From NCBI GenBank assembly GCA_014360015.1, contig JACIYJ010000002.1:1-64000 (forward strand): 64,000 nt of DNA. Direction: 5' to 3'. Made by a program: the position numbers and the translations under genes. Of the stretch, positions 1 through 64,000 are shown in pieces (positions within the stretch are counted from its first letter, which is position 1; each line of letters starts with the position of its first letter). Below the pieces are notes generated by a model, which saw only the letters and a program-made list of their open reading frames with translations, did not search any database and had not been told where the DNA came from. This stretch comes from Candidatus Aminicenantota bacterium (GTDB lineage Bacteria; Acidobacteriota; Aminicenantia; Aminicenantales; Saccharicenantaceae).

Positions 1-124
1 GAAACAACCTGGCTACCTCTGAGATATTCCCCGTCTCCTCATAGGCCCTGATCAGAGCTTTTCTGGCCAGAATGGGTGCACTCTTGCAAAGCTCATAGTA
101 AGTAGGGTATATATTTTCTGTCAT
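1..124 (-). CDS. N-terminal fragment of helix-turn-helix protein, possibly a transposase (cut by window edge)
   Basis: An open frame starts at the ATG at 122-124 and runs off the left edge after 41 codons. It is preceded by a strong GGAGGAGG ribosome binding site. The visible residues include a segment reading ETGNISEVARLF, which looks like the first helices of a homeodomain-like HTH found at the N-terminus of many IS-type transposases. The start overlaps the stop of an upstream minus-strand frame (ATGA). The catalytic part lies outside the window, so an ordinary regulator is also possible. Confidence 0.45.
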   Translation of the reverse strand, partial: MTENIYPTYYELCKSAPILARKALIRAYEETGNISEVARLF

Positions 125-393
125 TCGGGCTTCCTCCTCCTTTCAGTTAAAATTTTCAACAAAATTTTTAACGGAGGAAGCCCTGCTTTTTCAAGTACCA
201 GGCTGATAAATTTTCTGGCCTCTTCTGCCGAAGTCCCTATGGCCGGACTGCCACCCCGCTTCTGCCAAATACTCCCTCTAACCTGGATACTATCTCTTAA
301 CCTGAAAGAAAAAATGATTTGACAAGATGTTTTTTTTTTTATCTTTATACTGGCAGATAAGGGTGAGCTGAAATGAGAGCGAGGGGGTTTTCT
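121..393 (-). pseudogene. Start-less open frame upstream of the HTH fragment
   Basis: A minus-strand frame stays open for about 90 codons between TAA at 394-396 and TGA at 121-123. The last 60 codons have a protein-like, charged composition (for example GTSAEEARKFISLVLEK). No ATG, GTG or TTG start precedes them, and an 11-base A run (on this strand) sits upstream, where slippage could have broken or could join the frame. The stop overlaps the next start as ATGA. The family is not recognised. It may be the damaged 5' part of a mobile element. An AT-rich near-palindrome (146-172) lies in its 3' end. Confidence 0.25.
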
Positions 394-550
394 TTACTTT
401 TTTATCGTTCTTATTCTTCCCTATGCTCCCATCCTTTTTGGCTGGTGGCATTACCGTAATGCACCTGTAGTTGAAAGGGGGTGATGAAGTTGCTTGGCGT
501 GATTAGTTGTAAACGGATCATTTAATTAATTGATTGGAAAGGAGGCAAAA

Positions 551-2200
551 ATGAAAAAGACGTGTATGGTTTTGGCAATGGGGCTGGTCTTTTTTGTTTC
601 TTTGTTTATAAAATCAACCTCAAGTTCTCAGCAAACAATAGCTCAGGAATATGTTCCCAATGAAGTTCTGGTCAAATTCAGACCACAGGCAGGGATACAG
701 GTGGCGATAGCTGCTCTGGATGCTGTTAAGCCCCGCGTGATTAATTATCTGGGGAAAGAGATCGCCTTTACGGACTGGAATCCTGAGGTCAGGTCTAAGA
801 GTTCCTTTCTGGGAGACCCTTATCTGGTTCATCTCAGAGTGCCGGAGACCGTCGGTACAGAAAAAGCTATTTCCTTGCTTAAAAACAATCCGAATGTCGA
901 ATACGCAGAGCCGAACTATGTATACTATTTCGATGAAACGATTCCAAACGACCCGTATATATATCTTCAATGGGGATTAAAAAATACGGGTCAGTCAGGC
1001 GGAACGGTTGATGCTGATATCGACGCTCCAGAAGCCTGGGACATATTCACTGGCAGTCAGAATGTGGTTGTGGCGGTAATTGACTCTGGTATCGATTATA
1101 ATCATGTGGATTTAGCTCAGAATATCTGGATAAACGCCGGCGAAATTCCGAATAATGGTATCGATGATGATCAGAATGGATACATTGATGATTATCGCGG
1201 CTGGAATTTTTATTCCAATAACAACAATCCTATGGATTACTTAGGCCACGGAACTCATGTAGCTGGGATAATTGGCGCTGGTGGAAACAACGGAATCGGG
1301 GTGACTGGGGTATGCTGGAATGTAAGATTAATGGCGCTGAGAATAGTGCCAGACGCAGCTTCTGGTATCAAGGCAATCGATTATGCCATAAGCATGGGCG
1401 CCAAGGTAATGAACGCAAGCTGGGGTGGCCCATCTTACTCCAGCCCCCTTTTATCTGCTATCTCCAGAGCTGAGGCTAATGGCGTGCTGTTTATTGCTGC
1501 TGCAGGAAATGATGGGACGAATAACGATTTAACTCCACATTATCCTTCCAGTTATGACCTTGACAACATTATAGCTGTATTATCCACAGATCATACTGAT
1601 AATAAGTCGGGTTTCTCGAATTATGGCATCTATTCTGTAGACTTAGGCGCACCGGGAGGAAGCGACCCAACCCAAAACTCATATAATATCTTTAGTACCT
1701 TTCTTGAAAATAGGTATATGAATCTTGCCGGAACTTCTATGGCTACACCCTTTGTTACTGGAGTGGCTGCGCTCCTTTCAGGCCAAAGGCCTGAAATCGA
1801 TTGGTGGCAGGCCAAGACTATAATCCTGAAAAGCGTTGATATTAAAGCTCAACTTCAAGGCAAAGCCCGGACTTCAGGCAGGCTCAATGCTTATAATTCC
1901 CTTATTTGTTCAACACCGGTTCTGCCGGCGGCGCCATCGAATCTTCGTGGTACGGCCTTTAAGAACGGCGATCTTTATGACATAGAATTAACCTGGACAG
2001 ACAATTCAAATAACGAAAGCGGCTTCAATATTTATATGAAATCGGGGAACATCTTTTTCCAGATCGGCCAGGTAGCTCAAGATGTCACCACATACTGGCT
2101 GTATGAAGTTCCTAGCGGATACTATTACTTTTATATCCGCGCCTTCAACGCTGACGGTGAATCTATAAAAACCCCTCAGATAGCTGTAAAAGCCTTTTAA
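551..2200 (+). CDS. Secreted subtilisin-like serine peptidase (S8) with FN3 tail
   Basis: The 549-residue protein starts at the ATG at 551, five bases after AAAGGAGG; an in-frame TTG at 530 is disregarded because that ribosome binding site lies inside the extension. A signal peptide (residues 1-30) is followed by a fervidolysin/inhibitor-I9-like propeptide (VPNEVLVKF), then the S8 domain with the triad D178 (VIDSGID), H233 (GHGTHVAG) and S396 (GTSMATP), and oxyanion N320 (AAAGND). All catalytic residues are intact. The last 90 residues form an FN3-like module (LTWTDNSNNESGF). The gene is followed 95 bases later by a β-barrel gene, and the FN3 module recurs at 3763-4065. It probably acts in the periplasm or outside the cell; the substrate is unknown. 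Confidence 0.9.
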   Translation: MKKTCMVLAMGLVFFVSLFIKSTSSSQQTIAQEYVPNEVLVKFRPQAGIQVAIAALDAVKPRVINYLGKEIAFTDWNPEVRSKSSFLGDPYLVHLRVPETVGTEKAISLLKNNPNVEYAEPNYVYYFDETIPNDPYIYLQWGLKNTGQSGGTVDADIDAPEAWDIFTGSQNVVVAVIDSGIDYNHVDLAQNIWINAGEIPNNGIDDDQNGYIDDYRGWNFYSNNNNPMDYLGHGTHVAGIIGAGGNNGIGVTGVCWNVRLMALRIVPDAASGIKAIDYAISMGAKVMNASWGGPSYSSPLLSAISRAEANGVLFIAAAGNDGTNNDLTPHYPSSYDLDNIIAVLSTDHTDNKSGFSNYGIYSVDLGAPGGSDPTQNSYNIFSTFLENRYMNLAGTSMATPFVTGVAALLSGQRPEIDWWQAKTIILKSVDIKAQLQGKARTSGRLNAYNSLICSTPVLPAAPSNLRGTAFKNGDLYDIELTWTDNSNNESGFNIYMKSGNIFFQIGQVAQDVTTYWLYEVPSGYYYFYIRAFNADGESIKTPQIAVKAF

Positions 2201-2295
2201 TACCATGCTCGACTGTTGTTATATAATAATGAACGGGAAAAAAGGAAGTGGAGGATTTTAGCGGCGAAATCTATAAAAGACAGGTGGAATAGGGT

Positions 2296-3249
2296 ATGAA
2301 AAAAGAGTGGTTGTTTTCTTTTGCTTATATTATCATCCTGTTCTTGTGTTTGCCCTTGGCCGGAGAAAATGAAAAGAGTTCGCGCACACATTCGTTTAAT
2401 CTCGTCATCAGAGAAGGGTTTGGCTCAATCGCGGTTGGAGACCTGAACACGACCCTTAAGTCTATTAACTCGATTTACGATGGGGTGAGAAGTTATCATC
2501 CTGAAAGGTGCGTGGGAGAAATTAAAGAGATTCCTAACAATTATGTTGATTGGGAAGTCGAACTCCAGTGGACCATTGGCTCAGGCTTCATTATTGGAGT
2601 TGCCGTCTCTGGACCAACCCGCTTGCACGACAGAAGTTTTCTGACTTATACTATTGTGAATTATGCAGGGACCCAGACCGAAAACAATACTTACGACTCT
2701 GAAATAAAAATATCTCCCCCCATCAAGCTCAACGTTTACCGTTCATTCTCCATCTTCCCGAAGGTCAATCTCTCTATAAACGGAGGGCTTGGTTATTACC
2801 AGGCCCGATTAATCCAGAGCTTCACCTGGGTGGTACGTCTTCCGCTTGACGCTCATGTTATCGAAATTACTGATTTTGACGTATCCGGGAGCAGGATAGG
2901 TGTCCATTGTGGGGCTCAATTAGAATATAAATTCAATGATAGATTTTCTATGTTGGCTGAGGGGCAATTTAATTTTTCCAGGGTAAAGCATTTTTCGGGC
3001 ACGAGCTGTATGACCTTTCAAATATTTGATGAGCAAGGAAATTTTGTTAATTCATGGAGCCTACCGACTGAAGGAATCCTATATCACTATATCGGAGATG
3101 ATTTTTCAGTGGGCAAACGACGCGAAAAACTCATTGTCAGCGAATCTCCGCCCGAGCTTGGCTATGATTTACCGTCCGACGTGAGAGAAGCTTTCCTTGA
3201 TCTTCGCGGGTTTGCTCTCAGGATCGGGCTCAAGATAAGATTGTTCTGA
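2296..3249 (+). CDS. Predicted outer-membrane β-barrel protein
   Basis: The 317-residue product has an N-terminal signal peptide (hydrophobic stretch ending LPLAGEN), alternating hydrophobic/polar strands throughout and a C-terminal strand ending LRIGLKIRLF, the type of terminal-Phe signal recognised by the BAM machinery. It is homologous to the product of 4098-4925: both begin with a glycine-rich strand (SIAVGDLN versus NARIGDIN) and end with the same terminal strand. It follows the S8 peptidase gene. A TATAAT at 2222-2227 could give it its own promoter. The ribosome binding site (AGGTGG) is weak. No specific function can be assigned. Confidence 0.75.
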   Translation: MKKEWLFSFAYIIILFLCLPLAGENEKSSRTHSFNLVIREGFGSIAVGDLNTTLKSINSIYDGVRSYHPERCVGEIKEIPNNYVDWEVELQWTIGSGFIIGVAVSGPTRLHDRSFLTYTIVNYAGTQTENNTYDSEIKISPPIKLNVYRSFSIFPKVNLSINGGLGYYQARLIQSFTWVVRLPLDAHVIEITDFDVSGSRIGVHCGAQLEYKFNDRFSMLAEGQFNFSRVKHFSGTSCMTFQIFDEQGNFVNSWSLPTEGILYHYIGDDFSVGKRREKLIVSESPPELGYDLPSDVREAFLDLRGFALRIGLKIRLF

Positions 3250-3383
3250 GCCCCAATATTCGACCAGGAATTAATCAACAAGAACTGAGTTATCCGTTCA
3301 GGTTCAGGAATTTGATATATTAAAAGATAACCTTCGTCAGAAATATCATTATCAACGAGAGGATAAAGTCTTGGCTGGAAGTT

Positions 3384-3584
3384 ATGGGCTTTCTGCCGGC
3401 GGGCGACCCGCTGGAGTTTCTGGATGGGAGGCGGCCGCCGCTGCGGATAGCGCAGCTTAAAGACCTGGCGGGGCAAATGGTGGAACTTGCGGTCAGGATC
3501 ATAGACGCTTGGGAAATCAGAACGGCCAGGGGGCTCAGCTATTTTTATCTTTTTGCACCTTCCTTCGCACCTTTTAAGCACTGA
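3384..3584 (+). pseudogene. Unrecognised open frame between the two peptidase/barrel units
   Basis: A 66-codon frame from ATG 3384 to TGA 3584; the same frame is open from 3324. Its composition is protein-like (GDPLEFLDGRRPPLRIAQ, then QMVELAVRIIDAW) and its DNA is clearly richer in G+C than the flanks. It has no convincing ribosome binding site. It resembles the C-terminal remnant of a larger gene, perhaps a mobile-element protein inserted between the duplicated units, but no family is recognised. A longer minus-strand frame across the same stretch looks like a shadow. Confidence 0.25.
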
Positions 3585-3762
3585 TTAAATACCGGTTCGC
3601 TATTCCAGCAGCAAACGAGCCAGCTTTTTACAAGCTATCAATTAAAATCGACCAATACAGGAAAATCAAAGAGTGTCGACTCTGGTCGATAAAAATTCAT
3701 CGCAGTTGCAATTGAGCTCATTTGGCCATCATACGCTGTTTTAAGCTGAAAGAAATAAAGTA

Positions 3763-4065
3763 TTGACATATCCGGCTCCTATTTTACCCGACCCTCCATC
3801 TGGTCTAAGTTCTTTTGTTTATAAAAGAAGCGATGGCTTTTATGATGTTAAACTTACATGGACCGACAATTCTAATAATGAAGAAGGCTTTATCATATAC
3901 AGAAATTCTGGCAATGTTTTTTATGAGATAGATAGAGTGGGCAGCGGTACGACTGAATATTGGGATTATGAATTACCCCGAGGGTACTATTATTATTATA
4001 TCAGGGCATTTAATCAGGATGGCGAGTCCATAAAAACGGCCCAGGTTGCAGTCAAAGCTTTTTAA
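3763..4065 (+). pseudogene. FN3-module remnant of a second S8 peptidase
   Basis: The frame opens after TGA 3747-3749 and has no good start (TTG at 3763, no ribosome binding site). Its roughly 95 residues match the C-terminal FN3 tail of the peptidase encoded at 551-2200 almost end to end: LTWTDNSNNE, then GYYYYYIRAFN-DGESIKT, both ending VAVKAF. No trace of the catalytic domain is visible upstream. It is followed by a paralogue of the β-barrel gene that follows the intact peptidase. The simplest reading is a tandem duplication of the peptidase-barrel pair with loss of the second catalytic domain. A short independently translated FN3 protein cannot be excluded. Confidence 0.75.
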
Positions 4066-4097
4066 TATTTTTAAGTCAAATAAAATGGAGGGTTAAG

Positions 4098-4925
4098 ATG
4101 AGAAGATTATTCGCTTTAATGTGCCTTTTTCTTTTATTATCTGGCTTTATTTTGGCGGAAGGGGAGGTTATAGGGAAAAAAACGTTTACTATTACTATCC
4201 AGAGCGGCTGGGGAAATGCTCGAATCGGCGATATAAATGCCTATTATAAGACGCTCTGTGCTGAGGAAGTATTTAATATTCCCGAAAATGAAGGGAATAA
4301 GGTTCCCCAGCTAAGTTCTGGCTTTCCTGAGTTCTGGATAGAAGGACAATATCCTCTTAGCTGGCATCTTAGTCTGGGACTGGCAATTGGACTACCTATT
4401 ATTAAATCTGATAAAGCAATCTGGTATTCATATTTTAATGGAAGCCTTCAGCCAGTGGTGCTGAAGCCAAAAGTGACTATCTATTGTCCTATAAAGCTTA
4501 ACCTTTATTACCACTTGCCACTTTCCCGAAAGATGCAGGTTCTAATTGGCGGAGGCCCTGGAATTTATTTCACCGAGATTGGATCTCCTTTCAATGTCTA
4601 TAGCCACTTTCCTTTCGGTCTCCAGGCAGTTAGCGAACTGGAAATAAAATTGACCAAAAGGCTTTCTTTGGTAGGCGAGGGAGAATTGAGGCTGGCAAAA
4701 ATAACCAATTTTAAAGGGGATGATTATTTTGGTTGGGAAGGGACATTGTGGTATTACAAGATAAGATATCTGGGAAGCGACATCTGGTGGGATATGATTT
4801 CGGTAAGCAAAGACGCGCCGACGGAAGATCCATTTGGGGAAACATTTTATAAGGACCAGAGAAAAGCTGTATTTGATTTGAGCGGATTTTCGCTAAGAAT
4901 CGGCCTCAGGTTCAGCTTATTTTAG
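4098..4925 (+). CDS. Predicted outer-membrane β-barrel protein, paralogue of 2296-3249
   Basis: The 275-residue product has a clear signal peptide (LMCLFLLLSGFILAEG), repeated amphipathic β-strands and the terminal strand LRIGLRFSLF ending in Phe. The start at 4098 follows GGAGGG with good spacing. It aligns in order with the protein from 2296-3249, particularly the first strand, a central KLNLYYHLP / KLNVYRSF segment and the C-terminus. It is the intact member of the second, decayed peptidase/barrel unit. Function unknown; retention while its peptidase partner decayed suggests the barrel has an independent role. Confidence 0.75.
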   Translation: MRRLFALMCLFLLLSGFILAEGEVIGKKTFTITIQSGWGNARIGDINAYYKTLCAEEVFNIPENEGNKVPQLSSGFPEFWIEGQYPLSWHLSLGLAIGLPIIKSDKAIWYSYFNGSLQPVVLKPKVTIYCPIKLNLYYHLPLSRKMQVLIGGGPGIYFTEIGSPFNVYSHFPFGLQAVSELEIKLTKRLSLVGEGELRLAKITNFKGDDYFGWEGTLWYYKIRYLGSDIWWDMISVSKDAPTEDPFGETFYKDQRKAVFDLSGFSLRIGLRFSLF

Positions 4926-5145
4926 TCCCGAAGCTTTTAAACCGGGGAAGATCATTCATCATAATTTCTTTTCTATCTATTTTTCTAACTTCACGGCTTA
5001 AGGGCTTATTTCCGTATATCGAGTTAATTTCCGGGTAATGATAATTTATGGCAAAAGAGCACAAGAATATGCAGCCATTCTGCTTATAAGGCGCATTAGA
5101 GGCCAACCGGGCTTAATATCTTTATAGTTTTTTGATTTTTTTCCT

Positions 5146-6393
5146 CTATATGAATACCTCTTTTGGAATCGGCCTCAGGTTGAAGGTTGAAGCCATGCTG
5201 CGGCAGTAGGCGCCGGCCAGAAGCACAGCCAGAATCTGGCCGCGCTCCGGACAGGGCATCAGCCTCTCCACTCCGAAAACATCGCCAGTTTCGCAGAGAT
5301 GGCCGGCTACTGTGACTTTAACTTTTTTGCCGCTGTTAACAGCACTGGCGTTAACTATTTCGTGGTAGGCTTCTTCATAGATGGCCGGCCGGGGCACAGT
5401 GTTAAATGTTCCGGCGCTGATGCAGGCAAAAAGATTTCCGTAGCTCTTCTTAACATACTCAACTCTGGCCAGAAGCACGCCGGCGTCAGCCACCAGAAAT
5501 TTTCCGGGTTCAACGACTATAGCTTTAACCCCAAACCCGGCTCTTTCTACTTTATCCAGGATATGGGCAGCGTATTCAGCAAGAGGAAATAATCTCTGAT
5601 CTGAGCGATACCTGGGCCCGAAGCCCCCACCAAAGTCCAGAAATTCCAGCTCAAACCCGGCTTTCCGGAGTTCCCTGACTTTCCCCACCATCCGGTCCAC
5701 GGCTTTGATGGCCACCGGAAAATCTTCCTCGGTCCAGCCTGAACCGAGATGTTGGTGAAGCCCCACAGGTAAAAAGTCCAATTCTTTAAGCTTTTTGAAA
5801 GTTTCAACCACCAGAGAATCTTCCACCCCGAATTTAATCGGGACGCCATCCGGTGTCCGTCTTCCGGCCGTTACCGTTTTGCTACTGAAGCCGCGGCCAA
5901 GTCCCGGGTTCCAGCGCACCGAGACCCGGACCGGGCTTTTTACCCGCAGACGCTTCCTGGCAGCGGACAGGAGCTCAATCTGCTCAAAAGCATCGATGTT
6001 GACAGTAACACCCGTGTGCCTCAGCACCTGTTCAAAATCTTCCTGACTGATAGAAGTGCCGGTGAACATGATTTTTTCTTCCGGAAACCCGGCTTTGAGG
6101 GCCGTCTCCACTTCAGCCGGTGAGACCGCGTCGATGAAGGCTCCAGCCTTAAGCAAGGTCTTTAGAATATCGGGATGGGGGTTGGCTTTCATGGCATAGG
6201 CAATGCGGATTTCAAGACCAGGTTGGGCTGAAGCAAACACTTCTTTCAGGACCTGAAAATTTCGCCGAATCTGCCGGCGGCTGTATACATAAATAGGTGT
6301 GCCGTATTTTTTGGCGATTTCTTCAGCTGAGATTCCTTCGAGATACAGTTTGTTATCTTTGACTTTTAAAAATTCGTTTTCCCACCAATTCAT
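5146..6393 (-). CDS. lysA: Diaminopimelate decarboxylase
   Basis: Fold-type III PLP decarboxylase of 415 residues that converts meso-diaminopimelate to L-lysine in the cytoplasm. Visible features are the PLP lysine in AYAMKANPH (K69), the HLGSG phosphate-binding motif, a GGGFGPRY glycine loop, and the C-terminal CETGD motif near residue 367 that supplies the active-site cysteine, followed by the usual GAYC segment. The start at 6393 has an AAGGAA site nine bases upstream. The motifs HLGSG and CETGD deviate slightly from the usual HIGSQ and CESGD, so a related substrate is possible but the DAP enzyme is most likely. It is a single transcription unit. Confidence 0.88.
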   Translation of the reverse strand: MNWWENEFLKVKDNKLYLEGISAEEIAKKYGTPIYVYSRRQIRRNFQVLKEVFASAQPGLEIRIAYAMKANPHPDILKTLLKAGAFIDAVSPAEVETALKAGFPEEKIMFTGTSISQEDFEQVLRHTGVTVNIDAFEQIELLSAARKRLRVKSPVRVSVRWNPGLGRGFSSKTVTAGRRTPDGVPIKFGVEDSLVVETFKKLKELDFLPVGLHQHLGSGWTEEDFPVAIKAVDRMVGKVRELRKAGFELEFLDFGGGFGPRYRSDQRLFPLAEYAAHILDKVERAGFGVKAIVVEPGKFLVADAGVLLARVEYVKKSYGNLFACISAGTFNTVPRPAIYEEAYHEIVNASAVNSGKKVKVTVAGHLCETGDVFGVERLMPCPERGQILAVLLAGAYCRSMASTFNLRPIPKEVFI

Positions 6394-6708
6394 TTTATTG
6401 TTCCTTCTTTTGAAAGTATTAATTTACCATTTTTTAGACCCAATTAATATTTATAACAAAAGTCATCCAAAGCAGAAATTGTCCATGGGTAGAGCCCAGT
6501 CTTTGAGGCTATGGTGAAAATTTTTATCTTTTTCCGGTGAACCCTTTGCCCAGATCTTTTGACCCCGGCCTTTAATTTTCTGCTTTTTGCCATTGACTCA
6601 GAAAAAGTATCGGCCTGAACTCTTTTTCGGAAATCACCCTTTGGCAAGGCCAAAAGGAACGACATCGGTTTCATATAGAAAGAGCTTCTATCTATAGCCC
6701 GTGCTATA
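6394..6708. other. Gap between lysA and the DUF72 gene; one doubtful overlapping frame
   Basis: No convincing gene is seen. On the minus strand a frame of about 90 codons begins with an ATGA overlap at the stop of the DUF72 gene (ATG near 6714) and runs to TAA at 6444. Its residues (IDIARAIDRSS, then many Lys/Arg) match no recognised family and there is no independent ribosome binding site. It could be a small translationally coupled gene or chance. Confidence 0.3.
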
Positions 6709-7665
6709 TCAATCATATTCATCTTTACCTTTATCTTCTGCACTTTTGTGTTTTTCGACCAGGTTTTCCAGCTGTTCTTCAAATAAATCCTTCTGGTCTT
6801 TTTTTAGCTTTTTGGCTATTTCTTTGAGCAGCGGATATTTCTCCAGCATAGTGGCTGGAATCTGAAGTTTTTCGCCTGTCAGCATGTTTTTAATCTGCAG
6901 GGCGTTGGCCAGGGCCTGACCGCGGTAGTGATTGTTAGTGATGATAAAGACGCGATTGCTGCCTTCAGCCAGCTTTTTTATCCTCTCAATCCAATCTTCC
7001 AGTTCATCTTTGGTGTAAAGATAATTATAGCGGTCGTCGCGTCCGGCATCTTCCCGGAACCAGTCTTTATAATTCCGGCCATGGAGTCTGACATAGGAAA
7101 AATCCGGGTTGGTAACGATGGCTGATGGCTTGATGGAATTATGAAAAATTGGCTGGTCGATGTTGCAGAAACAAACGCCGTATTCTTTTAAAAAATCATA
7201 AAAGTCTGGCCGGTCCCAGGAGGAATGCCGCACCTCAAGAGCTAAGGGAAATTCAGAGAAGAGCGAAAAAAGTTTTTCCAGATAATCGCGGTTTTCAGCT
7301 GTGTTGATGAAGGACCAGGGAAACTGAACCAAGACAGCTGCCAACTTTTGTTTAGTAGCCAGAGGGGCTATACCCTTTTTGAAATCATCAACATCCCTCT
7401 GGGAGAAATCCTTCCGCTGGTGGGTGAAGATTTTAAGAAGTTTGGCCGTGAATAAAAATTCCGGATAAGCCTGAACCCGACGCAGCCAGGCATAAACCAT
7501 GGCCGGTGAAGCCGGACGATAGAAAGTGGAATTTATTTCCACGATATCTACAAAATTGGCTAAGTACTCCAGAGGATGAAAGCTTCGAGATTTAACTGGG
7601 GGATAGACAATTCCTTCCCAGTCTTCATAGCTCCAGCCAGCCGTACCCACATAATATTTTTTCAT
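6709..7665 (-). CDS. DUF72 family protein (TIM-barrel, YecE-like)
   Basis: The 318-residue protein begins YYVGTAGWSYEDWEG and contains VEINSTFYR, ALEVRHSSW and YVRLHGR, the landmarks of the DUF72/YecE family. The family's biochemical role is not settled. The C-terminal 60 residues are an added Lys/Glu-rich, probably helical tail (EKYPLLKEIAKKLKKDQ). There is no Shine-Dalgarno sequence; a TTGAAC-N17-TAAAAT promoter ends eight bases before the ATG, so the mRNA may be leaderless. Confidence 0.85.
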   Translation of the reverse strand: MKKYYVGTAGWSYEDWEGIVYPPVKSRSFHPLEYLANFVDIVEINSTFYRPASPAMVYAWLRRVQAYPEFLFTAKLLKIFTHQRKDFSQRDVDDFKKGIAPLATKQKLAAVLVQFPWSFINTAENRDYLEKLFSLFSEFPLALEVRHSSWDRPDFYDFLKEYGVCFCNIDQPIFHNSIKPSAIVTNPDFSYVRLHGRNYKDWFREDAGRDDRYNYLYTKDELEDWIERIKKLAEGSNRVFIITNNHYRGQALANALQIKNMLTGEKLQIPATMLEKYPLLKEIAKKLKKDQKDLFEEQLENLVEKHKSAEDKGKDEYD

Positions 7666-7673
7666 GTTATTTA

Positions 7674-7702
7674 ATTTTAAGCTCTTTTTAAGGGTGGTTC
7701 AA
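7674..7702 (-). promoter_or_regulatory. Promoter of the DUF72 gene, leaderless type
   Basis: On the minus strand, TTGAAC (7697-7702) is separated by 17 bases from TAAAAT (7674-7679), which is only eight bases from the ATG ending at 7665. The expected transcription start is at or within two bases of the start codon. No ribosome binding site exists between them. Confidence 0.6.
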
Positions 7703-9301
<1,599 letters not shown>

Positions 9302-9353
9302 AGGTTAATTTTTTTGCCTACTCATTTTGCGGGATGAATTGACTCTCGTTCCC

Positions 9354-9382
9354 TTGCCAGCGGCTTTAACTCAAGTTAAAAT
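9354..9382 (+). promoter_or_regulatory. Promoter of tRNA-Ser(UGA)
   Basis: TTGCCA (9354-9359) and TAAAAT (9377-9382) are separated by exactly 17 bases. The expected transcription start, near 9389, is about five bases before the mature tRNA 5' end at 9394. Confidence 0.7.
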
Positions 9383-9393
9383 ATTTGTCTTTC

Positions 9394-9486
9394 GGAGGGA
9401 TGGCCGAGTGGTTGAAGGCGGCGGTCTTGAAAACCGCTTTCCGGTGTAACCCCGGAACGGGGGTTCGAATCCCTCTCCCTCCGCCA
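9394..9486 (+). tRNA. tRNA-Ser (anticodon UGA)
   Basis: A 93-base cloverleaf with acceptor stem GGAGGGA/TCCCTCC, discriminator G and encoded CCA. The anticodon arm GCGGT-loop-ACCGC places TGA at 9428-9430. The long variable arm (CCGGTGTAACCCCGG type) and GGTTCGAATCC T-arm are typical of a class II serine tRNA. Confidence 0.97.
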
Positions 9487-9909
9487 CTTCTCATCCAATA
9501 AAAAGAACACTCATAGATAAATAAATGAGTTGCGTTTGAAGTTTCCAGCGTTTTTTTTATGGAAACGTTTCGAGGGTCAAATTCTGGAAAGACCAAGGTG
9601 AGCCTGTAATGAAAGGGCACTTAAAAGAAGAAAAATAGCGAATTAAAAACCGCCTATCTTTCCAAAAAAGTGGCTTTAAGATTAAAAAAAATTAAAATGG
9701 AGAAGCGCAGGTTTTGAGGGGAAGCAAAATAACCAAATCTTTTAGATAATTCGACTCAACCGGAAGCGATTAATTGAATCAACAATAAAACTTCTGTCCT
9801 CAGGCTCATCATTTAATTTAGTCTCAACCACTGAATGTTTACTCTGAGAAATCTTTTTCGATTTTATTTTAAAATAAGCTTATAATCACAGGCAGGATGT
9901 ATTAATTTA
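9487..9909. other. AT-rich intergenic stretch after tRNA-Ser(UGA)
   Basis: About 420 bases without a supported gene. A TATAAT at 9881-9886 may be the -10 box for the SHOCT-domain gene at 9910, with no clear -35. A minus-strand frame covering the tRNA is the familiar antisense artefact. No terminator with a strong stem was found after the tRNA. Confidence 0.45.
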
Positions 9910-10365
9910 ATGTCGGACCTTAATAAAACTCTGCAGAGTATAAAAAGGGCCTCAATCAGACCCAGCCCCACGGTTTCGGTCGTTCAATTGATAATGTCTG
10001 TCCTGTTTCTGATTTTCGGAGTGGTCCTGATGTTGACCACCGCCAAGGAAGCGGGAGGGGACGGTAGCGGTTTCATCATGGCCTTTTTAGTAATCTGGGT
10101 AGTGGCCTGTCTTGGCACAATGATCTATTCAATAGTGAACCTGGCTTCTTTTAAGGGGGCGAGAAATAGGCCCAGCGCCCTGGCTATTGATGTGGTTGAG
10201 ATAGAGAAGGAAGATGAGTCCAGATCAGCTGTTTCCTCTCCAGGTGGCGAATCGATGGATTTTGAAGCCAAACTGCGCAAGCTGGAAGCGCTCAGGAAAG
10301 ATGGAATTCTGAGCGAAGAAGAATACCAGCGGAAGAGGAAAGAAATCCTGGACCAGAAATGGTGA
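9910..10365 (+). CDS. SHOCT-domain membrane protein
   Basis: The 151-residue product has two predicted transmembrane helices (about residues 24-43 and 55-77) and a C-terminal SHOCT motif (LRKLEALRKDGILSEEEYQRKR), a short helical module found at the ends of many otherwise unrelated bacterial proteins and thought to mediate oligomerisation. The linker is acidic and low in complexity. Function unknown. Start at 9910 has a weak AGGA site; a TATAAT lies 24 bases upstream of the ATG. It is flanked by the two tRNA-Ser genes. Confidence 0.75.
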   Translation: MSDLNKTLQSIKRASIRPSPTVSVVQLIMSVLFLIFGVVLMLTTAKEAGGDGSGFIMAFLVIWVVACLGTMIYSIVNLASFKGARNRPSALAIDVVEIEKEDESRSAVSSPGGESMDFEAKLRKLEALRKDGILSEEEYQRKRKEILDQKW

Positions 10366-10484
10366 AAAAGTTGTTCCCTTCATTCCGGAAGAATACCTGA
10401 TTTATCGGGCTCTATTTGAACCTCAACCGTCTTCTAAGCGTCAGAATGGATGGTCTGCTATGAAAAGAGGTCATCCTGAAAAAT

Positions 10485-10844
10485 ATGACTATTACCAAAA
10501 CAGTGGATAAGGTTAAAGGTGTGGAAAAGACTCTTCTTGACAATTATAACTAAAAAAACCGGAAAGAATATGATCTTGAAGAATATCTTCCCGAAGAACT
10601 GGCTGATTCCTTTAGATTCCGGAAGACTCAGGAGGCAGACTTATTGTCTCCAGGAAAGACCTAAGTCTTCTGGGTTGGCTTCAATCCGGAAAAAACCAGG
10701 GCTCTGGTTTTTGTTTTTCATGTTGCTTCCCCTGAAAATGGGGGCTATCTGGTTCTGATGAGAGCGGTTCAGCCCAGATGCCAAAAGCAGTGCTTAGCCA
10801 TAGGATTCATTGATTGCATTTTACTTAAACGAGAATCATTCTGA
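10485..10844 (+). pseudogene. Decayed gene with two in-frame stops
   Basis: A single frame of 120 codons from ATG 10485 to TGA 10844 has a clearly protein-like sequence (EYDLEEYLPEELADSFRF, then VFWVGFNPEKTRALVFVFH and GGYLVLMRAVQ) but contains two TAA stops. The continuity of coding character on both sides of each stop argues for recent nonsense decay and not chance. The family is not recognised. A different frame without stops over part of it (from 10519) has poor composition and is a shadow. Confidence 0.6.
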
Positions 10845-10873
10845 CTGAAAAAAGTCCATAAAATTTTTTTTGT

Positions 10874-10896
10874 CCTGACCGGTCAGGGGTTTTTTT
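10874..10896 (+). terminator. Intrinsic terminator upstream of tRNA-Ser(GCU)
   Basis: A perfect 14-base palindrome (CCTGACCGGTCAGG, 10874-10887) can fold as a five-pair stem with a CCGG tetraloop. It is followed by GG and a seven-base T run (10890-10896). It would end transcripts arriving from the SHOCT gene/pseudogene side. Confidence 0.65.
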
Positions 10897-10909
10897 CAGG
10901 CTCAAAAAA

Positions 10910-10918
10910 TGCTAAAAT
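10910..10918 (+). promoter_or_regulatory. Extended -10 of tRNA-Ser(GCU)
   Basis: TGCTAAAAT matches an extended -10 element (TG at 10910-10911, hexamer 10913-10918). No good -35 is present because the upstream slot is the terminator T run. The predicted start near 10925 is about 11 bases before the tRNA. Confidence 0.5.
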
Positions 10919-10935
10919 AAGCCTGCTTTTTAGGT

Positions 10936-11029
<94 letters not shown>

Positions 11030-11238
11030 CTAATTTTGCGTGTGCTTTCAGCTTATATCTCCTCCCTATTTAAATCCCTGGGTTCAAACAGGTTTTAAGA
11101 CTTAAAAGTGATCTGATTTGTCTCGGAGATTTTTTGTTTTTATAGTGGTGAAGAGTGTCATCTTTATTCATGGGCCGGGTCAGAAAGATGATTTTTATGC
11201 TGCCTCCTTTTTCAGCGGTAAATCCTGTATTTTCCGGT

Positions 11239-11266
11239 TTGACAATTTCGAAGGAGCTTTTATAAA
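11239..11266 (+). promoter_or_regulatory. Promoter of the GH106-like lipoprotein operon
   Basis: A consensus TTGACA (11239-11244) lies 16 bases upstream of TATAAA (11261-11266). The predicted transcript has a leader of about 25 bases with AAAGGAG positioned before ATG 11299. Confidence 0.65.
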
Positions 11267-11298
11267 TTGATTTCAATGAAAGTCAAAAAGGAGACCGC

Positions 11299-14200
11299 AT
11301 GAAAAAAAGAACTGGCTTGAGCTCTCACTTTTTATCAACCGGAACACTTTTAACGGTTTTGCTGATCATTCTTTTATTTCCTGGTTGTCAGAGTCTGAAG
11401 AAAGAGAAAGCAGAAGATACTCTATCTGCTACTTATAAGCTTTTTTCAGACCCACCGCCAGAATTCCGTCCGGTTCCTCTCTGGGTCTGGAACGATCTGA
11501 TGACTGCGGAAAAAATCAGAGAACAGCTTTCCGATTTAAAGGAAAAAGGCTTTGGTGGAGTTTTTGTTCATCCTCGACCTGGGTTGATTACCCCTTATTT
11601 ATCTGAAGAATGGCTGGCTCTGTTTAAAGAAGCAGTAAAAACAGGAAAAGAACTGGGGCTTAAAGTCTGGATTTATGATGAAAATTCGTATCCATCAGGC
11701 TTTGCCGGCGGACTGGTGCCGGCAGCCCTGCCCGAGGCAGCCAGGTCAGGTTTAAAAGCCAGCCGGCTTAAGCTCCCAGAAATAAAAGAAGCAGAAAATT
11801 TGGTCTGTGTCCTTCAGGAAGAAGCCAATGGCTTTGTAGATATAACTGACCGGGTAAGAGCTGGTGAGAAGGGCTGGCCTGAAGGAAATTACTGGATATT
11901 TGAAGTGGTTAAGGAAAACCCTTCTCCCTGGTATGGTGGCTTTACCTATGTTGATCTGATGCGGCCAGGAGTTACCCAGGCTTTTCTCCATCTCACTCAT
12001 GATGCCTATAAAAAAGTTTGTGGTGAAGAATTCGGACAAACTATTCCTGGTTCTTTTCAGGATGAAGCTGAGATTGCTCCAGCCGGTGGAGCCTGGGCAG
12101 TCAATTTCACCCCTGCCCTGTTCACTGAATTCAGCCGACGTCGCGGTTATGAACTGAAAACTGAGCTCCCTTCGCTGCTGGTAGAAAAAGGCGATTTCCG
12201 CCGGGTGCGACACGATTTTTATCTGACCTGTTTGGAGCTTTTTATCGAAAACTGGGCTAAACCATATTATGAATACTGCTCGCAGAATAATCTTCAGCTC
12301 ACCGGTCATTACTGGGAACACGAGTGGCCGTCTCCCCGAGTAGTGCCAGACAGTTTTGCTCTCAGCGCCTATGCCCATATGCCAGGGGTAGACATCCTGA
12401 TGAACAACTGGGAGACCAGTCCCCACGCCCAATTTGGAAATTCCAGGGCGGTTCGAGAGCTGCGAAGCGTGGCCAATCAACTCGGCCGGAAAAGAACTCT
12501 TTCTGAAACTTACGGCGCCAGCGGTTGGGACCTGACCTTTTTTGATCAGAAAAGGATCGGTGACTGGGAATATGCTCTGGGCGTTAACTTTTTGAACCAG
12601 CATCTGGTTTATTCCACAATTGCTGGTGCCAGAAAAAGAGACCATCCGCTCTCTTTTTCTTACCATGAGCCTTGGTGGTCTACTTATCGCCTGATGAATG
12701 ATTATTTTGGCCGCCTGTCAGTAGCTTTAAGTTCTGGTGAGCAGCTCAACCGGATTCTGGTGATTGAACCGACAACCTCAGCCTGGATGTATTATTCTCC
12801 GGCGGAGAAAAGCGAAAAGTTCGAAAAAATCGGCCAGGATTTTCAGAACTTTGTCCACAGGCTTGAGCAGCTTCAGATTGAGTATGACCTTGGCAGCGAA
12901 TTTATCCTTAAAGACTATGGCCGGGTCAACGGAAAAAAATTTCAAGTCGGCCGGAGAGCTTATGATTTGGTGATTCTGCCGCCAGGAACTGAAAACCTGG
13001 AACCCTGGACTGCTGCTTTATTGAAAAATTTTATAAAGGGCGGAGGCCGAGTTTTATCCTGGGTTGAAAGCCAGATATTCCAGGGTGGACAGCCTTCTTC
13101 TCTGGGTGAAGAATTTAAATCATCTGAAAAGTTTAAGAACCTATTTGGTCAGCCGGTCGAGGTTGAGGTTATTTCCAAAGCTTTAAAGCAGGACATTGAG
13201 TTTAAAAATCTATCCGGTCAAGAAATGCTCTTTCACCAAAGACGTCAATTTAAAGATGGTCAGCTCCTGTTTCTGACTAATATCAGTCTGGATAAAGTGG
13301 CTTCAGGGGAGGTAAGGTTAAAAGGAAAATCAGCAGAGAAATGGGATGCTTTTAGTGGAAAAATTGAGTCATATCCAGCCGAAAGGAAAAAAGACCAAAT
13401 TAGTCTGAAATTTTCTCTCAAGCCTGGAGAAAGCCTGCTTTTGGCGATTTACAATAGAAAGAAAGCTAAAACATTTAATGAAAAAGAAAAAATGAAATCT
13501 GAAGAAAAAATCATGGCCACCGGTCCGCTGACGATTAAAAGGCTTGATCCCAACGTTCTGACGCTTGACTACTGCGACCTGACTCTTGGTGGCCGAACAG
13601 AAAAGAACCTGTATTTTTATCAGGCCCAGAGAAAAGCCTATAATTTTCATGGTTTTGACCGAAATCCCTGGGATTCGGCTGTTCAGTATCAGGACAGCCT
13701 TATTTCGAAAAACAAGTTCGGCCCGGGCACTGGTTTTAAAGCTGATTTTCATTTTACGGTTGCTCCTGGAGTGGACTTAAAATCGTTAAAACTGGTAGTG
13801 GAAAGGCCGGAAATCTTCAAGGTCCAGGTCAATGGTCAGACACTACCACCCCAGCCTGATTCCTGGTGGCTGGACAGGGCTTTTGGAGTTTTTTCCTTAG
13901 AGAAAGTAGCCAGAACCGGTATTAACACCGTCACTCTCGTGGTCAGTCCTTTTGACCTTCTGGCCGAGCTTGAGCCGATTTATATACTCGGAGATTTTTC
14001 TGTTCAACCGACGATTAAAGGCTTTTTGATAACCTCGGCTGCGCAGCTTAAACCTGGATCCTGGAAAACTCAGGGATTGCCTTTTTACGGTCACCGGGTG
14101 CGGTACTCAGTGTCGGTCGAAATTAAAGAAGGCGAGCTAAATCAGGCTGATTTCCTGATTCAGGCTGGTCGATGGAAAGGAGCCATAGCTGAAGTGGAGG

Positions 14201-14478
14201 TTAACGGTCAGAAAGCCGGTTATCTATTGAGCCCTGATGATTCTCTATTGATAACTGATAAGCTTAAACCTGGAAAGAATGACCTGAGTCTGATAGTATA
14301 CGGTACTCTTAAAAATACCCTCGGTCCTCATCATCTCAATCCGCCAGCTGGAATGGCCTGGCCAGGTTCTTTCCAGAGGGCACCTGAAGGTGGACAACCG
14401 GCGGGATCAGAGTATAATTTCCTGGATTATGGACTCTTCGATGATTTAATCGTCAAAAAAATAACAAAAAGAGCTTAA
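11299..14478 (+). CDS. GH106-like glycoside hydrolase, lipoprotein
   Basis: The 1059-residue protein starts with a lipoprotein signal ending in LLFPGC (Cys near residue 30), so it is probably anchored to the membrane and acts outside the cytoplasm. From residue 50 the sequence (FRPVPLWVWND, GFGGVFVHPRPG, KVWIYDENSYPSGFAGG) is that of the GH106 (α-L-rhamnosidase) superfamily and its unclassified relatives. Conserved acidic segments include FQDEAEIAP and HYWEHEWPSP. The last 300 residues are β-rich, probably carbohydrate-binding jelly rolls. It heads a plus-strand gene group. The α-L-rhamnosidase activity is inferred from family only; another glycan substrate is possible. Confidence 0.75.
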   Translation: MKKRTGLSSHFLSTGTLLTVLLIILLFPGCQSLKKEKAEDTLSATYKLFSDPPPEFRPVPLWVWNDLMTAEKIREQLSDLKEKGFGGVFVHPRPGLITPYLSEEWLALFKEAVKTGKELGLKVWIYDENSYPSGFAGGLVPAALPEAARSGLKASRLKLPEIKEAENLVCVLQEEANGFVDITDRVRAGEKGWPEGNYWIFEVVKENPSPWYGGFTYVDLMRPGVTQAFLHLTHDAYKKVCGEEFGQTIPGSFQDEAEIAPAGGAWAVNFTPALFTEFSRRRGYELKTELPSLLVEKGDFRRVRHDFYLTCLELFIENWAKPYYEYCSQNNLQLTGHYWEHEWPSPRVVPDSFALSAYAHMPGVDILMNNWETSPHAQFGNSRAVRELRSVANQLGRKRTLSETYGASGWDLTFFDQKRIGDWEYALGVNFLNQHLVYSTIAGARKRDHPLSFSYHEPWWSTYRLMNDYFGRLSVALSSGEQLNRILVIEPTTSAWMYYSPAEKSEKFEKIGQDFQNFVHRLEQLQIEYDLGSEFILKDYGRVNGKKFQVGRRAYDLVILPPGTENLEPWTAALLKNFIKGGGRVLSWVESQIFQGGQPSSLGEEFKSSEKFKNLFGQPVEVEVISKALKQDIEFKNLSGQEMLFHQRRQFKDGQLLFLTNISLDKVASGEVRLKGKSAEKWDAFSGKIESYPAERKKDQISLKFSLKPGESLLLAIYNRKKAKTFNEKEKMKSEEKIMATGPLTIKRLDPNVLTLDYCDLTLGGRTEKNLYFYQAQRKAYNFHGFDRNPWDSAVQYQDSLISKNKFGPGTGFKADFHFTVAPGVDLKSLKLVVERPEIFKVQVNGQTLPPQPDSWWLDRAFGVFSLEKVARTGINTVTLVVSPFDLLAELEPIYILGDFSVQPTIKGFLITSAAQLKPGSWKTQGLPFYGHRVRYSVSVEIKEGELNQADFLIQAGRWKGAIAEVEVNGQKAGYLLSPDDSLLITDKLKPGKNDLSLIVYGTLKNTLGPHHLNPPAGMAWPGSFQRAPEGGQPAGSEYNFLDYGLFDDLIVKKITKRA

Positions 14479-14480
14479 GA

Positions 14481-15995
14481 ATGATGAAGATTGGTTTTGA
14501 CAGCGAAATTTACTTAAAAGAACAGAGCGCGGCCATTTCCCGGAGATTAGCCCTTTTTCCTGATAAACTCTATCTGGAATTCGGTGGAAAAATTCTCAAC
14601 GATTTTCATGCAGCCAGAGTTCTGCCTGGCTATGACCCGAATATCAAGGTTAAGTTGCTCCAGCAATTCAGCGACAGGATTGATATTATCCTCTGCATCT
14701 ATGCCGGTGACATCGAGCGACGAAAACTCAGAGCTGATTTCGGAATTACCTATGATGCTGACGCCCTCAAGCTGATCGACGATTTGAATGAATGGGGTTT
14801 AAAAGTTTCAGCCGTGGTCATAACCAGATATGAAGAGCAGGCCTCAGCCAAAATTTTTAGGAATAAACTTGAACGACTGGGGATAAGAGTTTATACTCAC
14901 AGATTTACCAGTGGCTATCCGACGGATGTGGACACTATTGTCAGCGAAGAAGGTTACGGAGCCAATGAATACATTGAAACTACCAAGCCTCTGGTGATTG
15001 TCACTGGGCCTGGTCCTGGAAGCGGCAAATTGGCCACCTGTCTGTCTCAGCTTTATCACGAACATAAACGAGGACTCAAAGCTGGTTATGCTAAATTTGA
15101 AACTTTTCCCATTTGGGATCTGCCCTTAAAACATCCGGTGAACGTGGCTTATGAAGCAGCTACGGCTGACCTGGGCGATTTCAACCTGGTAGATCCTTAT
15201 CATCTGGAAGCCTACAATCAGCGGGCTATCAACTACAATCGTGATGTCGAGGCTTTTCCTCTGTTGAAAAGAATTTTAAGCAAAATCTCAGGAGAGGGGT
15301 TTGTTTATAAATCACCAACCGAGATGGGTGTCAACGTGGTCAGTAAAGGAATCATCGATGATGCTGTGGTCCAGGAAGCTGCTCGTCAGGAAATAATCCG
15401 GCGATATTTCCGGTATCAATGTGAGCAGATTCTTGGGTTTACCACCCAGGAGACAGTCGAAAGAGCTGAGTTGCTGATGAAAGAACTCAACCTGAAACCC
15501 GAAGACCGGTCAGTGGTTCCTCTGGCCAGAGAGGCCGCGGTTGAAGCTCAGATAAAAGCCAAGGGTAATAACGGCATTTATGTTGGGGCCGCCCTCGAGC
15601 TTAGAGACGGACGAGTGGTTAAAGGCTACAATTCGCCTCTGATGCATGCCGCTTCCAGCGCTGTCCTAAACGCCCTCAAACGATTAGCCGGTATTCCCGA
15701 CCATATTCATTTGCTTTCGCCCGTCGTGCTGGAACAGGCTGCCTATTTAAAACAGAACATCCTTGGGGGCAAGGCTTTAAGCTTAGACCTGACTGAGGTT
15801 CTGACCTGTCTGGCCATTACTGCTCCGACCAGTCCGGCCACTCAGCTGGCTCTGGATAAACTTAAAGATCTTAAAGGTTGTGAGATGCACCTGACTCATA
15901 TGCCCACATCTGGAGATGAAACCGGGCTCAGAAGGTTGGGCATAAACTTAACCTGTGACCCGGTCTTTGCTTCCAAGAATCTGTTCATTGGTTAA
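14481..15995 (+). CDS. DUF1846 family protein
   Basis: A 504-residue protein of the UPF0371/DUF1846 family, recognised from MKIGFDSEIYLKEQSAAI, LYLEFGGKILNDFHAARVLPG and a P-loop-like GPGPGSGKLATCLSQ. Length is normal. The biochemical role of the family is not established. The ATG at 14481 lies two bases after the stop of the lipoprotein gene (a second ATG at 14484 is equivalent), so translation is probably coupled. No Shine-Dalgarno sequence is clear. Confidence 0.85.
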   Translation: MMKIGFDSEIYLKEQSAAISRRLALFPDKLYLEFGGKILNDFHAARVLPGYDPNIKVKLLQQFSDRIDIILCIYAGDIERRKLRADFGITYDADALKLIDDLNEWGLKVSAVVITRYEEQASAKIFRNKLERLGIRVYTHRFTSGYPTDVDTIVSEEGYGANEYIETTKPLVIVTGPGPGSGKLATCLSQLYHEHKRGLKAGYAKFETFPIWDLPLKHPVNVAYEAATADLGDFNLVDPYHLEAYNQRAINYNRDVEAFPLLKRILSKISGEGFVYKSPTEMGVNVVSKGIIDDAVVQEAARQEIIRRYFRYQCEQILGFTTQETVERAELLMKELNLKPEDRSVVPLAREAAVEAQIKAKGNNGIYVGAALELRDGRVVKGYNSPLMHAASSAVLNALKRLAGIPDHIHLLSPVVLEQAAYLKQNILGGKALSLDLTEVLTCLAITAPTSPATQLALDKLKDLKGCEMHLTHMPTSGDETGLRRLGINLTCDPVFASKNLFIG

Positions 15996-16018
15996 TTCAG
16001 TCTCGGAGATTTCTGGCG

Positions 16019-16654
16019 ATGGTTAAAATTAAAAAGTTAATGTTCAAAGCAGTGTTTATTCCATGGAAAAATTATGATTTTCTTCAAAGTAAAATGGTCC
16101 CCGGCCTTTGGACCAAAACTTTTTTAGGGTTGATATTTTTCGGCTTAGCTTTTTCTCTGACTTCACTGGCTCAGGCCGCTACTGGCAATTTTCCTGGCAT
16201 CCCAGTGATTTTGCCGTTAAGTCTGGAGAATTATTTTTTCTGGCAGATGATTTTAGTCGGACCCTGGTTGGTTCTGAGCTGGCTGCTGGTCAGTCTGTTT
16301 GCCAGGGTGCTTCTCCTTTCCTTTGGAGCCAGAGCGGTCAGCTTCCGGCAGTTATCCGCCTCCTTATCTTTGAGCTTTTATCCTTTTCTTTTCTGGCTTT
16401 GGGTGCCGCATTTTATCACTGCTATTCTTTATCTGTTGGGTATGTCACAGAAAGAATGGGTTGACCTACTTTCCGAACCAGGCTGGTTTCAAACCGGATA
16501 CATAGCCTTTATCGTTCTGGCCACCTTAACCGGCTTCTTAGCGGTTAACATTACTCTGGCTAAGAGAAGGTGGACTAAAATAGGGGCCAGCCTGATGACT
16601 GCCAGCCTGAGCTTTATCCTCTGGTGCCTTCTGGTCTTAATTTTTCTGCGTTAA
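16019..16654 (+). CDS. Multi-pass membrane protein of unknown function
   Basis: The 211-residue product has about five predicted transmembrane helices with a basic N-terminus and an amphipathic region before the first helix. The arrangement recalls small Yip1-type membrane proteins, but no diagnostic motif is visible, so it is left unassigned. GGAG at about 16005 precedes the ATG at 16019. It lies between the DUF1846 gene and a GNAT acetyltransferase gene on the same strand, with short gaps that suggest cotranscription. Confidence 0.65.
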   Translation: MVKIKKLMFKAVFIPWKNYDFLQSKMVPGLWTKTFLGLIFFGLAFSLTSLAQAATGNFPGIPVILPLSLENYFFWQMILVGPWLVLSWLLVSLFARVLLLSFGARAVSFRQLSASLSLSFYPFLFWLWVPHFITAILYLLGMSQKEWVDLLSEPGWFQTGYIAFIVLATLTGFLAVNITLAKRRWTKIGASLMTASLSFILWCLLVLIFLR

Positions 16655-16664
16655 AGGAGGGCTT

Positions 16665-17099
16665 ATGGACATTGTCATCAGAAGGTTCAAGATGAGCGAT
16701 TATGACAGGGTGATTGAACTTTGGCAGCAGGGAAATCTGCCGCTAAAACCTAAGGGCAGAGACAGTCGGGAAGAGATTGAAAGACAGATTCAACTCAGTA
16801 ACGTAATCTTTCTGGTGGCTGAAAGTGCTGGTAAAGTCATTGGGACAGTCCTGGCCACCCATGATGGTCGAAAAGGCTGGATAAACCGCTTAGCGGTTGA
16901 CCCGGCTTTTCGCCGTCAAGGACTGGGGCAGATCCTAATCAAAGAAGCGGAAAAAGAACTGGAAAAAGAAAGAATCATGATGTTTGCCGCCTTGATTGAA
17001 GAAGATAATCTGCCTTCGATTAACCTTTTTGAAAAGCTCGGTTATGAGTATCATCCTGAAATCAAGTACTTTACCAGGAAAAAGTTTCCTGAAATTTAA
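16665..17099 (+). CDS. GNAT family N-acetyltransferase
   Basis: A 144-residue GNAT protein. The acetyl-CoA pyrophosphate loop is RRQGLGQIL in motif A, preceded by the strand WINRLAVDPAF, and the C-terminal half has SINLFEKLGYEYH. Length is that of a single-domain enzyme of the RimI/YpeA type. The acceptor substrate cannot be told. AAAGGAGG stands six bases before the ATG at 16665. It lies 10 bases after the membrane protein gene. Confidence 0.88.
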   Translation: MDIVIRRFKMSDYDRVIELWQQGNLPLKPKGRDSREEIERQIQLSNVIFLVAESAGKVIGTVLATHDGRKGWINRLAVDPAFRRQGLGQILIKEAEKELEKERIMMFAALIEEDNLPSINLFEKLGYEYHPEIKYFTRKKFPEI

Positions 17100-17183
17100 T
17101 TCAGAGGCTGCCTATTTGTTACAATTTTTATAGGAAAAGTATAAAATAGATTTTCTAAAAGTCAGAATATCTGGAGGAACAGA

Positions 17184-18362
17184 ATGAAACCAAAAAAGCT
17201 GTTTGAAGGAATTTACTGGGTGGGCGCTCAGGATTGGGACCGCCGGCTGTTTGATTCACTCATCCCGCTGCCAGAAGGAACCAGCTATAATGCTTACCTG
17301 GTCCAGGGAGAGAAGTACACTGCCCTGATTGATGCGGTCGACCCATCCAAAATTAATTTTCTGGAGGAACATCTAAAAGAATTTCCCAAAATTGATTTTT
17401 TAATTGCCAATCATATCGAACAGGACCATTCAGGTCTGATCCCTTTTGTCTTAGAGAAATATCCTCAGGCTCAGCTTTTAATCACTCCTACCGCTAAGGA
17501 CCTGGTACAAAGCCATCTCCATGTGGCTGAAAACCGCCTAAGGACTGTGGCTGACGGTGAAAAGCTGGATCTGGGTGGCCGGACCATTCGCTTTATTCAT
17601 TTTCCCTGGGTTCACTGGCCTGAGACCATGCTCAGCTATCTGGAAGAAGACCAAATACTTTTCAGCTGCGACCTGTTCGGCTCTCATCTGGCCTCCTCTG
17701 AACTTTTTATCAGAGAAGAAACTCTGGTCATCGAACCGGCCAAACGGTATTACGCAGAAATCATGATGCCGTTCAGAAAGATCATTCAGAAAAATCTGGA
17801 AAAAGTTGAGAGCCTTCCTCTGAACTACATTGCCCCAAGCCACGGCCCAATCTATCCACGACCGGAATTCATAATCCAGGCTTATAAAGAATGGATTGCT
17901 GATAAGCCGCGGAACCTGGTCGTCATCGCCCATGTCAGCATGCACGGTTCGACCGAGAAGATGGTCAGCCACCTGGTCCAGGCTCTGTCTTTAAGAAATG
18001 TGGAAGTAAGGCCATTTAACCTGACCGTGACTGATGTTGGCCGCTTAGCCATAAGCCTGGTAGAGGCGGCTACCATCATCATAGCTTCTCCCACGGTGCT
18101 AACCGGACTTCATCCTTTAGCGGCTGAAGCAGTTTTTCTGGTGAATGCTCTGAGGCCTAAAGCCCTGTTTGCCGGTTTTATTGGTTCCTATGGCTGGAAG
18201 TCCAGAGCCCTCGACCAGCTCAAAACCATGCTGGACAGCGTCCGGCCGGAGTTTCTGAATCCTGTTCAGATAAAAGGAGACCCCAGGCCCGAAGATTTTG
18301 CGGCCTTAGACAATCTGGCTGAAGAAATTTACCAAAAACATAGAAGTGCAAATCTGGTCTGA
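17184..18362 (+). CDS. Flavodiiron protein (FprA/NorV-type A-type flavoprotein)
   Basis: The 392-residue protein has an N-terminal metallo-β-lactamase-like diiron domain (HxExDH as HIEQDH at residues 77-82, later HWPE, CDLFG and PSHGPIY ligands) and a C-terminal flavodoxin-like domain (VVIAHVSMHGSTEKMV for FMN). Such enzymes reduce O2 to water or NO to N2O and protect anaerobes. All ligands appear present. No rubredoxin extension is seen, so an external electron donor is needed. TCTGGAGG precedes the ATG, and a TATAAAAT about 45 bases upstream suggests its own promoter. Confidence 0.93.
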   Translation: MKPKKLFEGIYWVGAQDWDRRLFDSLIPLPEGTSYNAYLVQGEKYTALIDAVDPSKINFLEEHLKEFPKIDFLIANHIEQDHSGLIPFVLEKYPQAQLLITPTAKDLVQSHLHVAENRLRTVADGEKLDLGGRTIRFIHFPWVHWPETMLSYLEEDQILFSCDLFGSHLASSELFIREETLVIEPAKRYYAEIMMPFRKIIQKNLEKVESLPLNYIAPSHGPIYPRPEFIIQAYKEWIADKPRNLVVIAHVSMHGSTEKMVSHLVQALSLRNVEVRPFNLTVTDVGRLAISLVEAATIIIASPTVLTGLHPLAAEAVFLVNALRPKALFAGFIGSYGWKSRALDQLKTMLDSVRPEFLNPVQIKGDPRPEDFAALDNLAEEIYQKHRSANLV

Positions 18363-18412
18363 GTCTTAATCTATTTCTAATTCTAAGCGCTATCGGAGAA
18401 ATAAGGCAAAAA

Positions 18413-18448
18413 TAAGAGCTTTTGGCAACTTATTTTCCTCAGCTCTTA
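18413..18448 (-). terminator. Probable terminator of the minus-strand DHH gene
   Basis: On the minus strand TAAGAGCT and AGCTCTTA form an eight-pair stem around a 20-base loop, followed by five T residues. The first arm overlaps the gene's stop codon. The loop is long and the T run short, so efficiency is uncertain. Confidence 0.4.
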
Positions 18449-19461
18449 AATTGTTGACTGAACTGGAAAATGGTTTCCATCACCTCCTGATGACTGAGTG
18501 AAGGTCCGTCCTGCGGCGAGTCAATAATCCGATAATCAAAGAAAGGACAGTTACCTTCATACCAGCGTTCCGAAACCGGCCGTCCCATCCTTTCTCTTTT
18601 TTGCTTTTCTTTTTCATTGAGCAGCCTTCCAAGTCCTCTCAAATTTACCCCAATTTCGGGGTCAACTCCGATGATGAAACGCTTTCCACCAAAATTGGAC
18701 AAAAGGAAAGAGAAGCCTTTACCTGAAGGAGAGTTGAAGATGTCACGCCGGCTCCATTCTTTCAGGAGAAAACTCTTGGGGTTCTGAACGACCAGCCCGT
18801 CAACCGCTTTAAATCCCTGACCGTTACTCAATGGCAGGTTAATCTTGATGATTTCAGCTTTCTCCAGGTCTTCGAGATAGTTAAAGTAATCATCTTCCAC
18901 CCGGTGCATGGCTTTCTCGTAGCGATCTATTCCTTGAAAAATCGGCCGATTGGCCACAATGTCCCGACCCAGCATAGCCTGTTCATAGAGAAGCTTCATC
19001 AGCCTCAGACCTTCGTTCACTCTTTCCAGGTTGGCTTCATCTTCCGGCTTCTGGATGTTGACAAAAATAGCCCGGAGCAGAGCATAGGGAGTGGCACTCA
19101 ATTCGATATTTTTAGGAATGGTAGCCGAATCGACCATTCGGGCATATTCAGCGATTTTTTTCATAGCCTCGTCTACAGCTCTGTTTTCCAGGAGTTTTAA
19201 GGTCAGAAAAATGGCGCTGACTGCATCAAAATCGGGCAACCTGTGGGTAATGATGGTGATTTTGTCTTCATTTTTTTGGAGATGGTTCAGCACTAACTCC
19301 GGGTGCTTGACCACTAAGGAAGCGGCACATTCAGCCTCAGCTTCTGGTTGATGATGGTCGATTACTCCGGGTGCAGTCTTCATCCCAACATCCAGAACAA
19401 TAGTTCCGGGTTCTGGTGAGAATTCTTGGCCATAAGGTGCAAATTGAAAAATGGTTTCCAT
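18439..19461 (-). CDS. DHH-type phosphoesterase-like protein
   Basis: The 340-residue protein carries two motifs of the DHH phosphoesterase fold: VIDHHQPE near residue 33 and THRLPDFDAVSAIF near residue 72, the latter resembling the DxD motif I of exopolyphosphatase/NanoRNase-like enzymes but with HRLPDFD. The order of the motifs is unusual, with the DHH segment before the DFD segment. The C-terminal half (SGKGFSFLLSNFGGKRFIIG) may be a substrate-recognition domain. Function is not established. It lies downstream of the GAF/GGDEF gene with a 51-base gap. Confidence 0.6.
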   Translation of the reverse strand: METIFQFAPYGQEFSPEPGTIVLDVGMKTAPGVIDHHQPEAEAECAASLVVKHPELVLNHLQKNEDKITIITHRLPDFDAVSAIFLTLKLLENRAVDEAMKKIAEYARMVDSATIPKNIELSATPYALLRAIFVNIQKPEDEANLERVNEGLRLMKLLYEQAMLGRDIVANRPIFQGIDRYEKAMHRVEDDYFNYLEDLEKAEIIKINLPLSNGQGFKAVDGLVVQNPKSFLLKEWSRRDIFNSPSGKGFSFLLSNFGGKRFIIGVDPEIGVNLRGLGRLLNEKEKQKRERMGRPVSERWYEGNCPFFDYRIIDSPQDGPSLSHQEVMETIFQFSQQFKS

Positions 19462-19512
19462 TTTCCTGTTTGCCCCTTAAAAGTGATTCTAAATAAAGTA
19501 GAATTAATTATA

Positions 19513-20601
19513 CTATTTTTGGCCTGAGAATAAAGACCCGGTGATAGCTTCTTCCAGCTGTTCTCCCGTTGTCAGATATTTTCGCCGCCGGCTTTTTTTG
19601 CTGTTCTGGTTCAGCCAGACATTGATTTCAGGTATTTTGTAGAGATTAACTGCCCTTTCTCCAGATTCAGAATAAACATTCACGGTTACCGTATATGGAA
19701 TTCCGGTAGCTCTTAGATTTTGGTTTTCCAGAAGTTTTTGAAGTCTATCCTGGATTTTTAGGGCTCCAGCCCTGTTAGTGTTCGGCAATAGAACCAGAAA
19801 TTCATTCTGGCCGACTCTGGACACCAGATCAACTTTTCTGGTAGTCTTTTTCAGGATGAAGCTCAGGTTTAACAGAACTCTTTCTCCAGCTTCCTGGCCG
19901 AAGGTCTGGATGATTTTTTCGTAATAATCGACAACAACCTTTATCAGCGATAAATCGGTTCCATATCTTTCGCTCCTGGCGACTTCTCGCTGGAAATATT
20001 CAAATAAGGTCTTGGCCTTGTAGGTTTGGGTCAGCTGATCAAAATCTTCCAGTTCTCTAATTTGTTTGAGGAGGACCAATCTTTCCAGGTTCAGCTCGGC
20101 AAAACTGGTTAAGGCCAGCAAAAATTTAAATTCTTCAAGGTTAAAAGCTGGTTTGTCTTTCTTGTTGACCAGGTAGACTACTCCATAGACCACTTTTTCG
20201 ATGCGGAAAGGGATGGCCATCAGACTTCTAATTTCCAACCCTGGAATCTGGTCGACCTCGGAATTAAACCTGGGATCCTTAGCACAGTCAGTTATGAGCA
20301 AATTCTGGTTAGTTTCAGCAGCCAGGCCGCAGAGGCCCTCTCCTTGCCTGACGACCTTGTCCTTGAGGCTTTCAGTTTTTTCACCCAGAATTTTGACATA
20401 ACACAAGTCACCCGTGGCCATCTCTTTCTGCAAAAAGGCCGCTATTTCAGGGTTGACAAGCTCGGCAGCTTTCTTTAAAAGTCGATCCAACAGGTCATCA
20501 GAGCTCTTGGAGAGGGACAGCTCTTTGACTGAATCAAAGAATCGACTGGCGTTTAAGATTTCCTGTTCGTTCTGGGCCAACCCGCCCTTAATCTCATCCA
20601 T
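19513..20601 (-). CDS. GAF domain protein with degenerate GGDEF domain
   Basis: The 362-residue cytoplasmic protein has a GAF domain (about residues 30-175, with GEGLCGLAAETNQ and RSLMAIPF) followed by a GGDEF-fold domain (about 185-345). The signature loop reads GQNEF (residues 264-268) instead of GGDEF, so diguanylate cyclase activity is doubtful. Several PilZ-type proteins in this window could answer to c-di-GMP, but this protein may only sense or scaffold. A promoter of the leaderless type precedes it within the end of the DUF4340 region. Confidence 0.8.
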   Translation of the reverse strand: MDEIKGGLAQNEQEILNASRFFDSVKELSLSKSSDDLLDRLLKKAAELVNPEIAAFLQKEMATGDLCYVKILGEKTESLKDKVVRQGEGLCGLAAETNQNLLITDCAKDPRFNSEVDQIPGLEIRSLMAIPFRIEKVVYGVVYLVNKKDKPAFNLEEFKFLLALTSFAELNLERLVLLKQIRELEDFDQLTQTYKAKTLFEYFQREVARSERYGTDLSLIKVVVDYYEKIIQTFGQEAGERVLLNLSFILKKTTRKVDLVSRVGQNEFLVLLPNTNRAGALKIQDRLQKLLENQNLRATGIPYTVTVNVYSESGERAVNLYKIPEINVWLNQNSKKSRRRKYLTTGEQLEEAITGSLFSGQK

Positions 20602-20608
20602 TTTTTAT

Positions 20609-20637
20609 CTAATATCAGATTTATTTTTTATTTTCAA
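20609..20637 (-). promoter_or_regulatory. Promoter of the GAF/GGDEF gene, leaderless type
   Basis: On the minus strand TTGAAA (20632-20637), 17 bases, then TATTAG (20609-20614) with an extended TGA context. The box ends seven bases before the ATG at 20601 and no Shine-Dalgarno sequence lies between. It overlaps the 3' end of the DUF4340 gene. Confidence 0.5.
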
Positions 20638-22012
20638 CATATTTCCAATCTTCAGGTTTGGCTGGTAGTTCTGTCAGGAAAGAGGAATCGACCCTGAACA
20701 GGTAGCTTAGCTCGTTATTTTTAATAATTACCTGTTTTTTGTCGGGTGTTTCCTGACCGACCAAAAGATGTATTTCTTTTTCCTCTTTATCCTGAGGCTT
20801 GACTTTAAGGGTAATTTTGACTCTCGGATTATCCAGTCCAAAGTCGGACAGGTTAGCTGGCCTGTCGATAAACTCTATGGCTTCTAAGTATTCCAGTTTC
20901 CTGATGAGGGATTCAATTTTAGATTCGTCCGCGGGTTCTTTTTTATTGGCTTCACCCAACACCAGCCATTTTTCCTGTTCCTGACCTTTTTCTTTTATTT
21001 TTTCCTTGGCTGCGGCGATAACCTTATCCTGCTGTTTTATAGTAATACCGATAACCTCCCAGCTATTAAAAACAGCCACTTTCTTTTCCCGCAGGTCATT
21101 AATCTTTTTGTTCAGGTCATTGATAATCTGGCTGTCAACTTCTATAATCTTTTTTGATATAGAGTTAGTAGCAATCACCTTGTCGTTCTTCTTGGTCAGC
21201 TGGAAGACGAGTTCCTTACTCTCAGGCAAAGTCAGGTTGACGGTAAATTCAGGCTGGTCTAGACCAAAAGACTTAAGATCTTCTGGCTTCTTTTCTTCAA
21301 CCACGAAGTTTTTGGCTTTCAATCTGGACAGATTGTCCAGCAGGTTATCTATTTGATAATTAGAAGCCAGAGCTTCAACTGGCTGCACCAGAATCCAGCT
21401 ATCTCCTTTACGGCTGGCCTTCCAGGTAAGGTCTTTTGATTTAACCTCGATGGCCTGGACTTCCTTAGTTTCAAACTTGAGTATTTCTTTGTTCCTCAGG
21501 TCAAACAGCTTCTTGTCCAGCGAATACTTTATGTAACTCGGTAGAAGCACAACTTTTGCCTGGTCTGCTCTCTTAGCGTAAAGAGTGCTGTCTAAGGGGT
21601 TTTCCATGCCGATGAGTATCTTGACCGGTTCCTTCTGCCCTTTGACCCATAGGCTAATTTCTTTCTTTGGTATCTCATAAGCCTTCAGGTCAGTGGCCTG
21701 ATTTTCGACCACATGTTCAATCCTGAGGCTGGCGAAATTTTCTGCCAGACTATTAGCTTCGTAATTATCGGCTTCGGCTACCAGCGGTTCAATTATCTGC
21801 CAGTTGCCTTTCTCATCTTTCTGTAAGGTTATGGTTTCCTGTCCCTCAGCTTTCAGGCTGATTTTTTCCACTTCAGCAGCCTTAAAATCGGTTAGCTTTT
21901 CTTCTTTTTCTTTCTTTTCCTTCGCTTTATTTGACGTGTGTTCGATAAAAACAACACCAGCCAGCAGGATGATAAAAACCAGAAGAAGAATGAGAGTCGT
22001 CTTGAACTTCAT
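20621..22012 (-). CDS. DUF4340 domain protein of an ABC-2 system
   Basis: A 463-residue protein with one N-terminal transmembrane helix (LILLLVFIILLAGVVF), then a Lys/Glu-rich linker and repeated units of the DUF4340 type (EKISLKAEGQETITLQKDEKGNWQI; KEVQAIEVKSKDLTWKASRKGDSW). Such proteins face the periplasm and accompany GldG-like/GldF-like ABC transporters. The ATG overlaps the end of the GldG-like gene by four bases, which indicates translational coupling. Substrate unknown. Confidence 0.85.
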   Translation of the reverse strand: MKFKTTLILLLVFIILLAGVVFIEHTSNKAKEKKEKEEKLTDFKAAEVEKISLKAEGQETITLQKDEKGNWQIIEPLVAEADNYEANSLAENFASLRIEHVVENQATDLKAYEIPKKEISLWVKGQKEPVKILIGMENPLDSTLYAKRADQAKVVLLPSYIKYSLDKKLFDLRNKEILKFETKEVQAIEVKSKDLTWKASRKGDSWILVQPVEALASNYQIDNLLDNLSRLKAKNFVVEEKKPEDLKSFGLDQPEFTVNLTLPESKELVFQLTKKNDKVIATNSISKKIIEVDSQIINDLNKKINDLREKKVAVFNSWEVIGITIKQQDKVIAAAKEKIKEKGQEQEKWLVLGEANKKEPADESKIESLIRKLEYLEAIEFIDRPANLSDFGLDNPRVKITLKVKPQDKEEKEIHLLVGQETPDKKQVIIKNNELSYLFRVDSSFLTELPAKPEDWKYVENKK

Positions 22013-23580
22013 AACGACCTCCTTCTTAACCAGATGGTTAAACCGGTAATTAAGACAATTAAAGGCAGTAGAATTATGGAGATGAACATCAAGAGCCTGC
22101 CCTGACTGGGTGTTAACTGGATGGTGCGTGGCGACTGAGTTTTGGGCTGAATCGAGATCAAGTCAGATTCTTCGGTCAACCAGTTAACGGTGTTCAAAAA
22201 GAGATTGCCGTTTCCAGAAAGGTTGTAATACCTGTTGGTGATAAAATCTGAATCTCCGAAAACAGCCAGTCGGGCTTCCTTAGATTGAGGTTGTGAACTT
22301 TCTTTTGACCCGGGTTCACTCGTAGATTTGGCTTCGGTTGTTTCTGTAATCTTTTTCGTCCCAACCACGGCTAAGGAAATCGGGCCCTGTTTGTCTTTAT
22401 TCTTGTCAAAGGAAACTTCTTTCTGGTCGAGCTGGCGTTCCGACCAGGAGTTAGAGCTGGTCTTAGCAATAGCAGTTAAGGTCATGCCCTCGGGTTTGGT
22501 CTCAGCTATTTCTACTGACCTGGCTAAGGGGAAGAAAGTAGCATAGCGGAAATTTTTCGTTATTTCGTGATAGTCATATTCAGTCACCACTGGCATAAAA
22601 TAATCACCGCCCAGAAGTCTGGAGACAGTATCAACTACTAAATCATTTTCCAATTTGAAGCCATATTCAGCCAGCCAGGATTCCAGACCGGAAGTTGTTT
22701 CTGGGTCAACCATAAAGAAAATTCGTCCGCCCTTATTCAGGTAATTTTTGAGAGTTTCCAGTTCATTGGGCAGCAGGGCTTTGCGGGGTCCGGGAACGAT
22801 GAGAAGGCTGCAATTAGCCGGAAAATTTTCTGACAGCGCCAGACTGAGCTTCTTGACTTCATAGCCGATTTTTTCCAGTTCACTCTTGGCTGTGGTGTAA
22901 CCGGAATCAGAACTTTCTTCGATCGAACCTTCCCCATGGCCTTCAAGAAAATAGATAACCTTTTTCTTCTCCCTGGTTACCTTGATGAGAGCGTTGGTGA
23001 TGTCTTCTTCTGAAGTGGTGGTGATGCGATTCTCTTTATCTCCGCATTCAAAAACCGTAGTTCCGTCCTGAGTTATTTCATATTTCTTCACCAGTCCGGG
23101 GTTTTTATCAGGGTCGATGAATTCGTATTTGATTCGAGGAGAATGGTAGGCATAGATTTTAAGAAGATTTTCCATGGTTGGCCGGCTGACATTGCCATCG
23201 CGGAAGAAGCATTTGATGGTAACATCCTTTTTCAGGTTTTTAACTACATTGATCGACTGATCGGATAGGCTGTGGATTTTGGCTGCGGTAAAATCAATCC
23301 GGTAGTGATGTCTGGCCAGGAAGAAGTTGATTACCACCAGAATGGCCAGGACCAGAATAATAATCAGAAACATATTGCTGGAATAAAGAAAAGACTTGCG
23401 TTTGAGACCTTCTTTCAACTCTGCCAGATTGAGAATTATATACCCAATCATCAGAACCACACCGACCAGACCACAAACCAGAGCTACTGTCCGGTATTGG
23501 GGCCAGACGATGAGCAAGACAAGGGCTAAGGCAACAAGACCAAGACTTATATAATTAAGATAATTTTTAATCCAAGTCAT
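22009..23580 (-). CDS. GldG-like ABC-type auxiliary protein
   Basis: The 523-residue protein has two N-terminal transmembrane helices, a large periplasmic domain typical of the GldG/ABC_transp_aux family (HYRIDFTAAKIHSLSDQS, VIYFLEGHGEGS, FFMVDPETTSGLE) and a C-terminal transmembrane helix followed by RRRS. It is coupled to the permease gene upstream and the DUF4340 gene downstream. In Bacteroidota relatives act in gliding motility, but homologues are widespread in non-gliding bacteria, so motility is not implied. Confidence 0.85.
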   Translation of the reverse strand: MTWIKNYLNYISLGLVALALVLLIVWPQYRTVALVCGLVGVVLMIGYIILNLAELKEGLKRKSFLYSSNMFLIIILVLAILVVINFFLARHHYRIDFTAAKIHSLSDQSINVVKNLKKDVTIKCFFRDGNVSRPTMENLLKIYAYHSPRIKYEFIDPDKNPGLVKKYEITQDGTTVFECGDKENRITTTSEEDITNALIKVTREKKKVIYFLEGHGEGSIEESSDSGYTTAKSELEKIGYEVKKLSLALSENFPANCSLLIVPGPRKALLPNELETLKNYLNKGGRIFFMVDPETTSGLESWLAEYGFKLENDLVVDTVSRLLGGDYFMPVVTEYDYHEITKNFRYATFFPLARSVEIAETKPEGMTLTAIAKTSSNSWSERQLDQKEVSFDKNKDKQGPISLAVVGTKKITETTEAKSTSEPGSKESSQPQSKEARLAVFGDSDFITNRYYNLSGNGNLFLNTVNWLTEESDLISIQPKTQSPRTIQLTPSQGRLLMFISIILLPLIVLITGLTIWLRRRSL

Positions 23581-23584
23581 GGCC

Positions 23585-24352
23585 TTACCTCCACCTGCGG
23601 GATTGAATGACTGAGTGGGTCAGGAAAAGTCCGAAGAAAGCAAAGCTCAAATAATAAACCAGATCACTAGTATCAAGAATACCTTTGGTCATGCCATCGA
23701 AATGCTCAAAAAAGGAAAGATAATTAAGGACATCTTGCCACAGACCCCGGGCTGAATATCCGGCCCAGCTCAGAACCCAGAACAGGAGAAGAGTTCCGAA
23801 AGTCAGAACGGCTGAAACAATCTGGTTTTCAGTAAGTGACGACCAGAAAATCCCCAGTCCGAGAAAAGCTGCACCCAGTAAGAACAGACCGAGATAACCC
23901 AGTAGATAGGGAAGAGGTTCAGGATTGCCGTAGATAAAAGTGAAAATTGTCGGGATGGCACTCAGCAGGAGCATGATTAAAAGGACGATTAAAGAAGCCA
24001 GGTATTTTCCGAGAATAATCTGCACCACCGATACCGGTGAAGTGAACAGCAGTTCTTCGGTGCCCATCTTTTTTTCTTCAGAGAAAAGTCGCATCGAAAG
24101 TAAAGGCAGCATCAGCAGGAGGATAATGCTCAAGTTATGGAAAAGAGGGGCAAAGACCATCTGATTGATGTTGATCTGCTGGTAATAGTAGGGGTTTTGA
24201 GCCATCTGCATAGCCTGGGAATTGAACCACCAGACCAGACTATAAAAGAAAAAGCCGGAAAGAAGAATAAAAATGGAGATGACTATGTAAGCTATGGGAG
24301 AAGTAAAATAAGAGAGAAGTTCTTTTTTGGTGATGGACCAAACGGCTTTCAT
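23585..24352 (-). CDS. ABC-2 type permease (GldF-like)
   Basis: The 255-residue integral membrane protein has six predicted helices. Its N-terminus (WSITKKELLSYFTSPIAYIV) and the segment EEKKMGTEELLFTSPVSVVQIILGKYLA are typical of ABC-2 permeases of the GldF type. The ATG overlaps the TGA of the ATPase gene by four bases (ATGA). It should form the membrane channel with the ATPase encoded upstream and the GldG-like protein downstream. Confidence 0.88.
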   Translation of the reverse strand: MKAVWSITKKELLSYFTSPIAYIVISIFILLSGFFFYSLVWWFNSQAMQMAQNPYYYQQININQMVFAPLFHNLSIILLLMLPLLSMRLFSEEKKMGTEELLFTSPVSVVQIILGKYLASLIVLLIMLLLSAIPTIFTFIYGNPEPLPYLLGYLGLFLLGAAFLGLGIFWSSLTENQIVSAVLTFGTLLLFWVLSWAGYSARGLWQDVLNYLSFFEHFDGMTKGILDTSDLVYYLSFAFFGLFLTHSVIQSRRWR

Positions 24353-25275
24353 TGTTCCATCCCTCCTGAAACGATTCTCAGATAAAGCTCTTCAATGTTC
24401 ATAGCCACCGAGCGCATTTCCAGAAGCCCAAGCTGCTTTTCCAGACAGAGTTTGATGATCTGTTCTCTCATATCTTTGTTTCTGTCCCATTCCAGCTTGA
24501 TTTCTGAGCCTTCAAAATGAGCGTTATCTATGCCAGGCAATTGACGAAAAAGATTCAGGACTTCGTTGTCGACTTTTTTAAGACGTAAATAGACACCGTC
24601 TTTTTCTTTGTAAGTCGTGGTCAATTCTTCCAGGGAACCGGAAGCCATCAACTTGCCTTCGTTGATAATCACCACGCCGTCGCAGACCTGAGTGACTTCA
24701 GCCAGGATATGGGTGGAAAGCATCACCGTGTGTTCACCCTTAAGAGATTTAATCAGCTGGCGGATTTCCACGATCTGAGCCGGGTCCAGCCCGATAGTCG
24801 GTTCATCCAAGATGATAACCTGCGGGTTGTGAATCAGAGCCTGAGCGATACCCACCCGTTGCTTGTAGCCGCGAGAAATATTTTTGATTAACCTTTTTCT
24901 GACAGGCTGAAGGCCGGTAATTTCCACCGCCCGGTCAACGGCCGCTTTTTTTCTTGAACCCGGAACTTTTTTAATCTCAGCTACGAACCCTAAATAAGCT
25001 TCAACCGTCATTTCTGGATAGACAGGGACAGTTTCAGGCAAATAACCGATTGACTGCTTGACGGCATCAGCCTGTTCAAAGACATCATACCCGGCCACCA
25101 CCGCCCGGCCTTCAGTTGCTGGAAGATAACCGGTCAAGATTCTCATGGTGGTGGTTTTTCCCGCAGCGTTGGGTCCAAGCAGACCCCAAATTTTCCCTTT
25201 TTCTACCTTAAAATTAAGATCTTTGACGGCTACGAGGTCGCCATATTTTTTAGTGAGATGTTCAGTTTCAATCAT
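24349..25275 (-). CDS. ABC transporter ATP-binding protein (GldA-like)
   Basis: The 308-residue ATPase has Walker A GPNAAGKTT, Q-loop, signature ISRGYKQRVG, Walker B VIILDEP and switch His (LSTHIL), all intact. The C-terminal 80 residues match the regulatory extension of ABC-2 exporters (YLRLKKVDNEVLNLF). A good AAAGGAGG site precedes the ATG at 25275. It is the first gene of a four-gene operon with permease, GldG-like and DUF4340 genes. Confidence 0.92.
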   Translation of the reverse strand: MIETEHLTKKYGDLVAVKDLNFKVEKGKIWGLLGPNAAGKTTTMRILTGYLPATEGRAVVAGYDVFEQADAVKQSIGYLPETVPVYPEMTVEAYLGFVAEIKKVPGSRKKAAVDRAVEITGLQPVRKRLIKNISRGYKQRVGIAQALIHNPQVIILDEPTIGLDPAQIVEIRQLIKSLKGEHTVMLSTHILAEVTQVCDGVVIINEGKLMASGSLEELTTTYKEKDGVYLRLKKVDNEVLNLFRQLPGIDNAHFEGSEIKLEWDRNKDMREQIIKLCLEKQLGLLEMRSVAMNIEELYLRIVSGGMEQ

Positions 25276-25323
25276 CGGCTAACCTCCTTTCTCCAGTAAT
25301 AACGTTTAAAAGACGAAAAAACG

Positions 25324-27261
25324 TTACATTTTCTCTGGAATCTGAATTCCCATCAGGTCGAGAGCCTGACAGAGAATTTCATGAACGAAGTATATGGTCA
25401 TCAATCTGAAAGTTCGGAGTTCTTCGTCTTTTTCAGCCAGAACCTGGTAATTGTGATAGTAGCTGTTGAATTTCTGGCAAAGGTTGAAGGTGAATTTGGC
25501 TAAATTGGCAAATTCTAAGGTGATGATTGACCGCAAGACTTCTTCATCCAGTCCGGAGGCATAGACGATGAGTTCCCAGAAGTCGCGAGCTTCTTCCGGG
25601 GATAATTTTTCGAGATTAATATTTTTGAGCAGTTCAGGTCGTAAGATTTCCTGGTAAGAAATTCCAGTTTTTTCCTGAAATTTGCGGAAGATGCTTCTTA
25701 ACCTGACTGCAGTGTACTGAAGATAGGGACCGGTTTCGCCTTCAAAGTTCAGGGCTTCATCGAAATCAAAGACGATTAGCGAATTCCGCGCATACTTCAG
25801 CATAAAATACCTGACCGCGGCGCAGGCAATTTGCCTGGCAATTTGCTGCTTGCTGGAAAGCGGCAAATCCGGGTTTCTCTTAGCGACTTCTTCGAACGCC
25901 TTTTCTTCCAGTCGGTCAAGCAGGTCATCAGCTTTAACCCCAATTCCTTTTCGACCGGATACTTCGAGAAAGGTCCGGTCTTTATCTTCTTCAGAAATTT
26001 CTACATTGATTTCAGAAAGACTTTTAGGGGAGAGAGCCACCATTTCGTAGGAGAAATGTATTGACCTGGAGGCCTGCTCCTTATAGCCGAGTGATTTCAG
26101 ACTCTGAACCACCACTTTCTGAAGATAAGACTGACGGACATCGATGACATTGTAAACCTTGCTGCCGGCTCCAAAATGGACATCATAAGGAGTGGGTCGG
26201 GCTGAAGAAATCCAGATTGTCCGGCCGTTATCTTCAACAAAAGGCTCATAGTAGAAATCCTGACCGAGAAGCCCGAATTTCCAGAGCTGATAAGCTATGT
26301 CCTTACCGACATAGGTGACTGTTCCGTCGGACCTGACGATTATTTTTTCTCGCTCCGGCTCATCTTCAAGTTTCATCACCCAGCAGCCTGCGGATTCTCC
26401 TTCCTGAGAAAAATGGATGGTCTGGCTGTCCCTGAGCATCTGGAAAGCTTTTTCCCAGAATTTAAGCCCCAGAATACTGCTCTCGCAGGGGAGAACATCA
26501 TAGGTAATGTTCAGCCTCTTCATCGTGGCTAAATGAGCCCGAAGAATTCGTCTTGAGACATAATAAGCATAATCAGCTTCAGGTGAAAGGCCGTGCTCGA
26601 TTCTCTTGAGAATTTCTGCCCTTTTGGCCTGAGCTTGTTGGTTTTCGGCCAGAAACCGGGAGACTCTGGTATAAAGGTCCCAGCAGTAGTAATCAAATTT
26701 GCCTTCAATTTTATCCAGGTCAGTCAAACTCTTTTTTTCAAGCTCCATTAAACCATAGACTACGTCGACCACTTGGACTCCGGTGTCGTCGATGTAGTTC
26801 TGGACTTCAACCTTTTCGCCTTTATACCTGAGACATCTGACTAAGGTATCGCCTAAACAGGCATTGCGGAGATGTCCAACGTGGGCGGCCTTGTTGGGGT
26901 TGATGTTAGTATGTTCGACGATGACTTTCTTTTCCTCAGGATTGAGTCCGGTCTTTTCCAGGTTGGCGAATTTCTCGGAAAAGAATTTTTTCCGGTCAAG
27001 ATAGAGGTTGATATAGCCAGCCCCGGCCACTTCCACTTTTTCCACACCTTCCAGGTCCGACAGCAGTTCAGCCGCCCGGCTGGCAATAGCCCTGGGATTG
27101 GTCTTGAGCTTTTTGGCTAAGGGAAAGGCAATGGAGAGAGCCAGATCGCCAAATTTCTGGTCAGGAGTACTGGTGAGCTCCACCTCCTCGGCTGACAGAG
27201 GAAATTCTGAACTCAGTTTGGAGACGATTTTTTCTTTTAATTCCTTCTTTGTTTTAAGCAT
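25324..27261 (-). CDS. argS: Arginyl-tRNA synthetase
   Basis: Class I synthetase of 645 residues for tRNA-Arg. The N-terminal tRNA-binding Add-1 domain is followed by the HIGH-type motif HVGHLRNACLGD, the catalytic fold with a GRKGIGVKADDLL segment in place of a classical KMSKS, and a C-terminal DALR anticodon-binding domain ending LMGIQIPEKM. The ATG at 27261 (MLKTKKELKEK) is chosen over an upstream frame start at 27306 because the -10 box lies between them. There is no Shine-Dalgarno sequence. It is divergent from gcvT. Confidence 0.95.
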   Translation of the reverse strand: MLKTKKELKEKIVSKLSSEFPLSAEEVELTSTPDQKFGDLALSIAFPLAKKLKTNPRAIASRAAELLSDLEGVEKVEVAGAGYINLYLDRKKFFSEKFANLEKTGLNPEEKKVIVEHTNINPNKAAHVGHLRNACLGDTLVRCLRYKGEKVEVQNYIDDTGVQVVDVVYGLMELEKKSLTDLDKIEGKFDYYCWDLYTRVSRFLAENQQAQAKRAEILKRIEHGLSPEADYAYYVSRRILRAHLATMKRLNITYDVLPCESSILGLKFWEKAFQMLRDSQTIHFSQEGESAGCWVMKLEDEPEREKIIVRSDGTVTYVGKDIAYQLWKFGLLGQDFYYEPFVEDNGRTIWISSARPTPYDVHFGAGSKVYNVIDVRQSYLQKVVVQSLKSLGYKEQASRSIHFSYEMVALSPKSLSEINVEISEEDKDRTFLEVSGRKGIGVKADDLLDRLEEKAFEEVAKRNPDLPLSSKQQIARQIACAAVRYFMLKYARNSLIVFDFDEALNFEGETGPYLQYTAVRLRSIFRKFQEKTGISYQEILRPELLKNINLEKLSPEEARDFWELIVYASGLDEEVLRSIITLEFANLAKFTFNLCQKFNSYYHNYQVLAEKDEELRTFRLMTIYFVHEILCQALDLMGIQIPEKM

Positions 27262-27271
27262 TGTGCTTTTA

Positions 27272-27299
27272 ATTATAACAAAAATCTTTGGTCTAACAA
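27272..27299 (-). promoter_or_regulatory. Extended -10 promoter of argS, near-leaderless
   Basis: On the minus strand TTGTTA (27294-27299), a 16-base spacer, then TATAAT (27272-27277) in the extended context TGTTATAAT. The box ends 10 bases before the ATG, predicting a leader of about three or four bases. Confidence 0.65.
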
Positions 27300-27337
27300 G
27301 TTGCACTTATACTTGAAACATTATATAAATTTGTGAT

Positions 27338-27358
27338 ACTTAATTAGCTTAGTTAAGT
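27338..27358. promoter_or_regulatory. Imperfect palindrome upstream of gcvT
   Basis: A 21-base imperfect inverted repeat with arms ACTTAATTA and TAGTTAAGT lies 29 bases before the gcvT ATG, in the 125-base divergent region shared with argS. It could be a repressor site or part of the gcv promoter. AT-rich palindromes also arise by chance. Confidence 0.3.
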
Positions 27359-27386
27359 TAAATATTATTTAGTGAAAGGAATTATC

Positions 27387-28481
27387 ATGAAAAAAACCAG
27401 GTTAAATGCAGTCCATAAGGAATCTGGTGCTCGGATGATTGAATTTGCCGGCTGGGAGATGCCGGTCGAATATAAAGGCATCATAGACGAGCACTTGGCT
27501 GTTCGGACGAAAGCCGGCCTGTTTGATGTCAGCCATATGGGCGAAATTTTTGTTGAAGGTCCAGAAGCTTTAGCCTGTGTTCAGTATTTGACTCCGAACG
27601 ACGTGGCTAAACTTTCTCCAGGACAGGTCCAGTACACGGCCCTGACCACACCCGAAGGTACTTTTGTTGATGATATGCTGGTTTATTGCCTTTCTCTACC
27701 TGACAGGTATTTACTGGTAGTGAATGCTGCCAACACTGACAAGGATTATGCCTGGATAAAAGAAAAATCAGCTCCATTTAATGTCCAGGTGATCAACCGA
27801 AGCGATGAATATTCTCAGCTGGCTCTTCAGGGCCCGTTAGCTCAGGAAATTCTTCAGCCGCTGACTGATATTGACCTCAGCCAGATGAAGTCCTTCCATT
27901 TTGCTTTCGGAAAAGTGGCTGGCCTTGATTGCTTGGTTTCCAGAACCGGCTACACCGGTGAAGATGGCTTTGAGATCTACACTCTGGCTGAGAATCCGGA
28001 AGTTATCTGGAAAGCGATCATCAAAGAAGGTACACCCAAAGGTTTATTACCGGTCGGACTCGGAGCCAGAGATACTTTAAGACTGGAAGCCAGGCTGATG
28101 CTTTACGGCAATGACATTACTGATAAAACCACAGTGCTTGAAGCTGACCTTAAATGGATAATCAAGTTTCAAAAAGGAGATTTTCTGGGAAAAGCCGCTC
28201 TGGAGAAACAACTTCAAGAAGGGCTGAAGAGAAAGCTGGTGGGCTTTGAAGTTGTGGATAAAGGAATTGCCCGACCGCACTATCCGGTATTCATCAAAGG
28301 TGAAAAAGTATCCGAAGTTTGTTCCGGCACGTTTGCCCCTTATGTGAAGAAAGCCATCGGCCTGGTTTATCTGCCCATTGAATACACAGAAATAGGTACT
28401 GAATTCGAAATCGGGATTAGAGATAAAAAGCTCAAAGCTAAGGTTGTCCCAACACCCTTTTATAAAAGAGAAAAGAAATAA
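27387..28481 (+). CDS. gcvT: Glycine cleavage system T protein (aminomethyltransferase)
   Basis: The 364-residue T protein transfers the aminomethyl carbon from lipoylated H protein to tetrahydrofolate. Conserved features are MIEFAGWEMPVEY, LFDVSHMGEI, SRTGYTGEDGFEIY and GLGARDTLRLEA. The ATG at 27387 is preceded by GAAAGGA; an in-frame GTG at 27372 upstream of it is not used. It begins an operon with gcvH, gcvPA, gcvPB, glyQ and glyS. No glycine riboswitch fits in the short leader. Confidence 0.95.
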   Translation: MKKTRLNAVHKESGARMIEFAGWEMPVEYKGIIDEHLAVRTKAGLFDVSHMGEIFVEGPEALACVQYLTPNDVAKLSPGQVQYTALTTPEGTFVDDMLVYCLSLPDRYLLVVNAANTDKDYAWIKEKSAPFNVQVINRSDEYSQLALQGPLAQEILQPLTDIDLSQMKSFHFAFGKVAGLDCLVSRTGYTGEDGFEIYTLAENPEVIWKAIIKEGTPKGLLPVGLGARDTLRLEARLMLYGNDITDKTTVLEADLKWIIKFQKGDFLGKAALEKQLQEGLKRKLVGFEVVDKGIARPHYPVFIKGEKVSEVCSGTFAPYVKKAIGLVYLPIEYTEIGTEFEIGIRDKKLKAKVVPTPFYKREKK

Positions 28482-28513
28482 CTTAAATTTTTATAATCAA
28501 AAAGGAGGAACTT

Positions 28514-28900
28514 ATGTATCCTGAAAATCTTTATTACACAAAAGACCACGAATGGTTAAAAGTAGAAGGCGAGGAAGCAGTAGTCGGTATTACTGATTTT
28601 GCTCAAAAACAGCTGGGAGACATTATCTATGTTGATCTGCCACAGGTCGGAAAAATCTTAGAAGCCCATCAGACTATTGGCACTGTGGAATCAGTTAAAT
28701 CTGTATCCGATGTCTATTCACCTGTATCCGGCGAAGTCATCGAAGTTAATTCCGAGCTGTCTCAGACCCCAGACCTGATTAACAAAGACCCTCATGGTCA
28801 AGGCTGGATTGTCAGACTGAAAATCAAGGATAAATCTGAGATCAACAACCTGATGAAAGCTGCTGATTACGAGAAATATCTTGAAGGCCTGGAACATTGA
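28514..28900 (+). CDS. gcvH: Glycine cleavage system H protein
   Basis: A 128-residue lipoyl carrier protein. The lipoylated lysine is K62 in the motif ESVKSVSD, and the start YYTKDHEWLKVEGEEAVVGIT is typical. It shuttles the aminomethyl group between the P, T and L proteins. AAAGGAGG precedes the ATG with ideal spacing. No lipoate ligase or dihydrolipoamide dehydrogenase gene is found next to it in this window. Confidence 0.97.
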   Translation: MYPENLYYTKDHEWLKVEGEEAVVGITDFAQKQLGDIIYVDLPQVGKILEAHQTIGTVESVKSVSDVYSPVSGEVIEVNSELSQTPDLINKDPHGQGWIVRLKIKDKSEINNLMKAADYEKYLEGLEH

Positions 28901-28945
28901 GGCCGTCAGCCCTGAAAGCTGAAATCTTAATACCCGGGGGTAAAC

Positions 28946-30292
28946 ATGAGCTATATTCCTATCAGTGAGAAAGATAAAAAGGAGATGCTGGCCAGAATCG
29001 GTGTTGATTCGATAGAGCAACTCTTTTCCTGTATCCCGGAAAACATCAGGCTCAAAGGAGATCTGAATCTCCCGGCACCACTTTCTGAGCTTGAGCTTCT
29101 GGAGTATTTTGAGGAAAAAGGCCGAAAAAATTCTTACGAAAAATATCTTTCTTTCTTGGGGGGCGGAGCTTATGACCATTTTATTCCAGCGGTGGTCGAT
29201 TATCTGAGTTCAAGGGGGGAGTTCCTCACACCTTACACTCCTTACCAGCCTGAAGTCAGCCAGGGAACTTTGCAGGTAATTTTTGAGTTTCAGACACTCA
29301 TCTGCCAGCTGACCGGACTGGACATTGCCAACGCTTCGCTTTATGACGGAGCCACGGGAGCAGCCGAAGCGGTGCTGATGGCTTACAGGATTAAAAACAA
29401 GAAGAGACTGCTGGTGGCTTCTAATCTCAATCCGGAATATCGCCAAGTCATTTATACTTATACCAAAAACCTTGGTCTGGAAGTGGTCGAGCTTCCTTAT
29501 GAAGTGACGGGCAAGATAGATAAGAAAGGTCTTGAATCTTCTCTTAACTTCGAAACCTCAGTCATTCTCTGCCAGTCACCCAATTATTTTGGAGTAATTG
29601 AAGATATAAAGAGTTTAGCCGATTCGGCCCATCAGCATGATGCTCTTTTGGCAGTGGTCATTTCTGAGCCAGTCTCTCTTGGATTGCTGGAAGCTCCAGG
29701 TAAGCTCGGTGCGGATATTGTGACCGGGGAAGCTCAATCTTTTGGTCTGCCTTTGAGTTATGGTGGTCCTTATCTTGGTTTTATGGCCTGCAAGAAAGAC
29801 TTTGTCCGGCAGCTTCCAGGAAGGATTGCTGGCCAGACAGTTGATGTTGAGGGACGTCGGGGATTTGTTCTAACCCTGTCCACCCGTGAGCAGCATATTC
29901 GCCGAGAAAAAGCCACTTCCAACATCTGCACCAACCAGGCTTATTGTGCTCTCAGAGCCACCATCTATCTGGAGACCCTCGGGCGTCAGGGGCTGAAAAA
30001 GTTAGCCTGGCTTAACCTTCAGAAAACCGCCTATGCCATTGAACAGCTAACTTCCATTCCAGGGGTTTCCAGAAAATTCAATGGGCCTGTGTTCAACGAA
30101 TTTGTTTTGGAATTTCCGGAAGCATGGGAAAAAATAAATCAGAGGTTAGAAGAAAAAGGTATCTTGGGCGGACTTGGTTTAGGGAAACATTATCCAGGTC
30201 TGGAGAAATGTGCTCTGATTACTGTAACCGAAAAGCACAGTAAGGAAAAAATTGACCGCTACGTTCAGGCCTTGAAGGAGGTCTTGAGATGA
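28946..30292 (+). CDS. gcvPA: Glycine dehydrogenase (decarboxylating) subunit 1
   Basis: The 448-residue N-terminal-type subunit of the split P protein. Motifs include FLGGGAYDHFIPAVVD, TPYTPYQPEVSQGTLQ, SLYDGATGAAEA and NICTNQAYCALRA. It pairs with GcvPB to decarboxylate glycine. Its TGA overlaps the gcvPB start by four bases (ATGA), which fits equimolar coupled translation. The split arrangement is common in Gram-positives, thermophiles and Acidobacteriota-like lineages. Confidence 0.95.
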   Translation: MSYIPISEKDKKEMLARIGVDSIEQLFSCIPENIRLKGDLNLPAPLSELELLEYFEEKGRKNSYEKYLSFLGGGAYDHFIPAVVDYLSSRGEFLTPYTPYQPEVSQGTLQVIFEFQTLICQLTGLDIANASLYDGATGAAEAVLMAYRIKNKKRLLVASNLNPEYRQVIYTYTKNLGLEVVELPYEVTGKIDKKGLESSLNFETSVILCQSPNYFGVIEDIKSLADSAHQHDALLAVVISEPVSLGLLEAPGKLGADIVTGEAQSFGLPLSYGGPYLGFMACKKDFVRQLPGRIAGQTVDVEGRRGFVLTLSTREQHIRREKATSNICTNQAYCALRATIYLETLGRQGLKKLAWLNLQKTAYAIEQLTSIPGVSRKFNGPVFNEFVLEFPEAWEKINQRLEEKGILGGLGLGKHYPGLEKCALITVTEKHSKEKIDRYVQALKEVLR

Positions 30293-31746
30293 TTAACGTA
30301 ATCCGCGAACCCCTCATTTTTGAAATCAGCTCTCCGGGGAAAACCGCAGTCAAATTGCCGGAGCTGGATGTTCCAGAGAAAAAAGATCTCTTGAATGGTG
30401 TTCCAGTAAGAAATGACATCGAAGGCTTTCCCGAAGTTTCTGAAACTGAGATAACCAGACATTTTACCCGGCTTTCCCAGATGAATTACTGTGTGGATTT
30501 TGGCTTTTATCCGCTTGGTTCCTGCACCATGAAGTACAACCCCAAGGTCAATGAAAAGGTGGCCTCGATGTCCTGTTTTACTTCCAGCCACCCATTGGCT
30601 CCAGAGAAACTCGTTCAGGGTAATTTAGAATTGATGAAAACTCTGGAAAAACTTCTGTGTGAAATTACCGGGATGGATGCAGTTACTCTTCAGCCAGCAG
30701 CCGGAGCCCATGGCGAGCTGACCGGCATGATGCTCATCAGAGCCTACCATACTGCTCACGGCAATCCGAGAAAATATGTTCTTATTCCGGACTCAGCCCA
30801 TGGAACCAATCCTTCTTCTGCTCATATCTGTGGCTATACGGTCAAAGAAATCAAGTCCAGTGAGAAAGGTACGATTTCGGTCGAAGATCTGGCCAGAGTT
30901 ATGGATGAGGAAGTAGCCGCTCTAATGGTTACCAACCCCAACACGCTCGGGGTTTTTGAGTCGGACATCTGCCAGATTGCTGATATCGTCCACGCCAAAG
31001 GCGGTTTTCTCTACATGGATGGAGCTAATATGAATGCTTTGGCCGGGATAACCAGGCCCGGTGACATGAAAGTGGATGTGCTCCATCTCAACCTGCATAA
31101 GACCTTTTCCACTCCGCACGGCGGCGGAGGTCCCGGTTCAGGGCCTGTGGCGGTAAAAAAGATTCTAGAACCTTATCTGCCTGTTCCCGTCATCGAAGAG
31201 AAAGACGGTCAATATTATCTCAATTACGACCGGCCCCAATCTATCGGTCGGGTGAAGAGTTTCTACGGTCAATTTCTGGTAATGCTCAAGGCTTTAGCCT
31301 ACATCCTGGCCCTCGGTCCGAAGGGAATCAGAGAGATGGCGGAAGTGGCGGTGCTCAACTCCAATTACATCAGAAAAAGTCTGGAAGGAATTTATCATCT
31401 TAAATACGATACTCCGACTCTTCATGAATGTGTCTTTTCTGATAAATATCAGAAGGATTATGGTGTTTCCAATCTGGACATTGCCAAGCGGCTCTTAGAC
31501 TATGGTCTGCATCCCCCGACCATGTCTTTCCCTCTCATTGTCCACGGCGCTCTGATGATTGAACCAACTGAAACTGAAAGCCGGAGAGACCTGGATCTGT
31601 TCATCGAAGCCATGAAGGCTATTGACCGGGAAGCTAAGGAAAACCCGGAGCTATTAAAATCAGCTCCGCACCTCACTTACGTCAGACGTCTGGATGAGGT
31701 TCAGGCTGCCCGCAACCCCATTCTTCGATGGGAAAAAAAAGAATAG
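30289..31746 (+). CDS. gcvPB: Glycine dehydrogenase (decarboxylating) subunit 2
   Basis: The 485-residue PLP-carrying subunit. The PLP lysine is K271 in LNLHKTFSTPHGGGGPG. Other family signatures are YPLGSCTMKYNPK and LQPAAGAHGELTG. It completes the P protein with GcvPA. The next gene (glyQ) begins 75 bases downstream with no terminator visible, so cotranscription is likely. Confidence 0.96.
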   Translation: MINVIREPLIFEISSPGKTAVKLPELDVPEKKDLLNGVPVRNDIEGFPEVSETEITRHFTRLSQMNYCVDFGFYPLGSCTMKYNPKVNEKVASMSCFTSSHPLAPEKLVQGNLELMKTLEKLLCEITGMDAVTLQPAAGAHGELTGMMLIRAYHTAHGNPRKYVLIPDSAHGTNPSSAHICGYTVKEIKSSEKGTISVEDLARVMDEEVAALMVTNPNTLGVFESDICQIADIVHAKGGFLYMDGANMNALAGITRPGDMKVDVLHLNLHKTFSTPHGGGGPGSGPVAVKKILEPYLPVPVIEEKDGQYYLNYDRPQSIGRVKSFYGQFLVMLKALAYILALGPKGIREMAEVAVLNSNYIRKSLEGIYHLKYDTPTLHECVFSDKYQKDYGVSNLDIAKRLLDYGLHPPTMSFPLIVHGALMIEPTETESRRDLDLFIEAMKAIDREAKENPELLKSAPHLTYVRRLDEVQAARNPILRWEKKE

Positions 31747-31821
31747 TTATTGATAATTTCAGAGATTGAGATAAAAATAAAATCGGAACGCCCGGTTTTG
31801 AGTTGAAGGAAGAAAAAAATT

Positions 31822-32670
31822 ATGAGTATACAGGAACTTTTTCTAAAGCTGTATGATTTCTGGTTAAAGCAAGGATGTTACATTGCTCCCACTTATGACC
31901 TGGAGGTTGGTGCCGGCACCATGACGCCGGATACTTTTTTCCGGGTGCTGGGCAAAAAACCCTGGAAAGTGGCTTATGTCCAGCCCTCGCGCCGACCGAC
32001 CGATGGTCGCTACGGTGAGAACCCGCATCGTGTCCAGAAACATTTCCAGTTCCAGGTGATTATGAAGCCATCTCCCGATAATATTCAGAGAATTTATCTT
32101 GACAGCCTGGTTTCCTTAGGCATCAACCTTTCCGAGCATGATTTACGGTTTGATGAGGACGACTGGGAGTCGCCAACCATCGGTGCCTGGGGAGTTGGCT
32201 GGCAGGTGCTGCTTGATGGGCTGGAAATCACCCAGTTTACTTATTTCCAGCAGGCCGGTGGTCTGGAACTTTATCCGGTCTCGGTGGAGATTACCTACGG
32301 ACTTGAGCGGCTGGAGATGTTTCTGGAACAGAAGGATAATATTTACGACCTGAAGTGGTCAGAGGATGTCAGCTATCGTGATCTGCGTTTTCAGGAAGAA
32401 AAAGAATTTTCAGTTTATAATTTTGAACAGGCTGATATCCAGATGTTGCAGCACTGGTTTTCTTCAGCCGAAAAAGAAGCTCAGCGCCTGATCAATCAGA
32501 ATCTTCTTCTGCCGGCCTATGACCTGTGCCTTAAATGTTCTCATCTTTTTAACCTGCTGGATTCACGCGGAGCTATAAGCGTCACGGAGAGAGTTAAGAT
32601 GATCGGTCAAATCCGGACCCTGGTCAATCAGATTGCCAGAAAATTTGTTGAAAGGGAAGGAGAAAGCTGA
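31822..32670 (+). CDS. glyQ: Glycyl-tRNA synthetase alpha subunit
   Basis: The 282-residue alpha subunit of the bacterial α2β2 glycyl-tRNA synthetase. It has the class II catalytic core landmarks [29 protein letters not shown] and [13 protein letters not shown]. Its TGA overlaps the glyS ATG by one base (TGATG). A GAAGGAAG site precedes the start. Position behind the glycine cleavage genes places the consumer and the breaker of glycine in one transcript. Confidence 0.97.
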
Positions 32671-34742
32671 TGGAATTCTTGCTGGAAATCATGACCGAAG
32701 AATTACCCTCATCCCATGTCAGGAGTGCGCTTCTTCAGCTTGAAGAAAAGTTCAACCAGGAATTTCAATCAGCCCGAATCGGAGTCAATAGCCTTAAGAC
32801 TTTGGGTACTTGTCGTCGCTTGGTGGTTTTGGCCGATTTAGAAGCCAGACAGCCTGATGAGGAAGAAATCGTCACCGGTCCGCCCAGACAGGTGGCTATC
32901 CTTCCTGATGGTAATTTTTCGCCAGCCGCTCTGGGCTTTGCCCGTTCTCAGGGAATTTCTATTGACAGGCTTGAAGTCATCAAGACTCAAAAAGGGGAAT
33001 ATCTTGGTTTCAAGAGGCTGAAAAAGGGGAGACCGACCGAAGAAATCATTGCTGAAAAACTGCCTTCAATCATCAGTTCTTTGACCTTTCCAAAAAATAT
33101 GCGCTGGGGTGAAAAAAACTTTCGCTTTTCTCGACCGATAAAGAACTTGCTCTGCCTTTTTAACGGTCAGGTGGTTCCGGTTGAATTCGAAGGATTAACT
33201 TCAAACAACAGAACCTGGGGCCATTTTATTCATTCCCCGAAAGAAATTCAGGTTAATAGTTTTGCTGAATATTATCAGGCCCTCAAAGAAAATTTTGTTC
33301 TGGTTGACCCGGAAGAGAGGAAGCAATCGATTTTCAAGCAATTTCAGGAAAAAATGGCTGACCTCAAGGCCGAGGTTTATCCCGATGAAGGTTTGCTGGA
33401 CAGGCTGCTCTGGAATGTAGAGCAACCGTTGGTGGTCATAGGAACTTTTCCAGAAAAGTATCTGGAACTACCGCTCGAGGTTCTGTCCACAGCTATGAGA
33501 GAAGGCCAGAAGCTTTTTTCTATGGTTAGGGGTAAGAAACAGCTACCATATTTTCTTGGTATTGCTGATGCTCCGGCTGACCCCAAAAATTTCATCGCTT
33601 CAGGTAATGAAAGAGTTCTTAAAGCCAGATTGGAAGATGCCAGGTTCTTCTGGGAAAATGACCTAAAAATTCCCTTAGCGGAGAGAGTTCCCCAGCTTAA
33701 AAACGTGGTTTTCCAGGAGAAACTTGGAAGCTATGAAGACAAGGTGGCAAGACTGCAGAGGCTGGTGGCTTATCTGGCCGATCGTCTTGATATAAAATCG
33801 GAGAAAAAGGCTCTGATTGAGGCAGCCAGATTGTGCAAGGCTGACCTGTTGACAGAAATGGTTCGAGAATTTCCTGAGCTCCAGGGAAAGATGGGCGGTC
33901 TGTATTCGCGAAAACAGGGCTTTTCTGAAACTGTTAGCCGGGCCATTTATGAACATTATCTGCCCCAGAGTCTGGAAGACCCGGTGCCGGAATCAACTGG
34001 AGGAGCAATTTTATCGTTGGCTGACAAACTGGATACCATTGTTGGGGTTTTCGGGGTTGGTTACAGCATCAGTGGCTCCAGTGATCCTTTTGGTTTGAGG
34101 CGTAATGCTCATGCCATCTGCAAAATAATTTTAGAAAAGAAATTCCATTTATCCCTCTCCCGAACTCTGGATAAAGCCATTTCTCTGGTCAAGGATAAAC
34201 TGACCGTGCCTGAAGCCCAGTTAAAACGCACCTGCCTGGAATTCTTTGAAGGCCGCCTACGATTCATCTTTGAAAAGAAAGGCTATCGCTACGACCTGAT
34301 TAATGCGGCCTTAGCTCCGGGAATAGAATATCTGGATTACACTGAAGCCAGGATAAAAGCTCTAAACGACCTGAAACAGAGCAAGAATTTTGAACAGTTT
34401 ATCCTGATGGCTAAAAGAGTAAAAAACATTCTGAAAGAAGTGCCCAGAGCCCGATTGAATTCGGCGCTGTTCAAAGAAAAAGAAGAGAAAGAACTTTATT
34501 CAGCTTTAAAGATTATCCAGAAAAACGCTGAAGAAATGTTAGCCAAGGGTGATTTTGCTGGTGCCCAAAAAATTATCTTTCGTTTGCAACTCCCTCTTAA
34601 CAATTTCTTTGACCGGGTTCTGGTGATGTCCGAAGACAAGAAAATCAGGAATAATCGTTTAGCTCTGCTGGCTCAGGTCCAAAATTTAATCCAGCAGCTG
34701 GCTGATTATTCTCAGGTAGTGATCGAGAGCGAAACCAAATAA
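32670..34742 (+). CDS. glyS: Glycyl-tRNA synthetase beta subunit
   Basis: The 690-residue beta subunit. It starts FLLEIMTEELPSSHV as usual and contains TFPKNMRWG, FSRPIKNL and a C-terminal DALR-like anticodon-binding region. Length is normal. It is translated by coupling to glyQ. It is the last gene of the gcv-gly operon; no strong terminator is seen between its end and the convergent PilZ gene 26 bases away. Confidence 0.95.
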   Translation: MEFLLEIMTEELPSSHVRSALLQLEEKFNQEFQSARIGVNSLKTLGTCRRLVVLADLEARQPDEEEIVTGPPRQVAILPDGNFSPAALGFARSQGISIDRLEVIKTQKGEYLGFKRLKKGRPTEEIIAEKLPSIISSLTFPKNMRWGEKNFRFSRPIKNLLCLFNGQVVPVEFEGLTSNNRTWGHFIHSPKEIQVNSFAEYYQALKENFVLVDPEERKQSIFKQFQEKMADLKAEVYPDEGLLDRLLWNVEQPLVVIGTFPEKYLELPLEVLSTAMREGQKLFSMVRGKKQLPYFLGIADAPADPKNFIASGNERVLKARLEDARFFWENDLKIPLAERVPQLKNVVFQEKLGSYEDKVARLQRLVAYLADRLDIKSEKKALIEAARLCKADLLTEMVREFPELQGKMGGLYSRKQGFSETVSRAIYEHYLPQSLEDPVPESTGGAILSLADKLDTIVGVFGVGYSISGSSDPFGLRRNAHAICKIILEKKFHLSLSRTLDKAISLVKDKLTVPEAQLKRTCLEFFEGRLRFIFEKKGYRYDLINAALAPGIEYLDYTEARIKALNDLKQSKNFEQFILMAKRVKNILKEVPRARLNSALFKEKEEKELYSALKIIQKNAEEMLAKGDFAGAQKIIFRLQLPLNNFFDRVLVMSEDKKIRNNRLALLAQVQNLIQQLADYSQVVIESETK

Positions 34743-34768
34743 GTTTTTAGCGGTAATAGCGATATTTA

Positions 34769-35224
34769 TTAAGAGCTTTCTATATCATATTCATCAGGCG
34801 GTGTACTCAGGTCGAGGTCAAGGTCTATGAACTTCTGTTCTAAGGAAATTATCTTCACCAGATTCCCTGGATAATTCTGGCCTTTTTTCTCTCCGTAAAC
34901 GTTGAACTGAACTCCAGTCTGATAAGGAAAGTTCTCGTTATCGTTTGTCGAAGACCATCTGACCTGCCCCAGAAGGATGAGGGGTGCTCGCTCTCCGGGG
35001 ATTGACAGCTGGAGATAAAGTCTGGTCTTCGGTTTGAGCCGGCGGCGGCAGGCAAACTTCATCCCCCCGCGGCTGAGGTCATCCAACGGACAGAATTCTT
35101 CATCAAAGTTCTTTTTCTGGAAGAGCCAGCGTTTTTTTCTATAAGAAACCGTGGCTCCAGGAATTTTAAACCTTTGACTAATGCGCTTTTCTGAATGATA
35201 AACGGGGTTGTTTTTCTTGTTCAT
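34769..35224 (-). CDS. PilZ domain protein
   Basis: The 151-residue cytoplasmic protein has the two c-di-GMP-binding signatures of PilZ domains: RxxxR (R14 to R18 in RISQR) and DxSxxG (DLSRGG near residue 51), followed by the β-barrel. It is the one stand-alone, motif-complete PilZ gene outside the 55.5-57.8 kb cluster. It probably senses c-di-GMP; its partner is unknown. Promoter TTGACA-N17-TTATAA lies 27 bases upstream of the ATG. Confidence 0.85.
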   Translation of the reverse strand: MNKKNNPVYHSEKRISQRFKIPGATVSYRKKRWLFQKKNFDEEFCPLDDLSRGGMKFACRRRLKPKTRLYLQLSIPGERAPLILLGQVRWSSTNDNENFPYQTGVQFNVYGEKKGQNYPGNLVKIISLEQKFIDLDLDLSTPPDEYDIESS

Positions 35225-35251
35225 AGTTCCCGGTTTTCTATTTGATTTAAC

Positions 35252-35280
35252 TTATAACCAAAAATATTACCCGCTGTCAA
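35252..35280 (-). promoter_or_regulatory. Promoter of the PilZ gene
   Basis: On the minus strand TTGACA (35275-35280) and TTATAA (35252-35257) are 17 bases apart; TATAAG one base over is an equivalent -10. Leader of about 20 bases. Confidence 0.55.
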
Positions 35281-35323
35281 AAGAAAAATTTAAAGCAAAA
35301 CTTTTGCCAATTTGGCTGACTAC

Positions 35324-36382
35324 TTAATAGGCTTGAACTTCAGCCTTCTGAGGTTTAAGCCTGATGGTAACATCAGTGCGAATTTCCTGTCTTTCCGGGT
35401 GGGTGAAGGTGAAGTTAATTTCGGCTTTTCTGTTAAAGGTGGCTGGAGTTTTTTCAGGTGGTTTTTTCTTCCAGTCCTGGATGATTTTAGTAATGGCAGT
35501 GATGGCGTCGAAGATTGAAACCGAGTGCATCGGGTACTGGTCTTTCTGGGGGACAAGATAGGGTTTGGTTCCCGGTGGGTTGGGCGGCGGGATGGTGATT
35601 TTAACCGGAATCTGCTTTTGCAGGTATTTGGTGGCTTTGTAGATCAGGGTCTCACCGATATAGAGGGCAACCTCTCCTTCAATGTTTTTTACCGGTGGGG
35701 CATCCTGTCTCTGGACCAGAAGGTCCGGATTCTGAAGATTTTTTGTTTCGACCCTGAACTCCAGAACGACCCTTTTCTTGATAGTAATACTTTTGGTTTT
35801 CATGAAAATGTCCAGATTCAGAGAAAAAGGCTGGTCAAAGGAGAAGGGAAGAGGTAACTGAACCAGGTGAGGACCTTTCGACCACAGTCCCCCTTCCAGG
35901 GGTTGCCCTTCAAGGTGAATCTTGTAATAAGCTTCCGTGGAAAGGTCAAATCCTAAGCGAAGGATTTCAGGAATCGTTCGGTCCTGAGCTGAGACCGGCA
36001 CCAGAAAATTAAGGTTACTGATTAAAGGATATTCTTCACGCCATTTGCCCCAGAATTCAAGAACATCGTTGAAAACGCTAAAATCCAGAAATTCAAACAA
36101 AGGCTGGGCCTGGCCGTATTCTTCAAAATAGTCGATGACGGCTTTTTTCTCCTCAGCCGGCAGATTATTCCGATGATACAGATAAGGCAGAAGAGCCAGA
36201 GCTTCCTGCTTATCGGAGTTTTCCAGCTTGGACAGGTTGATTTTCAAAAGATTTTGGGCTTCGGCATATTCATGTTGTTTAAGATATTGGTTTATCTGAG
36301 ATTTCCAGTCAGCCCGAGCTGAAGGAAAGATAAGCAGACAGGTTAAAAGAATCCAGATTCCAATCCTAAAATTCTTAGTCAT
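35324..36382 (-). CDS. Exported protein of unknown function
   Basis: The 352-residue protein starts at ATG 36382 (MTKNFRIGIWILL, signal peptide ending SARA), not at 36469 where the frame opens inside the upstream gene. The mature N-terminus is helical and TPR-like (YLKQHEYAEAQNLLKINLS); the rest is β-rich with Lys/Pro-rich linkers (ITIPPPNPPGTKP). Its start overlaps the end of the TonB-like gene by eight bases, so the two are translationally coupled and may act together in the envelope. No family is recognised. Confidence 0.7.
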   Translation of the reverse strand: MTKNFRIGIWILLTCLLIFPSARADWKSQINQYLKQHEYAEAQNLLKINLSKLENSDKQEALALLPYLYHRNNLPAEEKKAVIDYFEEYGQAQPLFEFLDFSVFNDVLEFWGKWREEYPLISNLNFLVPVSAQDRTIPEILRLGFDLSTEAYYKIHLEGQPLEGGLWSKGPHLVQLPLPFSFDQPFSLNLDIFMKTKSITIKKRVVLEFRVETKNLQNPDLLVQRQDAPPVKNIEGEVALYIGETLIYKATKYLQKQIPVKITIPPPNPPGTKPYLVPQKDQYPMHSVSIFDAITAITKIIQDWKKKPPEKTPATFNRKAEINFTFTHPERQEIRTDVTIRLKPQKAEVQAY

Positions 36383-37388
36383 GATAGGTAAACACCAGAT
36401 AGAACTCAAGACTCTTACCTGGAAAATCCGCTGGCAGCGGCGGGAAGGGGGTAGACAGTTTAACCGCACTGACCGCGGCCTGGTCTAAAACTTCGCTGCT
36501 GGTGGAATTGGTAATCTCTAAGGAAAGAAGCTGCCCATCCCTGTCAACCAGAAGCACCAGAGCCACGTTTTTATTCTTCGGCATTACTGCCACCTGAGGC
36601 AGAACCCATCTGGCCTGAATAAGGTTGACCACTTTTTCGGCCCAGGGCTTGATGTCATAATGATAACCTGAAGCCGTTGCTTCTCCACTACCTGAAACTC
36701 TGAAACCACCCGGTCGAGGTTTACCGGCCGGGGAAAATCGCAGCGCTTTTCTGGCCTGTTGATAGGCTTTCGGCTCAACATATTGATAAACATCACTTTT
36801 AAGACTTGGACTGGATTCTTCCTTTCCGCTGTCTTGAGAGGATTCGGGTCTGACTGGCAGTTTCAGACTGAAGTTGTATTTCCCGGTACTCTTAAAGCGA
36901 GTTGAAAGATTCAGACGGACTCCGGACGGCGGACTTATTTCTCTTGTGCCTGAAGCTAAATAGGTCTCAAGGTCAAAAGGAATAGTCGGTTGCTCTACAC
37001 CACCTGGCTTTTCCCGGCCAGGTCTATCCCCTGAACCTGAACCAGCACCTGGACCACCAACACCACCGAGCTGGCCGCCAGGAACTCCTGAACCCTTTTC
37101 TCCGGGTTTCCTCGCCAGGTCCTCTGGAGCCGGTGGATGCCTGATGACTTCTTCCAGGTTACTGGGAAGGCTGACATCAGGATACCTGGCGATGGCTACT
37201 TCGGTTTCCCTCTGAAAGGGCAGAATCTTTATAAAAACCTTGGCCTGCCGTAGATAAAGAATCAACATAAGATGAAGGAAAATAGCAATACTCAGACTGA
37301 TAATTTTCCGCCTGAGCTCCGTCTGGTCAAGTTTTTGGAACCTGATTTTCAGGTTGATCAGTATTTTGCCCGGTTTTATTTTTTTCAT
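36375..37388 (-). CDS. TonB-like energy-transducing protein
   Basis: The 337-residue protein has a basic N-terminus, one transmembrane helix (ISLSIAIFLHLMLILYL), a long Gly/Pro-rich periplasmic spacer (GGQLGGVGGPGAGSGSG) and a TonB C-terminal domain (VALVLLVDRDGQLLSLEI, then LDQAAVSAVKLSTPFPPLP). It should span the periplasm and transmit proton-motive force to outer-membrane transporters. No ExbB/ExbD genes lie nearby, so these must come from elsewhere. It is coupled to the exported protein gene downstream. Confidence 0.85.
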   Translation of the reverse strand: MKKIKPGKILINLKIRFQKLDQTELRRKIISLSIAIFLHLMLILYLRQAKVFIKILPFQRETEVAIARYPDVSLPSNLEEVIRHPPAPEDLARKPGEKGSGVPGGQLGGVGGPGAGSGSGDRPGREKPGGVEQPTIPFDLETYLASGTREISPPSGVRLNLSTRFKSTGKYNFSLKLPVRPESSQDSGKEESSPSLKSDVYQYVEPKAYQQARKALRFSPAGKPRPGGFRVSGSGEATASGYHYDIKPWAEKVVNLIQARWVLPQVAVMPKNKNVALVLLVDRDGQLLSLEITNSTSSEVLDQAAVSAVKLSTPFPPLPADFPGKSLEFYLVFTYHD

Positions 37389-37465
37389 CAGAAGATTTCT
37401 TTTTTAAAAAATTAACTATTTATTATATAGAAATTCAGCCAGAATTAGAAAGTTGCAAATCAGGT

Positions 37466-39658
37466 TTATTTAATTGAGACCTTGAAAATGATAAAAGCCA
37501 GGCAGAAGGAATTTACCAGCAGAAGAAAAGAGAAGAGAAGCTTAAGGCCCAGTAAAGGAATAAAGATCGAGGTGGCCAGAAGTGCTCCGAAAAACGAGCC
37601 GAAAAGGTCAAGCGAATAACCCAGACCATAACGAGTCCGGTGTTGCAGGAAGATCGAATTACTGACTACAAACAGCATCCCGCCGAGCAGTCCCATAGCC
37701 AGAAGCAGGCTGTAGAAAAAGGCTTCTGATTCTGAGGTCAGTCCAGCTCTGGCCAGACCGAGAAAGACAACAAAACCGGCCTGGACTGCGGTCAGATGTT
37801 TAAGGCTGATTTCCCGAAATAAGGACCTGACTAAGGTTGAACCGAGAAACAATCCGAGCATAAACATGGTGAATAGCAGAGAAATTTTTCCGTAAACCAG
37901 ACCTAACTTCGACTGAAAGGCAAGGATAAAACCAATTTCAGCAATGATGGTGGTAAAACCCATTACGGTCAGCGGCAGAAGACAGACCGGCCCGATTGAA
38001 TTCTTGTTCAGGATGAGGATAATTATCAGGATTAATAGCAATAAAAGAGGCAAGTCAAACAACCAGCGCCTGGTCAAACTGTTGAGAAAAGTCAGAATCT
38101 TTCCTTCCAGGCCTTTAAATTGTTTGCTCCAGAGAAGGGAGTTGAAAAAATAACTGATCGGTGCCTGGTCAGAATTGAGACGGGGATTTCTTACCGATTT
38201 AATCCTGGTCATTAAATAATCTTTTTTCAGCGGATTGAGACGGCTCGAAAGAAGCTCGGGTCGGAAATAGACTGTTTGCAGGTTAAGTTTTTCCAGCCGG
38301 CTCACCAGAATCTCAAGAGAATCATCGATCTTTCCGTCAGAAGCCAGAAAAACATTGTTATCACCCGGTATGATCCTGACTTCCTGAAAGACTTGTTTGA
38401 GGGAGTAATAGATTGAAGCCAGGAATTGGGTCAGTTCTTCTGAAAGGTAATTTTCTGAAGATGGCAGGATAAAAGAAAAGACTCCATTCGGAGTCAATTT
38501 CTCTTTGACTGAGGAATAAAATTCAATCGTATAGAACCTGTTGACCTGAGCTGTGGCTGGTTCGGGCAGGTTGCTGATGATTACCTCATATTTTTGATTT
38601 TTCTTTTGTTGATTTTTCTTTTGAATAAACCTTCTTCCATCTTCAATATGGAAAGAGACCCGGGGATTATCCAGCACGGCAGCTTTTTCCCCGAGATGCC
38701 GGCGGGAAAGTTTAATCAGAGCCGGGTCTAATTCAACATAGTCAATTTCAACCTGGGGGTATTGAAGGATCTGCCCCAGGCTACCATTCAGACCACCTCC
38801 GATTAAAAGAACTCTCTTCGCTTCAGGCCGCTGAAGAAGGGCAAAATGGACCGCCTCTTCTGCTGCAGCCAGGTCAGGATGATTAAAAGCCAGAAGATTG
38901 TTGGTAAAAAAAGAAATCTGGTCACCTGACTTTATCACTTGAAGTCTGGAGTATAGAGAGTCCTTAGCTTCAACCAGCTCAAAAGGTTTCCAGTAGATTC
39001 TTTCTGTCGGGAAATCAAAAATCCAGAGTCCGGTTGAAACCATCAGCATTGCCAGCCAGGCCAGAAAAGTTTTTTTTCTGGAAGCGACTAACCACATACT
39101 CATTCCGACGATAGACATCACCACAGCTGCGGCCTGCCAGTTAGAAAAGAAGGGGATCAGCAAAAGATAGACCACCAGTCCGCCAGCGGCTGCCCCCAAA
39201 GATTCCAGCTGATAGGTGGCTACCAGATGGCCTTCAAGCCAGAAAACGTTATAAACAAAAAGTGCTCCCAAGGGCAAACTGACCAGAAAGGAAATCAGGA
39301 GTGAAGTTAAAATCACTGAGCTCAATCCGGTCATTTCGGTGGGCAGATAACCAAAAATGAACCTGGAAAAACGTAGTAAAATCAGGAGAATGGTGAAGAC
39401 CAGCATGGAGAAAGTATAAAATCCGGTCTTGCTGACTGAAGGGGAAAACTTCTTCTCGGCCAGAAGACTGCCAATCCCGCCTCCCAGTAACCAAAAAGCC
39501 AGGACAAAGCCATATACCAGCTCATTTCCATAAAAATAGATTTCGAATTCTCGCAGGATTAAAATCTGGAAAGAAATGGCCAAGAAGCCAAGAAGAAAGG
39601 GATAGCAATTTTTCTTCAGCTCCAGACTCCTGGAATTACCTGACCGCAATATCGGCAT
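37466..39658 (-). CDS. Membrane protein with central spermidine-synthase-like domain
   Basis: The 730-residue protein has about six helices before residue 215, a Rossmann methyltransferase/spermidine synthase-like domain (IGGGLNGSLGQ at 287-296, VELDP at 308-312, IEDGRRF, NLPEP) and about seven further helices after residue 530. This fusion is a known class of bacterial membrane-bound spermidine synthase-like proteins whose substrate is uncertain. The start overlaps the radical SAM gene by 43 bases. It sits in a minus-strand cluster with radical SAM and DUF362 genes. Confidence 0.8.
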   Translation of the reverse strand: MPILRSGNSRSLELKKNCYPFLLGFLAISFQILILREFEIYFYGNELVYGFVLAFWLLGGGIGSLLAEKKFSPSVSKTGFYTFSMLVFTILLILLRFSRFIFGYLPTEMTGLSSVILTSLLISFLVSLPLGALFVYNVFWLEGHLVATYQLESLGAAAGGLVVYLLLIPFFSNWQAAAVVMSIVGMSMWLVASRKKTFLAWLAMLMVSTGLWIFDFPTERIYWKPFELVEAKDSLYSRLQVIKSGDQISFFTNNLLAFNHPDLAAAEEAVHFALLQRPEAKRVLLIGGGLNGSLGQILQYPQVEIDYVELDPALIKLSRRHLGEKAAVLDNPRVSFHIEDGRRFIQKKNQQKKNQKYEVIISNLPEPATAQVNRFYTIEFYSSVKEKLTPNGVFSFILPSSENYLSEELTQFLASIYYSLKQVFQEVRIIPGDNNVFLASDGKIDDSLEILVSRLEKLNLQTVYFRPELLSSRLNPLKKDYLMTRIKSVRNPRLNSDQAPISYFFNSLLWSKQFKGLEGKILTFLNSLTRRWLFDLPLLLLLILIIILILNKNSIGPVCLLPLTVMGFTTIIAEIGFILAFQSKLGLVYGKISLLFTMFMLGLFLGSTLVRSLFREISLKHLTAVQAGFVVFLGLARAGLTSESEAFFYSLLLAMGLLGGMLFVVSNSIFLQHRTRYGLGYSLDLFGSFFGALLATSIFIPLLGLKLLFSFLLLVNSFCLAFIIFKVSIK

Positions 39659-40743
39659 TTGTTCCCACTTAATTCTTTTTTCTTGATGGTATAGCCATAT
39701 CTCTCAATAATTACTTTACCACAATTCGGACAGTAGGTATGTTCTCCAGGATGACCGGGTACATTTCCCACATAAACATAATGCAATCCCTCTTCCAGAG
39801 CAATCTCTCTAAGCTTTTCCAGAGTGGAGACAGGAGTCGGCGGCAGGTTTTTGATCAGGTACATTGGATGGAAACGAGAAAAATGAATTGGATAGTCCGG
39901 TCCGATTTCAGCCTTCAGCCAGCGGGACATTTTTCTGATATCCTCTGGATTATCATTAAGGGTCGGAATCACCAGGTAGACTATTTCCAGCCAGGTTTTT
40001 GATTTAGCAATCTGCTTGATGGTTTTGAGGACAGGCTGAAGTTCACCACGGACGTAATTGGTATAAAAGTCCTGAGTAAAAGCTTTTAAGTCAATTTTTA
40101 TGGCTTCAACCACCTTCATTAAATCGGCCAGAGGTTCCGGGTTGATGTAGCCGGCGCTGACTACAACGTTTTTGATTCCGCGTCTTCTGGCTAAAAGGCA
40201 GGTGTCATACATAAATTCATAAAAAATTACTGGTTCAGAATAGGTATAGGCGATGACCGGACAGTTGTATTTTTCGGCAGTCTCGACCACGGCTTCGGGT
40301 GGCAGGTGGATATTTCTTACCTGTTCCGGCCGCATCTGGGAAATTTCCCAGTTCTGGCAGAATTTGCAACTCAGGTTGCAACCGGCAGTGGCTAAGGAAA
40401 AGGCCTCAGAGCCTGGGAGGAAGTGGAAAAAAGGCTTTTTTTCTATGGGGTCGACGTTCAGGCTGGCTACCTTGCCATAAACTAAGGTGTAGTATTTTCC
40501 ATCCTGATTTTCTCTGACGCCGCAGAACCCACGCTCTTTATCTCCGAGCTGGCAGAAGCGCGGGCAAAGCTCGCATTTGATTTCACGATCAGGCAGCTTC
40601 TGATAATACCTGGCTTCAACTCTAGATAGCTGGGAAGGCGGAGCGGCCAGGGCTGATGACGAAAGGGGAGTACTCAAGCCTTTACCAACTAAAAAAAGAC
40701 TGCAGCCTGCCAGCGAGCATTTAAGAAAATCCCGTCGGTCCAT
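39616..40743 (-). CDS. Tat-exported radical SAM protein (AmmeMemoRadiSam-type)
   Basis: The 375-residue protein contains the radical SAM cluster CNLSCKFCQ (C122, C126, C129), preceded by a cysteine-rich segment (CELCPRFCQLGDKERGFC) and followed by a C-terminal zinc-ribbon pair (CPNCG and CRYCG). This is the layout of the radical SAM member of the AmmeMemoRadiSam system; no AmmeMemo partners are present. It begins MDRRDFLKCS and has a hydrophobic stretch ending near ALA, a twin-arginine-type signal. Periplasmic location would be unusual for a radical SAM enzyme. Family substrate unknown. Confidence 0.85.
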   Translation of the reverse strand: MDRRDFLKCSLAGCSLFLVGKGLSTPLSSSALAAPPSQLSRVEARYYQKLPDREIKCELCPRFCQLGDKERGFCGVRENQDGKYYTLVYGKVASLNVDPIEKKPFFHFLPGSEAFSLATAGCNLSCKFCQNWEISQMRPEQVRNIHLPPEAVVETAEKYNCPVIAYTYSEPVIFYEFMYDTCLLARRRGIKNVVVSAGYINPEPLADLMKVVEAIKIDLKAFTQDFYTNYVRGELQPVLKTIKQIAKSKTWLEIVYLVIPTLNDNPEDIRKMSRWLKAEIGPDYPIHFSRFHPMYLIKNLPPTPVSTLEKLREIALEEGLHYVYVGNVPGHPGEHTYCPNCGKVIIERYGYTIKKKELSGNKCRYCGQVIPGVWS

Positions 40744-40760
40744 TTTTTCCCTTTTCTATA

Positions 40761-41657
40761 TTATACCTCTTCTTCAACTATTTCGATATTCTCCAGCCGG
40801 GCCTGGCCCAGTCCAAGCTTTTCTGCGGTAAAAAGATAAACTGGTTCTCGATTTTCTTCTTTAAGGGAAGGAAGTCCCTTTCTGGCTCTGAGTTCGTCAA
40901 TCAATTTCCAGCCAACGGCATCAGCCGCCACCGGGTCAGTGCTGAAGATCAATTTCTTACAGTTTTCTGCCCACTGCGGATGATAGGATGGCCCACGATG
41001 ATACTGAACTTTAAGAGCATCCAGAATGGTCAGGCGATGCTTTCTTCTGATTAGATCTGTCTCAAAAAGCTCGGCGATGTAGGGATTGCAGTGAGAATCG
41101 TGATATTTATTGGGATTATGAATAGCACCAAAATAGTTTTTCAGGCCAGCGGTAACTCCGGCCAGACCATGGTCTTTGAGAATGGCCAGGCTGATGGAAG
41201 CGTCTATCAACTCGGCCTGGATTCGAGAGAACAGACTGCCGATATTCCGGTTGACGATCGGTTCTTCGGTGTAACCAGCGCCACGGGTATCGGTGCCAAA
41301 AATTTTCAGGCTGCCCGGCGTATTGGATAATTTATACCCGGTATCTTTCAGCTCTTCGTTGCTTCTGTCCCAGATGATGATATTATCTTCACGACAGATG
41401 GTCTGCCCGAGCCACAGACCAAGGGTGATTGAAGTTTCAGGCAGGGTGCTCAGAAGTCTTCGGCCGATGGTATTGATCTTTATTCCTACCCGGTCCTCAG
41501 GTTTAAACCAAATAGCCAGAGCCTCTTCAGCTTTTGAAGCCCCGGTCAGAAGCTCCAGCCCTTTTCTGAACATTTTAAGCACAACCCTGGGGTCGGGCAG
41601 GCCTTGACCCGAAAAAACGTTTCTGGCAGTTATAACCACTACTTTAGAAGTTTTCAT
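40761..41657 (-). CDS. DUF362 family protein
   Basis: The 298-residue protein matches DUF362 (LAILKDHGLAGVTAGLKNYFG, ISTDPVAADAVGW-like FSTDPVAADAVGW near the end). The start at ATG 41657 (MKTSKVVV) is preferred to the TTG at 41690 because the promoter lies between. No cysteine-rich ferredoxin motif is present. It heads the minus-strand cluster with the radical SAM gene 17 bases downstream. Members commonly accompany radical SAM proteins, but the role is not established. Confidence 0.8.
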   Translation of the reverse strand: MKTSKVVVITARNVFSGQGLPDPRVVLKMFRKGLELLTGASKAEEALAIWFKPEDRVGIKINTIGRRLLSTLPETSITLGLWLGQTICREDNIIIWDRSNEELKDTGYKLSNTPGSLKIFGTDTRGAGYTEEPIVNRNIGSLFSRIQAELIDASISLAILKDHGLAGVTAGLKNYFGAIHNPNKYHDSHCNPYIAELFETDLIRRKHRLTILDALKVQYHRGPSYHPQWAENCKKLIFSTDPVAADAVGWKLIDELRARKGLPSLKEENREPVYLFTAEKLGLGQARLENIEIVEEEV

Positions 41658-41672
41658 GGTTTTATCAAATTT

Positions 41673-41701
41673 ATAATGTCTTTTAATCAAGGGATTGTCA
41701 A
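41673..41701 (-). promoter_or_regulatory. Promoter of the DUF362 cluster
   Basis: On the minus strand TTGACA (41696-41701), 17 bases, then CATTAT (41673-41678). The leader is predicted at about eight bases and lacks a Shine-Dalgarno sequence. Confidence 0.5.
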
Positions 41702-41721
41702 TAGAACCAATTCCAGATTTA

Positions 41722-41750
41722 TTGCTTTAAATCTTGAAAACAGCTATATT
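41722..41750 (+). promoter_or_regulatory. Promoter of the DUF6599 gene
   Basis: TTGCTT (41722-41727), 17 bases, then TATATT (41745-41750). The transcript would start near 41757, just before the GGAGG ribosome binding site at 41761-41765. Confidence 0.5.
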
Positions 41751-41770
41751 GATTTCAAATGGAGGAAATG

Positions 41771-42700
41771 ATGAAAAAGTACAGAGGACTTGATATTTTC
41801 CATCTTTCTGGGCTGTTTTTCTTTTCACTGATTTTGGTTGGAGCTCCTCTCCTCAAGGCCCAGGAATTAAAGCCGAATCCAGCTCTTAGAGCTCTTTTAC
41901 CAGAACTGCCAGACTGGGTCCTTCAGGAGCAACCGCAGACTTATTTTCCGGGAACTCTTTTTGAATACATCGACGGGGCTTCTGAAGCCTATCTTAGTTA
42001 CGACTTTAAAGAACTCCTGGTGGCCCAGTACCAGAAAAAAGGAACAGAAACCACGATTACTCTGGAAATTTACGATATGGGCACACCCCTCAATGCTTTC
42101 GGCATCTTCAGCTCTGAACGCTATCCTGATAATCCAGAAGCAGGTGTTGGTAATGCTGGTTATCTGGAAGAAGAAGTTTTAAATTTCATCTCCGGTCGTT
42201 ATTACGTCAAACTTCTTTGCTATAATGGTGAAGCTGACACTCCGACTTATCTTAAACATTTTGCTCGGGAGGTTGAATCGAAAATCAAAGATAAAGCTTC
42301 ACTCCCTGAGATGTTCCGTTTTTTCCCGACCGAAGGCCGGATAAAGAATTCCGAAAAATTCATAAAAAGGAATTTTATGGGCTTTGATTTCCTCAAAAAT
42401 GGTTATGCCGTGACTTACCGTCAGAATCAAGCCGAGTTTGATGGTTTTATCATCGAAGCTGGGTCAATCTCTGAAGCCCAAGCCATGTTGCAGAAAATTC
42501 TGGATTTCTATTCAGGAGAGAAGGTTCCTTTTATAAAAGAAGGTGACAAATATCGTCAGACAAACATTCACGGACAGCAGGTTTTCCTTGGTCAGGTTAA
42601 AAACTACCTATTTGGGTTCAGTCGTGTCCCTCAGGATCTGGTTCCCCTGGCTCTCCGCAATTTTGACCGGTTACGCCAGGCTTTGGAGGCAAAAAAATAA
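41771..42700 (+). CDS. DUF6599 family exported protein
   Basis: The roughly 309-residue protein has a signal peptide (FHLSGLFFFSLILVGAPLLKAQ) and the segment TLFEYIDGASEAYLSYDFKELLVAQY, which matches the DUF6599 family. GGAGG at 41761-41765 fixes the start at ATG 41771; ATG 41759 lies on the wrong side of it. It is divergent from the DUF362 cluster and is followed closely by an AI-2E-type permease gene. Function unknown. Confidence 0.75.
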   Translation: MKKYRGLDIFHLSGLFFFSLILVGAPLLKAQELKPNPALRALLPELPDWVLQEQPQTYFPGTLFEYIDGASEAYLSYDFKELLVAQYQKKGTETTITLEIYDMGTPLNAFGIFSSERYPDNPEAGVGNAGYLEEEVLNFISGRYYVKLLCYNGEADTPTYLKHFAREVESKIKDKASLPEMFRFFPTEGRIKNSEKFIKRNFMGFDFLKNGYAVTYRQNQAEFDGFIIEAGSISEAQAMLQKILDFYSGEKVPFIKEGDKYRQTNIHGQQVFLGQVKNYLFGFSRVPQDLVPLALRNFDRLRQALEAKK

Positions 42701-42723
42701 AATAATTACTGGAAGGTATATCC

Positions 42724-43743
42724 ATGTCCGAATCTAAGATAACTCGAGTATCTCTTATCATCATTGTTCTATTTATCATTGGAATAATTCTGAAGCTAAC
42801 CAAACCGATACTATTTCCTTTTCTTTTAGCTCTTTTCATTTCTTATGCCATTTCTCCATTGCTGGACTGGATGCTCCGACTGAAGTTTCCCAAGGCTCTG
42901 GCCATTGTTCTGATTTTAATCTTTACTTTTGCCATCCTTTATCTTCTCGGATTGCTTTTATATTCCAGCGGCAAATATTTTGCTTCAGAACTGCCGAAGT
43001 ACAGCGAAAAAATTAACTCTCTGATAACTGATTTTGCTGGTAGCCTGGCTCGTTTGCCAGTAAAAGTTGACATACCCTCGTTAGTCTCACAATTCAACCT
43101 GGAAAAAGTAACTAATTTTTTGCTAAGTACACTTGGCTCTTTTCTCTCCTTTCTGACCAATATGCTGTTAGTGTTTGTTTTTGTTATTTTTATTTTGGCT
43201 GGTAAAGACAAGCTGGCTGGAAAGATTGCCAGAGCTTTTGCCGAGGAAAGAGCTGCCTATGTCACCAGAGTTCTTGAGAGCATCAATCGTCAGATTCAAA
43301 AATACTTAGCCGTCAAAACTTTTCTCAGCCTGCTCAACGGAGCCCTGGTAGCTCTGATTCTGGTGATCTTTGGGGTGGACTTCGCCCTCCTTCTGGGTTT
43401 TGTCACTTTTATCCTGAATTTCATTCCTTCTTTCGGGTCAATTGTTGCGACCATTATCCCAGTGGTCATCGCTTTCTTTCAATTTGGTAATTCTCTGACT
43501 CCCATCTGGGTGCTGATCTCAATTGCGGTCACGGATACCATAATGGGGAATTTTATAGATCCTAAATTAATGGGGCAGGGTTTAGACCTCAGCCCGTTGC
43601 TGGTGATCTTCTCCCTAATTTTTTGGGGCTGGTTATGGGGTATACCGGGAATGGTTCTGGCTGTACCTTTACTGGCAGTGATGAAGATCATCTTCGAAAA
43701 TATCCCCTCGCTGAGATTTTTGGCGGTCTTGATGAGCAAATAA
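42724..43743 (+). CDS. AI-2E family transporter-like membrane protein
   Basis: The 339-residue membrane protein has the PF01594 pattern: paired N-terminal helices (FPFLLALFISYAISPLLDWM), a long extracytoplasmic helical region and a conserved C-terminal core (GFVTFILNFIPSFGS, IDPKLMGQGLDLSPLLVIFSL). Members transport varied solutes; export of autoinducer-2 is shown only for a few. It is 23 bases downstream of the DUF6599 gene. Confidence 0.88.
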   Translation: MSESKITRVSLIIIVLFIIGIILKLTKPILFPFLLALFISYAISPLLDWMLRLKFPKALAIVLILIFTFAILYLLGLLLYSSGKYFASELPKYSEKINSLITDFAGSLARLPVKVDIPSLVSQFNLEKVTNFLLSTLGSFLSFLTNMLLVFVFVIFILAGKDKLAGKIARAFAEERAAYVTRVLESINRQIQKYLAVKTFLSLLNGALVALILVIFGVDFALLLGFVTFILNFIPSFGSIVATIIPVVIAFFQFGNSLTPIWVLISIAVTDTIMGNFIDPKLMGQGLDLSPLLVIFSLIFWGWLWGIPGMVLAVPLLAVMKIIFENIPSLRFLAVLMSK

Positions 43744-43913
43744 AAAGAATTTAGCTGTCTGGTTAAGCCAGTCTGCTTGAAGAAGGATAGGCTAAACCTT
43801 TTTCTCTTAACTCTTCACAGCTCAGGCTGCAGATTTCGAGACGCAAGACAAGACAGTTTCTTTGAACTTCTCTTTACTGACATCTGGAGCAGAGGGGCCA
43901 TTTTCCTGTTCTT

Positions 43914-44672
43914 TTAATCTTGAGGTTCTTTCTCTTGTTTTTGATTTATGATAAAAGCTTCATCACTCAAAACTTCGAGCTTATTCTTCAGCAGTTTTTT
44001 TAAAGCCTTTTGAGCAGCCTTCTGCTCGGCGCTCTTTTTGGATGGACCTTTAGCTTTGGCCAGGACCCTCTCACCCGAGCAGACTTCAACCGTGAAAACT
44101 TTCTCATGTTCAGGACCGGCCTCGGTCACGAGGCGATAGACAGGTGTTGGCAGCTTTTGCTGATTAAAATATTCCTGAAGTGCTGATTTAAAATTGTTTA
44201 TCAGGAAATTATCTTTTGGTAGTTTTTTGAAATGCCTTTTTATAAGCCGGTTCAGAACCTGTCTGGCGGTTTCAAAGTCGCTGTCCAGATAAACCGCTCC
44301 CATCAAAGCTTCAAAGGTTCCGGCCAAAATTCTCTTTTTCTTCCGGCCGCCATTTTTTTCTTCACCTTTACCCAGAAGGACCTCTTTGTCCAGGCCAAGC
44401 TTCTTGGCAAGCAAAGATAGGGAATTGGTCGAGACCATGGCCGCTTTTAGTTTGGATAATTGACCCTCTCTGAGCTGAGGGTAGTTCTGGTGAAAATAAT
44501 CAGCCAGAATTAAACCGACCACTGAATCTCCCAGAAACTCTAAGACTTCGTTATCTTTCAGCTTGCTGGATAAGTGCTCGTAAGCGTAAGAACTGTGGGT
44601 TAAAGCTTGCTGAAGCAGTTGATGGTTATTGAATTTATAACCAAGTTTTTTTTCTACAGAGGCTAAGGCCAT
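43914..44672 (-). CDS. rnc: Ribonuclease III
   Basis: The 252-residue double-strand-specific RNase has the signature NEVLEFLGDSVVGLIL (about residues 41-56), a second acidic cluster GTFEALMGAVYLD, and a C-terminal dsRNA-binding domain (FKSALQEYFNQ, SKKSAEQKAAQKAL). It processes rRNA and structured mRNAs. Length is slightly above usual because of a charged C-terminal tail (INQKQEKEPQD). It is the last gene of the minus-strand pyr group, 30 bases after pyrC. Confidence 0.96.
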   Translation of the reverse strand: MALASVEKKLGYKFNNHQLLQQALTHSSYAYEHLSSKLKDNEVLEFLGDSVVGLILADYFHQNYPQLREGQLSKLKAAMVSTNSLSLLAKKLGLDKEVLLGKGEEKNGGRKKKRILAGTFEALMGAVYLDSDFETARQVLNRLIKRHFKKLPKDNFLINNFKSALQEYFNQQKLPTPVYRLVTEAGPEHEKVFTVEVCSGERVLAKAKGPSKKSAEQKAAQKALKKLLKNKLEVLSDEAFIINQKQEKEPQD

Positions 44673-44702
44673 GTCAGCTGATTATTATAATCTATTTCTG
44701 CC

Positions 44703-45986
44703 TCAATCTAAAACTGGATAAACAACCCGGCCGTTGACGATGGTCATAGCCACCGTACCCTGGAATTGACTTCCAAGATACGGTGTGTTGAGGCTTTTTG
44801 ACTGAAATGTCTCCCTGGTTATGGAAGTAACTCCCTTGAGATCAAGCAGAGTCAGGTCAGCATCAGCGCCAGGTTTGATTCGGCCCTTGTTCTGAAGTCT
44901 TAGAAGCCTGGCCGGGACGACACTCAGAGCTTCAATAAGACGGTTTAAAGAAAATTCTCCCGTTCTGACCAGCTTATCGAGCAGAGCCGGAACAGCCGTT
45001 TCCAGACCGTTTATTCCGAAAGGTGCTTTTTCCAGCCCGAGTTTTTTTTCGTCCTCAGCATGAGGAGCATGGTCGGTAGCAATGACCTCAATCAGACCCT
45101 CTTTGAGAGCCTGTCGTAGAGCTTTTACGTCTTCTTCTGTCCTTAATGGTGGGTTAACTTTATAATTAGGATCCCGGCTGAGGAGGGCTTCTTCTGTTAA
45201 TAGAAGATGGTGGGGTGTAACTTCGGCTGAAACAGGAACTCGGTTTTCTTTAGCCCAGCGCAGAAGTTCAACTGAACCCTTAGTACTCAGGTGAGCTAAG
45301 TGCACAGGAAGATTGAAATTCTTTGCCAGGATTATGTCTCTGGCCACCATGATTTCTTCGGCTGCTGCCGGAATGCCTTCTACTCCGAGCAAGCGCGAAA
45401 CCCGACCTTCGTTGATGACTCCGGTGAGAGCCAGTGTTTTTTCTTCGCAGTGGTCAATAATAGGCACATTGAGCTCAGCTGCTTTTTCCATGGCCTGCTT
45501 CATCAGGGCGCTGTTATAGACCGGCTGGCCGTCATCAGAAAAAGCTACTGCGCCCGCAGCCACCAGCTCGCTCAGCGGGGCTAACTCCTGACCTTTTTGG
45601 TTTTTAGTGACAGCGGCTATCGGCAGAACATTCACCGGAGATTCTTTTTCAGCTTTAGCTTTTATGAATCTGGTTATTTCTGGAGAATCGTTGACCGGGT
45701 TGGTGTTGGGCATACAGCAGACCGTGGTAAAACCGCCTCTGGCTGCAGCCCGGCTACCCGAAGCTATGGTTTCTTTATGTTCGAAGCCAGGTTCGCGCAG
45801 ATGAGCATGCAGATCAATAAAACCAGGAGCTACGATCAGTCCGGAAACTTCAATGATTTTATCAACCGGAATGTCTATCTCCGGTTTGATTTCGGCGATT
45901 TTTCCGTCAACAACCAGCAGGTCAAATTGGCCATCAATTTTCTCTCCGGGATCGAGGACCCAACCTTTCTTTAATAATAGCTTCAA
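44703..45986 (-). CDS. pyrC: Dihydroorotase
   Basis: The 427-residue class I dihydroorotase cyclises carbamoyl aspartate in pyrimidine synthesis. Metal-binding and catalytic landmarks are DLHAHLREPGFEHKET, MPNTNPVNDSP, VHLAHLSTKGS, VTPHHLLLTEE and ATDHAPHAEDEK. It follows pyrR by 19 bases. No pyrB (aspartate transcarbamoylase) is adjacent, which is the usual partner for this enzyme type. Confidence 0.95.
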   Translation of the reverse strand: MKLLLKKGWVLDPGEKIDGQFDLLVVDGKIAEIKPEIDIPVDKIIEVSGLIVAPGFIDLHAHLREPGFEHKETIASGSRAAARGGFTTVCCMPNTNPVNDSPEITRFIKAKAEKESPVNVLPIAAVTKNQKGQELAPLSELVAAGAVAFSDDGQPVYNSALMKQAMEKAAELNVPIIDHCEEKTLALTGVINEGRVSRLLGVEGIPAAAEEIMVARDIILAKNFNLPVHLAHLSTKGSVELLRWAKENRVPVSAEVTPHHLLLTEEALLSRDPNYKVNPPLRTEEDVKALRQALKEGLIEVIATDHAPHAEDEKKLGLEKAPFGINGLETAVPALLDKLVRTGEFSLNRLIEALSVVPARLLRLQNKGRIKPGADADLTLLDLKGVTSITRETFQSKSLNTPYLGSQFQGTVAMTIVNGRVVYPVLD

Positions 45987-46005
45987 TAGATCTTCTCCCG
46001 CCTCT

Positions 46006-46578
46006 TTATTTTAATTCATTACTGTTCAAACCCAATTTAGGCTCAGTTATCAGGACCTCATCCACTCCGTCTATTTCTTTAAGATGAACTTCAACTCTTT
46101 CTCGTTTTGAAGTTGGTAACAGTCGTCCAATGTAATCTGGTCTGATTGGCAGTTCTCTGTGACCGCGGTCGATAAGGACAGCTAACTGGATAGTTCTGGG
46201 ACGACCAAGGTCGAAGATAGCTTCCATAGCTGCCCGGATGGTTCTTCCAGTGAACAGAACATCATCGATGAGGAGCACATCTTTTCCGTCGAGCTTAAAA
46301 TTGATTTCAGTTTTCTCAGCCATCTGCTTTTTTTCAGCTTCGGTCAGGTCATCACGATAAGGAGTTATATCCAGAGTTCCAAGCGGAATATTGACTCCTT
46401 CATTCTGTTTCAGGATTTCGGCGATTCTTCTTCCAAGATAAATCCCTCTTGTCCTGATGCCAATGATCACCAGGTTTTGTAAGTCACGGTTGCGTTCAGC
46501 AATCTCAGTAGCAATTCGAATTAGGGTCCGGCGGATTTTCCCATTGTCCATCACTCTGGCCTTAACCTTGTTTTCCAT
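46006..46578 (-). CDS. pyrR: Bifunctional pyr operon regulator / uracil phosphoribosyltransferase
   Basis: The 190-residue protein has the PRPP-binding loop VLLIDDVLFTGRTIRAAMEA and the PyrR-specific region LVIIGIRTRGIYLGRRIAE and LIDRGHRELPIRPDYIG. In Bacillus-type systems PyrR binds pyr mRNA to cause attenuation; no PyrR-binding anti-antiterminator could be seen upstream here, so its regulatory target is uncertain. It lies between ribF (16 bases) and pyrC. Confidence 0.93.
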   Translation of the reverse strand: MENKVKARVMDNGKIRRTLIRIATEIAERNRDLQNLVIIGIRTRGIYLGRRIAEILKQNEGVNIPLGTLDITPYRDDLTEAEKKQMAEKTEINFKLDGKDVLLIDDVLFTGRTIRAAMEAIFDLGRPRTIQLAVLIDRGHRELPIRPDYIGRLLPTSKRERVEVHLKEIDGVDEVLITEPKLGLNSNELK

Positions 46579-46594
46579 CGGTTACCTCTTTCCC

Positions 46595-47584
46595 TTATGA
46601 TTTGAAAAACTTATATTTAGCTAAATCAGGCTGAAAGTCAAGAAGGTCGGTCGAGGTCCTTCTTTTTTGTTTAAAGTATTCTCGAGCCAGCTGGATGTCT
46701 TTTCCGATTTGCTCTTTAAGCTTTTCGACCGATGAGAATTTTTTTTCAGGCCTTATTTTTTTCAGCAAAAACAGCGATAATTTCTTCCCGTAAAGCCTGC
46801 CAGAAAAATCGAGCAGGTGGGCTTCAACCAGAAGCTTTTCACCCCCAAAAGTCGGTCTGAAGCCGATGTTGGTGACCGAAGGAAAGACCTCGTTTCTGTA
46901 AGCAACTTTGCTGATATAAACTCCGGGAGGTAAAATCTCGTTTTCGGTCTTTAAATTGGCCGTCGGAAAGCCTAACTTCTGCCCGACACCCTCTCCTTTT
47001 ACTACCTGACCCTGGATCTGGTAAGGCCGGCCGAGCAGCTTCCAGACTTCTTCCACCCGACCGGCTTCCAGAAGACGCCGGAGAAGACTGGAGCTCACCA
47101 GGTGACCGTCTTTTTTTATCGGCTTCAGAGCCCTGACTTTAAACCCGTATTTTTTGCCATAACTTTTTAACTCGTGAACCCCGCAATGTCTTCTATGACC
47201 GAAACGAAAATTCTCGCCAACTACTACCTGTTTAATCTGGAGAGTGTCCTTCAGTATAAGCCTGACAAAATCTTCTCCGCTTAACGAAGCCATTTCCGAA
47301 TCCAGAGAGAGAATCAGGCAATAATCCAAACCAAATTTTCTGAAAAACTCTAACCTTTGTTCGAGGGTTTGAATCAGCTTGATTCTTTGATGGTTAAGAA
47401 TCCTGTCGGGATGGGGATAGAAAGACATGACTCCGGCTGGCAGGTTTTCTTTTTTGGCCTTAGCTACCACCGTCTTCAAAATTTTTTGATGTCCCAGATG
47501 GAGGCCGTCGAAAATCCCAATAGCTAGGACCGAATTTTTGGTAATACTTTTAATGTGGGGTGTTAGTCTGTAGAAAATTCTCAT
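46595..47584 (-). CDS. ribF: Bifunctional riboflavin kinase / FAD synthetase
   Basis: The 329-residue enzyme has an N-terminal nucleotidyltransferase domain (IGIFDGLHLGHQKIL; FRFGHRRHCG) and a C-terminal riboflavin kinase domain (KLGFPTANLK; YISKVAYRN; GGEKLLVEAHLLDF). It makes FMN and FAD. The order DUF1844-ribF-pyrR-pyrC-rnc on one strand, with gaps of 5-30 bases, suggests one transcript. Confidence 0.95.
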   Translation of the reverse strand: MRIFYRLTPHIKSITKNSVLAIGIFDGLHLGHQKILKTVVAKAKKENLPAGVMSFYPHPDRILNHQRIKLIQTLEQRLEFFRKFGLDYCLILSLDSEMASLSGEDFVRLILKDTLQIKQVVVGENFRFGHRRHCGVHELKSYGKKYGFKVRALKPIKKDGHLVSSSLLRRLLEAGRVEEVWKLLGRPYQIQGQVVKGEGVGQKLGFPTANLKTENEILPPGVYISKVAYRNEVFPSVTNIGFRPTFGGEKLLVEAHLLDFSGRLYGKKLSLFLLKKIRPEKKFSSVEKLKEQIGKDIQLAREYFKQKRRTSTDLLDFQPDLAKYKFFKS

Positions 47585-47589
47585 TTAGG

Positions 47590-47898
47590 TCAGAGCTTGA
47601 TGGCTCCTATCTTTTTAAGATAATGGAGCTTTAACTGGGAAAGTATTGCTTCCAGAAAGTTTTCTTCATCCGGTTCCAGGTTGCCCTTGGTTCGATCTTT
47701 TAGCAGATCAAGGATGTCAATTAACCTTTTAGCATACTCCAGGTTGGTTTCCAACTGGTTGCTCTTCGGGTCTTCCAGCAGACCCAGCTTGATCAGAGCC
47801 TGGGTATAAAGAGGAAAGACGATGGAACTGAAATCTAAGGGGGGCATAAATTCCTGAGAATTTTCAGCTTCAGGCCTGGCTTTGGGGTTGTCGTTCAT
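47590..47898 (-). CDS. DUF1844 protein
   Basis: A 102-residue cytoplasmic protein with the DUF1844 pattern (FSSIVFPLYTQALIKLGLLEDP; LEYAKRLIDILDLLKDRTKGNL). The family is small, helical and without known function; it is common in Acidobacteriota, Planctomycetota and Deltaproteobacteria-like lineages. It lies five bases upstream of ribF and is divergent from mazG. Confidence 0.88.
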   Translation of the reverse strand: MNDNPKARPEAENSQEFMPPLDFSSIVFPLYTQALIKLGLLEDPKSNQLETNLEYAKRLIDILDLLKDRTKGNLEPDEENFLEAILSQLKLHYLKKIGAIKL

Positions 47899-48019
47899 TT
47901 TTCTGCTCTTTTCTGACCTTTATGTTTCAGTCAAACGGTTGAAAAAATGCCTCATTTAGATTAATTTACAGCTTTAAATAATATCGCTTCTGCCGGTAAA
48001 ATTCAAGAGGAGGTTTCCG

Positions 48020-48841
48020 GTGAAAAAAGCAACTGAAGCCGGGAGGCTGTTTCAACAGCTGGTAGCCATTATCGATAAGCTCAGGTCGCCTGAGGGGTGT
48101 CCCTGGGATAGAACCAGAAGCAGGGATGACATCCTGAACTATTTTCTGGAAGAAGTATTCGAGGCGGTTGATGCTTTAAAATCAAAGAATCCTGATTCAG
48201 CCAGGGAAGAACTGGGCGATGTACTGATGGAAGTAGTTTTTCTGTCTAAATTTTACGAAGAAGCTGGGAAGTTCAGCATTGCCGATGTGCTGGAAGAGAT
48301 AAACCGAAAGATGGTCGAGCGACACCCACATGTTTTCAGGAAAAAAGGCAAGACTACCCTGGAAGCGGTCAGCGATACCTGGCAAAGGAATAAAAAGATT
48401 GAGAAAAACCGGAGGTCGATTCTTGATGGTCTGCCTGGGAGCGCTCCAGCTCTGATTTATGCTTTTCTGCTTACCCAGAGGGTGGCGACTCATGGCTTTG
48501 ACTGGCCTGAGGCATCTTCAGCCCTAAAAAAAGTCAAAGAAGAAATAGAAGAACTGGAAAAATCTATAAAGCAAAGGAAAAAAGCAGCGGTGGCTGAAGA
48601 GCTGGGAGATGTTCTTTTCTCTCTGGTCAATGTCTCCCGATTACTGGGCTACAACCCTGAAATCATCCTTCGTCAGGCCAACAAGAAATTTGAACAGAGG
48701 TTCAGAAATCTCGAAAAGGAATTAGAAAGACAAGGCAAAAAAGTCAGTGATTGCTCGATAGAAGAACTTGACCGGATATGGGAGCGGGTAAAGAAGCAAA
48801 ATAGCCAGAAAAGAAAAAAACGAAGAAAATATAACAAATAA
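48020..48841 (+). CDS. mazG: Nucleoside triphosphate pyrophosphohydrolase
   Basis: The 273-residue MazG hydrolyses (d)NTPs. Two MazG repeats are visible: EEVFEAVDALKSKNPDSAREELGDVLMEVVF near residue 42, and EEIEELEKSIKQRK...EELGDVLFSLVNVSRL near residue 180. The family start LRSPEGCPWDR is present. Translation starts at GTG 48020, after GAGGAGG. The C-terminus ends in a very basic tail. It is a single plus-strand gene between two divergent/convergent minus-strand operons. Confidence 0.94.
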   Translation: MKKATEAGRLFQQLVAIIDKLRSPEGCPWDRTRSRDDILNYFLEEVFEAVDALKSKNPDSAREELGDVLMEVVFLSKFYEEAGKFSIADVLEEINRKMVERHPHVFRKKGKTTLEAVSDTWQRNKKIEKNRRSILDGLPGSAPALIYAFLLTQRVATHGFDWPEASSALKKVKEEIEELEKSIKQRKKAAVAEELGDVLFSLVNVSRLLGYNPEIILRQANKKFEQRFRNLEKELERQGKKVSDCSIEELDRIWERVKKQNSQKRKKRRKYNK

Positions 48842-48869
48842 GACAAAAAACCAAGAATATGATTTTCTT

Positions 48870-50013
48870 TTAGCTGGCGTTCTCGGCGGCCAGAGCTCCT
48901 TTCTTCCTGAGCATCAGGCTGGCTTTGATGAATTCATCCAGGTCACCATCAAGAATCCGGTCCACATCACCAGTTTCCACTCTGGTTCTCAGGTCTTTAA
49001 TCATCTTGTAAGGGTGGAGAACATAGGAACGGATCTGGTTGCCCCAGGCGATGTCTGATTTCATATCTTCTAGCTTATCAATTTTTTCCCGTCTCTTTCT
49101 CTTTTCAATCTCATAGAGACGGGCTTTGAGCAGCTTCATGGCGGTGGCTTTGTTCTGGTGTTGGGATCGTTCGTTCTGACACTGAACGACTATTCCGGTC
49201 GGGATGTGGGTGATGCGGACAGCTGAGTCAGTCCGGTTAACATGCTGGCCACCCTTGCCCGAAGCCCGGTAGGTGTCAATTTTCAAATCATCTGGGTTGA
49301 TTTCAATCTCGATCTCTTCTTCTATTTCCGGATAGACAAAAACCGCGGCGAAAGAAGTATGCCGGCGTTTATTAGCATCAAAAGGCGAGATTCTGACCAG
49401 CCTGTGGACACCCGACTCTTGACTAAGCAGACCAAAGGCGTAGTCACCTTCAATTCGGATAGTAGCGCTTTTAAGTCCGGCTTCTTCGCCGGGCTGAAAA
49501 TCTATAACTTCGGTTCTGAAGCCTTTTCTTTCGGCAAACCTTAGGTACATCCGGAAAAGCATCTGAGCCCAGTCCTGGGATTCAGTGCCACCAGCACCTG
49601 GATGAATGGTCAGAATGGCATTTCTGGCATCGTCTTCGTCGAAAAATAATGTTCTGAGTTCGGCTTCCTGAAGTTCCTGCTCGAAAGCTCGGATGGCTTT
49701 GGTAAGGTCCTCGACTACTTCTTCGCCCTCTTCAGCCAGCTCCAACAGAACCTCTATTTCTTCTTTTTTGTCCTGAAGCTTTTTATGGAACTGTATGTCC
49801 TTTTCCAGCTGTTTTTTACGCTGCTGGAGCGACTGGAATTTTTTTTGGTCGTTCCAGGTTTCGGGCGAAGAGAGTAGGGAATTTATTCTCTCTAATTCCT
49901 GCTTTTTGTTGTCCAGGTCAAAGAAAGCCTCGGATCTCTTCGAGTTTTTTGAACAACTGACCGGCTTTTTCCCGGTTTTCAGTAAGTTGTTCTATCAGGG
50001 CTATCTCACTCAC
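48870..50013 (-). CDS. prfB: Peptide chain release factor 2 with programmed +1 frameshift
   Basis: RF2 terminates at UGA and UAA. The first 31 codons run from GTG 50013 (after GAGGAGA) to CTT at 49921-49923, where TGA (49918-49920) interrupts; slipping one base onto GAC continues a 349-residue frame to 48870. The site CTTTGAC, with a GAGG internal Shine-Dalgarno-like sequence seven bases upstream, is the classical RF2 autoregulatory frameshift. The SPF recognition motif (SPFDANKRR) and the GGQ motif (SGKGGQHVNRTDSA) are intact. Total about 380 residues. It lies four bases after lnt. Confidence 0.95.
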
Positions 50014-50017
50014 GTTA

Positions 50018-51529
50018 TTATCTCCTCAGTAAAGTCAAGATAAAGGAGAAAAGGCTGATTGTCAAGCCGACGGCGGGGAGAATATCACCAAATCTGGTGT
50101 AAGGGGTTGATCTATTTATTGGATAAGCCTGGCCAACTAAAAGTGTTTTAACCATAATGGGAGTTTTAGCCACAACCCGGCCGTACGGGTCAATGAGGCC
50201 GCTGACCCCGGTAGTGGCGGCTCTCAGGAGAAAACGTCTGTTTTCTACAGCCCGGAAAATGGCGATGTTGAAATGCTGGTGCGGAGCCGAGGTTAGGCCA
50301 TACCAGCTATCGTTGGTGATGGTGGACAGGAAGCTGGCTCCATGCCTGACCAGTTTCCTAACCAGTGAGGGAAAGATTATTTCATAACAGATGGGTGAAG
50401 CAAATTTATAACCCTGGTAATTATGGAGAGTGTATTCTTTCCCGGGAGTCATTTCACCTATGGTATGGGTGAGCTGGTCAATGAAAAAAAAGATTTTTTT
50501 ATAAGGAGTATATTCGCCAAAAGGTACCAGGTGCATCTTGTAATAGGTGGTGTACGACCCATCTGGCTGAAGGCAGAGAGCAGTGTTGTAATAAAGCTCT
50601 TTTCGGTCTTCTATTGCTGTTTCCTTTGTCCCGAGAAGCAGAGTGCAATTGTTTTCCCTGGCAAAATTCATCAGCCTCTGTTTAAATTTCTGGTAGAGGG
50701 GGTGGTTGCAGCTGAAACAGAGAGGCACGCTGAACTCGGGCCAGATGATTAAACCGGCACCTTGCTGTCTGGCCTGGGTAGTCAGCTCTATGTGTTCATC
50801 AAATATTTTGGTTATCTCTTCACCTTTGAGCCTATCCCAGTTAATATCAGACGAAACATTTCCCTGAATGACGGCGGCTGTAAACGGTTTTTCTGACACC
50901 GGAGCCTTTTTCAGAATCCAGAAGCCAGTACCATGAGCCAGGACAATTAGCACCAGGCTGATTATTAGTAGACTCCTGATTTTTTCTTTAAAAAAGAGCA
51001 GAAGAGAACTCTGGAAAAAAACCAGCAGAAAAGAGAGGCCGTAAACACCAGTCAGCGAAGCCGTTTGAATCAAAGGCAAATCTGGACTCTGGGTATAGCC
51101 CAGAAGTCCCCAGGGAAAGCCGGTCAGAATATTGGTTACTCCATATTCTAAGGTTACCCAAAGGAAAGGAGCAGAAAAGCAGGCCAGTTCAGGGGAGACC
51201 CGTCTGGTCCGGCTGAAGACATAGCCAAATATACCCCAGTAAAGGCTGAGGTAAGCTATGAGGATGAAAAAGATTATCAGGCTTATATAATAAGGGACAT
51301 CTCCATAATGGGCTGGGACATAAGGTAGCCAGTAAATCAGAATTCCGTAAAAAGCTAACCCGGCCACAAAGGATAGCCAGAATGAGAACCCCGGTTTGTT
51401 TTCATAGAGGACGAAAATAAGGGGTAGAAGTGAAAACCAGGCTAAATAGAATAGGGAGAATTTTGGAAAAGCCAGAGCAGTTAATATTCCACTCAGGATA
51501 ACCAGGAAAAGATAGACTGCTTTTTTCAT
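50018..51529 (-). CDS. lnt: Apolipoprotein N-acyltransferase
   Basis: The 503-residue inner-membrane enzyme N-acylates lipoproteins in the last maturation step. Six or more N-terminal helices are followed by a periplasmic carbon-nitrogen hydrolase domain with triad segments IIWPEFSVP (Glu), KMHLVPFGEY (Lys) and SPICYEIIFP (Cys), then a C-terminal helix. It supports a diderm envelope with lipoproteins such as the GH106-like protein. Its last codons carry the prfB ribosome binding site. Confidence 0.94.
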   Translation of the reverse strand: MKKAVYLFLVILSGILTALAFPKFSLFYLAWFSLLPLIFVLYENKPGFSFWLSFVAGLAFYGILIYWLPYVPAHYGDVPYYISLIIFFILIAYLSLYWGIFGYVFSRTRRVSPELACFSAPFLWVTLEYGVTNILTGFPWGLLGYTQSPDLPLIQTASLTGVYGLSFLLVFFQSSLLLFFKEKIRSLLIISLVLIVLAHGTGFWILKKAPVSEKPFTAAVIQGNVSSDINWDRLKGEEITKIFDEHIELTTQARQQGAGLIIWPEFSVPLCFSCNHPLYQKFKQRLMNFARENNCTLLLGTKETAIEDRKELYYNTALCLQPDGSYTTYYKMHLVPFGEYTPYKKIFFFIDQLTHTIGEMTPGKEYTLHNYQGYKFASPICYEIIFPSLVRKLVRHGASFLSTITNDSWYGLTSAPHQHFNIAIFRAVENRRFLLRAATTGVSGLIDPYGRVVAKTPIMVKTLLVGQAYPINRSTPYTRFGDILPAVGLTISLFSFILTLLRR

Positions 51530-51562
51530 AATTTTCCTAAAAGTGGGGATAACTTATCCTGG

Positions 51563-52237
51563 TTATTGCTGGACGATAAAATAACCCGGATTGCGGGCAC
51601 TTTTACTGACCAGTTCATTAAGCGCTTTCTGCGCTTCTTCTCTTGTCTGATACCCGCCGAGCCAGACCCGGTAGAGAGGTCTCTGGTCCTTGGGAAAAGG
51701 CTCTTTGACCACAGCCTTATAACCCTGTTTCTTGTATCTTTCGGCTGCCAACCTGGCACTGGCCCGGTCATTGAAAGCTCCAACCTGGATGAAATAATTA
51801 CTAACCTTTGATTTAGTCGTGGTGGCTGGCTTCTGACTGACTGGAGTGGAAGTTCTGACCGGGGTTCTGGTTTCAAATGATGAACTTGAACTCTGGGTTT
51901 GGGATGGAAGGACTGATGATGACGGTTCAGTTACTTTTTCGGCTGCCGGCTTCTGGCTTTCGGTCAGGGCTGGAGTAGGAGTTATTTCTGTGGAAACGGT
52001 TGGAGTGGCTAATTCTTTCTGAGAAGCGGCTGTTTCTTCCTGAGGAACAACTGGAGCCGGAGCATTGACTTTTTCCTCCGTCTTCTGAGAAATCAATGTC
52101 TGGCTTACCAGGTCGGCCTGTTTTTTGCCAACCTGAACCCCGATGAAAAAAATAACCGTACCCAGGATAAGTATGCCCAAGATGATAAAAACCAGGACAG
52201 AAGTCGAAACCTGAATCTCTCGGTAATCTCGGCTCAT
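51563..52237 (-). CDS. SPOR domain membrane protein
   Basis: The 224-residue protein has one N-terminal transmembrane helix (VLVFIILGILILGTVIFFI), a Ser/Thr/Pro-rich periplasmic linker and a C-terminal SPOR domain (NYFIQVGAFNDRASARLAAERYKKQGYKAVV). SPOR domains bind denuded peptidoglycan glycans at division sites. It lies between the slipin gene (five bases upstream) and lnt on the same strand. Confidence 0.9.
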   Translation of the reverse strand: MSRDYREIQVSTSVLVFIILGILILGTVIFFIGVQVGKKQADLVSQTLISQKTEEKVNAPAPVVPQEETAASQKELATPTVSTEITPTPALTESQKPAAEKVTEPSSSVLPSQTQSSSSSFETRTPVRTSTPVSQKPATTTKSKVSNYFIQVGAFNDRASARLAAERYKKQGYKAVVKEPFPKDQRPLYRVWLGGYQTREEAQKALNELVSKSARNPGYFIVQQ

Positions 52238-52242
52238 TGATT

Positions 52243-53004
52243 CTATTTTTTCTCCTGTGATTTATCTCCAGCAAAAGCTCTGAGAATCTCCAGCGGCAGC
52301 GGAAAGATGATGGTCGAGTTCTTTTCAGTGGCGATTTCAGTCAGAGTACCCAGAAAACGCAGCATGATGGTCTGGGGGTTCTGCGAGATGATGTCAGCGG
52401 CCTGGGCCAGTTTTTCTGCCGACTGGAATTCACCATCAGCATGGATGATTTTAGCCCTTCTTTCTCTCTCAGCTTCGGCTTGACGGGCTATGGCCCTGAT
52501 CATGTTTTCGGGCAGGTCAATGTGTTTTATCTCCACCATCTGGACCTTAATCCCCCAGGGATCAGTGTGCATATCGATAATTTCCTGCAGCTGGGTGTTG
52601 AGTTTTTCTCTTTCTGACAGCAACTCATCAAGTTCTACCTGACCAAGAACACTGCGTAAAGTTGTCTGCGATAACTGCGAGGTAGCGTAGAGATAATCCT
52701 GAACTTCTAATACCGCTTTGAGTGGGTCCATCACCCGGAAATAAAGCACAGCATTAACTTTGACTGAAACATTATCCCTGGTGATGACATCCTGAGGCGG
52801 GATATCCATGACGATCAACCTCAGGCTGATTCGCACCATTCGGTCAATGGGGGCGAAGACAAAAATCAGTCCAGGTCCTTTGGGTTGCGGCAGAACCCGG
52901 CCGAGACGGAAGATCACGCCTCTTTCGTATTCTTTCAGAATCTTGATGCAGTTTAGAAGATAAAGAATTACTATGGCCACAACTATAATTGGGAAAGTAA
53001 TCAT
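52243..53004 (-). CDS. Slipin, SPFH/Band 7 membrane protein
   Basis: The 253-residue protein has an N-terminal membrane anchor and a stomatin-like Band 7 domain ([43 protein letters not shown]) followed by a coiled-coil region rich in Ala/Glu/Arg ([15 protein letters not shown]). Slipins form membrane microdomain scaffolds and usually pair with an NfeD-type protein, which is the gene immediately upstream here. Confidence 0.93.
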
Positions 53005-53041
53005 CGAAAACCTCCTTTTTAGACAGGTAAGCCTGTCGCCC

Positions 53042-54328
53042 TTAAAACTTTTTTACCTTTAAAGTCAGGTTGCTTTTAACTTCGACAACCTGAACTTTAT
53101 CTCCCCGGTTGATGACATCATCGGACACAGCTCTCCAGATCTCACCATGAACAAACACTTTTCCATCAGGGGCGAAGGAAGTCAGAGCTGTGCCGATTTC
53201 ACCGATCATCCCTTCTTTCCCGGTCAGAGTCCTCTTGGTATGGACTTTTATCACCAAATAAACCAGGAGAATGAAAACCAGAGAAACACCCAGGGCCACC
53301 GGGATGATGTATTTGAGACTCGGACGAAGCTCCGGGATGGGAGCCCTGATTAACATGATGGACCCGAGAACCACAGAAATTATTCCACCCATGGTTAAAG
53401 CTCCATAACTGTGAACTTTAACTTCAAGAATAAAAAGGACAGTGCCCAGGATGATCAAAAGTAAACCGACATAATTTACAGGCAGAATCTGGAAGGAGAA
53501 AAAAGCCAGAAGAAGGCTGATGCCGCCGATGACTCCCGGTAATACAGCTCCTGGGTTGGCAAATTCGAAATAGAGCCCCAGCAAACCTACCATCAGCAGA
53601 ATATAAGCCAGGTTGGGATTGGCGATGGTCATCAGGAATTTCTGGCGGATGGTCATCGGCACTTCCACTATCGGCTCATCTTTTAGCTTGAGTTCTTCTA
53701 TCCGTCCATCAAACCTTTTTATTTTTCGACCGTCGAGAGCCCGAATAAGTTCGTCTTCAGAGTTGGCTACCAAGTCTATGATTTTGCCCTTGAGGGCTTC
53801 CTGCTCGGTGTAGCTCAGACTCTTTCTGACTGCATCTTCAGCCATCTGGATATTTCGGTTTCTTTTTTCGGCCAAAGTCCTGATATAAGCAGCAGCATCA
53901 TGGGTGACTTTTTCTTCCATGGTTTTATCTTGCTGCTGGCCGGTGAGAGCGACACTGACCGGATGGGCGGCGCCGGTGCTGGTTCCGGGAGCCATGGCAA
54001 AGACATCGCAGGCCACAGAAATAAAAAATCCGGCTGAGGCGGCTCGAGCTCCATACGGGCTGACATAGGCGACTACCGGTACGGGCGAATTGACGATTCC
54101 TTCGATTATCTCCCGCATCGAAGAATCCAGTCCACCTGGGGTATTCAGCTTGATGATTAAAAGTTTGGCCTGCTCTTCCCGGGCTTTTTCCAGTGATTTC
54201 AAAATGAACTCGGCCGTCACCGGATGAATCGGAGCTTTGATAGTTATGGTCAGGATCCTGGCCTGAACAGAAACAGCGCTTCCGAGCAAAATCAGGAGAA
54301 TTAGGACGGAACCGAAAACTTTTCTCAC
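53042..54328 (-). CDS. NfeD family membrane serine protease
   Basis: The 429-residue protein starts at GTG 54328; the upstream frame start at 54394 would include the promoter. After a signal peptide ([17 protein letters not shown]) it has a ClpP-like domain ([14 protein letters not shown], the catalytic Ser in [17 protein letters not shown]), four or five transmembrane helices and a C-terminal NfeD OB-fold domain ([29 protein letters not shown]). Long NfeD (STOPP-type) proteases cleave stomatin C-termini, and the next gene encodes that partner. Confidence 0.92.
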
Positions 54329-54337
54329 GGCAAACTC

Positions 54338-54366
54338 ATTATAAGAACTAACTTCTGATAAGTCAA
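54338..54366 (-). promoter_or_regulatory. Promoter of nfeD, leaderless type
   Basis: On the minus strand TTGACT (54361-54366), exactly 17 bases, then TATAAT (54338-54343), with the -10 box ending nine bases before the GTG start. The predicted leader is two to three bases and there is no Shine-Dalgarno sequence. Confidence 0.7.
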
Positions 54367-54464
54367 TTGAATACTTTGAATGGTAACTTGACATTTTACT
54401 TTTATTAAACTAATTTTACTCTATTAATTTTTATACCAATTCCTCGCGGATAAGGAGACTGCTG

Positions 54465-54752
54465 ATGATAAAGAATGACATAGCCATGTTGCTGGAGCGA
54501 AAAGGCAATTTTAGCCGGGCCAAGTCTGTCTTAATCGTTGAAACCATCCTGGAATCTTTAAAGAATGCCCTCCTTAACGGAGAAAAAATAGAAATTCGTG
54601 GATTTGGCAGTTTCCGGGTAGTTCCCAAAAAATCTGGTTATGGCCGTGATATCCGCCGGAACAAACAAATTCCTATCTCAGGCGGAAAAAGAGTCAAATT
54701 CCGGCCTGGTCAGGATTTCAAAAAGCAGCTTAAGAAGCAGTCAATAGAATAG
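54465..54752 (+). CDS. HU/IHF family DNA-binding protein
   Basis: The 95-residue protein has the HU/IHF fold: an N-terminal helical hairpin (SRAKSVLIVETILESLKNALLNG), the strand EIRGFGSFRVV and the basic β-arm (RRNKQIPISGGKRVKFRPG). It bends DNA as a dimer and is closer to IHF-type in its arm. AAGGAG precedes the ATG. A TTGACA at 54388-54393 may be part of its promoter, but no good -10 is clear. Confidence 0.93.
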   Translation: MIKNDIAMLLERKGNFSRAKSVLIVETILESLKNALLNGEKIEIRGFGSFRVVPKKSGYGRDIRRNKQIPISGGKRVKFRPGQDFKKQLKKQSIE

Positions 54753-54838
54753 AATTTAACCGCTTTTCTTTGCCTTCACTTTTCTCCCATTCGCTTGGCT
54801 TTTGATTTTTATTATTATCGTCTGCTCCTTTTAATTTT

Positions 54839-55480
54839 TTAGCCGCGGCCTTTCATCAAGCGGCCTATCTTCTTGAGCATAACATCCTGGTATAGATTAA
54901 AATAAACCTGTTCGGTCTGTTCGATAGTTTCAGCCAGAGTGCCAGAAGTATTTATCAGGTAATGAGCGTAAGGAATTTTTTCTTCGTCGGGCAGTTGAGC
55001 CTTGATTTTTTCCAGGGCTTTTTCCCGCGAAATTCCATCCCGCTGACATAGTCTTTCCACCTGAATTTCTGGACGGCAGTGAGTGAGAATAACACGATCA
55101 TAAAAATCGTAATACCCTGCTTCAATCACCAGAGCGGCTTCAGTGAGATAAATCTCATGGCTGCCCGTCTCTTCCAGTTGAGCAATAGTCTGTTTGACCT
55201 TCTCCAGAACCTTGGGGTGGGTTAGGCGATTGAGAAATTCTCTTTCTTCTGGATTTTTAAAAATTATTTCACCCAACTTTTTCCGGTCAATGGTAGAATC
55301 ATCTTTAAGAATAGTTTTTCCGAAGTGACCAATAAGTTCCGACCAGATTTCACCACCCGGAGACATCAACTGGTGAGCCACCTGGTCAGCATTCTGGACG
55401 AAACAGCCCTTTTCGCTTAAAATTCTGGCCACTACTGATTTTCCGGTAGCAATTCCACCGGTCAAAGCGACGATCAACAC
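54839..55480 (-). CDS. coaE: Dephospho-CoA kinase
   Basis: The 213-residue kinase performs the last step of coenzyme A synthesis. The P-loop is LTGGIATGKSVVARIL, followed by VQNADQVAHQLM, a substrate-binding region (HPKVLEKV) and the lid with CQRDGISREKALEKIKAQ. Length is normal. It is the last gene of the minus-strand PilZ/LuxR group, 19 bases after a PilZ gene. Confidence 0.94.
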   Translation of the reverse strand: MLIVALTGGIATGKSVVARILSEKGCFVQNADQVAHQLMSPGGEIWSELIGHFGKTILKDDSTIDRKKLGEIIFKNPEEREFLNRLTHPKVLEKVKQTIAQLEETGSHEIYLTEAALVIEAGYYDFYDRVILTHCRPEIQVERLCQRDGISREKALEKIKAQLPDEEKIPYAHYLINTSGTLAETIEQTEQVYFNLYQDVMLKKIGRLMKGRG

Positions 55481-55499
55481 TTTATTTCCTGATACTGGT

Positions 55500-55901
55500 T
55501 CAGTCTTCTACCTGAAAACGGAAATCCTTGTTGAACCTGACGGCCACGCCCTGCTTTCTGGTTTTTTCCCCCTTTTTTTCCAGGCGAACAATCACTCCAT
55601 CCAGGCAGAGTTTGACTTTTTTCCCTTCAGTGATTTGCGGCGGAAGCTCAATTGACAGGTTGACCTTGGAGCCTATTACCAGACTGGAATCAAGGGAAAA
55701 ATAAGCTCCGGTTGAAGAGATATTCTCCAGAATGGTTTTTTCTTTGAATTTCTTGCCCTGGGGCAGCTGTCCTTCGATTTCAGCCGGCAGCGGCAGTTCA
55801 AACCTCCATTCTCGGCGTCGGTTGACTACAATCGGAGTCTTGACCGAATTTTTTATTTTCCTGGTGCTTTTTTTCGCTTTGGTTTTAGTTTTTTCTACCA
55901 T
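55500..55901 (-). CDS. PilZ domain protein, motifs conserved
   Basis: A 133-residue protein with a Lys-rich N-terminal tail and a PilZ domain. The RxxxR signature (R29 to R33 in RREWR) and NxSxxG (NISSTG) are both present, so it should bind c-di-GMP. It has a GAGGGGG ribosome binding site. It is the downstream member of three PilZ-like genes that surround a LuxR-type regulator; the other two lack these motifs. Confidence 0.8.
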   Translation of the reverse strand: MVEKTKTKAKKSTRKIKNSVKTPIVVNRRREWRFELPLPAEIEGQLPQGKKFKEKTILENISSTGAYFSLDSSLVIGSKVNLSIELPPQITEGKKVKLCLDGVIVRLEKKGEKTRKQGVAVRFNKDFRFQVED

Positions 55902-55922
55902 AATTCCCCCTCGTTCCTGACA

Positions 55923-56633
55923 TTAAAATAGAGCTGAATTTATGGCGTAAAGAGCCAACTGCAGGCGGCTGTGAGTATCCAGCTTGGCGTAGATGCTCTT
56001 GATGTGAGACCGAACCGTGTTTTTACTGATGAACATAATTTTGGCGATCTCTTCATTGCTCTTTCCCTGTCCAATCAGGCGCAGAACCTGAAATTCGGTC
56101 GGGGTCAGCTGGTCCAGGGTTTTTTCTTTCATATCCCGGCCGACTACCGAAATAATTCTGTCCATAATACTGGACATTTTATCTCGTGGCAGCCAGATTT
56201 CGCCCTTGTTGACCACTCGGATAGCTTCAGCCAGCTGATTGGCTGGGTCGTTGAGGTCGAAATAACCTCTGGCGCCGGAATTGATCAGGTTGATGATCTC
56301 CTCATGAGACGGGATGTTCCCAAGAAGAAGGAGTTGAGTTTTAATCTGGGGCTTGATCAGCTCTTTGATAGCTTTGCAGATTTCTTTAAGATGGGGGAGT
56401 GGTTCGAGGTGAGCGAACAGAATAACCTGAGGTTTAAGCTGTCTGATGGAATCCATAAAATTCTCGATGGTCCCTTTTTCTACGGTCATAATTTTGATTC
56501 CCTTGTCAGGTTCGAGGGCTTTAAGAATTCCATTCAGGATAAGGTCAGAAGGACAATAAATCAGAAGATTGACTTTTTCCAGGCTGGTAGAAGGCGTTTT
56601 TAGTTTAGTCTTAGCGGCTTGCTTTTTTGGCAT
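55923..56633 (-). CDS. LuxR/NarL-type regulator with degenerate receiver domain
   Basis: The 236-residue protein has an N-terminal receiver-like fold and a C-terminal LuxR HTH (LTPTEFQVLRLIGQGKSNEE, KNTVRSHIKSIYAKL, about residues 172-230). The strand that normally carries the phosphoacceptor Asp (VILFD/VVLMD) reads VILFAHLEP, with Ala74-His75 in its place, so phosphorylation is unlikely. The Lys/Thr-rich first 20 residues resemble the tails of the neighbouring PilZ proteins. It probably regulates transcription in response to something other than phosphotransfer. Confidence 0.85.
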   Translation of the reverse strand: MPKKQAAKTKLKTPSTSLEKVNLLIYCPSDLILNGILKALEPDKGIKIMTVEKGTIENFMDSIRQLKPQVILFAHLEPLPHLKEICKAIKELIKPQIKTQLLLLGNIPSHEEIINLINSGARGYFDLNDPANQLAEAIRVVNKGEIWLPRDKMSSIMDRIISVVGRDMKEKTLDQLTPTEFQVLRLIGQGKSNEEIAKIMFISKNTVRSHIKSIYAKLDTHSRLQLALYAINSALF

Positions 56634-56672
56634 GCCCTTTTACCCCTCGTAAAATTTTTCATTTCTAAAAAT

Positions 56673-56702
56673 TAGATATTATAACCGAAGAAAGGTGTCA
56701 AG
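56673..56702 (-). promoter_or_regulatory. Possible promoter of the LuxR-type regulator
   Basis: On the minus strand a consensus TTGACA (56697-56702) lies 18 bases from TATCTA (56673-56678); an overlapping TATAAT is too close (12 bases) to pair with it. Leader of about 35 bases. Confidence 0.4.
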
Positions 56703-56800
56703 TAATAAATTCTTTCCAGTAAATTCAGGGCCGGAACTCGGAGTAGACTAAATTTTCTATGGCTGAAGGTAAGAATGAAAGACTGATAAAAATTGAAAGA

Positions 56801-57196
56801 TTAATTATGGGAAGTCTGGCTGACTGGATGGAGCTGAAATCTGCGGTCAAGTTCGATGGTAACCAGCTGCAGGAATTTTTTATCGCTATTGATTTCGACC
56901 CGGCTGATCTTTCCTGAAATCTCGAGCTTTAAGGGATGTATCAGGAAGAGGGTAGCCGGAACGTTTAAGGTGAGCTTTAAAGGCGTTCCTATTTTTACCG
57001 GAGTTTTAAGCCGGAAGGAAGCTTGCTTTGAACTTATGGTCATCAACTCGGTATTTTCCTTAAATTTTTTTCCTGAAGCATTTTCCCCGACGACCAAAGT
57101 CAGAAGGGAGAGCTCCAGCAGGCACTCTCTCTTCCGATCTCCGGTTACGCCTTGGATGGAGGATTTATTATACTTCTGGAGACTTCCAGTTTTCAT
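56801..57196 (-). CDS. PilZ-like protein with degenerate c-di-GMP motifs
   Basis: A 131-residue protein from ATG 57196; a TTG at 57214 is less likely. Its order of segments parallels the PilZ protein at 55500-55901 (GKKFKENTELMTISSKQASF versus GKKFKEKTILENISSTGAYF), but RxxxR is reduced to RKREC and NxSxxG to ISSKQA. It therefore keeps the fold and has lost the ligand residues. A TATAAT lies 25 bases upstream of the start. Confidence 0.65.
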   Translation of the reverse strand: MKTGSLQKYNKSSIQGVTGDRKRECLLELSLLTLVVGENASGKKFKENTELMTISSKQASFRLKTPVKIGTPLKLTLNVPATLFLIHPLKLEISGKISRVEINSDKKFLQLVTIELDRRFQLHPVSQTSHN

Positions 57197-57382
57197 GGGA
57201 AATGTATTTTTCAACCTCTTATTATACCGGGCAATCCCTCATCTGGATGAATCAAAGGGTGATTTTTTTGGCCAAGAATCACCCATGCTTACTACATAAT
57301 AAAGCTACTCTATCATCTATTAAATAGACGGCTGGAGTAAAGGTTTTTTTTTCATCTTTTAAAGTTATTTCTGCGAACAGCG

Positions 57383-57754
57383 TCAGACCTCATTAGCTCC
57401 GATGAAATATCGAGAATCAAGCTTCAGCAGAATCTTTTTAGCTTTATCCTCACCAGGAACAGGTTCTACTGAAACCACTTTTCCTTTGAGCACCAGGTTG
57501 AGTGGCTGTCCATCAGCCAGCTTCGGGGGTAGGGGGATGACCAGTTTTAAGAGCGATTGCCGCTCAACCTTAGTTTTCAATAAAAAGCTGGCTTCTTCGC
57601 TGCTGATGAAAGACAGAACTGATGGCTCCTGAAATTCCTGGCCCTGAGCGTCTATTCCTGAAACCTTCATGGGCAAAGGCATATTAAATCCCCTGGGACT
57701 CTGTCCATCAGGGAGCCTATCTACGGTTGAATTCTTGACCTTTCTTGTTCTCAT
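57383..57754 (-). CDS. PilZ-like protein with degenerate c-di-GMP motifs
   Basis: A 123-residue protein from ATG 57754, with AAGGAAG eight bases upstream; the frame also has a TTG at 57775. It parallels the other two PilZ-like proteins (EFQEPSVLSFISSEEASFLL, then LVIPLPPKLADGQPLNLVLKG), but carries no RxxxR and FISSEEA in place of NxSxxG. It is the first gene of the minus-strand group and is preceded by a structured, terminator-like leader at 57839-57903. Confidence 0.65.
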   Translation of the reverse strand: MRTRKVKNSTVDRLPDGQSPRGFNMPLPMKVSGIDAQGQEFQEPSVLSFISSEEASFLLKTKVERQSLLKLVIPLPPKLADGQPLNLVLKGKVVSVEPVPGEDKAKKILLKLDSRYFIGANEV

Positions 57755-57838
57755 AGTCGACGCTTCCTTTTCCAAAAATTTAAACTTTGGAATTTAATCT
57801 ACCCGGTTCCATCAGGTTTTCAATCATCCCTGAAGATG

Positions 57839-57903
57839 AAAAAAAGGGGTATTTTCTTCTCACCCCCGGCCATTGCCGATACTGGCCACCCTCACCCCTT
57901 TCC
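57839..57903 (-). ncRNA. Terminator-like structured leader upstream of the PilZ cluster
   Basis: Read on the minus strand, AAAGGGGT (57894-57901) pairs with ACCCC (57846-57850) and the following T run of seven (57839-57845). The enclosed region holds a GGCCA/TGGCC hairpin with a 10-base loop and a second G run (GGGGG) that can pair with the same CCCC. Two alternative stems before a T run is the layout of an attenuator or riboswitch expression platform. No known riboswitch consensus is recognised; a plain terminator is the alternative. Confidence 0.45.
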
Positions 57904-57932
57904 TTGACAAAAATTCTGGCGCTGGTTAGAAT
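57904..57932 (+). promoter_or_regulatory. Promoter of proS
   Basis: TTGACA (57904-57909), exactly 17 bases, then TAGAAT (57927-57932). The start near 57939 leaves a 22-base leader with TTGGAGG (57944-57950). A T-box leader is excluded by the short distance. Confidence 0.7.
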
Positions 57933-57960
57933 TAGCCAAAGCGTTGGAGGTTAGTTCAAA

Positions 57961-59409
57961 GTGAGTGAAGAACGATTTGTTACTCAAATTACTCCTAAAA
58001 GCGAAGACTTTTCGCGCTGGTACATTGACCTCATCCGCCGAGCTGAACTGGCTGATTATGCCCCGATGAAAGGTATGATGGTCATCAGACCATACGGTTA
58101 TGCCATCTGGGAAAACATCCAGAAATTGCTCGACCGACGGATAAAAGCCACCGGTCATGTCAACGCCTATTTTCCGGTTTTCATCCCTGAAAGTTTTCTC
58201 CGCAAGGAAATGGAACATCTCAAAGGTTTCGCTCCTGAAGTGGCCTGGGTAACCCACGGTGGAGACGATGAACTGGAGGAACGTTTGGCTGTGCGTCCAA
58301 CTTCAGAAGCCATCATCGGTTTTATGTATTCAAAATGGATTAAATCCTGGAGAGATTTGCCGGTTCTGATAAACCAGTGGGCTAATGTTGTCCGCTGGGA
58401 AAAAGTAACCCGTCCTTTTCTCAGGACTACTGAGTTCCTCTGGCAGGAAGGTCATACGGCCCATGAAACTTATGAAGAGGCCCAGGAAGAAACCATACGC
58501 ATCCTGGAAATGTACCGGGAATTTGTGGAAACCGAGTTAGCCATTCCAGTAATTCACGGTCGAAAAACTGACCGGGAAAAATTTGCTGGAGCATTAGCCA
58601 CCTATGCCATCGAAGCCCTAATGTCCGACGGCAAAGCCCTGCAGATGGGAACGTCTCACAACCTGGGCCAGCATTTTGCTCAGGTCTTCAACATCAGGTT
58701 TGAAGATCGCCACCAGAACCTTCAGTATGTCTGGCAGACTTCCTGGGGTGTCTCCACTCGTTTAATCGGAGCCTTAGTGATGTCGCACGGAGATGATTCT
58801 GGTCTGGTTTTTCCGCCACAGGTGGCTCCGATTCAGATCATCATTGTGCCCATTTCTGTGGGCAACTGGAAAGAAACAGTCCTGCCTGTGGCTAAGGAGC
58901 TAAAAGACTCGCTGGAAAGGGCTGGACTCAGAGTTTTTCTTGACGACCGGACAGAATATACCCCGGGTTGGAAATTCTCTGAATGGGAAATGCGCGGCGT
59001 GCCGTTAAGGCTGGAAATCGGTCCCCGGGATGTCAAAAACAATCAGGTGATAGCTGTCCGTCGGGAGAACAAAGATAAAATAGCTCTCGATCTCACCGGA
59101 ATCGAGCAGAAGGTCAAAGAGCTTCTGGCAGAGATTCAGAAAGCGATTTATGAAAAAGCCCTGGCTTTTCAGAAAGAAAATACTCGCGAAGTTTCTACAT
59201 ATGAGGAATTCAAGTCGTTGATAGAAGATAAAAGGGGGTTCATCAAAGCTTTCTGGTGTGGAGCTGAAGAGTGCGAAGCAAAAATCAAAGAAGAGACCAT
59301 GGCCACCATCCGGGTGATACCGATGGATCAGGAAAAAGGTCAGAAAGGGAGATGCCTTTATTGCCAGAAAGAAGCTGAGACCGTGGCCGTTTTTGCCCGG
59401 TCTTATTGA
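57961..59409 (+). CDS. proS: Prolyl-tRNA synthetase, archaeal/eukaryotic-like type
   Basis: The 482-residue class II enzyme charges tRNA-Pro. It lacks the long bacterial insertion (INS) domain and has the C-terminal zinc-binding-like domain (CGAEECEAKI, then GRCLYCQ) with a terminal Tyr of the archaeal/eukaryotic type. Motif 1-3 segments are FIPESFLRKEMEHL, TRPFLRTTEFLWQEGHTAH and SWGVSTRLIGALVMSHGDD. It starts at GTG 57961 after TTGGAGG. This type is found in several bacterial phyla. Confidence 0.95.
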   Translation: MSEERFVTQITPKSEDFSRWYIDLIRRAELADYAPMKGMMVIRPYGYAIWENIQKLLDRRIKATGHVNAYFPVFIPESFLRKEMEHLKGFAPEVAWVTHGGDDELEERLAVRPTSEAIIGFMYSKWIKSWRDLPVLINQWANVVRWEKVTRPFLRTTEFLWQEGHTAHETYEEAQEETIRILEMYREFVETELAIPVIHGRKTDREKFAGALATYAIEALMSDGKALQMGTSHNLGQHFAQVFNIRFEDRHQNLQYVWQTSWGVSTRLIGALVMSHGDDSGLVFPPQVAPIQIIIVPISVGNWKETVLPVAKELKDSLERAGLRVFLDDRTEYTPGWKFSEWEMRGVPLRLEIGPRDVKNNQVIAVRRENKDKIALDLTGIEQKVKELLAEIQKAIYEKALAFQKENTREVSTYEEFKSLIEDKRGFIKAFWCGAEECEAKIKEETMATIRVIPMDQEKGQKGRCLYCQKEAETVAVFARSY

Positions 59410-59476
59410 TTTAAGCCGCAAAAAGAAAATCGAAATAGATCGGGAAAAACGCTTTCCCATCAAAAAGGAGCCCGGG

Positions 59477-60115
59477 GTGAGCAACCAGTCAACCTTTGAT
59501 GAAGAAAGGAAAAATATGGTTGAATTCCAGATCCAGAAGCGGGGTATTAAGGATAGAAAAGTTCTGGAAGCCATGCTTAAGGTTCCGAGGCATCTTTTTG
59601 TCCCAGAACAGATGAAAGAGCTGGCTTACGGTGATGAGCCCCTGCCCATAGGTGAGGGTCAGACCATCTCTCAGCCTTATATCGTGGCCTATATGACTGA
59701 AGCCTTAAAGCTCACAGGTAACGAACGAGTCTTAGAAATTGGTACTGGCTCGGGCTATCAAACTGCTATTCTGGCTGAAATAGTTAAAGAAGTTTATACG
59801 GTTGAGGTGATACCGGAGCTATCCCGAAGAGCTCAAAAAGTTTTAGCCGAGCTTGGCTATAATAATATAAAATTCTTAATCGGCGACGGCACCAGAGGCT
59901 GGCCCGAACACGCTCCTTATGATGCTATTCTGGTCTCAGCCGCTCCGGCGACTGTGCCCAGGACGCTTGTCGACCAGCTTAAGATCAATGGTCGGATGAT
60001 CATTCCGGTGGGTACAGATTTTCAGGAACTGGTGCTGGTCAGAAGAAAAAAAGATGGTTGGGAGGAAGAGAGACTGATCGGGGTGAGGTTTGTTCCGCTG
60101 GTCACTATCCATTAA
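59477..60115 (+). CDS. pcm: Protein-L-isoaspartate O-methyltransferase
   Basis: The 212-residue SAM-dependent enzyme repairs isoaspartyl residues in damaged proteins. Motifs are GEGQTISQPYIVAYMTEAL, the SAM loop VLEIGTGSGYQTAIL and ILVSAAPATVP. The start is taken at GTG 59477, six bases after AAAGGAG; the frame is open from 59393 inside proS, which would give a charged non-conserved extension. It is probably cotranscribed with proS. Confidence 0.92.
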   Translation: MSNQSTFDEERKNMVEFQIQKRGIKDRKVLEAMLKVPRHLFVPEQMKELAYGDEPLPIGEGQTISQPYIVAYMTEALKLTGNERVLEIGTGSGYQTAILAEIVKEVYTVEVIPELSRRAQKVLAELGYNNIKFLIGDGTRGWPEHAPYDAILVSAAPATVPRTLVDQLKINGRMIIPVGTDFQELVLVRRKKDGWEEERLIGVRFVPLVTIH

Positions 60116-60158
60116 AAAATCCGGATAAACCAGCCAGAATCGTTCCGGGAGATGGAAA

Positions 60159-60641
60159 ATGAAAAACAGAAATCTTAAAACACAAATTTTCAGTTTTTTG
60201 ATAATCATCATGCTGGTTATTCCTCATCTTTATTGTCAGAGCAGCCGGAAGGATAGATTCGTCAAAGTCTTTCTCCCAAATGGAAAAGCTGTGACCGCCG
60301 AGCTGGCCATTACCCCGAGAGAACGCGAGAAGGGTCTAATGTACAGGGAAAGCCTGGCCCCTAACCAAGGAATGTTGTTTGTCTTTGAAGAAGAAGACCT
60401 GTATTCTTTCTGGATGAAAAATACCCTGATCCCTCTGGATATCATCTGGCTTAATTCTCATCGTCAGATTGTTCATATAGAAAAAAATGTGCCACCCTGC
60501 CCCGGAGACCCCTGTCCGAGTTACACCCCGCGTTACCCGGCTTTGTATGTCCTGGAGCTCAAAGCTGGCCAGGCTGAGGAGAATGGGCTTAAGCTCTTTG
60601 ACCAGCTTTCTTTTGTCCTGCCCGACTGGGTAAAAAAGTGA
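60159..60641 (+). CDS. DUF192 exported protein
   Basis: The 160-residue protein has a signal peptide (FSFLIIIMLVIPHLYC) and the DUF192 domain (AITPREREKGLMYRESL, FSFWMKNTLIPLDIIWL-like SFWMKNTLIPLDIIWL, ALYVLELKAG). The Cys after the hydrophobic stretch (LYC) is a poor lipobox, so SPase I processing is more likely. The family is small and periplasmic with unknown function. It is 43 bases after pcm and faces the pseudopilin genes convergently. Confidence 0.85.
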   Translation: MKNRNLKTQIFSFLIIIMLVIPHLYCQSSRKDRFVKVFLPNGKAVTAELAITPREREKGLMYRESLAPNQGMLFVFEEEDLYSFWMKNTLIPLDIIWLNSHRQIVHIEKNVPPCPGDPCPSYTPRYPALYVLELKAGQAEENGLKLFDQLSFVLPDWVKK

Positions 60642-60666
60642 TCAGTCAAAGAGCAACTAAGGAGAG

Positions 60667-61293
60667 TTACTGACTCAACTGATAAATTAGCTCGGGCTTT
60701 TTACCAGGGGTCTGGCCATAATAAAAAAGCCATAGATGGTAATACTCTTCACCGTTGTAGATTTTTATCGATTTTTCAGTGGAAGAGCTGACCACTCCGA
60801 CAATTTGCGGGTTTCTGATTTTCTTTATAGCTTCTGGAGAAACTACCAAAAGTTTTTCAGTGCTCCCTAACTGAGCTGTTCGGGGCTGAGCTGAAGCTGG
60901 AGTGGAAACCGTGACCGGAGGAATCAAAAGCAAGTTCCATTGGCCAGTCGCAGACATCGGGTCTGGATAGAGTTTTCTCAAACATTTCTGTTTAACCAGC
61001 TCTTCGAGCGATGAAGGGTAAGTGCCAGGTTTTTTCTGCTGGTAGAGGCGGATGGCTTCCACATACTGTCTGCCTCTGAAGATCAGCTCTTCTTCTTTTT
61101 CTCTTTTCATCTCTGTTTCCAGAACCGGGACAGCTACCAACAAGCTTAAAGTCAGGACAAAAACAATGATCAATAGGAGTATCAGAACGTATCCTTCCGG
61201 AAAATGAAAAATAAGTCTCTCTTTTGAATTTATCGCCTCGAAATCTGAACTGGTCTTATTTGACCCGGCTGAAGATGATTTTATCTGGTTCAT
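60667..61293 (-). CDS. Pseudopilin-like protein without a standard prepilin site
   Basis: A 208-residue protein with a 37-residue hydrophilic N-terminus, one transmembrane helix (YVLILLLIIVFVLTLSLLVA) and the α-helical PVLETEMKREKEEELIFRGRQYVEAI segment that continues into a YPSSLEELV region, as in the GspG-like protein encoded at 61746-62258. The G-F-T-L-x-E prepilin peptidase site is replaced by EGYVLIL, lacking Glu+5, so it may not be processed or assembled normally. It is the last of three such genes. Confidence 0.7.
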   Translation of the reverse strand: MNQIKSSSAGSNKTSSDFEAINSKERLIFHFPEGYVLILLLIIVFVLTLSLLVAVPVLETEMKREKEEELIFRGRQYVEAIRLYQQKKPGTYPSSLEELVKQKCLRKLYPDPMSATGQWNLLLIPPVTVSTPASAQPRTAQLGSTEKLLVVSPEAIKKIRNPQIVGVVSSSTEKSIKIYNGEEYYHLWLFYYGQTPGKKPELIYQLSQ

Positions 61294-61330
61294 TTTTTAA
61301 TTTTTCATTTTTCCGTAAACAGTTTTTCTT

Positions 61331-61744
61331 TTACCAGGTGTTGTAATAAGTTCCATCCAGAGCCTTCGCTTCAGAGCCTGATTTGACGTCCACCACACCC
61401 AGATTTTCAGGGGGGATGTACTCATCGGTTGGGGGCATCTGTCTTATTTCTACCCAAGTTTCAGAAGAACCGGTGATGGGGTCAACAGGGATGGATTTCA
61501 AATAATGTTCTTCCACCAGAGCTTGAAGCGACGGAGGATAACGATGTTTGTCCTGGTAATACTGGTCGATCAGCTTGCGCAGGATGAACAGGTTTTCTTT
61601 TAGTACCGCTTCCTTAGCTCTTTTCACCGACATCTGATACTGGGGAACAGCCAGACCAAGTAAAATACCGATAATGCTCAGGACGATAAGGATTTCAATC
61701 AAGGTGAAACCTTTGGAGTGCTTAAGCTTATCAAAAGATATCAT
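61331..61744 (-). CDS. Type II secretion/type IV pilus-like pseudopilin (GspG-like)
   Basis: A 137-residue prepilin. ATG 61744 gives a short leader with the cleavage site KG/FTLIEILIVLS at about residue 11 and the conserved Glu+5; the frame start at 61846 lies inside the upstream gene. The C-terminal half (HRYPPSLQALVEEHYLKSIPVDPIT) is typical of major pseudopilins (GspG), with the calcium-binding-like ending. It begins one base after the previous gene's stop. Confidence 0.88.
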   Translation of the reverse strand: MISFDKLKHSKGFTLIEILIVLSIIGILLGLAVPQYQMSVKRAKEAVLKENLFILRKLIDQYYQDKHRYPPSLQALVEEHYLKSIPVDPITGSSETWVEIRQMPPTDEYIPPENLGVVDVKSGSEAKALDGTYYNTW

Positions 61745-61745
61745 T

Positions 61746-62258
61746 TTACCAGTCCCGGTATTTAGTTCCATCGAGAGCCGTGGCCTGGCTCTTGGTGTAA
61801 ACATCATAAACGTTTTGACCTCCCCAGGTATCTGACCCGGGCTCATCCTGATAAGACCTCAGACCCCATTCATAGGAGTCGGTCATTGGGTCTTTCGGGA
61901 TTCTTCGGAGAAAGCGAACCAACACTTTTTTGACAGTTTTTTTACCGGTTGGGTCAGTGACTTCTTCCTCTATTTCCACCCCTTTGACCAGAGTTTCCAA
62001 GTCAGGCGGATAGCCATAGGAGTCCTCGTCGACCTTAATTTTTTTTTCATCAGCCAGCCTTTTGTACTCATCGATAGCTTCGCGGATGAGTCTCAGGTTT
62101 CGTCGTAGTTCGGCTTCTTTTTCTCTTTTGACCGAAGTTTCGATGACCGGGATGGCCACAGAAGTCAGGATGGCTAAAATAGAAAGGGTAACTACCATCT
62201 CCAGCAGAGTAAACCCCGGGCCTCTGTCTGAGGAAAAAATTCTGGATTTTCTCCTCAT
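61746..62258 (-). CDS. Type II secretion/type IV pilus-like pseudopilin (GspG-like)
   Basis: A 170-residue prepilin with the site PG/FTLLEMVVTLS at about residue 14 and Glu+5 intact. After the long helix it has an inserted charged segment (GVEIEEEVTDPTGKKTVKK) before the RRIPKDPMTDSYEWGLRSY core, and it ends DGTKYRDW, matching DGTYYNTW at the end of the next gene. It lies 12 bases after pnp. The secretion or pilus apparatus genes are not in the window. Confidence 0.88.
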   Translation of the reverse strand: MRRKSRIFSSDRGPGFTLLEMVVTLSILAILTSVAIPVIETSVKREKEAELRRNLRLIREAIDEYKRLADEKKIKVDEDSYGYPPDLETLVKGVEIEEEVTDPTGKKTVKKVLVRFLRRIPKDPMTDSYEWGLRSYQDEPGSDTWGGQNVYDVYTKSQATALDGTKYRDW

Positions 62259-62270
62259 CCCTTTATGCTT

Positions 62271-64000
62271 TTAAAAGCGACTTCGGTCATTGCGCGGGCG
62301 ATAGTTGGAGAAGCCATGAGGCTTTCTCTCATAAGAATGACTGCGTCCTTTGGTGTGAAATTCTGGTTGTTTACGCGTGCTTCCTTCTTCGAGTGCTTTT
62401 TTACTCAGACGAATTCGGTTGTTTTCCTCATCTATGTCTATAACTTTAACCGTGATGGTCTGACCGAGAGTAATCTCATCTTTGATATTCCTGACCCGAT
62501 AAGGGGCCACTTCTGAAATATGGAGCAAACCGACGATGTTGGGCAGAATTTCCACAAAAGCCCCATATTCTTCCAGACGGACAACTTTTCCGGTATAGAT
62601 CTGACCCAGTTCGACTTCAACTGTGATTTCCCGGATCATTTGCCTGGCCTTCTCGGCTGATTCCATATTAGCCGCGGCTATGGTCACCTTACCGGTTTCT
62701 TCGATGTCAATCTTGGCATTGGTCTGGGAAATGATTTTCTTAATCACCTTGCCGGCCGGCCCGATAACATCAGCCACTTTTTCCGGGTTGATAAACAGGG
62801 TAATGATTCTTGGAGCATAAGGAGAAAGTTCGGGTCTAGGTTCAGGTAGAACTTCTTTCATCTTTTCCAGGACTTTGAGTCTGGCCTGACGCGACTGCTG
62901 GAAAGCTTCGCGGAGAATCTGCGGAGTGATGTAAGGAATCTTCAGGTCTAATTGAATGGCTGTAACTCCCTTCTCTGAACCGGTGACCTTGAAATCCATA
63001 TCGCCGTAATGATCTTCCAGGCCGGCAATGTCGGTCAGGATGGCGTAGCGCTCGCCTTCTTTGACCAGACCGGTGGCAATGCCAGCCACCACCATTTTCA
63101 GGGGGACCCCTGCATCCATTAGGGCCAGCACTCCACCGCAAACCGTAGCCATGGAAGAAGAACCGTTGGATTCCAGAATATCAGAGACGATACGTATGGT
63201 GTAGGGAAAAGTTTCTTCGTCTGGAATGGCTGGCAGAATTCCTTTTTCAGCCAGAGCGCCATGGCCGATTTCCCGGCGTCCGGGAGCCCGCATGAAGGAA
63301 ACTTCACCCACGCAGAATGGCGGGAAGTTATAGTGAAGCATGAACCGTTTTTCAGCCTCTTCGCCCAGTCCATCCAGCCTCTGGACATCTTCAAAAGTAC
63401 CCAGAGTGACAGTGGCCAGACTCTGGGTCTCTCCGCGGGTAAAGAGAGCTGAACCGTGGGTCCTGGGCAGCAAACCCACTTCTATACTGATCGGTCTGAG
63501 CTCATCGAAAGCCCGACCGTCAGCTCTTTTTCCCTGGGTTAGAACCAGTTCCCGGACCAGCTTTTTCTGGAGGTTGTAGAAAATTTCTTTGGTTTCGGCA
63601 ATTTCTTCAACATTTTCTTTGGGGATTCGGGAAAGAAGGCGGTTAAGAATTTCTTCGCTGGCCTTTTCGCTGGCCTTTTTTTGCTTTATCTGGATGGCCT
63701 GAAGCAATTCAGTCGAGATTTCCTCTTCAATCTTTTTGACTTTTTCCGGGTCAGGCTTTTTAACCTGAACTTCCATTTTCTTGATATTCAGCTGGCTGAA
63801 TAGTTCTTTCTGAGCAACTACGATTTTTTTGATTTCTTCTTGAGCCAGGACCAGGCCTTCAACGATCTTTTCTTCTTCAACTTCGTTAGCTCCAGCTTCG
63901 ATCATACAGATGCCGTCCTCATTGCCAGCTACTACCATGTTCAGAGTGGACTTTTCCAGCTGGGAAGCAGTCGGGTTGATGATAAACTGGTTGTCGATTA
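62271..64000 (-). CDS. pnp: Polynucleotide phosphorylase (5' end outside the window)
   Basis: The 3' exoribonuclease of RNA turnover. The visible 576 residues start inside the first RNase PH domain (DNQFIINPTASQLEKST, GICMIEAGANEV), then the helical linker, second RNase PH domain (TRGETQSLATVTLGT, RREIGHGALAEKGI, DIAGLEDHYGDMDFK), a KH domain (VADVIGPAGKVIKKI) and an S1 domain (GKVVRLEEYGAFVEILP). The frame stays open to base 64000, so the true start is beyond the edge; an ATG at 63938 is internal. Confidence 0.97.
   Translation of the reverse strand, partial: IDNQFIINPTASQLEKSTLNMVVAGNEDGICMIEAGANEVEEEKIVEGLVLAQEEIKKIVVAQKELFSQLNIKKMEVQVKKPDPEKVKKIEEEISTELLQAIQIKQKKASEKASEEILNRLLSRIPKENVEEIAETKEIFYNLQKKLVRELVLTQGKRADGRAFDELRPISIEVGLLPRTHGSALFTRGETQSLATVTLGTFEDVQRLDGLGEEAEKRFMLHYNFPPFCVGEVSFMRAPGRREIGHGALAEKGILPAIPDEETFPYTIRIVSDILESNGSSSMATVCGGVLALMDAGVPLKMVVAGIATGLVKEGERYAILTDIAGLEDHYGDMDFKVTGSEKGVTAIQLDLKIPYITPQILREAFQQSRQARLKVLEKMKEVLPEPRPELSPYAPRIITLFINPEKVADVIGPAGKVIKKIISQTNAKIDIEETGKVTIAAANMESAEKARQMIREITVEVELGQIYTGKVVRLEEYGAFVEILPNIVGLLHISEVAPYRVRNIKDEITLGQTITVKVIDIDEENNRIRLSKKALEEGSTRKQPEFHTKGRSHSYERKPHGFSNYRPRNDRSRF

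Follow-up and report, generated by a model that had tools for sequence, protein, structure and literature searches.

A pseudo-receiver regulator, three PilZ paralogues and a candidate operator shared with type IV pilus genes across the Aminicenantales

The locus

The window analysed here is the 64,000-nucleotide stretch at positions 1–64,000 of contig JACIYJ010000002.1 (GCA_014360015.1), from Candidatus Aminicenantota bacterium (Aminicenantales; Saccharicenantaceae). Its minus strand carries, between positions 54839 and 57775 and in the order of transcription, pilZ3, pilZ2, luxR, pilZ1 and coaE. The flanking genes are proS, divergent at 57961, and an HU gene on the far side of coaE. A preliminary description of this DNA had placed the three pilZ-like genes and the regulator correctly; all four are on the minus strand. 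The annotation was amended in two respects: pilZ2 likely starts at ATG 57196, because TTG 57214 lies upstream of the predicted -10 box, and coaE is linked to pilZ1 as tightly as luxR is. The features are as follows.

57821..57852, minus strand: operator-like element of pilZ3, ATACCCC-N5-TTCATC-N9-GATTG, one mismatch to the pattern in the home-genome scan
57383..57754, minus strand: pilZ3, PilZ paralogue lacking the ligand motifs; starts at ATG 57754, longest open reading frame from TTG 57775
57232..57263, minus strand: operator-like element of pilZ2, ATCACCC-N5-TTCATC-N9-GATTG, perfect match to the pattern
57206..57211, minus strand: predicted -10 box of pilZ2, AAAAAT, 20 bases past the GATTG of the operator, equal to 17 past a TTGNNN -35 box
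56801..57196, minus strand: pilZ2, PilZ paralogue lacking the ligand motifs; preferred start ATG 57196, alternative TTG 57214
56673..56701, minus strand: predicted luxR-pilZ1-coaE promoter, TTGACA, 17 bases, TATCTA
55923..56633, minus strand: luxR, order-specific NarL-type regulator carrying a pseudo-receiver, almost without variation in the C-terminal half
55500..55901, minus strand: pilZ1, PilZ domain with RxxxR and NxSxxG and a lysine-rich N-terminal tail
54839..55480, minus strand: coaE, dephospho-CoA kinase gene, probably the last in the luxR operon

Comparisons across loci use 81 sequences, namely the window and 80 loci kept of the 222 found. The closest relatives bearing a name are Candidatus Saccharicenans and other Aminicenantes genomes, in keeping with placement in the Aminicenantales.

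Three PilZ paralogues

PilZ1 is recognized by the Pfam PilZ profile (PF07238) at 4.1e-10, with 40.4 bits against a cut-off of 22.5. No Pfam or NCBIfam family matched PilZ2 or PilZ3. Profile–profile comparisons with hhalign aligned them to PilZ1 with probabilities of 99.6% (PilZ2) and 99.8% (PilZ3), and the best structural matches of the PilZ2 model (pLDDT 81.6) were PilZ structures, with the PilZ domains of MotI, Alg44 and MrkH among them. PilZ2 and PilZ3 are PilZ paralogues of PilZ1 despite the missing family matches. Further PilZ proteins are encoded in the home genome and in other genomes.

The ligand motifs were counted in an alignment of 206 rows, from which fragments shorter than about 70 residues were left out, hence 79 of the 81 pilZ1 genes are represented. 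Both RxxxR and [ND]xSxxG were present in 79/79 PilZ1 rows. Neither was found in any of the 73 PilZ2 rows, and the 54 PilZ3 rows contained no RxxxR and a single [ND]xSxxG, although S..G was kept in 35 of them. The two paralogues pooled thus gave 0/127 for RxxxR and 1/127 for [ND]xSxxG, so that the contrast first noticed in the window, one PilZ copy with both motifs beside two without, extends to the whole order. Loss across nearly all PilZ2 and PilZ3 rows marks an old, fixed state and not recent decay. Judged by its motifs, PilZ1 probably senses c-di-GMP.

In a tree of the same 206 rows, which rests on few columns, pilZ1 (79 rows, support 99), pilZ2 (67 rows, support 99) and pilZ3 (60 rows, support 91) form separate clades, so that the duplications predate the families of the order. 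The pilZ3 clade is made up of 54 copies in the distal position and six that are the sole or nearest upstream copy at their locus.

A NarL-type regulator with a pseudo-receiver

The luxR product consists of a REC-like domain followed by a GerE helix-turn-helix (1.7e-20), and a search of the protein with Response_reg at an E cut-off of 1 gave no match. Its structural model combines a receiver-like fold with a helix-turn-helix, the closest Foldseek matches being LiaR, VraR and NarL. When the receiver catalytic columns were mapped through alignments to NarL-type regulators, the usual residues were missing at the aligned columns in 81/81 regulators. This applies to the acidic pair, the Thr/Ser and the Lys as well as to the phosphoacceptor Asp, whose absence the preliminary description had reported for the window alone. 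It is very likely that control of this regulator is independent of phosphorylation.

Residues 146–151 and most of residues 156–236 are invariant among the 81 regulators. Strong orthologues were detected in 54 of 60 relatives, and the other six (G001, G007, G012, G020, G032 and G047) have incomplete or fragmented genomes; in G020, the contig with pilZ-type sites stops short of the place of luxR. In a sample of the class, the regulator was found in 23/23 genomes of the order versus 0/37 of the others at a comparable score, the best match among the latter being 6.4e-19. The regulator is present in essentially every Aminicenantales genome.

LuxR-type regulators of the VpsT/CsgD kind bind c-di-GMP at the base of helix 6 through the motif W[FLM][TS]R. 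It could be argued that the regulator described here likewise senses c-di-GMP directly at the sixth helix base, which would leave the PilZ genes as mere targets or neighbours. The stretch W147-L148-P149-R150, aligned with EMWLTR of VpsT, is invariant in 81/81 orthologues, and in VpsT the substitution R134A abolishes c-di-GMP binding (PMC3359988). However, the third position is Pro instead of Thr or Ser, so that none of the 81 sequences conforms to the motif, and Foldseek places LiaR, VraR and NarL above VpsT. W..R also occurs in 5/8 alignable relatives outside the order, one of them with a normal receiver; it is unspecific and was rejected as a sign of direct sensing. With one position of WLPR deviating and W..R widespread among relatives, the sequence lends no support to direct sensing, which we regard as unlikely.

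Gene order and transcription units

The preliminary description had proposed conservation of the gene order in relatives as a check, and the order is kept across the whole of the Aminicenantales, contrary to the lack of conservation that it had named as refuting. In 81/81 loci, pilZ1 follows luxR, always without interruption, with a median gap of 27 bases (n=81). The pilZ1–coaE gap is similarly short (median 24 bases, n=77), and neither gap ever exceeds 450 bases. The pilZ2–luxR gap is longer, with a median of 187 bases (n=73), and exceeds 450 bases in 5/73. Two upstream pilZ copies were found in 54 of the 81 loci, one in 19 and none in eight. In all eight of the latter, the contig ends within about 500 bases upstream of luxR, and at least one upstream pilZ is present in 73/73 loci whose contig reaches far enough.

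The sequence upstream of luxR contains TTGACA in 75/81 loci (41/810 shuffles), together with a -10-like hexamer at 16–18 bases in 64/81. From these promoter sequences and the short gaps, luxR-pilZ1-coaE looks like one operon under its own near-consensus promoter. As pilZ1–coaE is as conserved as luxR–pilZ1, adjacency alone is no proof of a partnership between PilZ1 and the regulator. Conserved gene order as proof of function was likewise rejected, because coaE and proS are kept about equally well here.

An operator-like element overlapping the pilZ promoters

The regions upstream of pilZ2 and pilZ3 share an element of fixed spacing, ATNACCC-N5-WTCAYC-N9-GATTG, which overlaps the -35 boxes. Scores of at least 15 of 18 against ATCACCC-N5-TTCATC-N9-GATTG were obtained in 58/73 pilZ2 upstream regions, versus a maximum of 14 of 18 in 365 shuffles, and in 48/53 pilZ3 upstream regions, versus a maximum of 13 of 18 in 265 shuffles. 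GATTG provides the TTG of the -35 box, and the -10 box lies 20 bases after the element in 51/60 pilZ2 promoters.

A good pilZ2 site is missing from 15 loci. In 11 of these, pilZ2 begins at most 48 bases after pilZ3 and the site stands before pilZ3; where a pilZ2 site is present, the gap between the two genes is at least 79 bases. Of the other four, one has no upstream sequence, and L104, L120 (13 of 18) and L166 are real exceptions. Because the site is missing mainly where pilZ2 closely trails pilZ3, the element goes with the promoter and not with the gene.

The position of the element upstream of the -10 box also implies that it should not be transcribed from that promoter. An RNA element or riboswitch was rejected, no Rfam match being found at the gathering threshold in positions 54000–60000. 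Upstream of luxR, the element is not enriched: the best score in the 81 loci was 13 of 18, with shuffles reaching up to 14, and autoregulation of luxR through it was rejected on this ground.

TCACCCC repeats were noticed by eye before luxR in one genus and were not counted.

Genome-wide sites and target genes

With at most one mismatch, and W and Y allowed, 279 sites were retrieved from 60/60 relatives, and none with the reversed pattern. In the class sample, genomes of the order contained 108 sites (23/23 genomes), versus six in 5/37 of the others; the reversed pattern gave two sites in all 60 genomes. The three best sites of the home genome (2.7 Mb) precede pilZ2, a minor-pilin operon and pilZ3. 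The minor-pilin site (C29:109690) lies 205 bases before a GspH/FimT-like gene. Four more home sites have two mismatches. One of these stands before a REC-TonB gene and one before a Memo-like gene; the remaining two (L201 and L324) have no target-like gene and look like chance, and the reversed pattern also gave two home sites at this level. Allowing three mismatches to the strict pattern yields home-genome sites that mostly resemble chance hits, and none of ten loci of this kind matched the target proteins.

The association with minor pilins recurs in relatives. FimT-like matches were found in 53 genomes, and among the best 30 minor-pilin loci a site within 400 bases upstream was present with at most one mismatch in 18 and with at most three mismatches in 26, versus 0/600 shuffles at the latter threshold. 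On this promoter evidence, pilZ2 and pilZ3 would be transcription units separate from luxR-pilZ1, under an operator common with type IV pilus genes.

We further tallied the genes within 1600 bases downstream of 80 sites outside the luxR locus, hand-picked among the matches listed, which include two pilZ3 upstream regions on other contigs and the home minor-pilin locus. Minor pilins were met at 10 of these loci, other PilZ proteins at eight, REC-TonB proteins at six, Wzx-like flippases at five and SLT transglycosylases at four. PilM, CHAT-TPR proteins and histidine kinases followed with three loci each, then PilB-PilT, RR-GGDEF, HD-GYP, two-component propeller proteins and pilZ3-pilZ2 with two each, and CheR with one. 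As some of the tallied loci supplied the queries, at least one match per class is a self-match; class names come from Pfam, cross-matches among REC-TonB, histidine kinase, GGDEF and HD-GYP proteins were sorted by best score, and reading frames in GC-rich target loci were called crudely. About one third of the 80 loci had no match to the queries, and many sites stand before genes that have no obvious connection with pili or c-di-GMP.

The home genome encodes enzymes of c-di-GMP metabolism. GGDEF domains were detected in 59/60 relatives, with seven in the home genome, where two GGDEF proteins read GGEEF and GGDEF, HD_5 gave nine matches and two HD-GYP proteins keep the HD and the GYP region. A search of the home genome for EAL domains found none. 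The relative without a GGDEF match (G057) has an intact PilZ1, and its genome is 90% complete and fragmented.

These data bear on whether the locus is simply an ordinary, slowly rearranging region, whose genes stay together through genome stability and have no functional link. The fact that coaE, proS and the HU gene also hold their places is consistent with this. However, the common operator ties pilZ2 and pilZ3 to distant pilus genes, the PilZ1 motifs are kept in every row counted and luxR and pilZ1 are nowhere separated, which makes genome stability alone a very improbable explanation.

The preliminary description had proposed that the three PilZ proteins and the regulator form one complex turning c-di-GMP directly into transcription. 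All the parts are conserved together across the order, PilZ domains can oligomerise, as in the tetrameric XCC6012 (PMC3131395), and a pair formed by a PilZ protein and a transcription factor is known (TssZ–HinK; PMC10912698). On the other hand, pilZ2 and pilZ3 would be regulated with pilus genes, apart from luxR-pilZ1. Moreover, six loci in the tree have a single upstream pilZ belonging to the pilZ3 clade and 13/81 loci have only a pilZ2-type copy upstream; with such variable upstream content, a fixed stoichiometry is unlikely. We consider this complex improbable. Moreover, as TssZ–HinK illustrates, action of a PilZ protein on a transcription factor would not in itself make the circuit a new type.

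Alternatively, the element may be recognized by a different transcription factor restricted to the order, or by an alternative sigma factor, with the LuxR protein as an unrelated neighbour. The evidence linking regulator and element is indirect, co-distribution at the level of the order fits any order-specific factor, and the element is missing at the luxR promoter. Against this, two of the strongest sites in the home genome adjoin luxR, the protein and the element have the same distribution in the class sample (sites outside the order being at chance level), and the near-invariant DNA-binding half of the regulator fits a near-invariant element. In addition, the spacing between the -35 and -10 boxes is of the sigma-70 kind. 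Ownership of the operator by another factor seems to us rather unlikely, though it deserves some weight.

A proposed circuit

We favour, with reasonable confidence, a model in which this operator is the binding site of the regulator, whose regulon comprises type IV pilus and c-di-GMP genes and which probably receives its c-di-GMP input through PilZ1. The regulator, having lost phosphotransfer chemistry, would be co-expressed with PilZ1 from a strong promoter and would recognize the element through its TCAYCC-type half-sites. By touching the -35 box, it would most likely activate weak promoters. In the home genome, the predicted targets are pilZ2, pilZ3, the type IV pilus minor-pilin operon and the REC-TonB gene; in other families of the order, they would include pilB-pilT, pilM, further pilZ genes and genes for GGDEF and HD-GYP proteins. 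PilZ1, as the sole intact PilZ of the set, most likely passes on the c-di-GMP level by binding the regulator, in the manner of TssZ with HinK. For PilZ2 and PilZ3, the most likely roles are downstream action on the pilus machinery or feedback on the regulator.

More tentatively, and as a possibility to which we give somewhat less than even chances, these elements may make up an order-wide circuit free of phosphorylation. c-di-GMP-bound PilZ1 would switch the pseudo-receiver regulator encoded in its own operon, which through one fixed operator would drive a surface regulon for pilus assembly, c-di-GMP synthesis and breakdown, and two ligand-less PilZ proteins, either working on the pilus motor or competing with PilZ1 as feedback. 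If true, this circuit would reveal how control works in a receiver domain lacking phosphotransfer chemistry. A 2025 review (PMC12632262) calls the switching of pseudo-receivers a mystery, and the regulator presented here has a DNA element and a target set that are both defined, and a conserved candidate for the input protein, all of them order-wide. The order is known mostly from metagenome-assembled genomes, and small recombinant proteins make the question directly testable.

Relation to known systems

Pseudo-receiver regulators, PilZ adaptors acting on regulators and non-binding PilZ proteins of pili are already known kinds. Within the literature searched, which lay mostly outside subscription journals, the novelty lies in their combination, in which pilus and c-di-GMP genes throughout an order are placed under a single operator. 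In that literature, no paper linking Aminicenantes with PilZ or c-di-GMP was found, and none of those retrieved for aminicenant and regulon concerned, by title, such a regulator. The pili and c-di-GMP enzymes considered here are offered as a first regulon for the Aminicenantales.

The closest parallel to the proposed role of PilZ1 is TssZ–HinK of Pseudomonas aeruginosa, in which a single-domain PilZ protein with RxxxR works on a transcription regulator with c-di-GMP as input (PMC10912698). HinK is called LasR-type there, unlike the NarL-type pseudo-receiver protein of this locus, and the abstract of that paper mentions neither an operon with the regulator nor non-binding PilZ paralogues as targets nor a pilus regulon. 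Regulators of the VpsT/CsgD type share with luxR the LuxR/FixJ-type architecture, a receiver that is not switched by phosphorylation and a link to c-di-GMP (PMC3359988), and they differ from it in the helix 6 motif and its specificity, as set out above. The pseudo-receiver regulators treated in PMC12632262 likewise join a DNA-binding output to a receiver fold that lacks the phosphotransfer residues; PilZ is not mentioned in the main text of that review, and a candidate partner (PilZ1), an operator and a regulon are proposed here.

XAC1133 is a non-binding PilZ protein of type IV pili, bound by PilB and FimX (PMC3131395). It resembles PilZ2 and PilZ3 in having a PilZ fold, in lacking c-di-GMP binding (predicted from the motifs in the case of PilZ2 and PilZ3) and in its tie to type IV pili. 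However, the tie of PilZ2 and PilZ3 to the pilus consists solely of the common operator, and the best structural matches are to other PilZ proteins.

Transcript starts of pilZ2 and pilZ3

Judging from its upstream sequence, the mRNA of pilZ2, which encodes one of the two PilZ paralogues without the RxxxR motif, looks leaderless or almost leaderless (window positions 57194-57211). In 51 out of 60 loci, the first in-frame start codon of pilZ2 follows the predicted -10 element by no more than 15 bases, with a median of 10 bases. Unlike pilZ2, the other paralogue, pilZ3, has a longer leader and an AGGA-type ribosome site.

Predicted targets of the candidate operator

A gene encoding a receiver and a TonB domain (REC-TonB) was a repeated predicted target of the candidate operator (loci L226, L240, L261, L269, L273 and L282, and L323 in the home genome). 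The layout of this protein is unusual: a lengthy linker joins its receiver domain to a C-terminal TonB domain. In the relative genome G029, a single REC-TonB gene is preceded by a pair of identical operator sites (contig C125, positions 4295-4326 and 4378-4409) with a spacing of 83 bases. A Memo-like gene has an upstream operator site in two Aminicenantales families (L200, in the home genome, and L215), at a distance of 368 to about 1700 bases, and the connection of the site to this gene is unsure.

Three pseudopilin-like genes (window positions 60667-62258) are encoded 3-5 kb away from the luxR-pilZ locus, an arrangement seen in the home genus and in the family to which it belongs. No operator site turned up in this region.

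PilZ proteins and database records

PilZ1 carries a lysine-rich N-terminal tail (KTKTKAKKSTRKIKNSVK, window positions 55830-55901), as do many of its orthologues, and this tail could contact nucleic acid. Another PilZ domain gene of the window is located away from the luxR-pilZ locus, at positions 34898-35101; in total, the home genome has four Pfam-level PilZ matches.

The Aminicenantales locus was also found in records titled Clostridiales and Zixibacteria (L109 and L144), which are probably mislabelled or mixed bins. A single chromosome record, CP070825.1, contains two differing copies of the luxR-pilZ1 region (L133 and L148), whose regulators share 71-73% identity with that of the window; either the assembly is mixed or the region is present twice.
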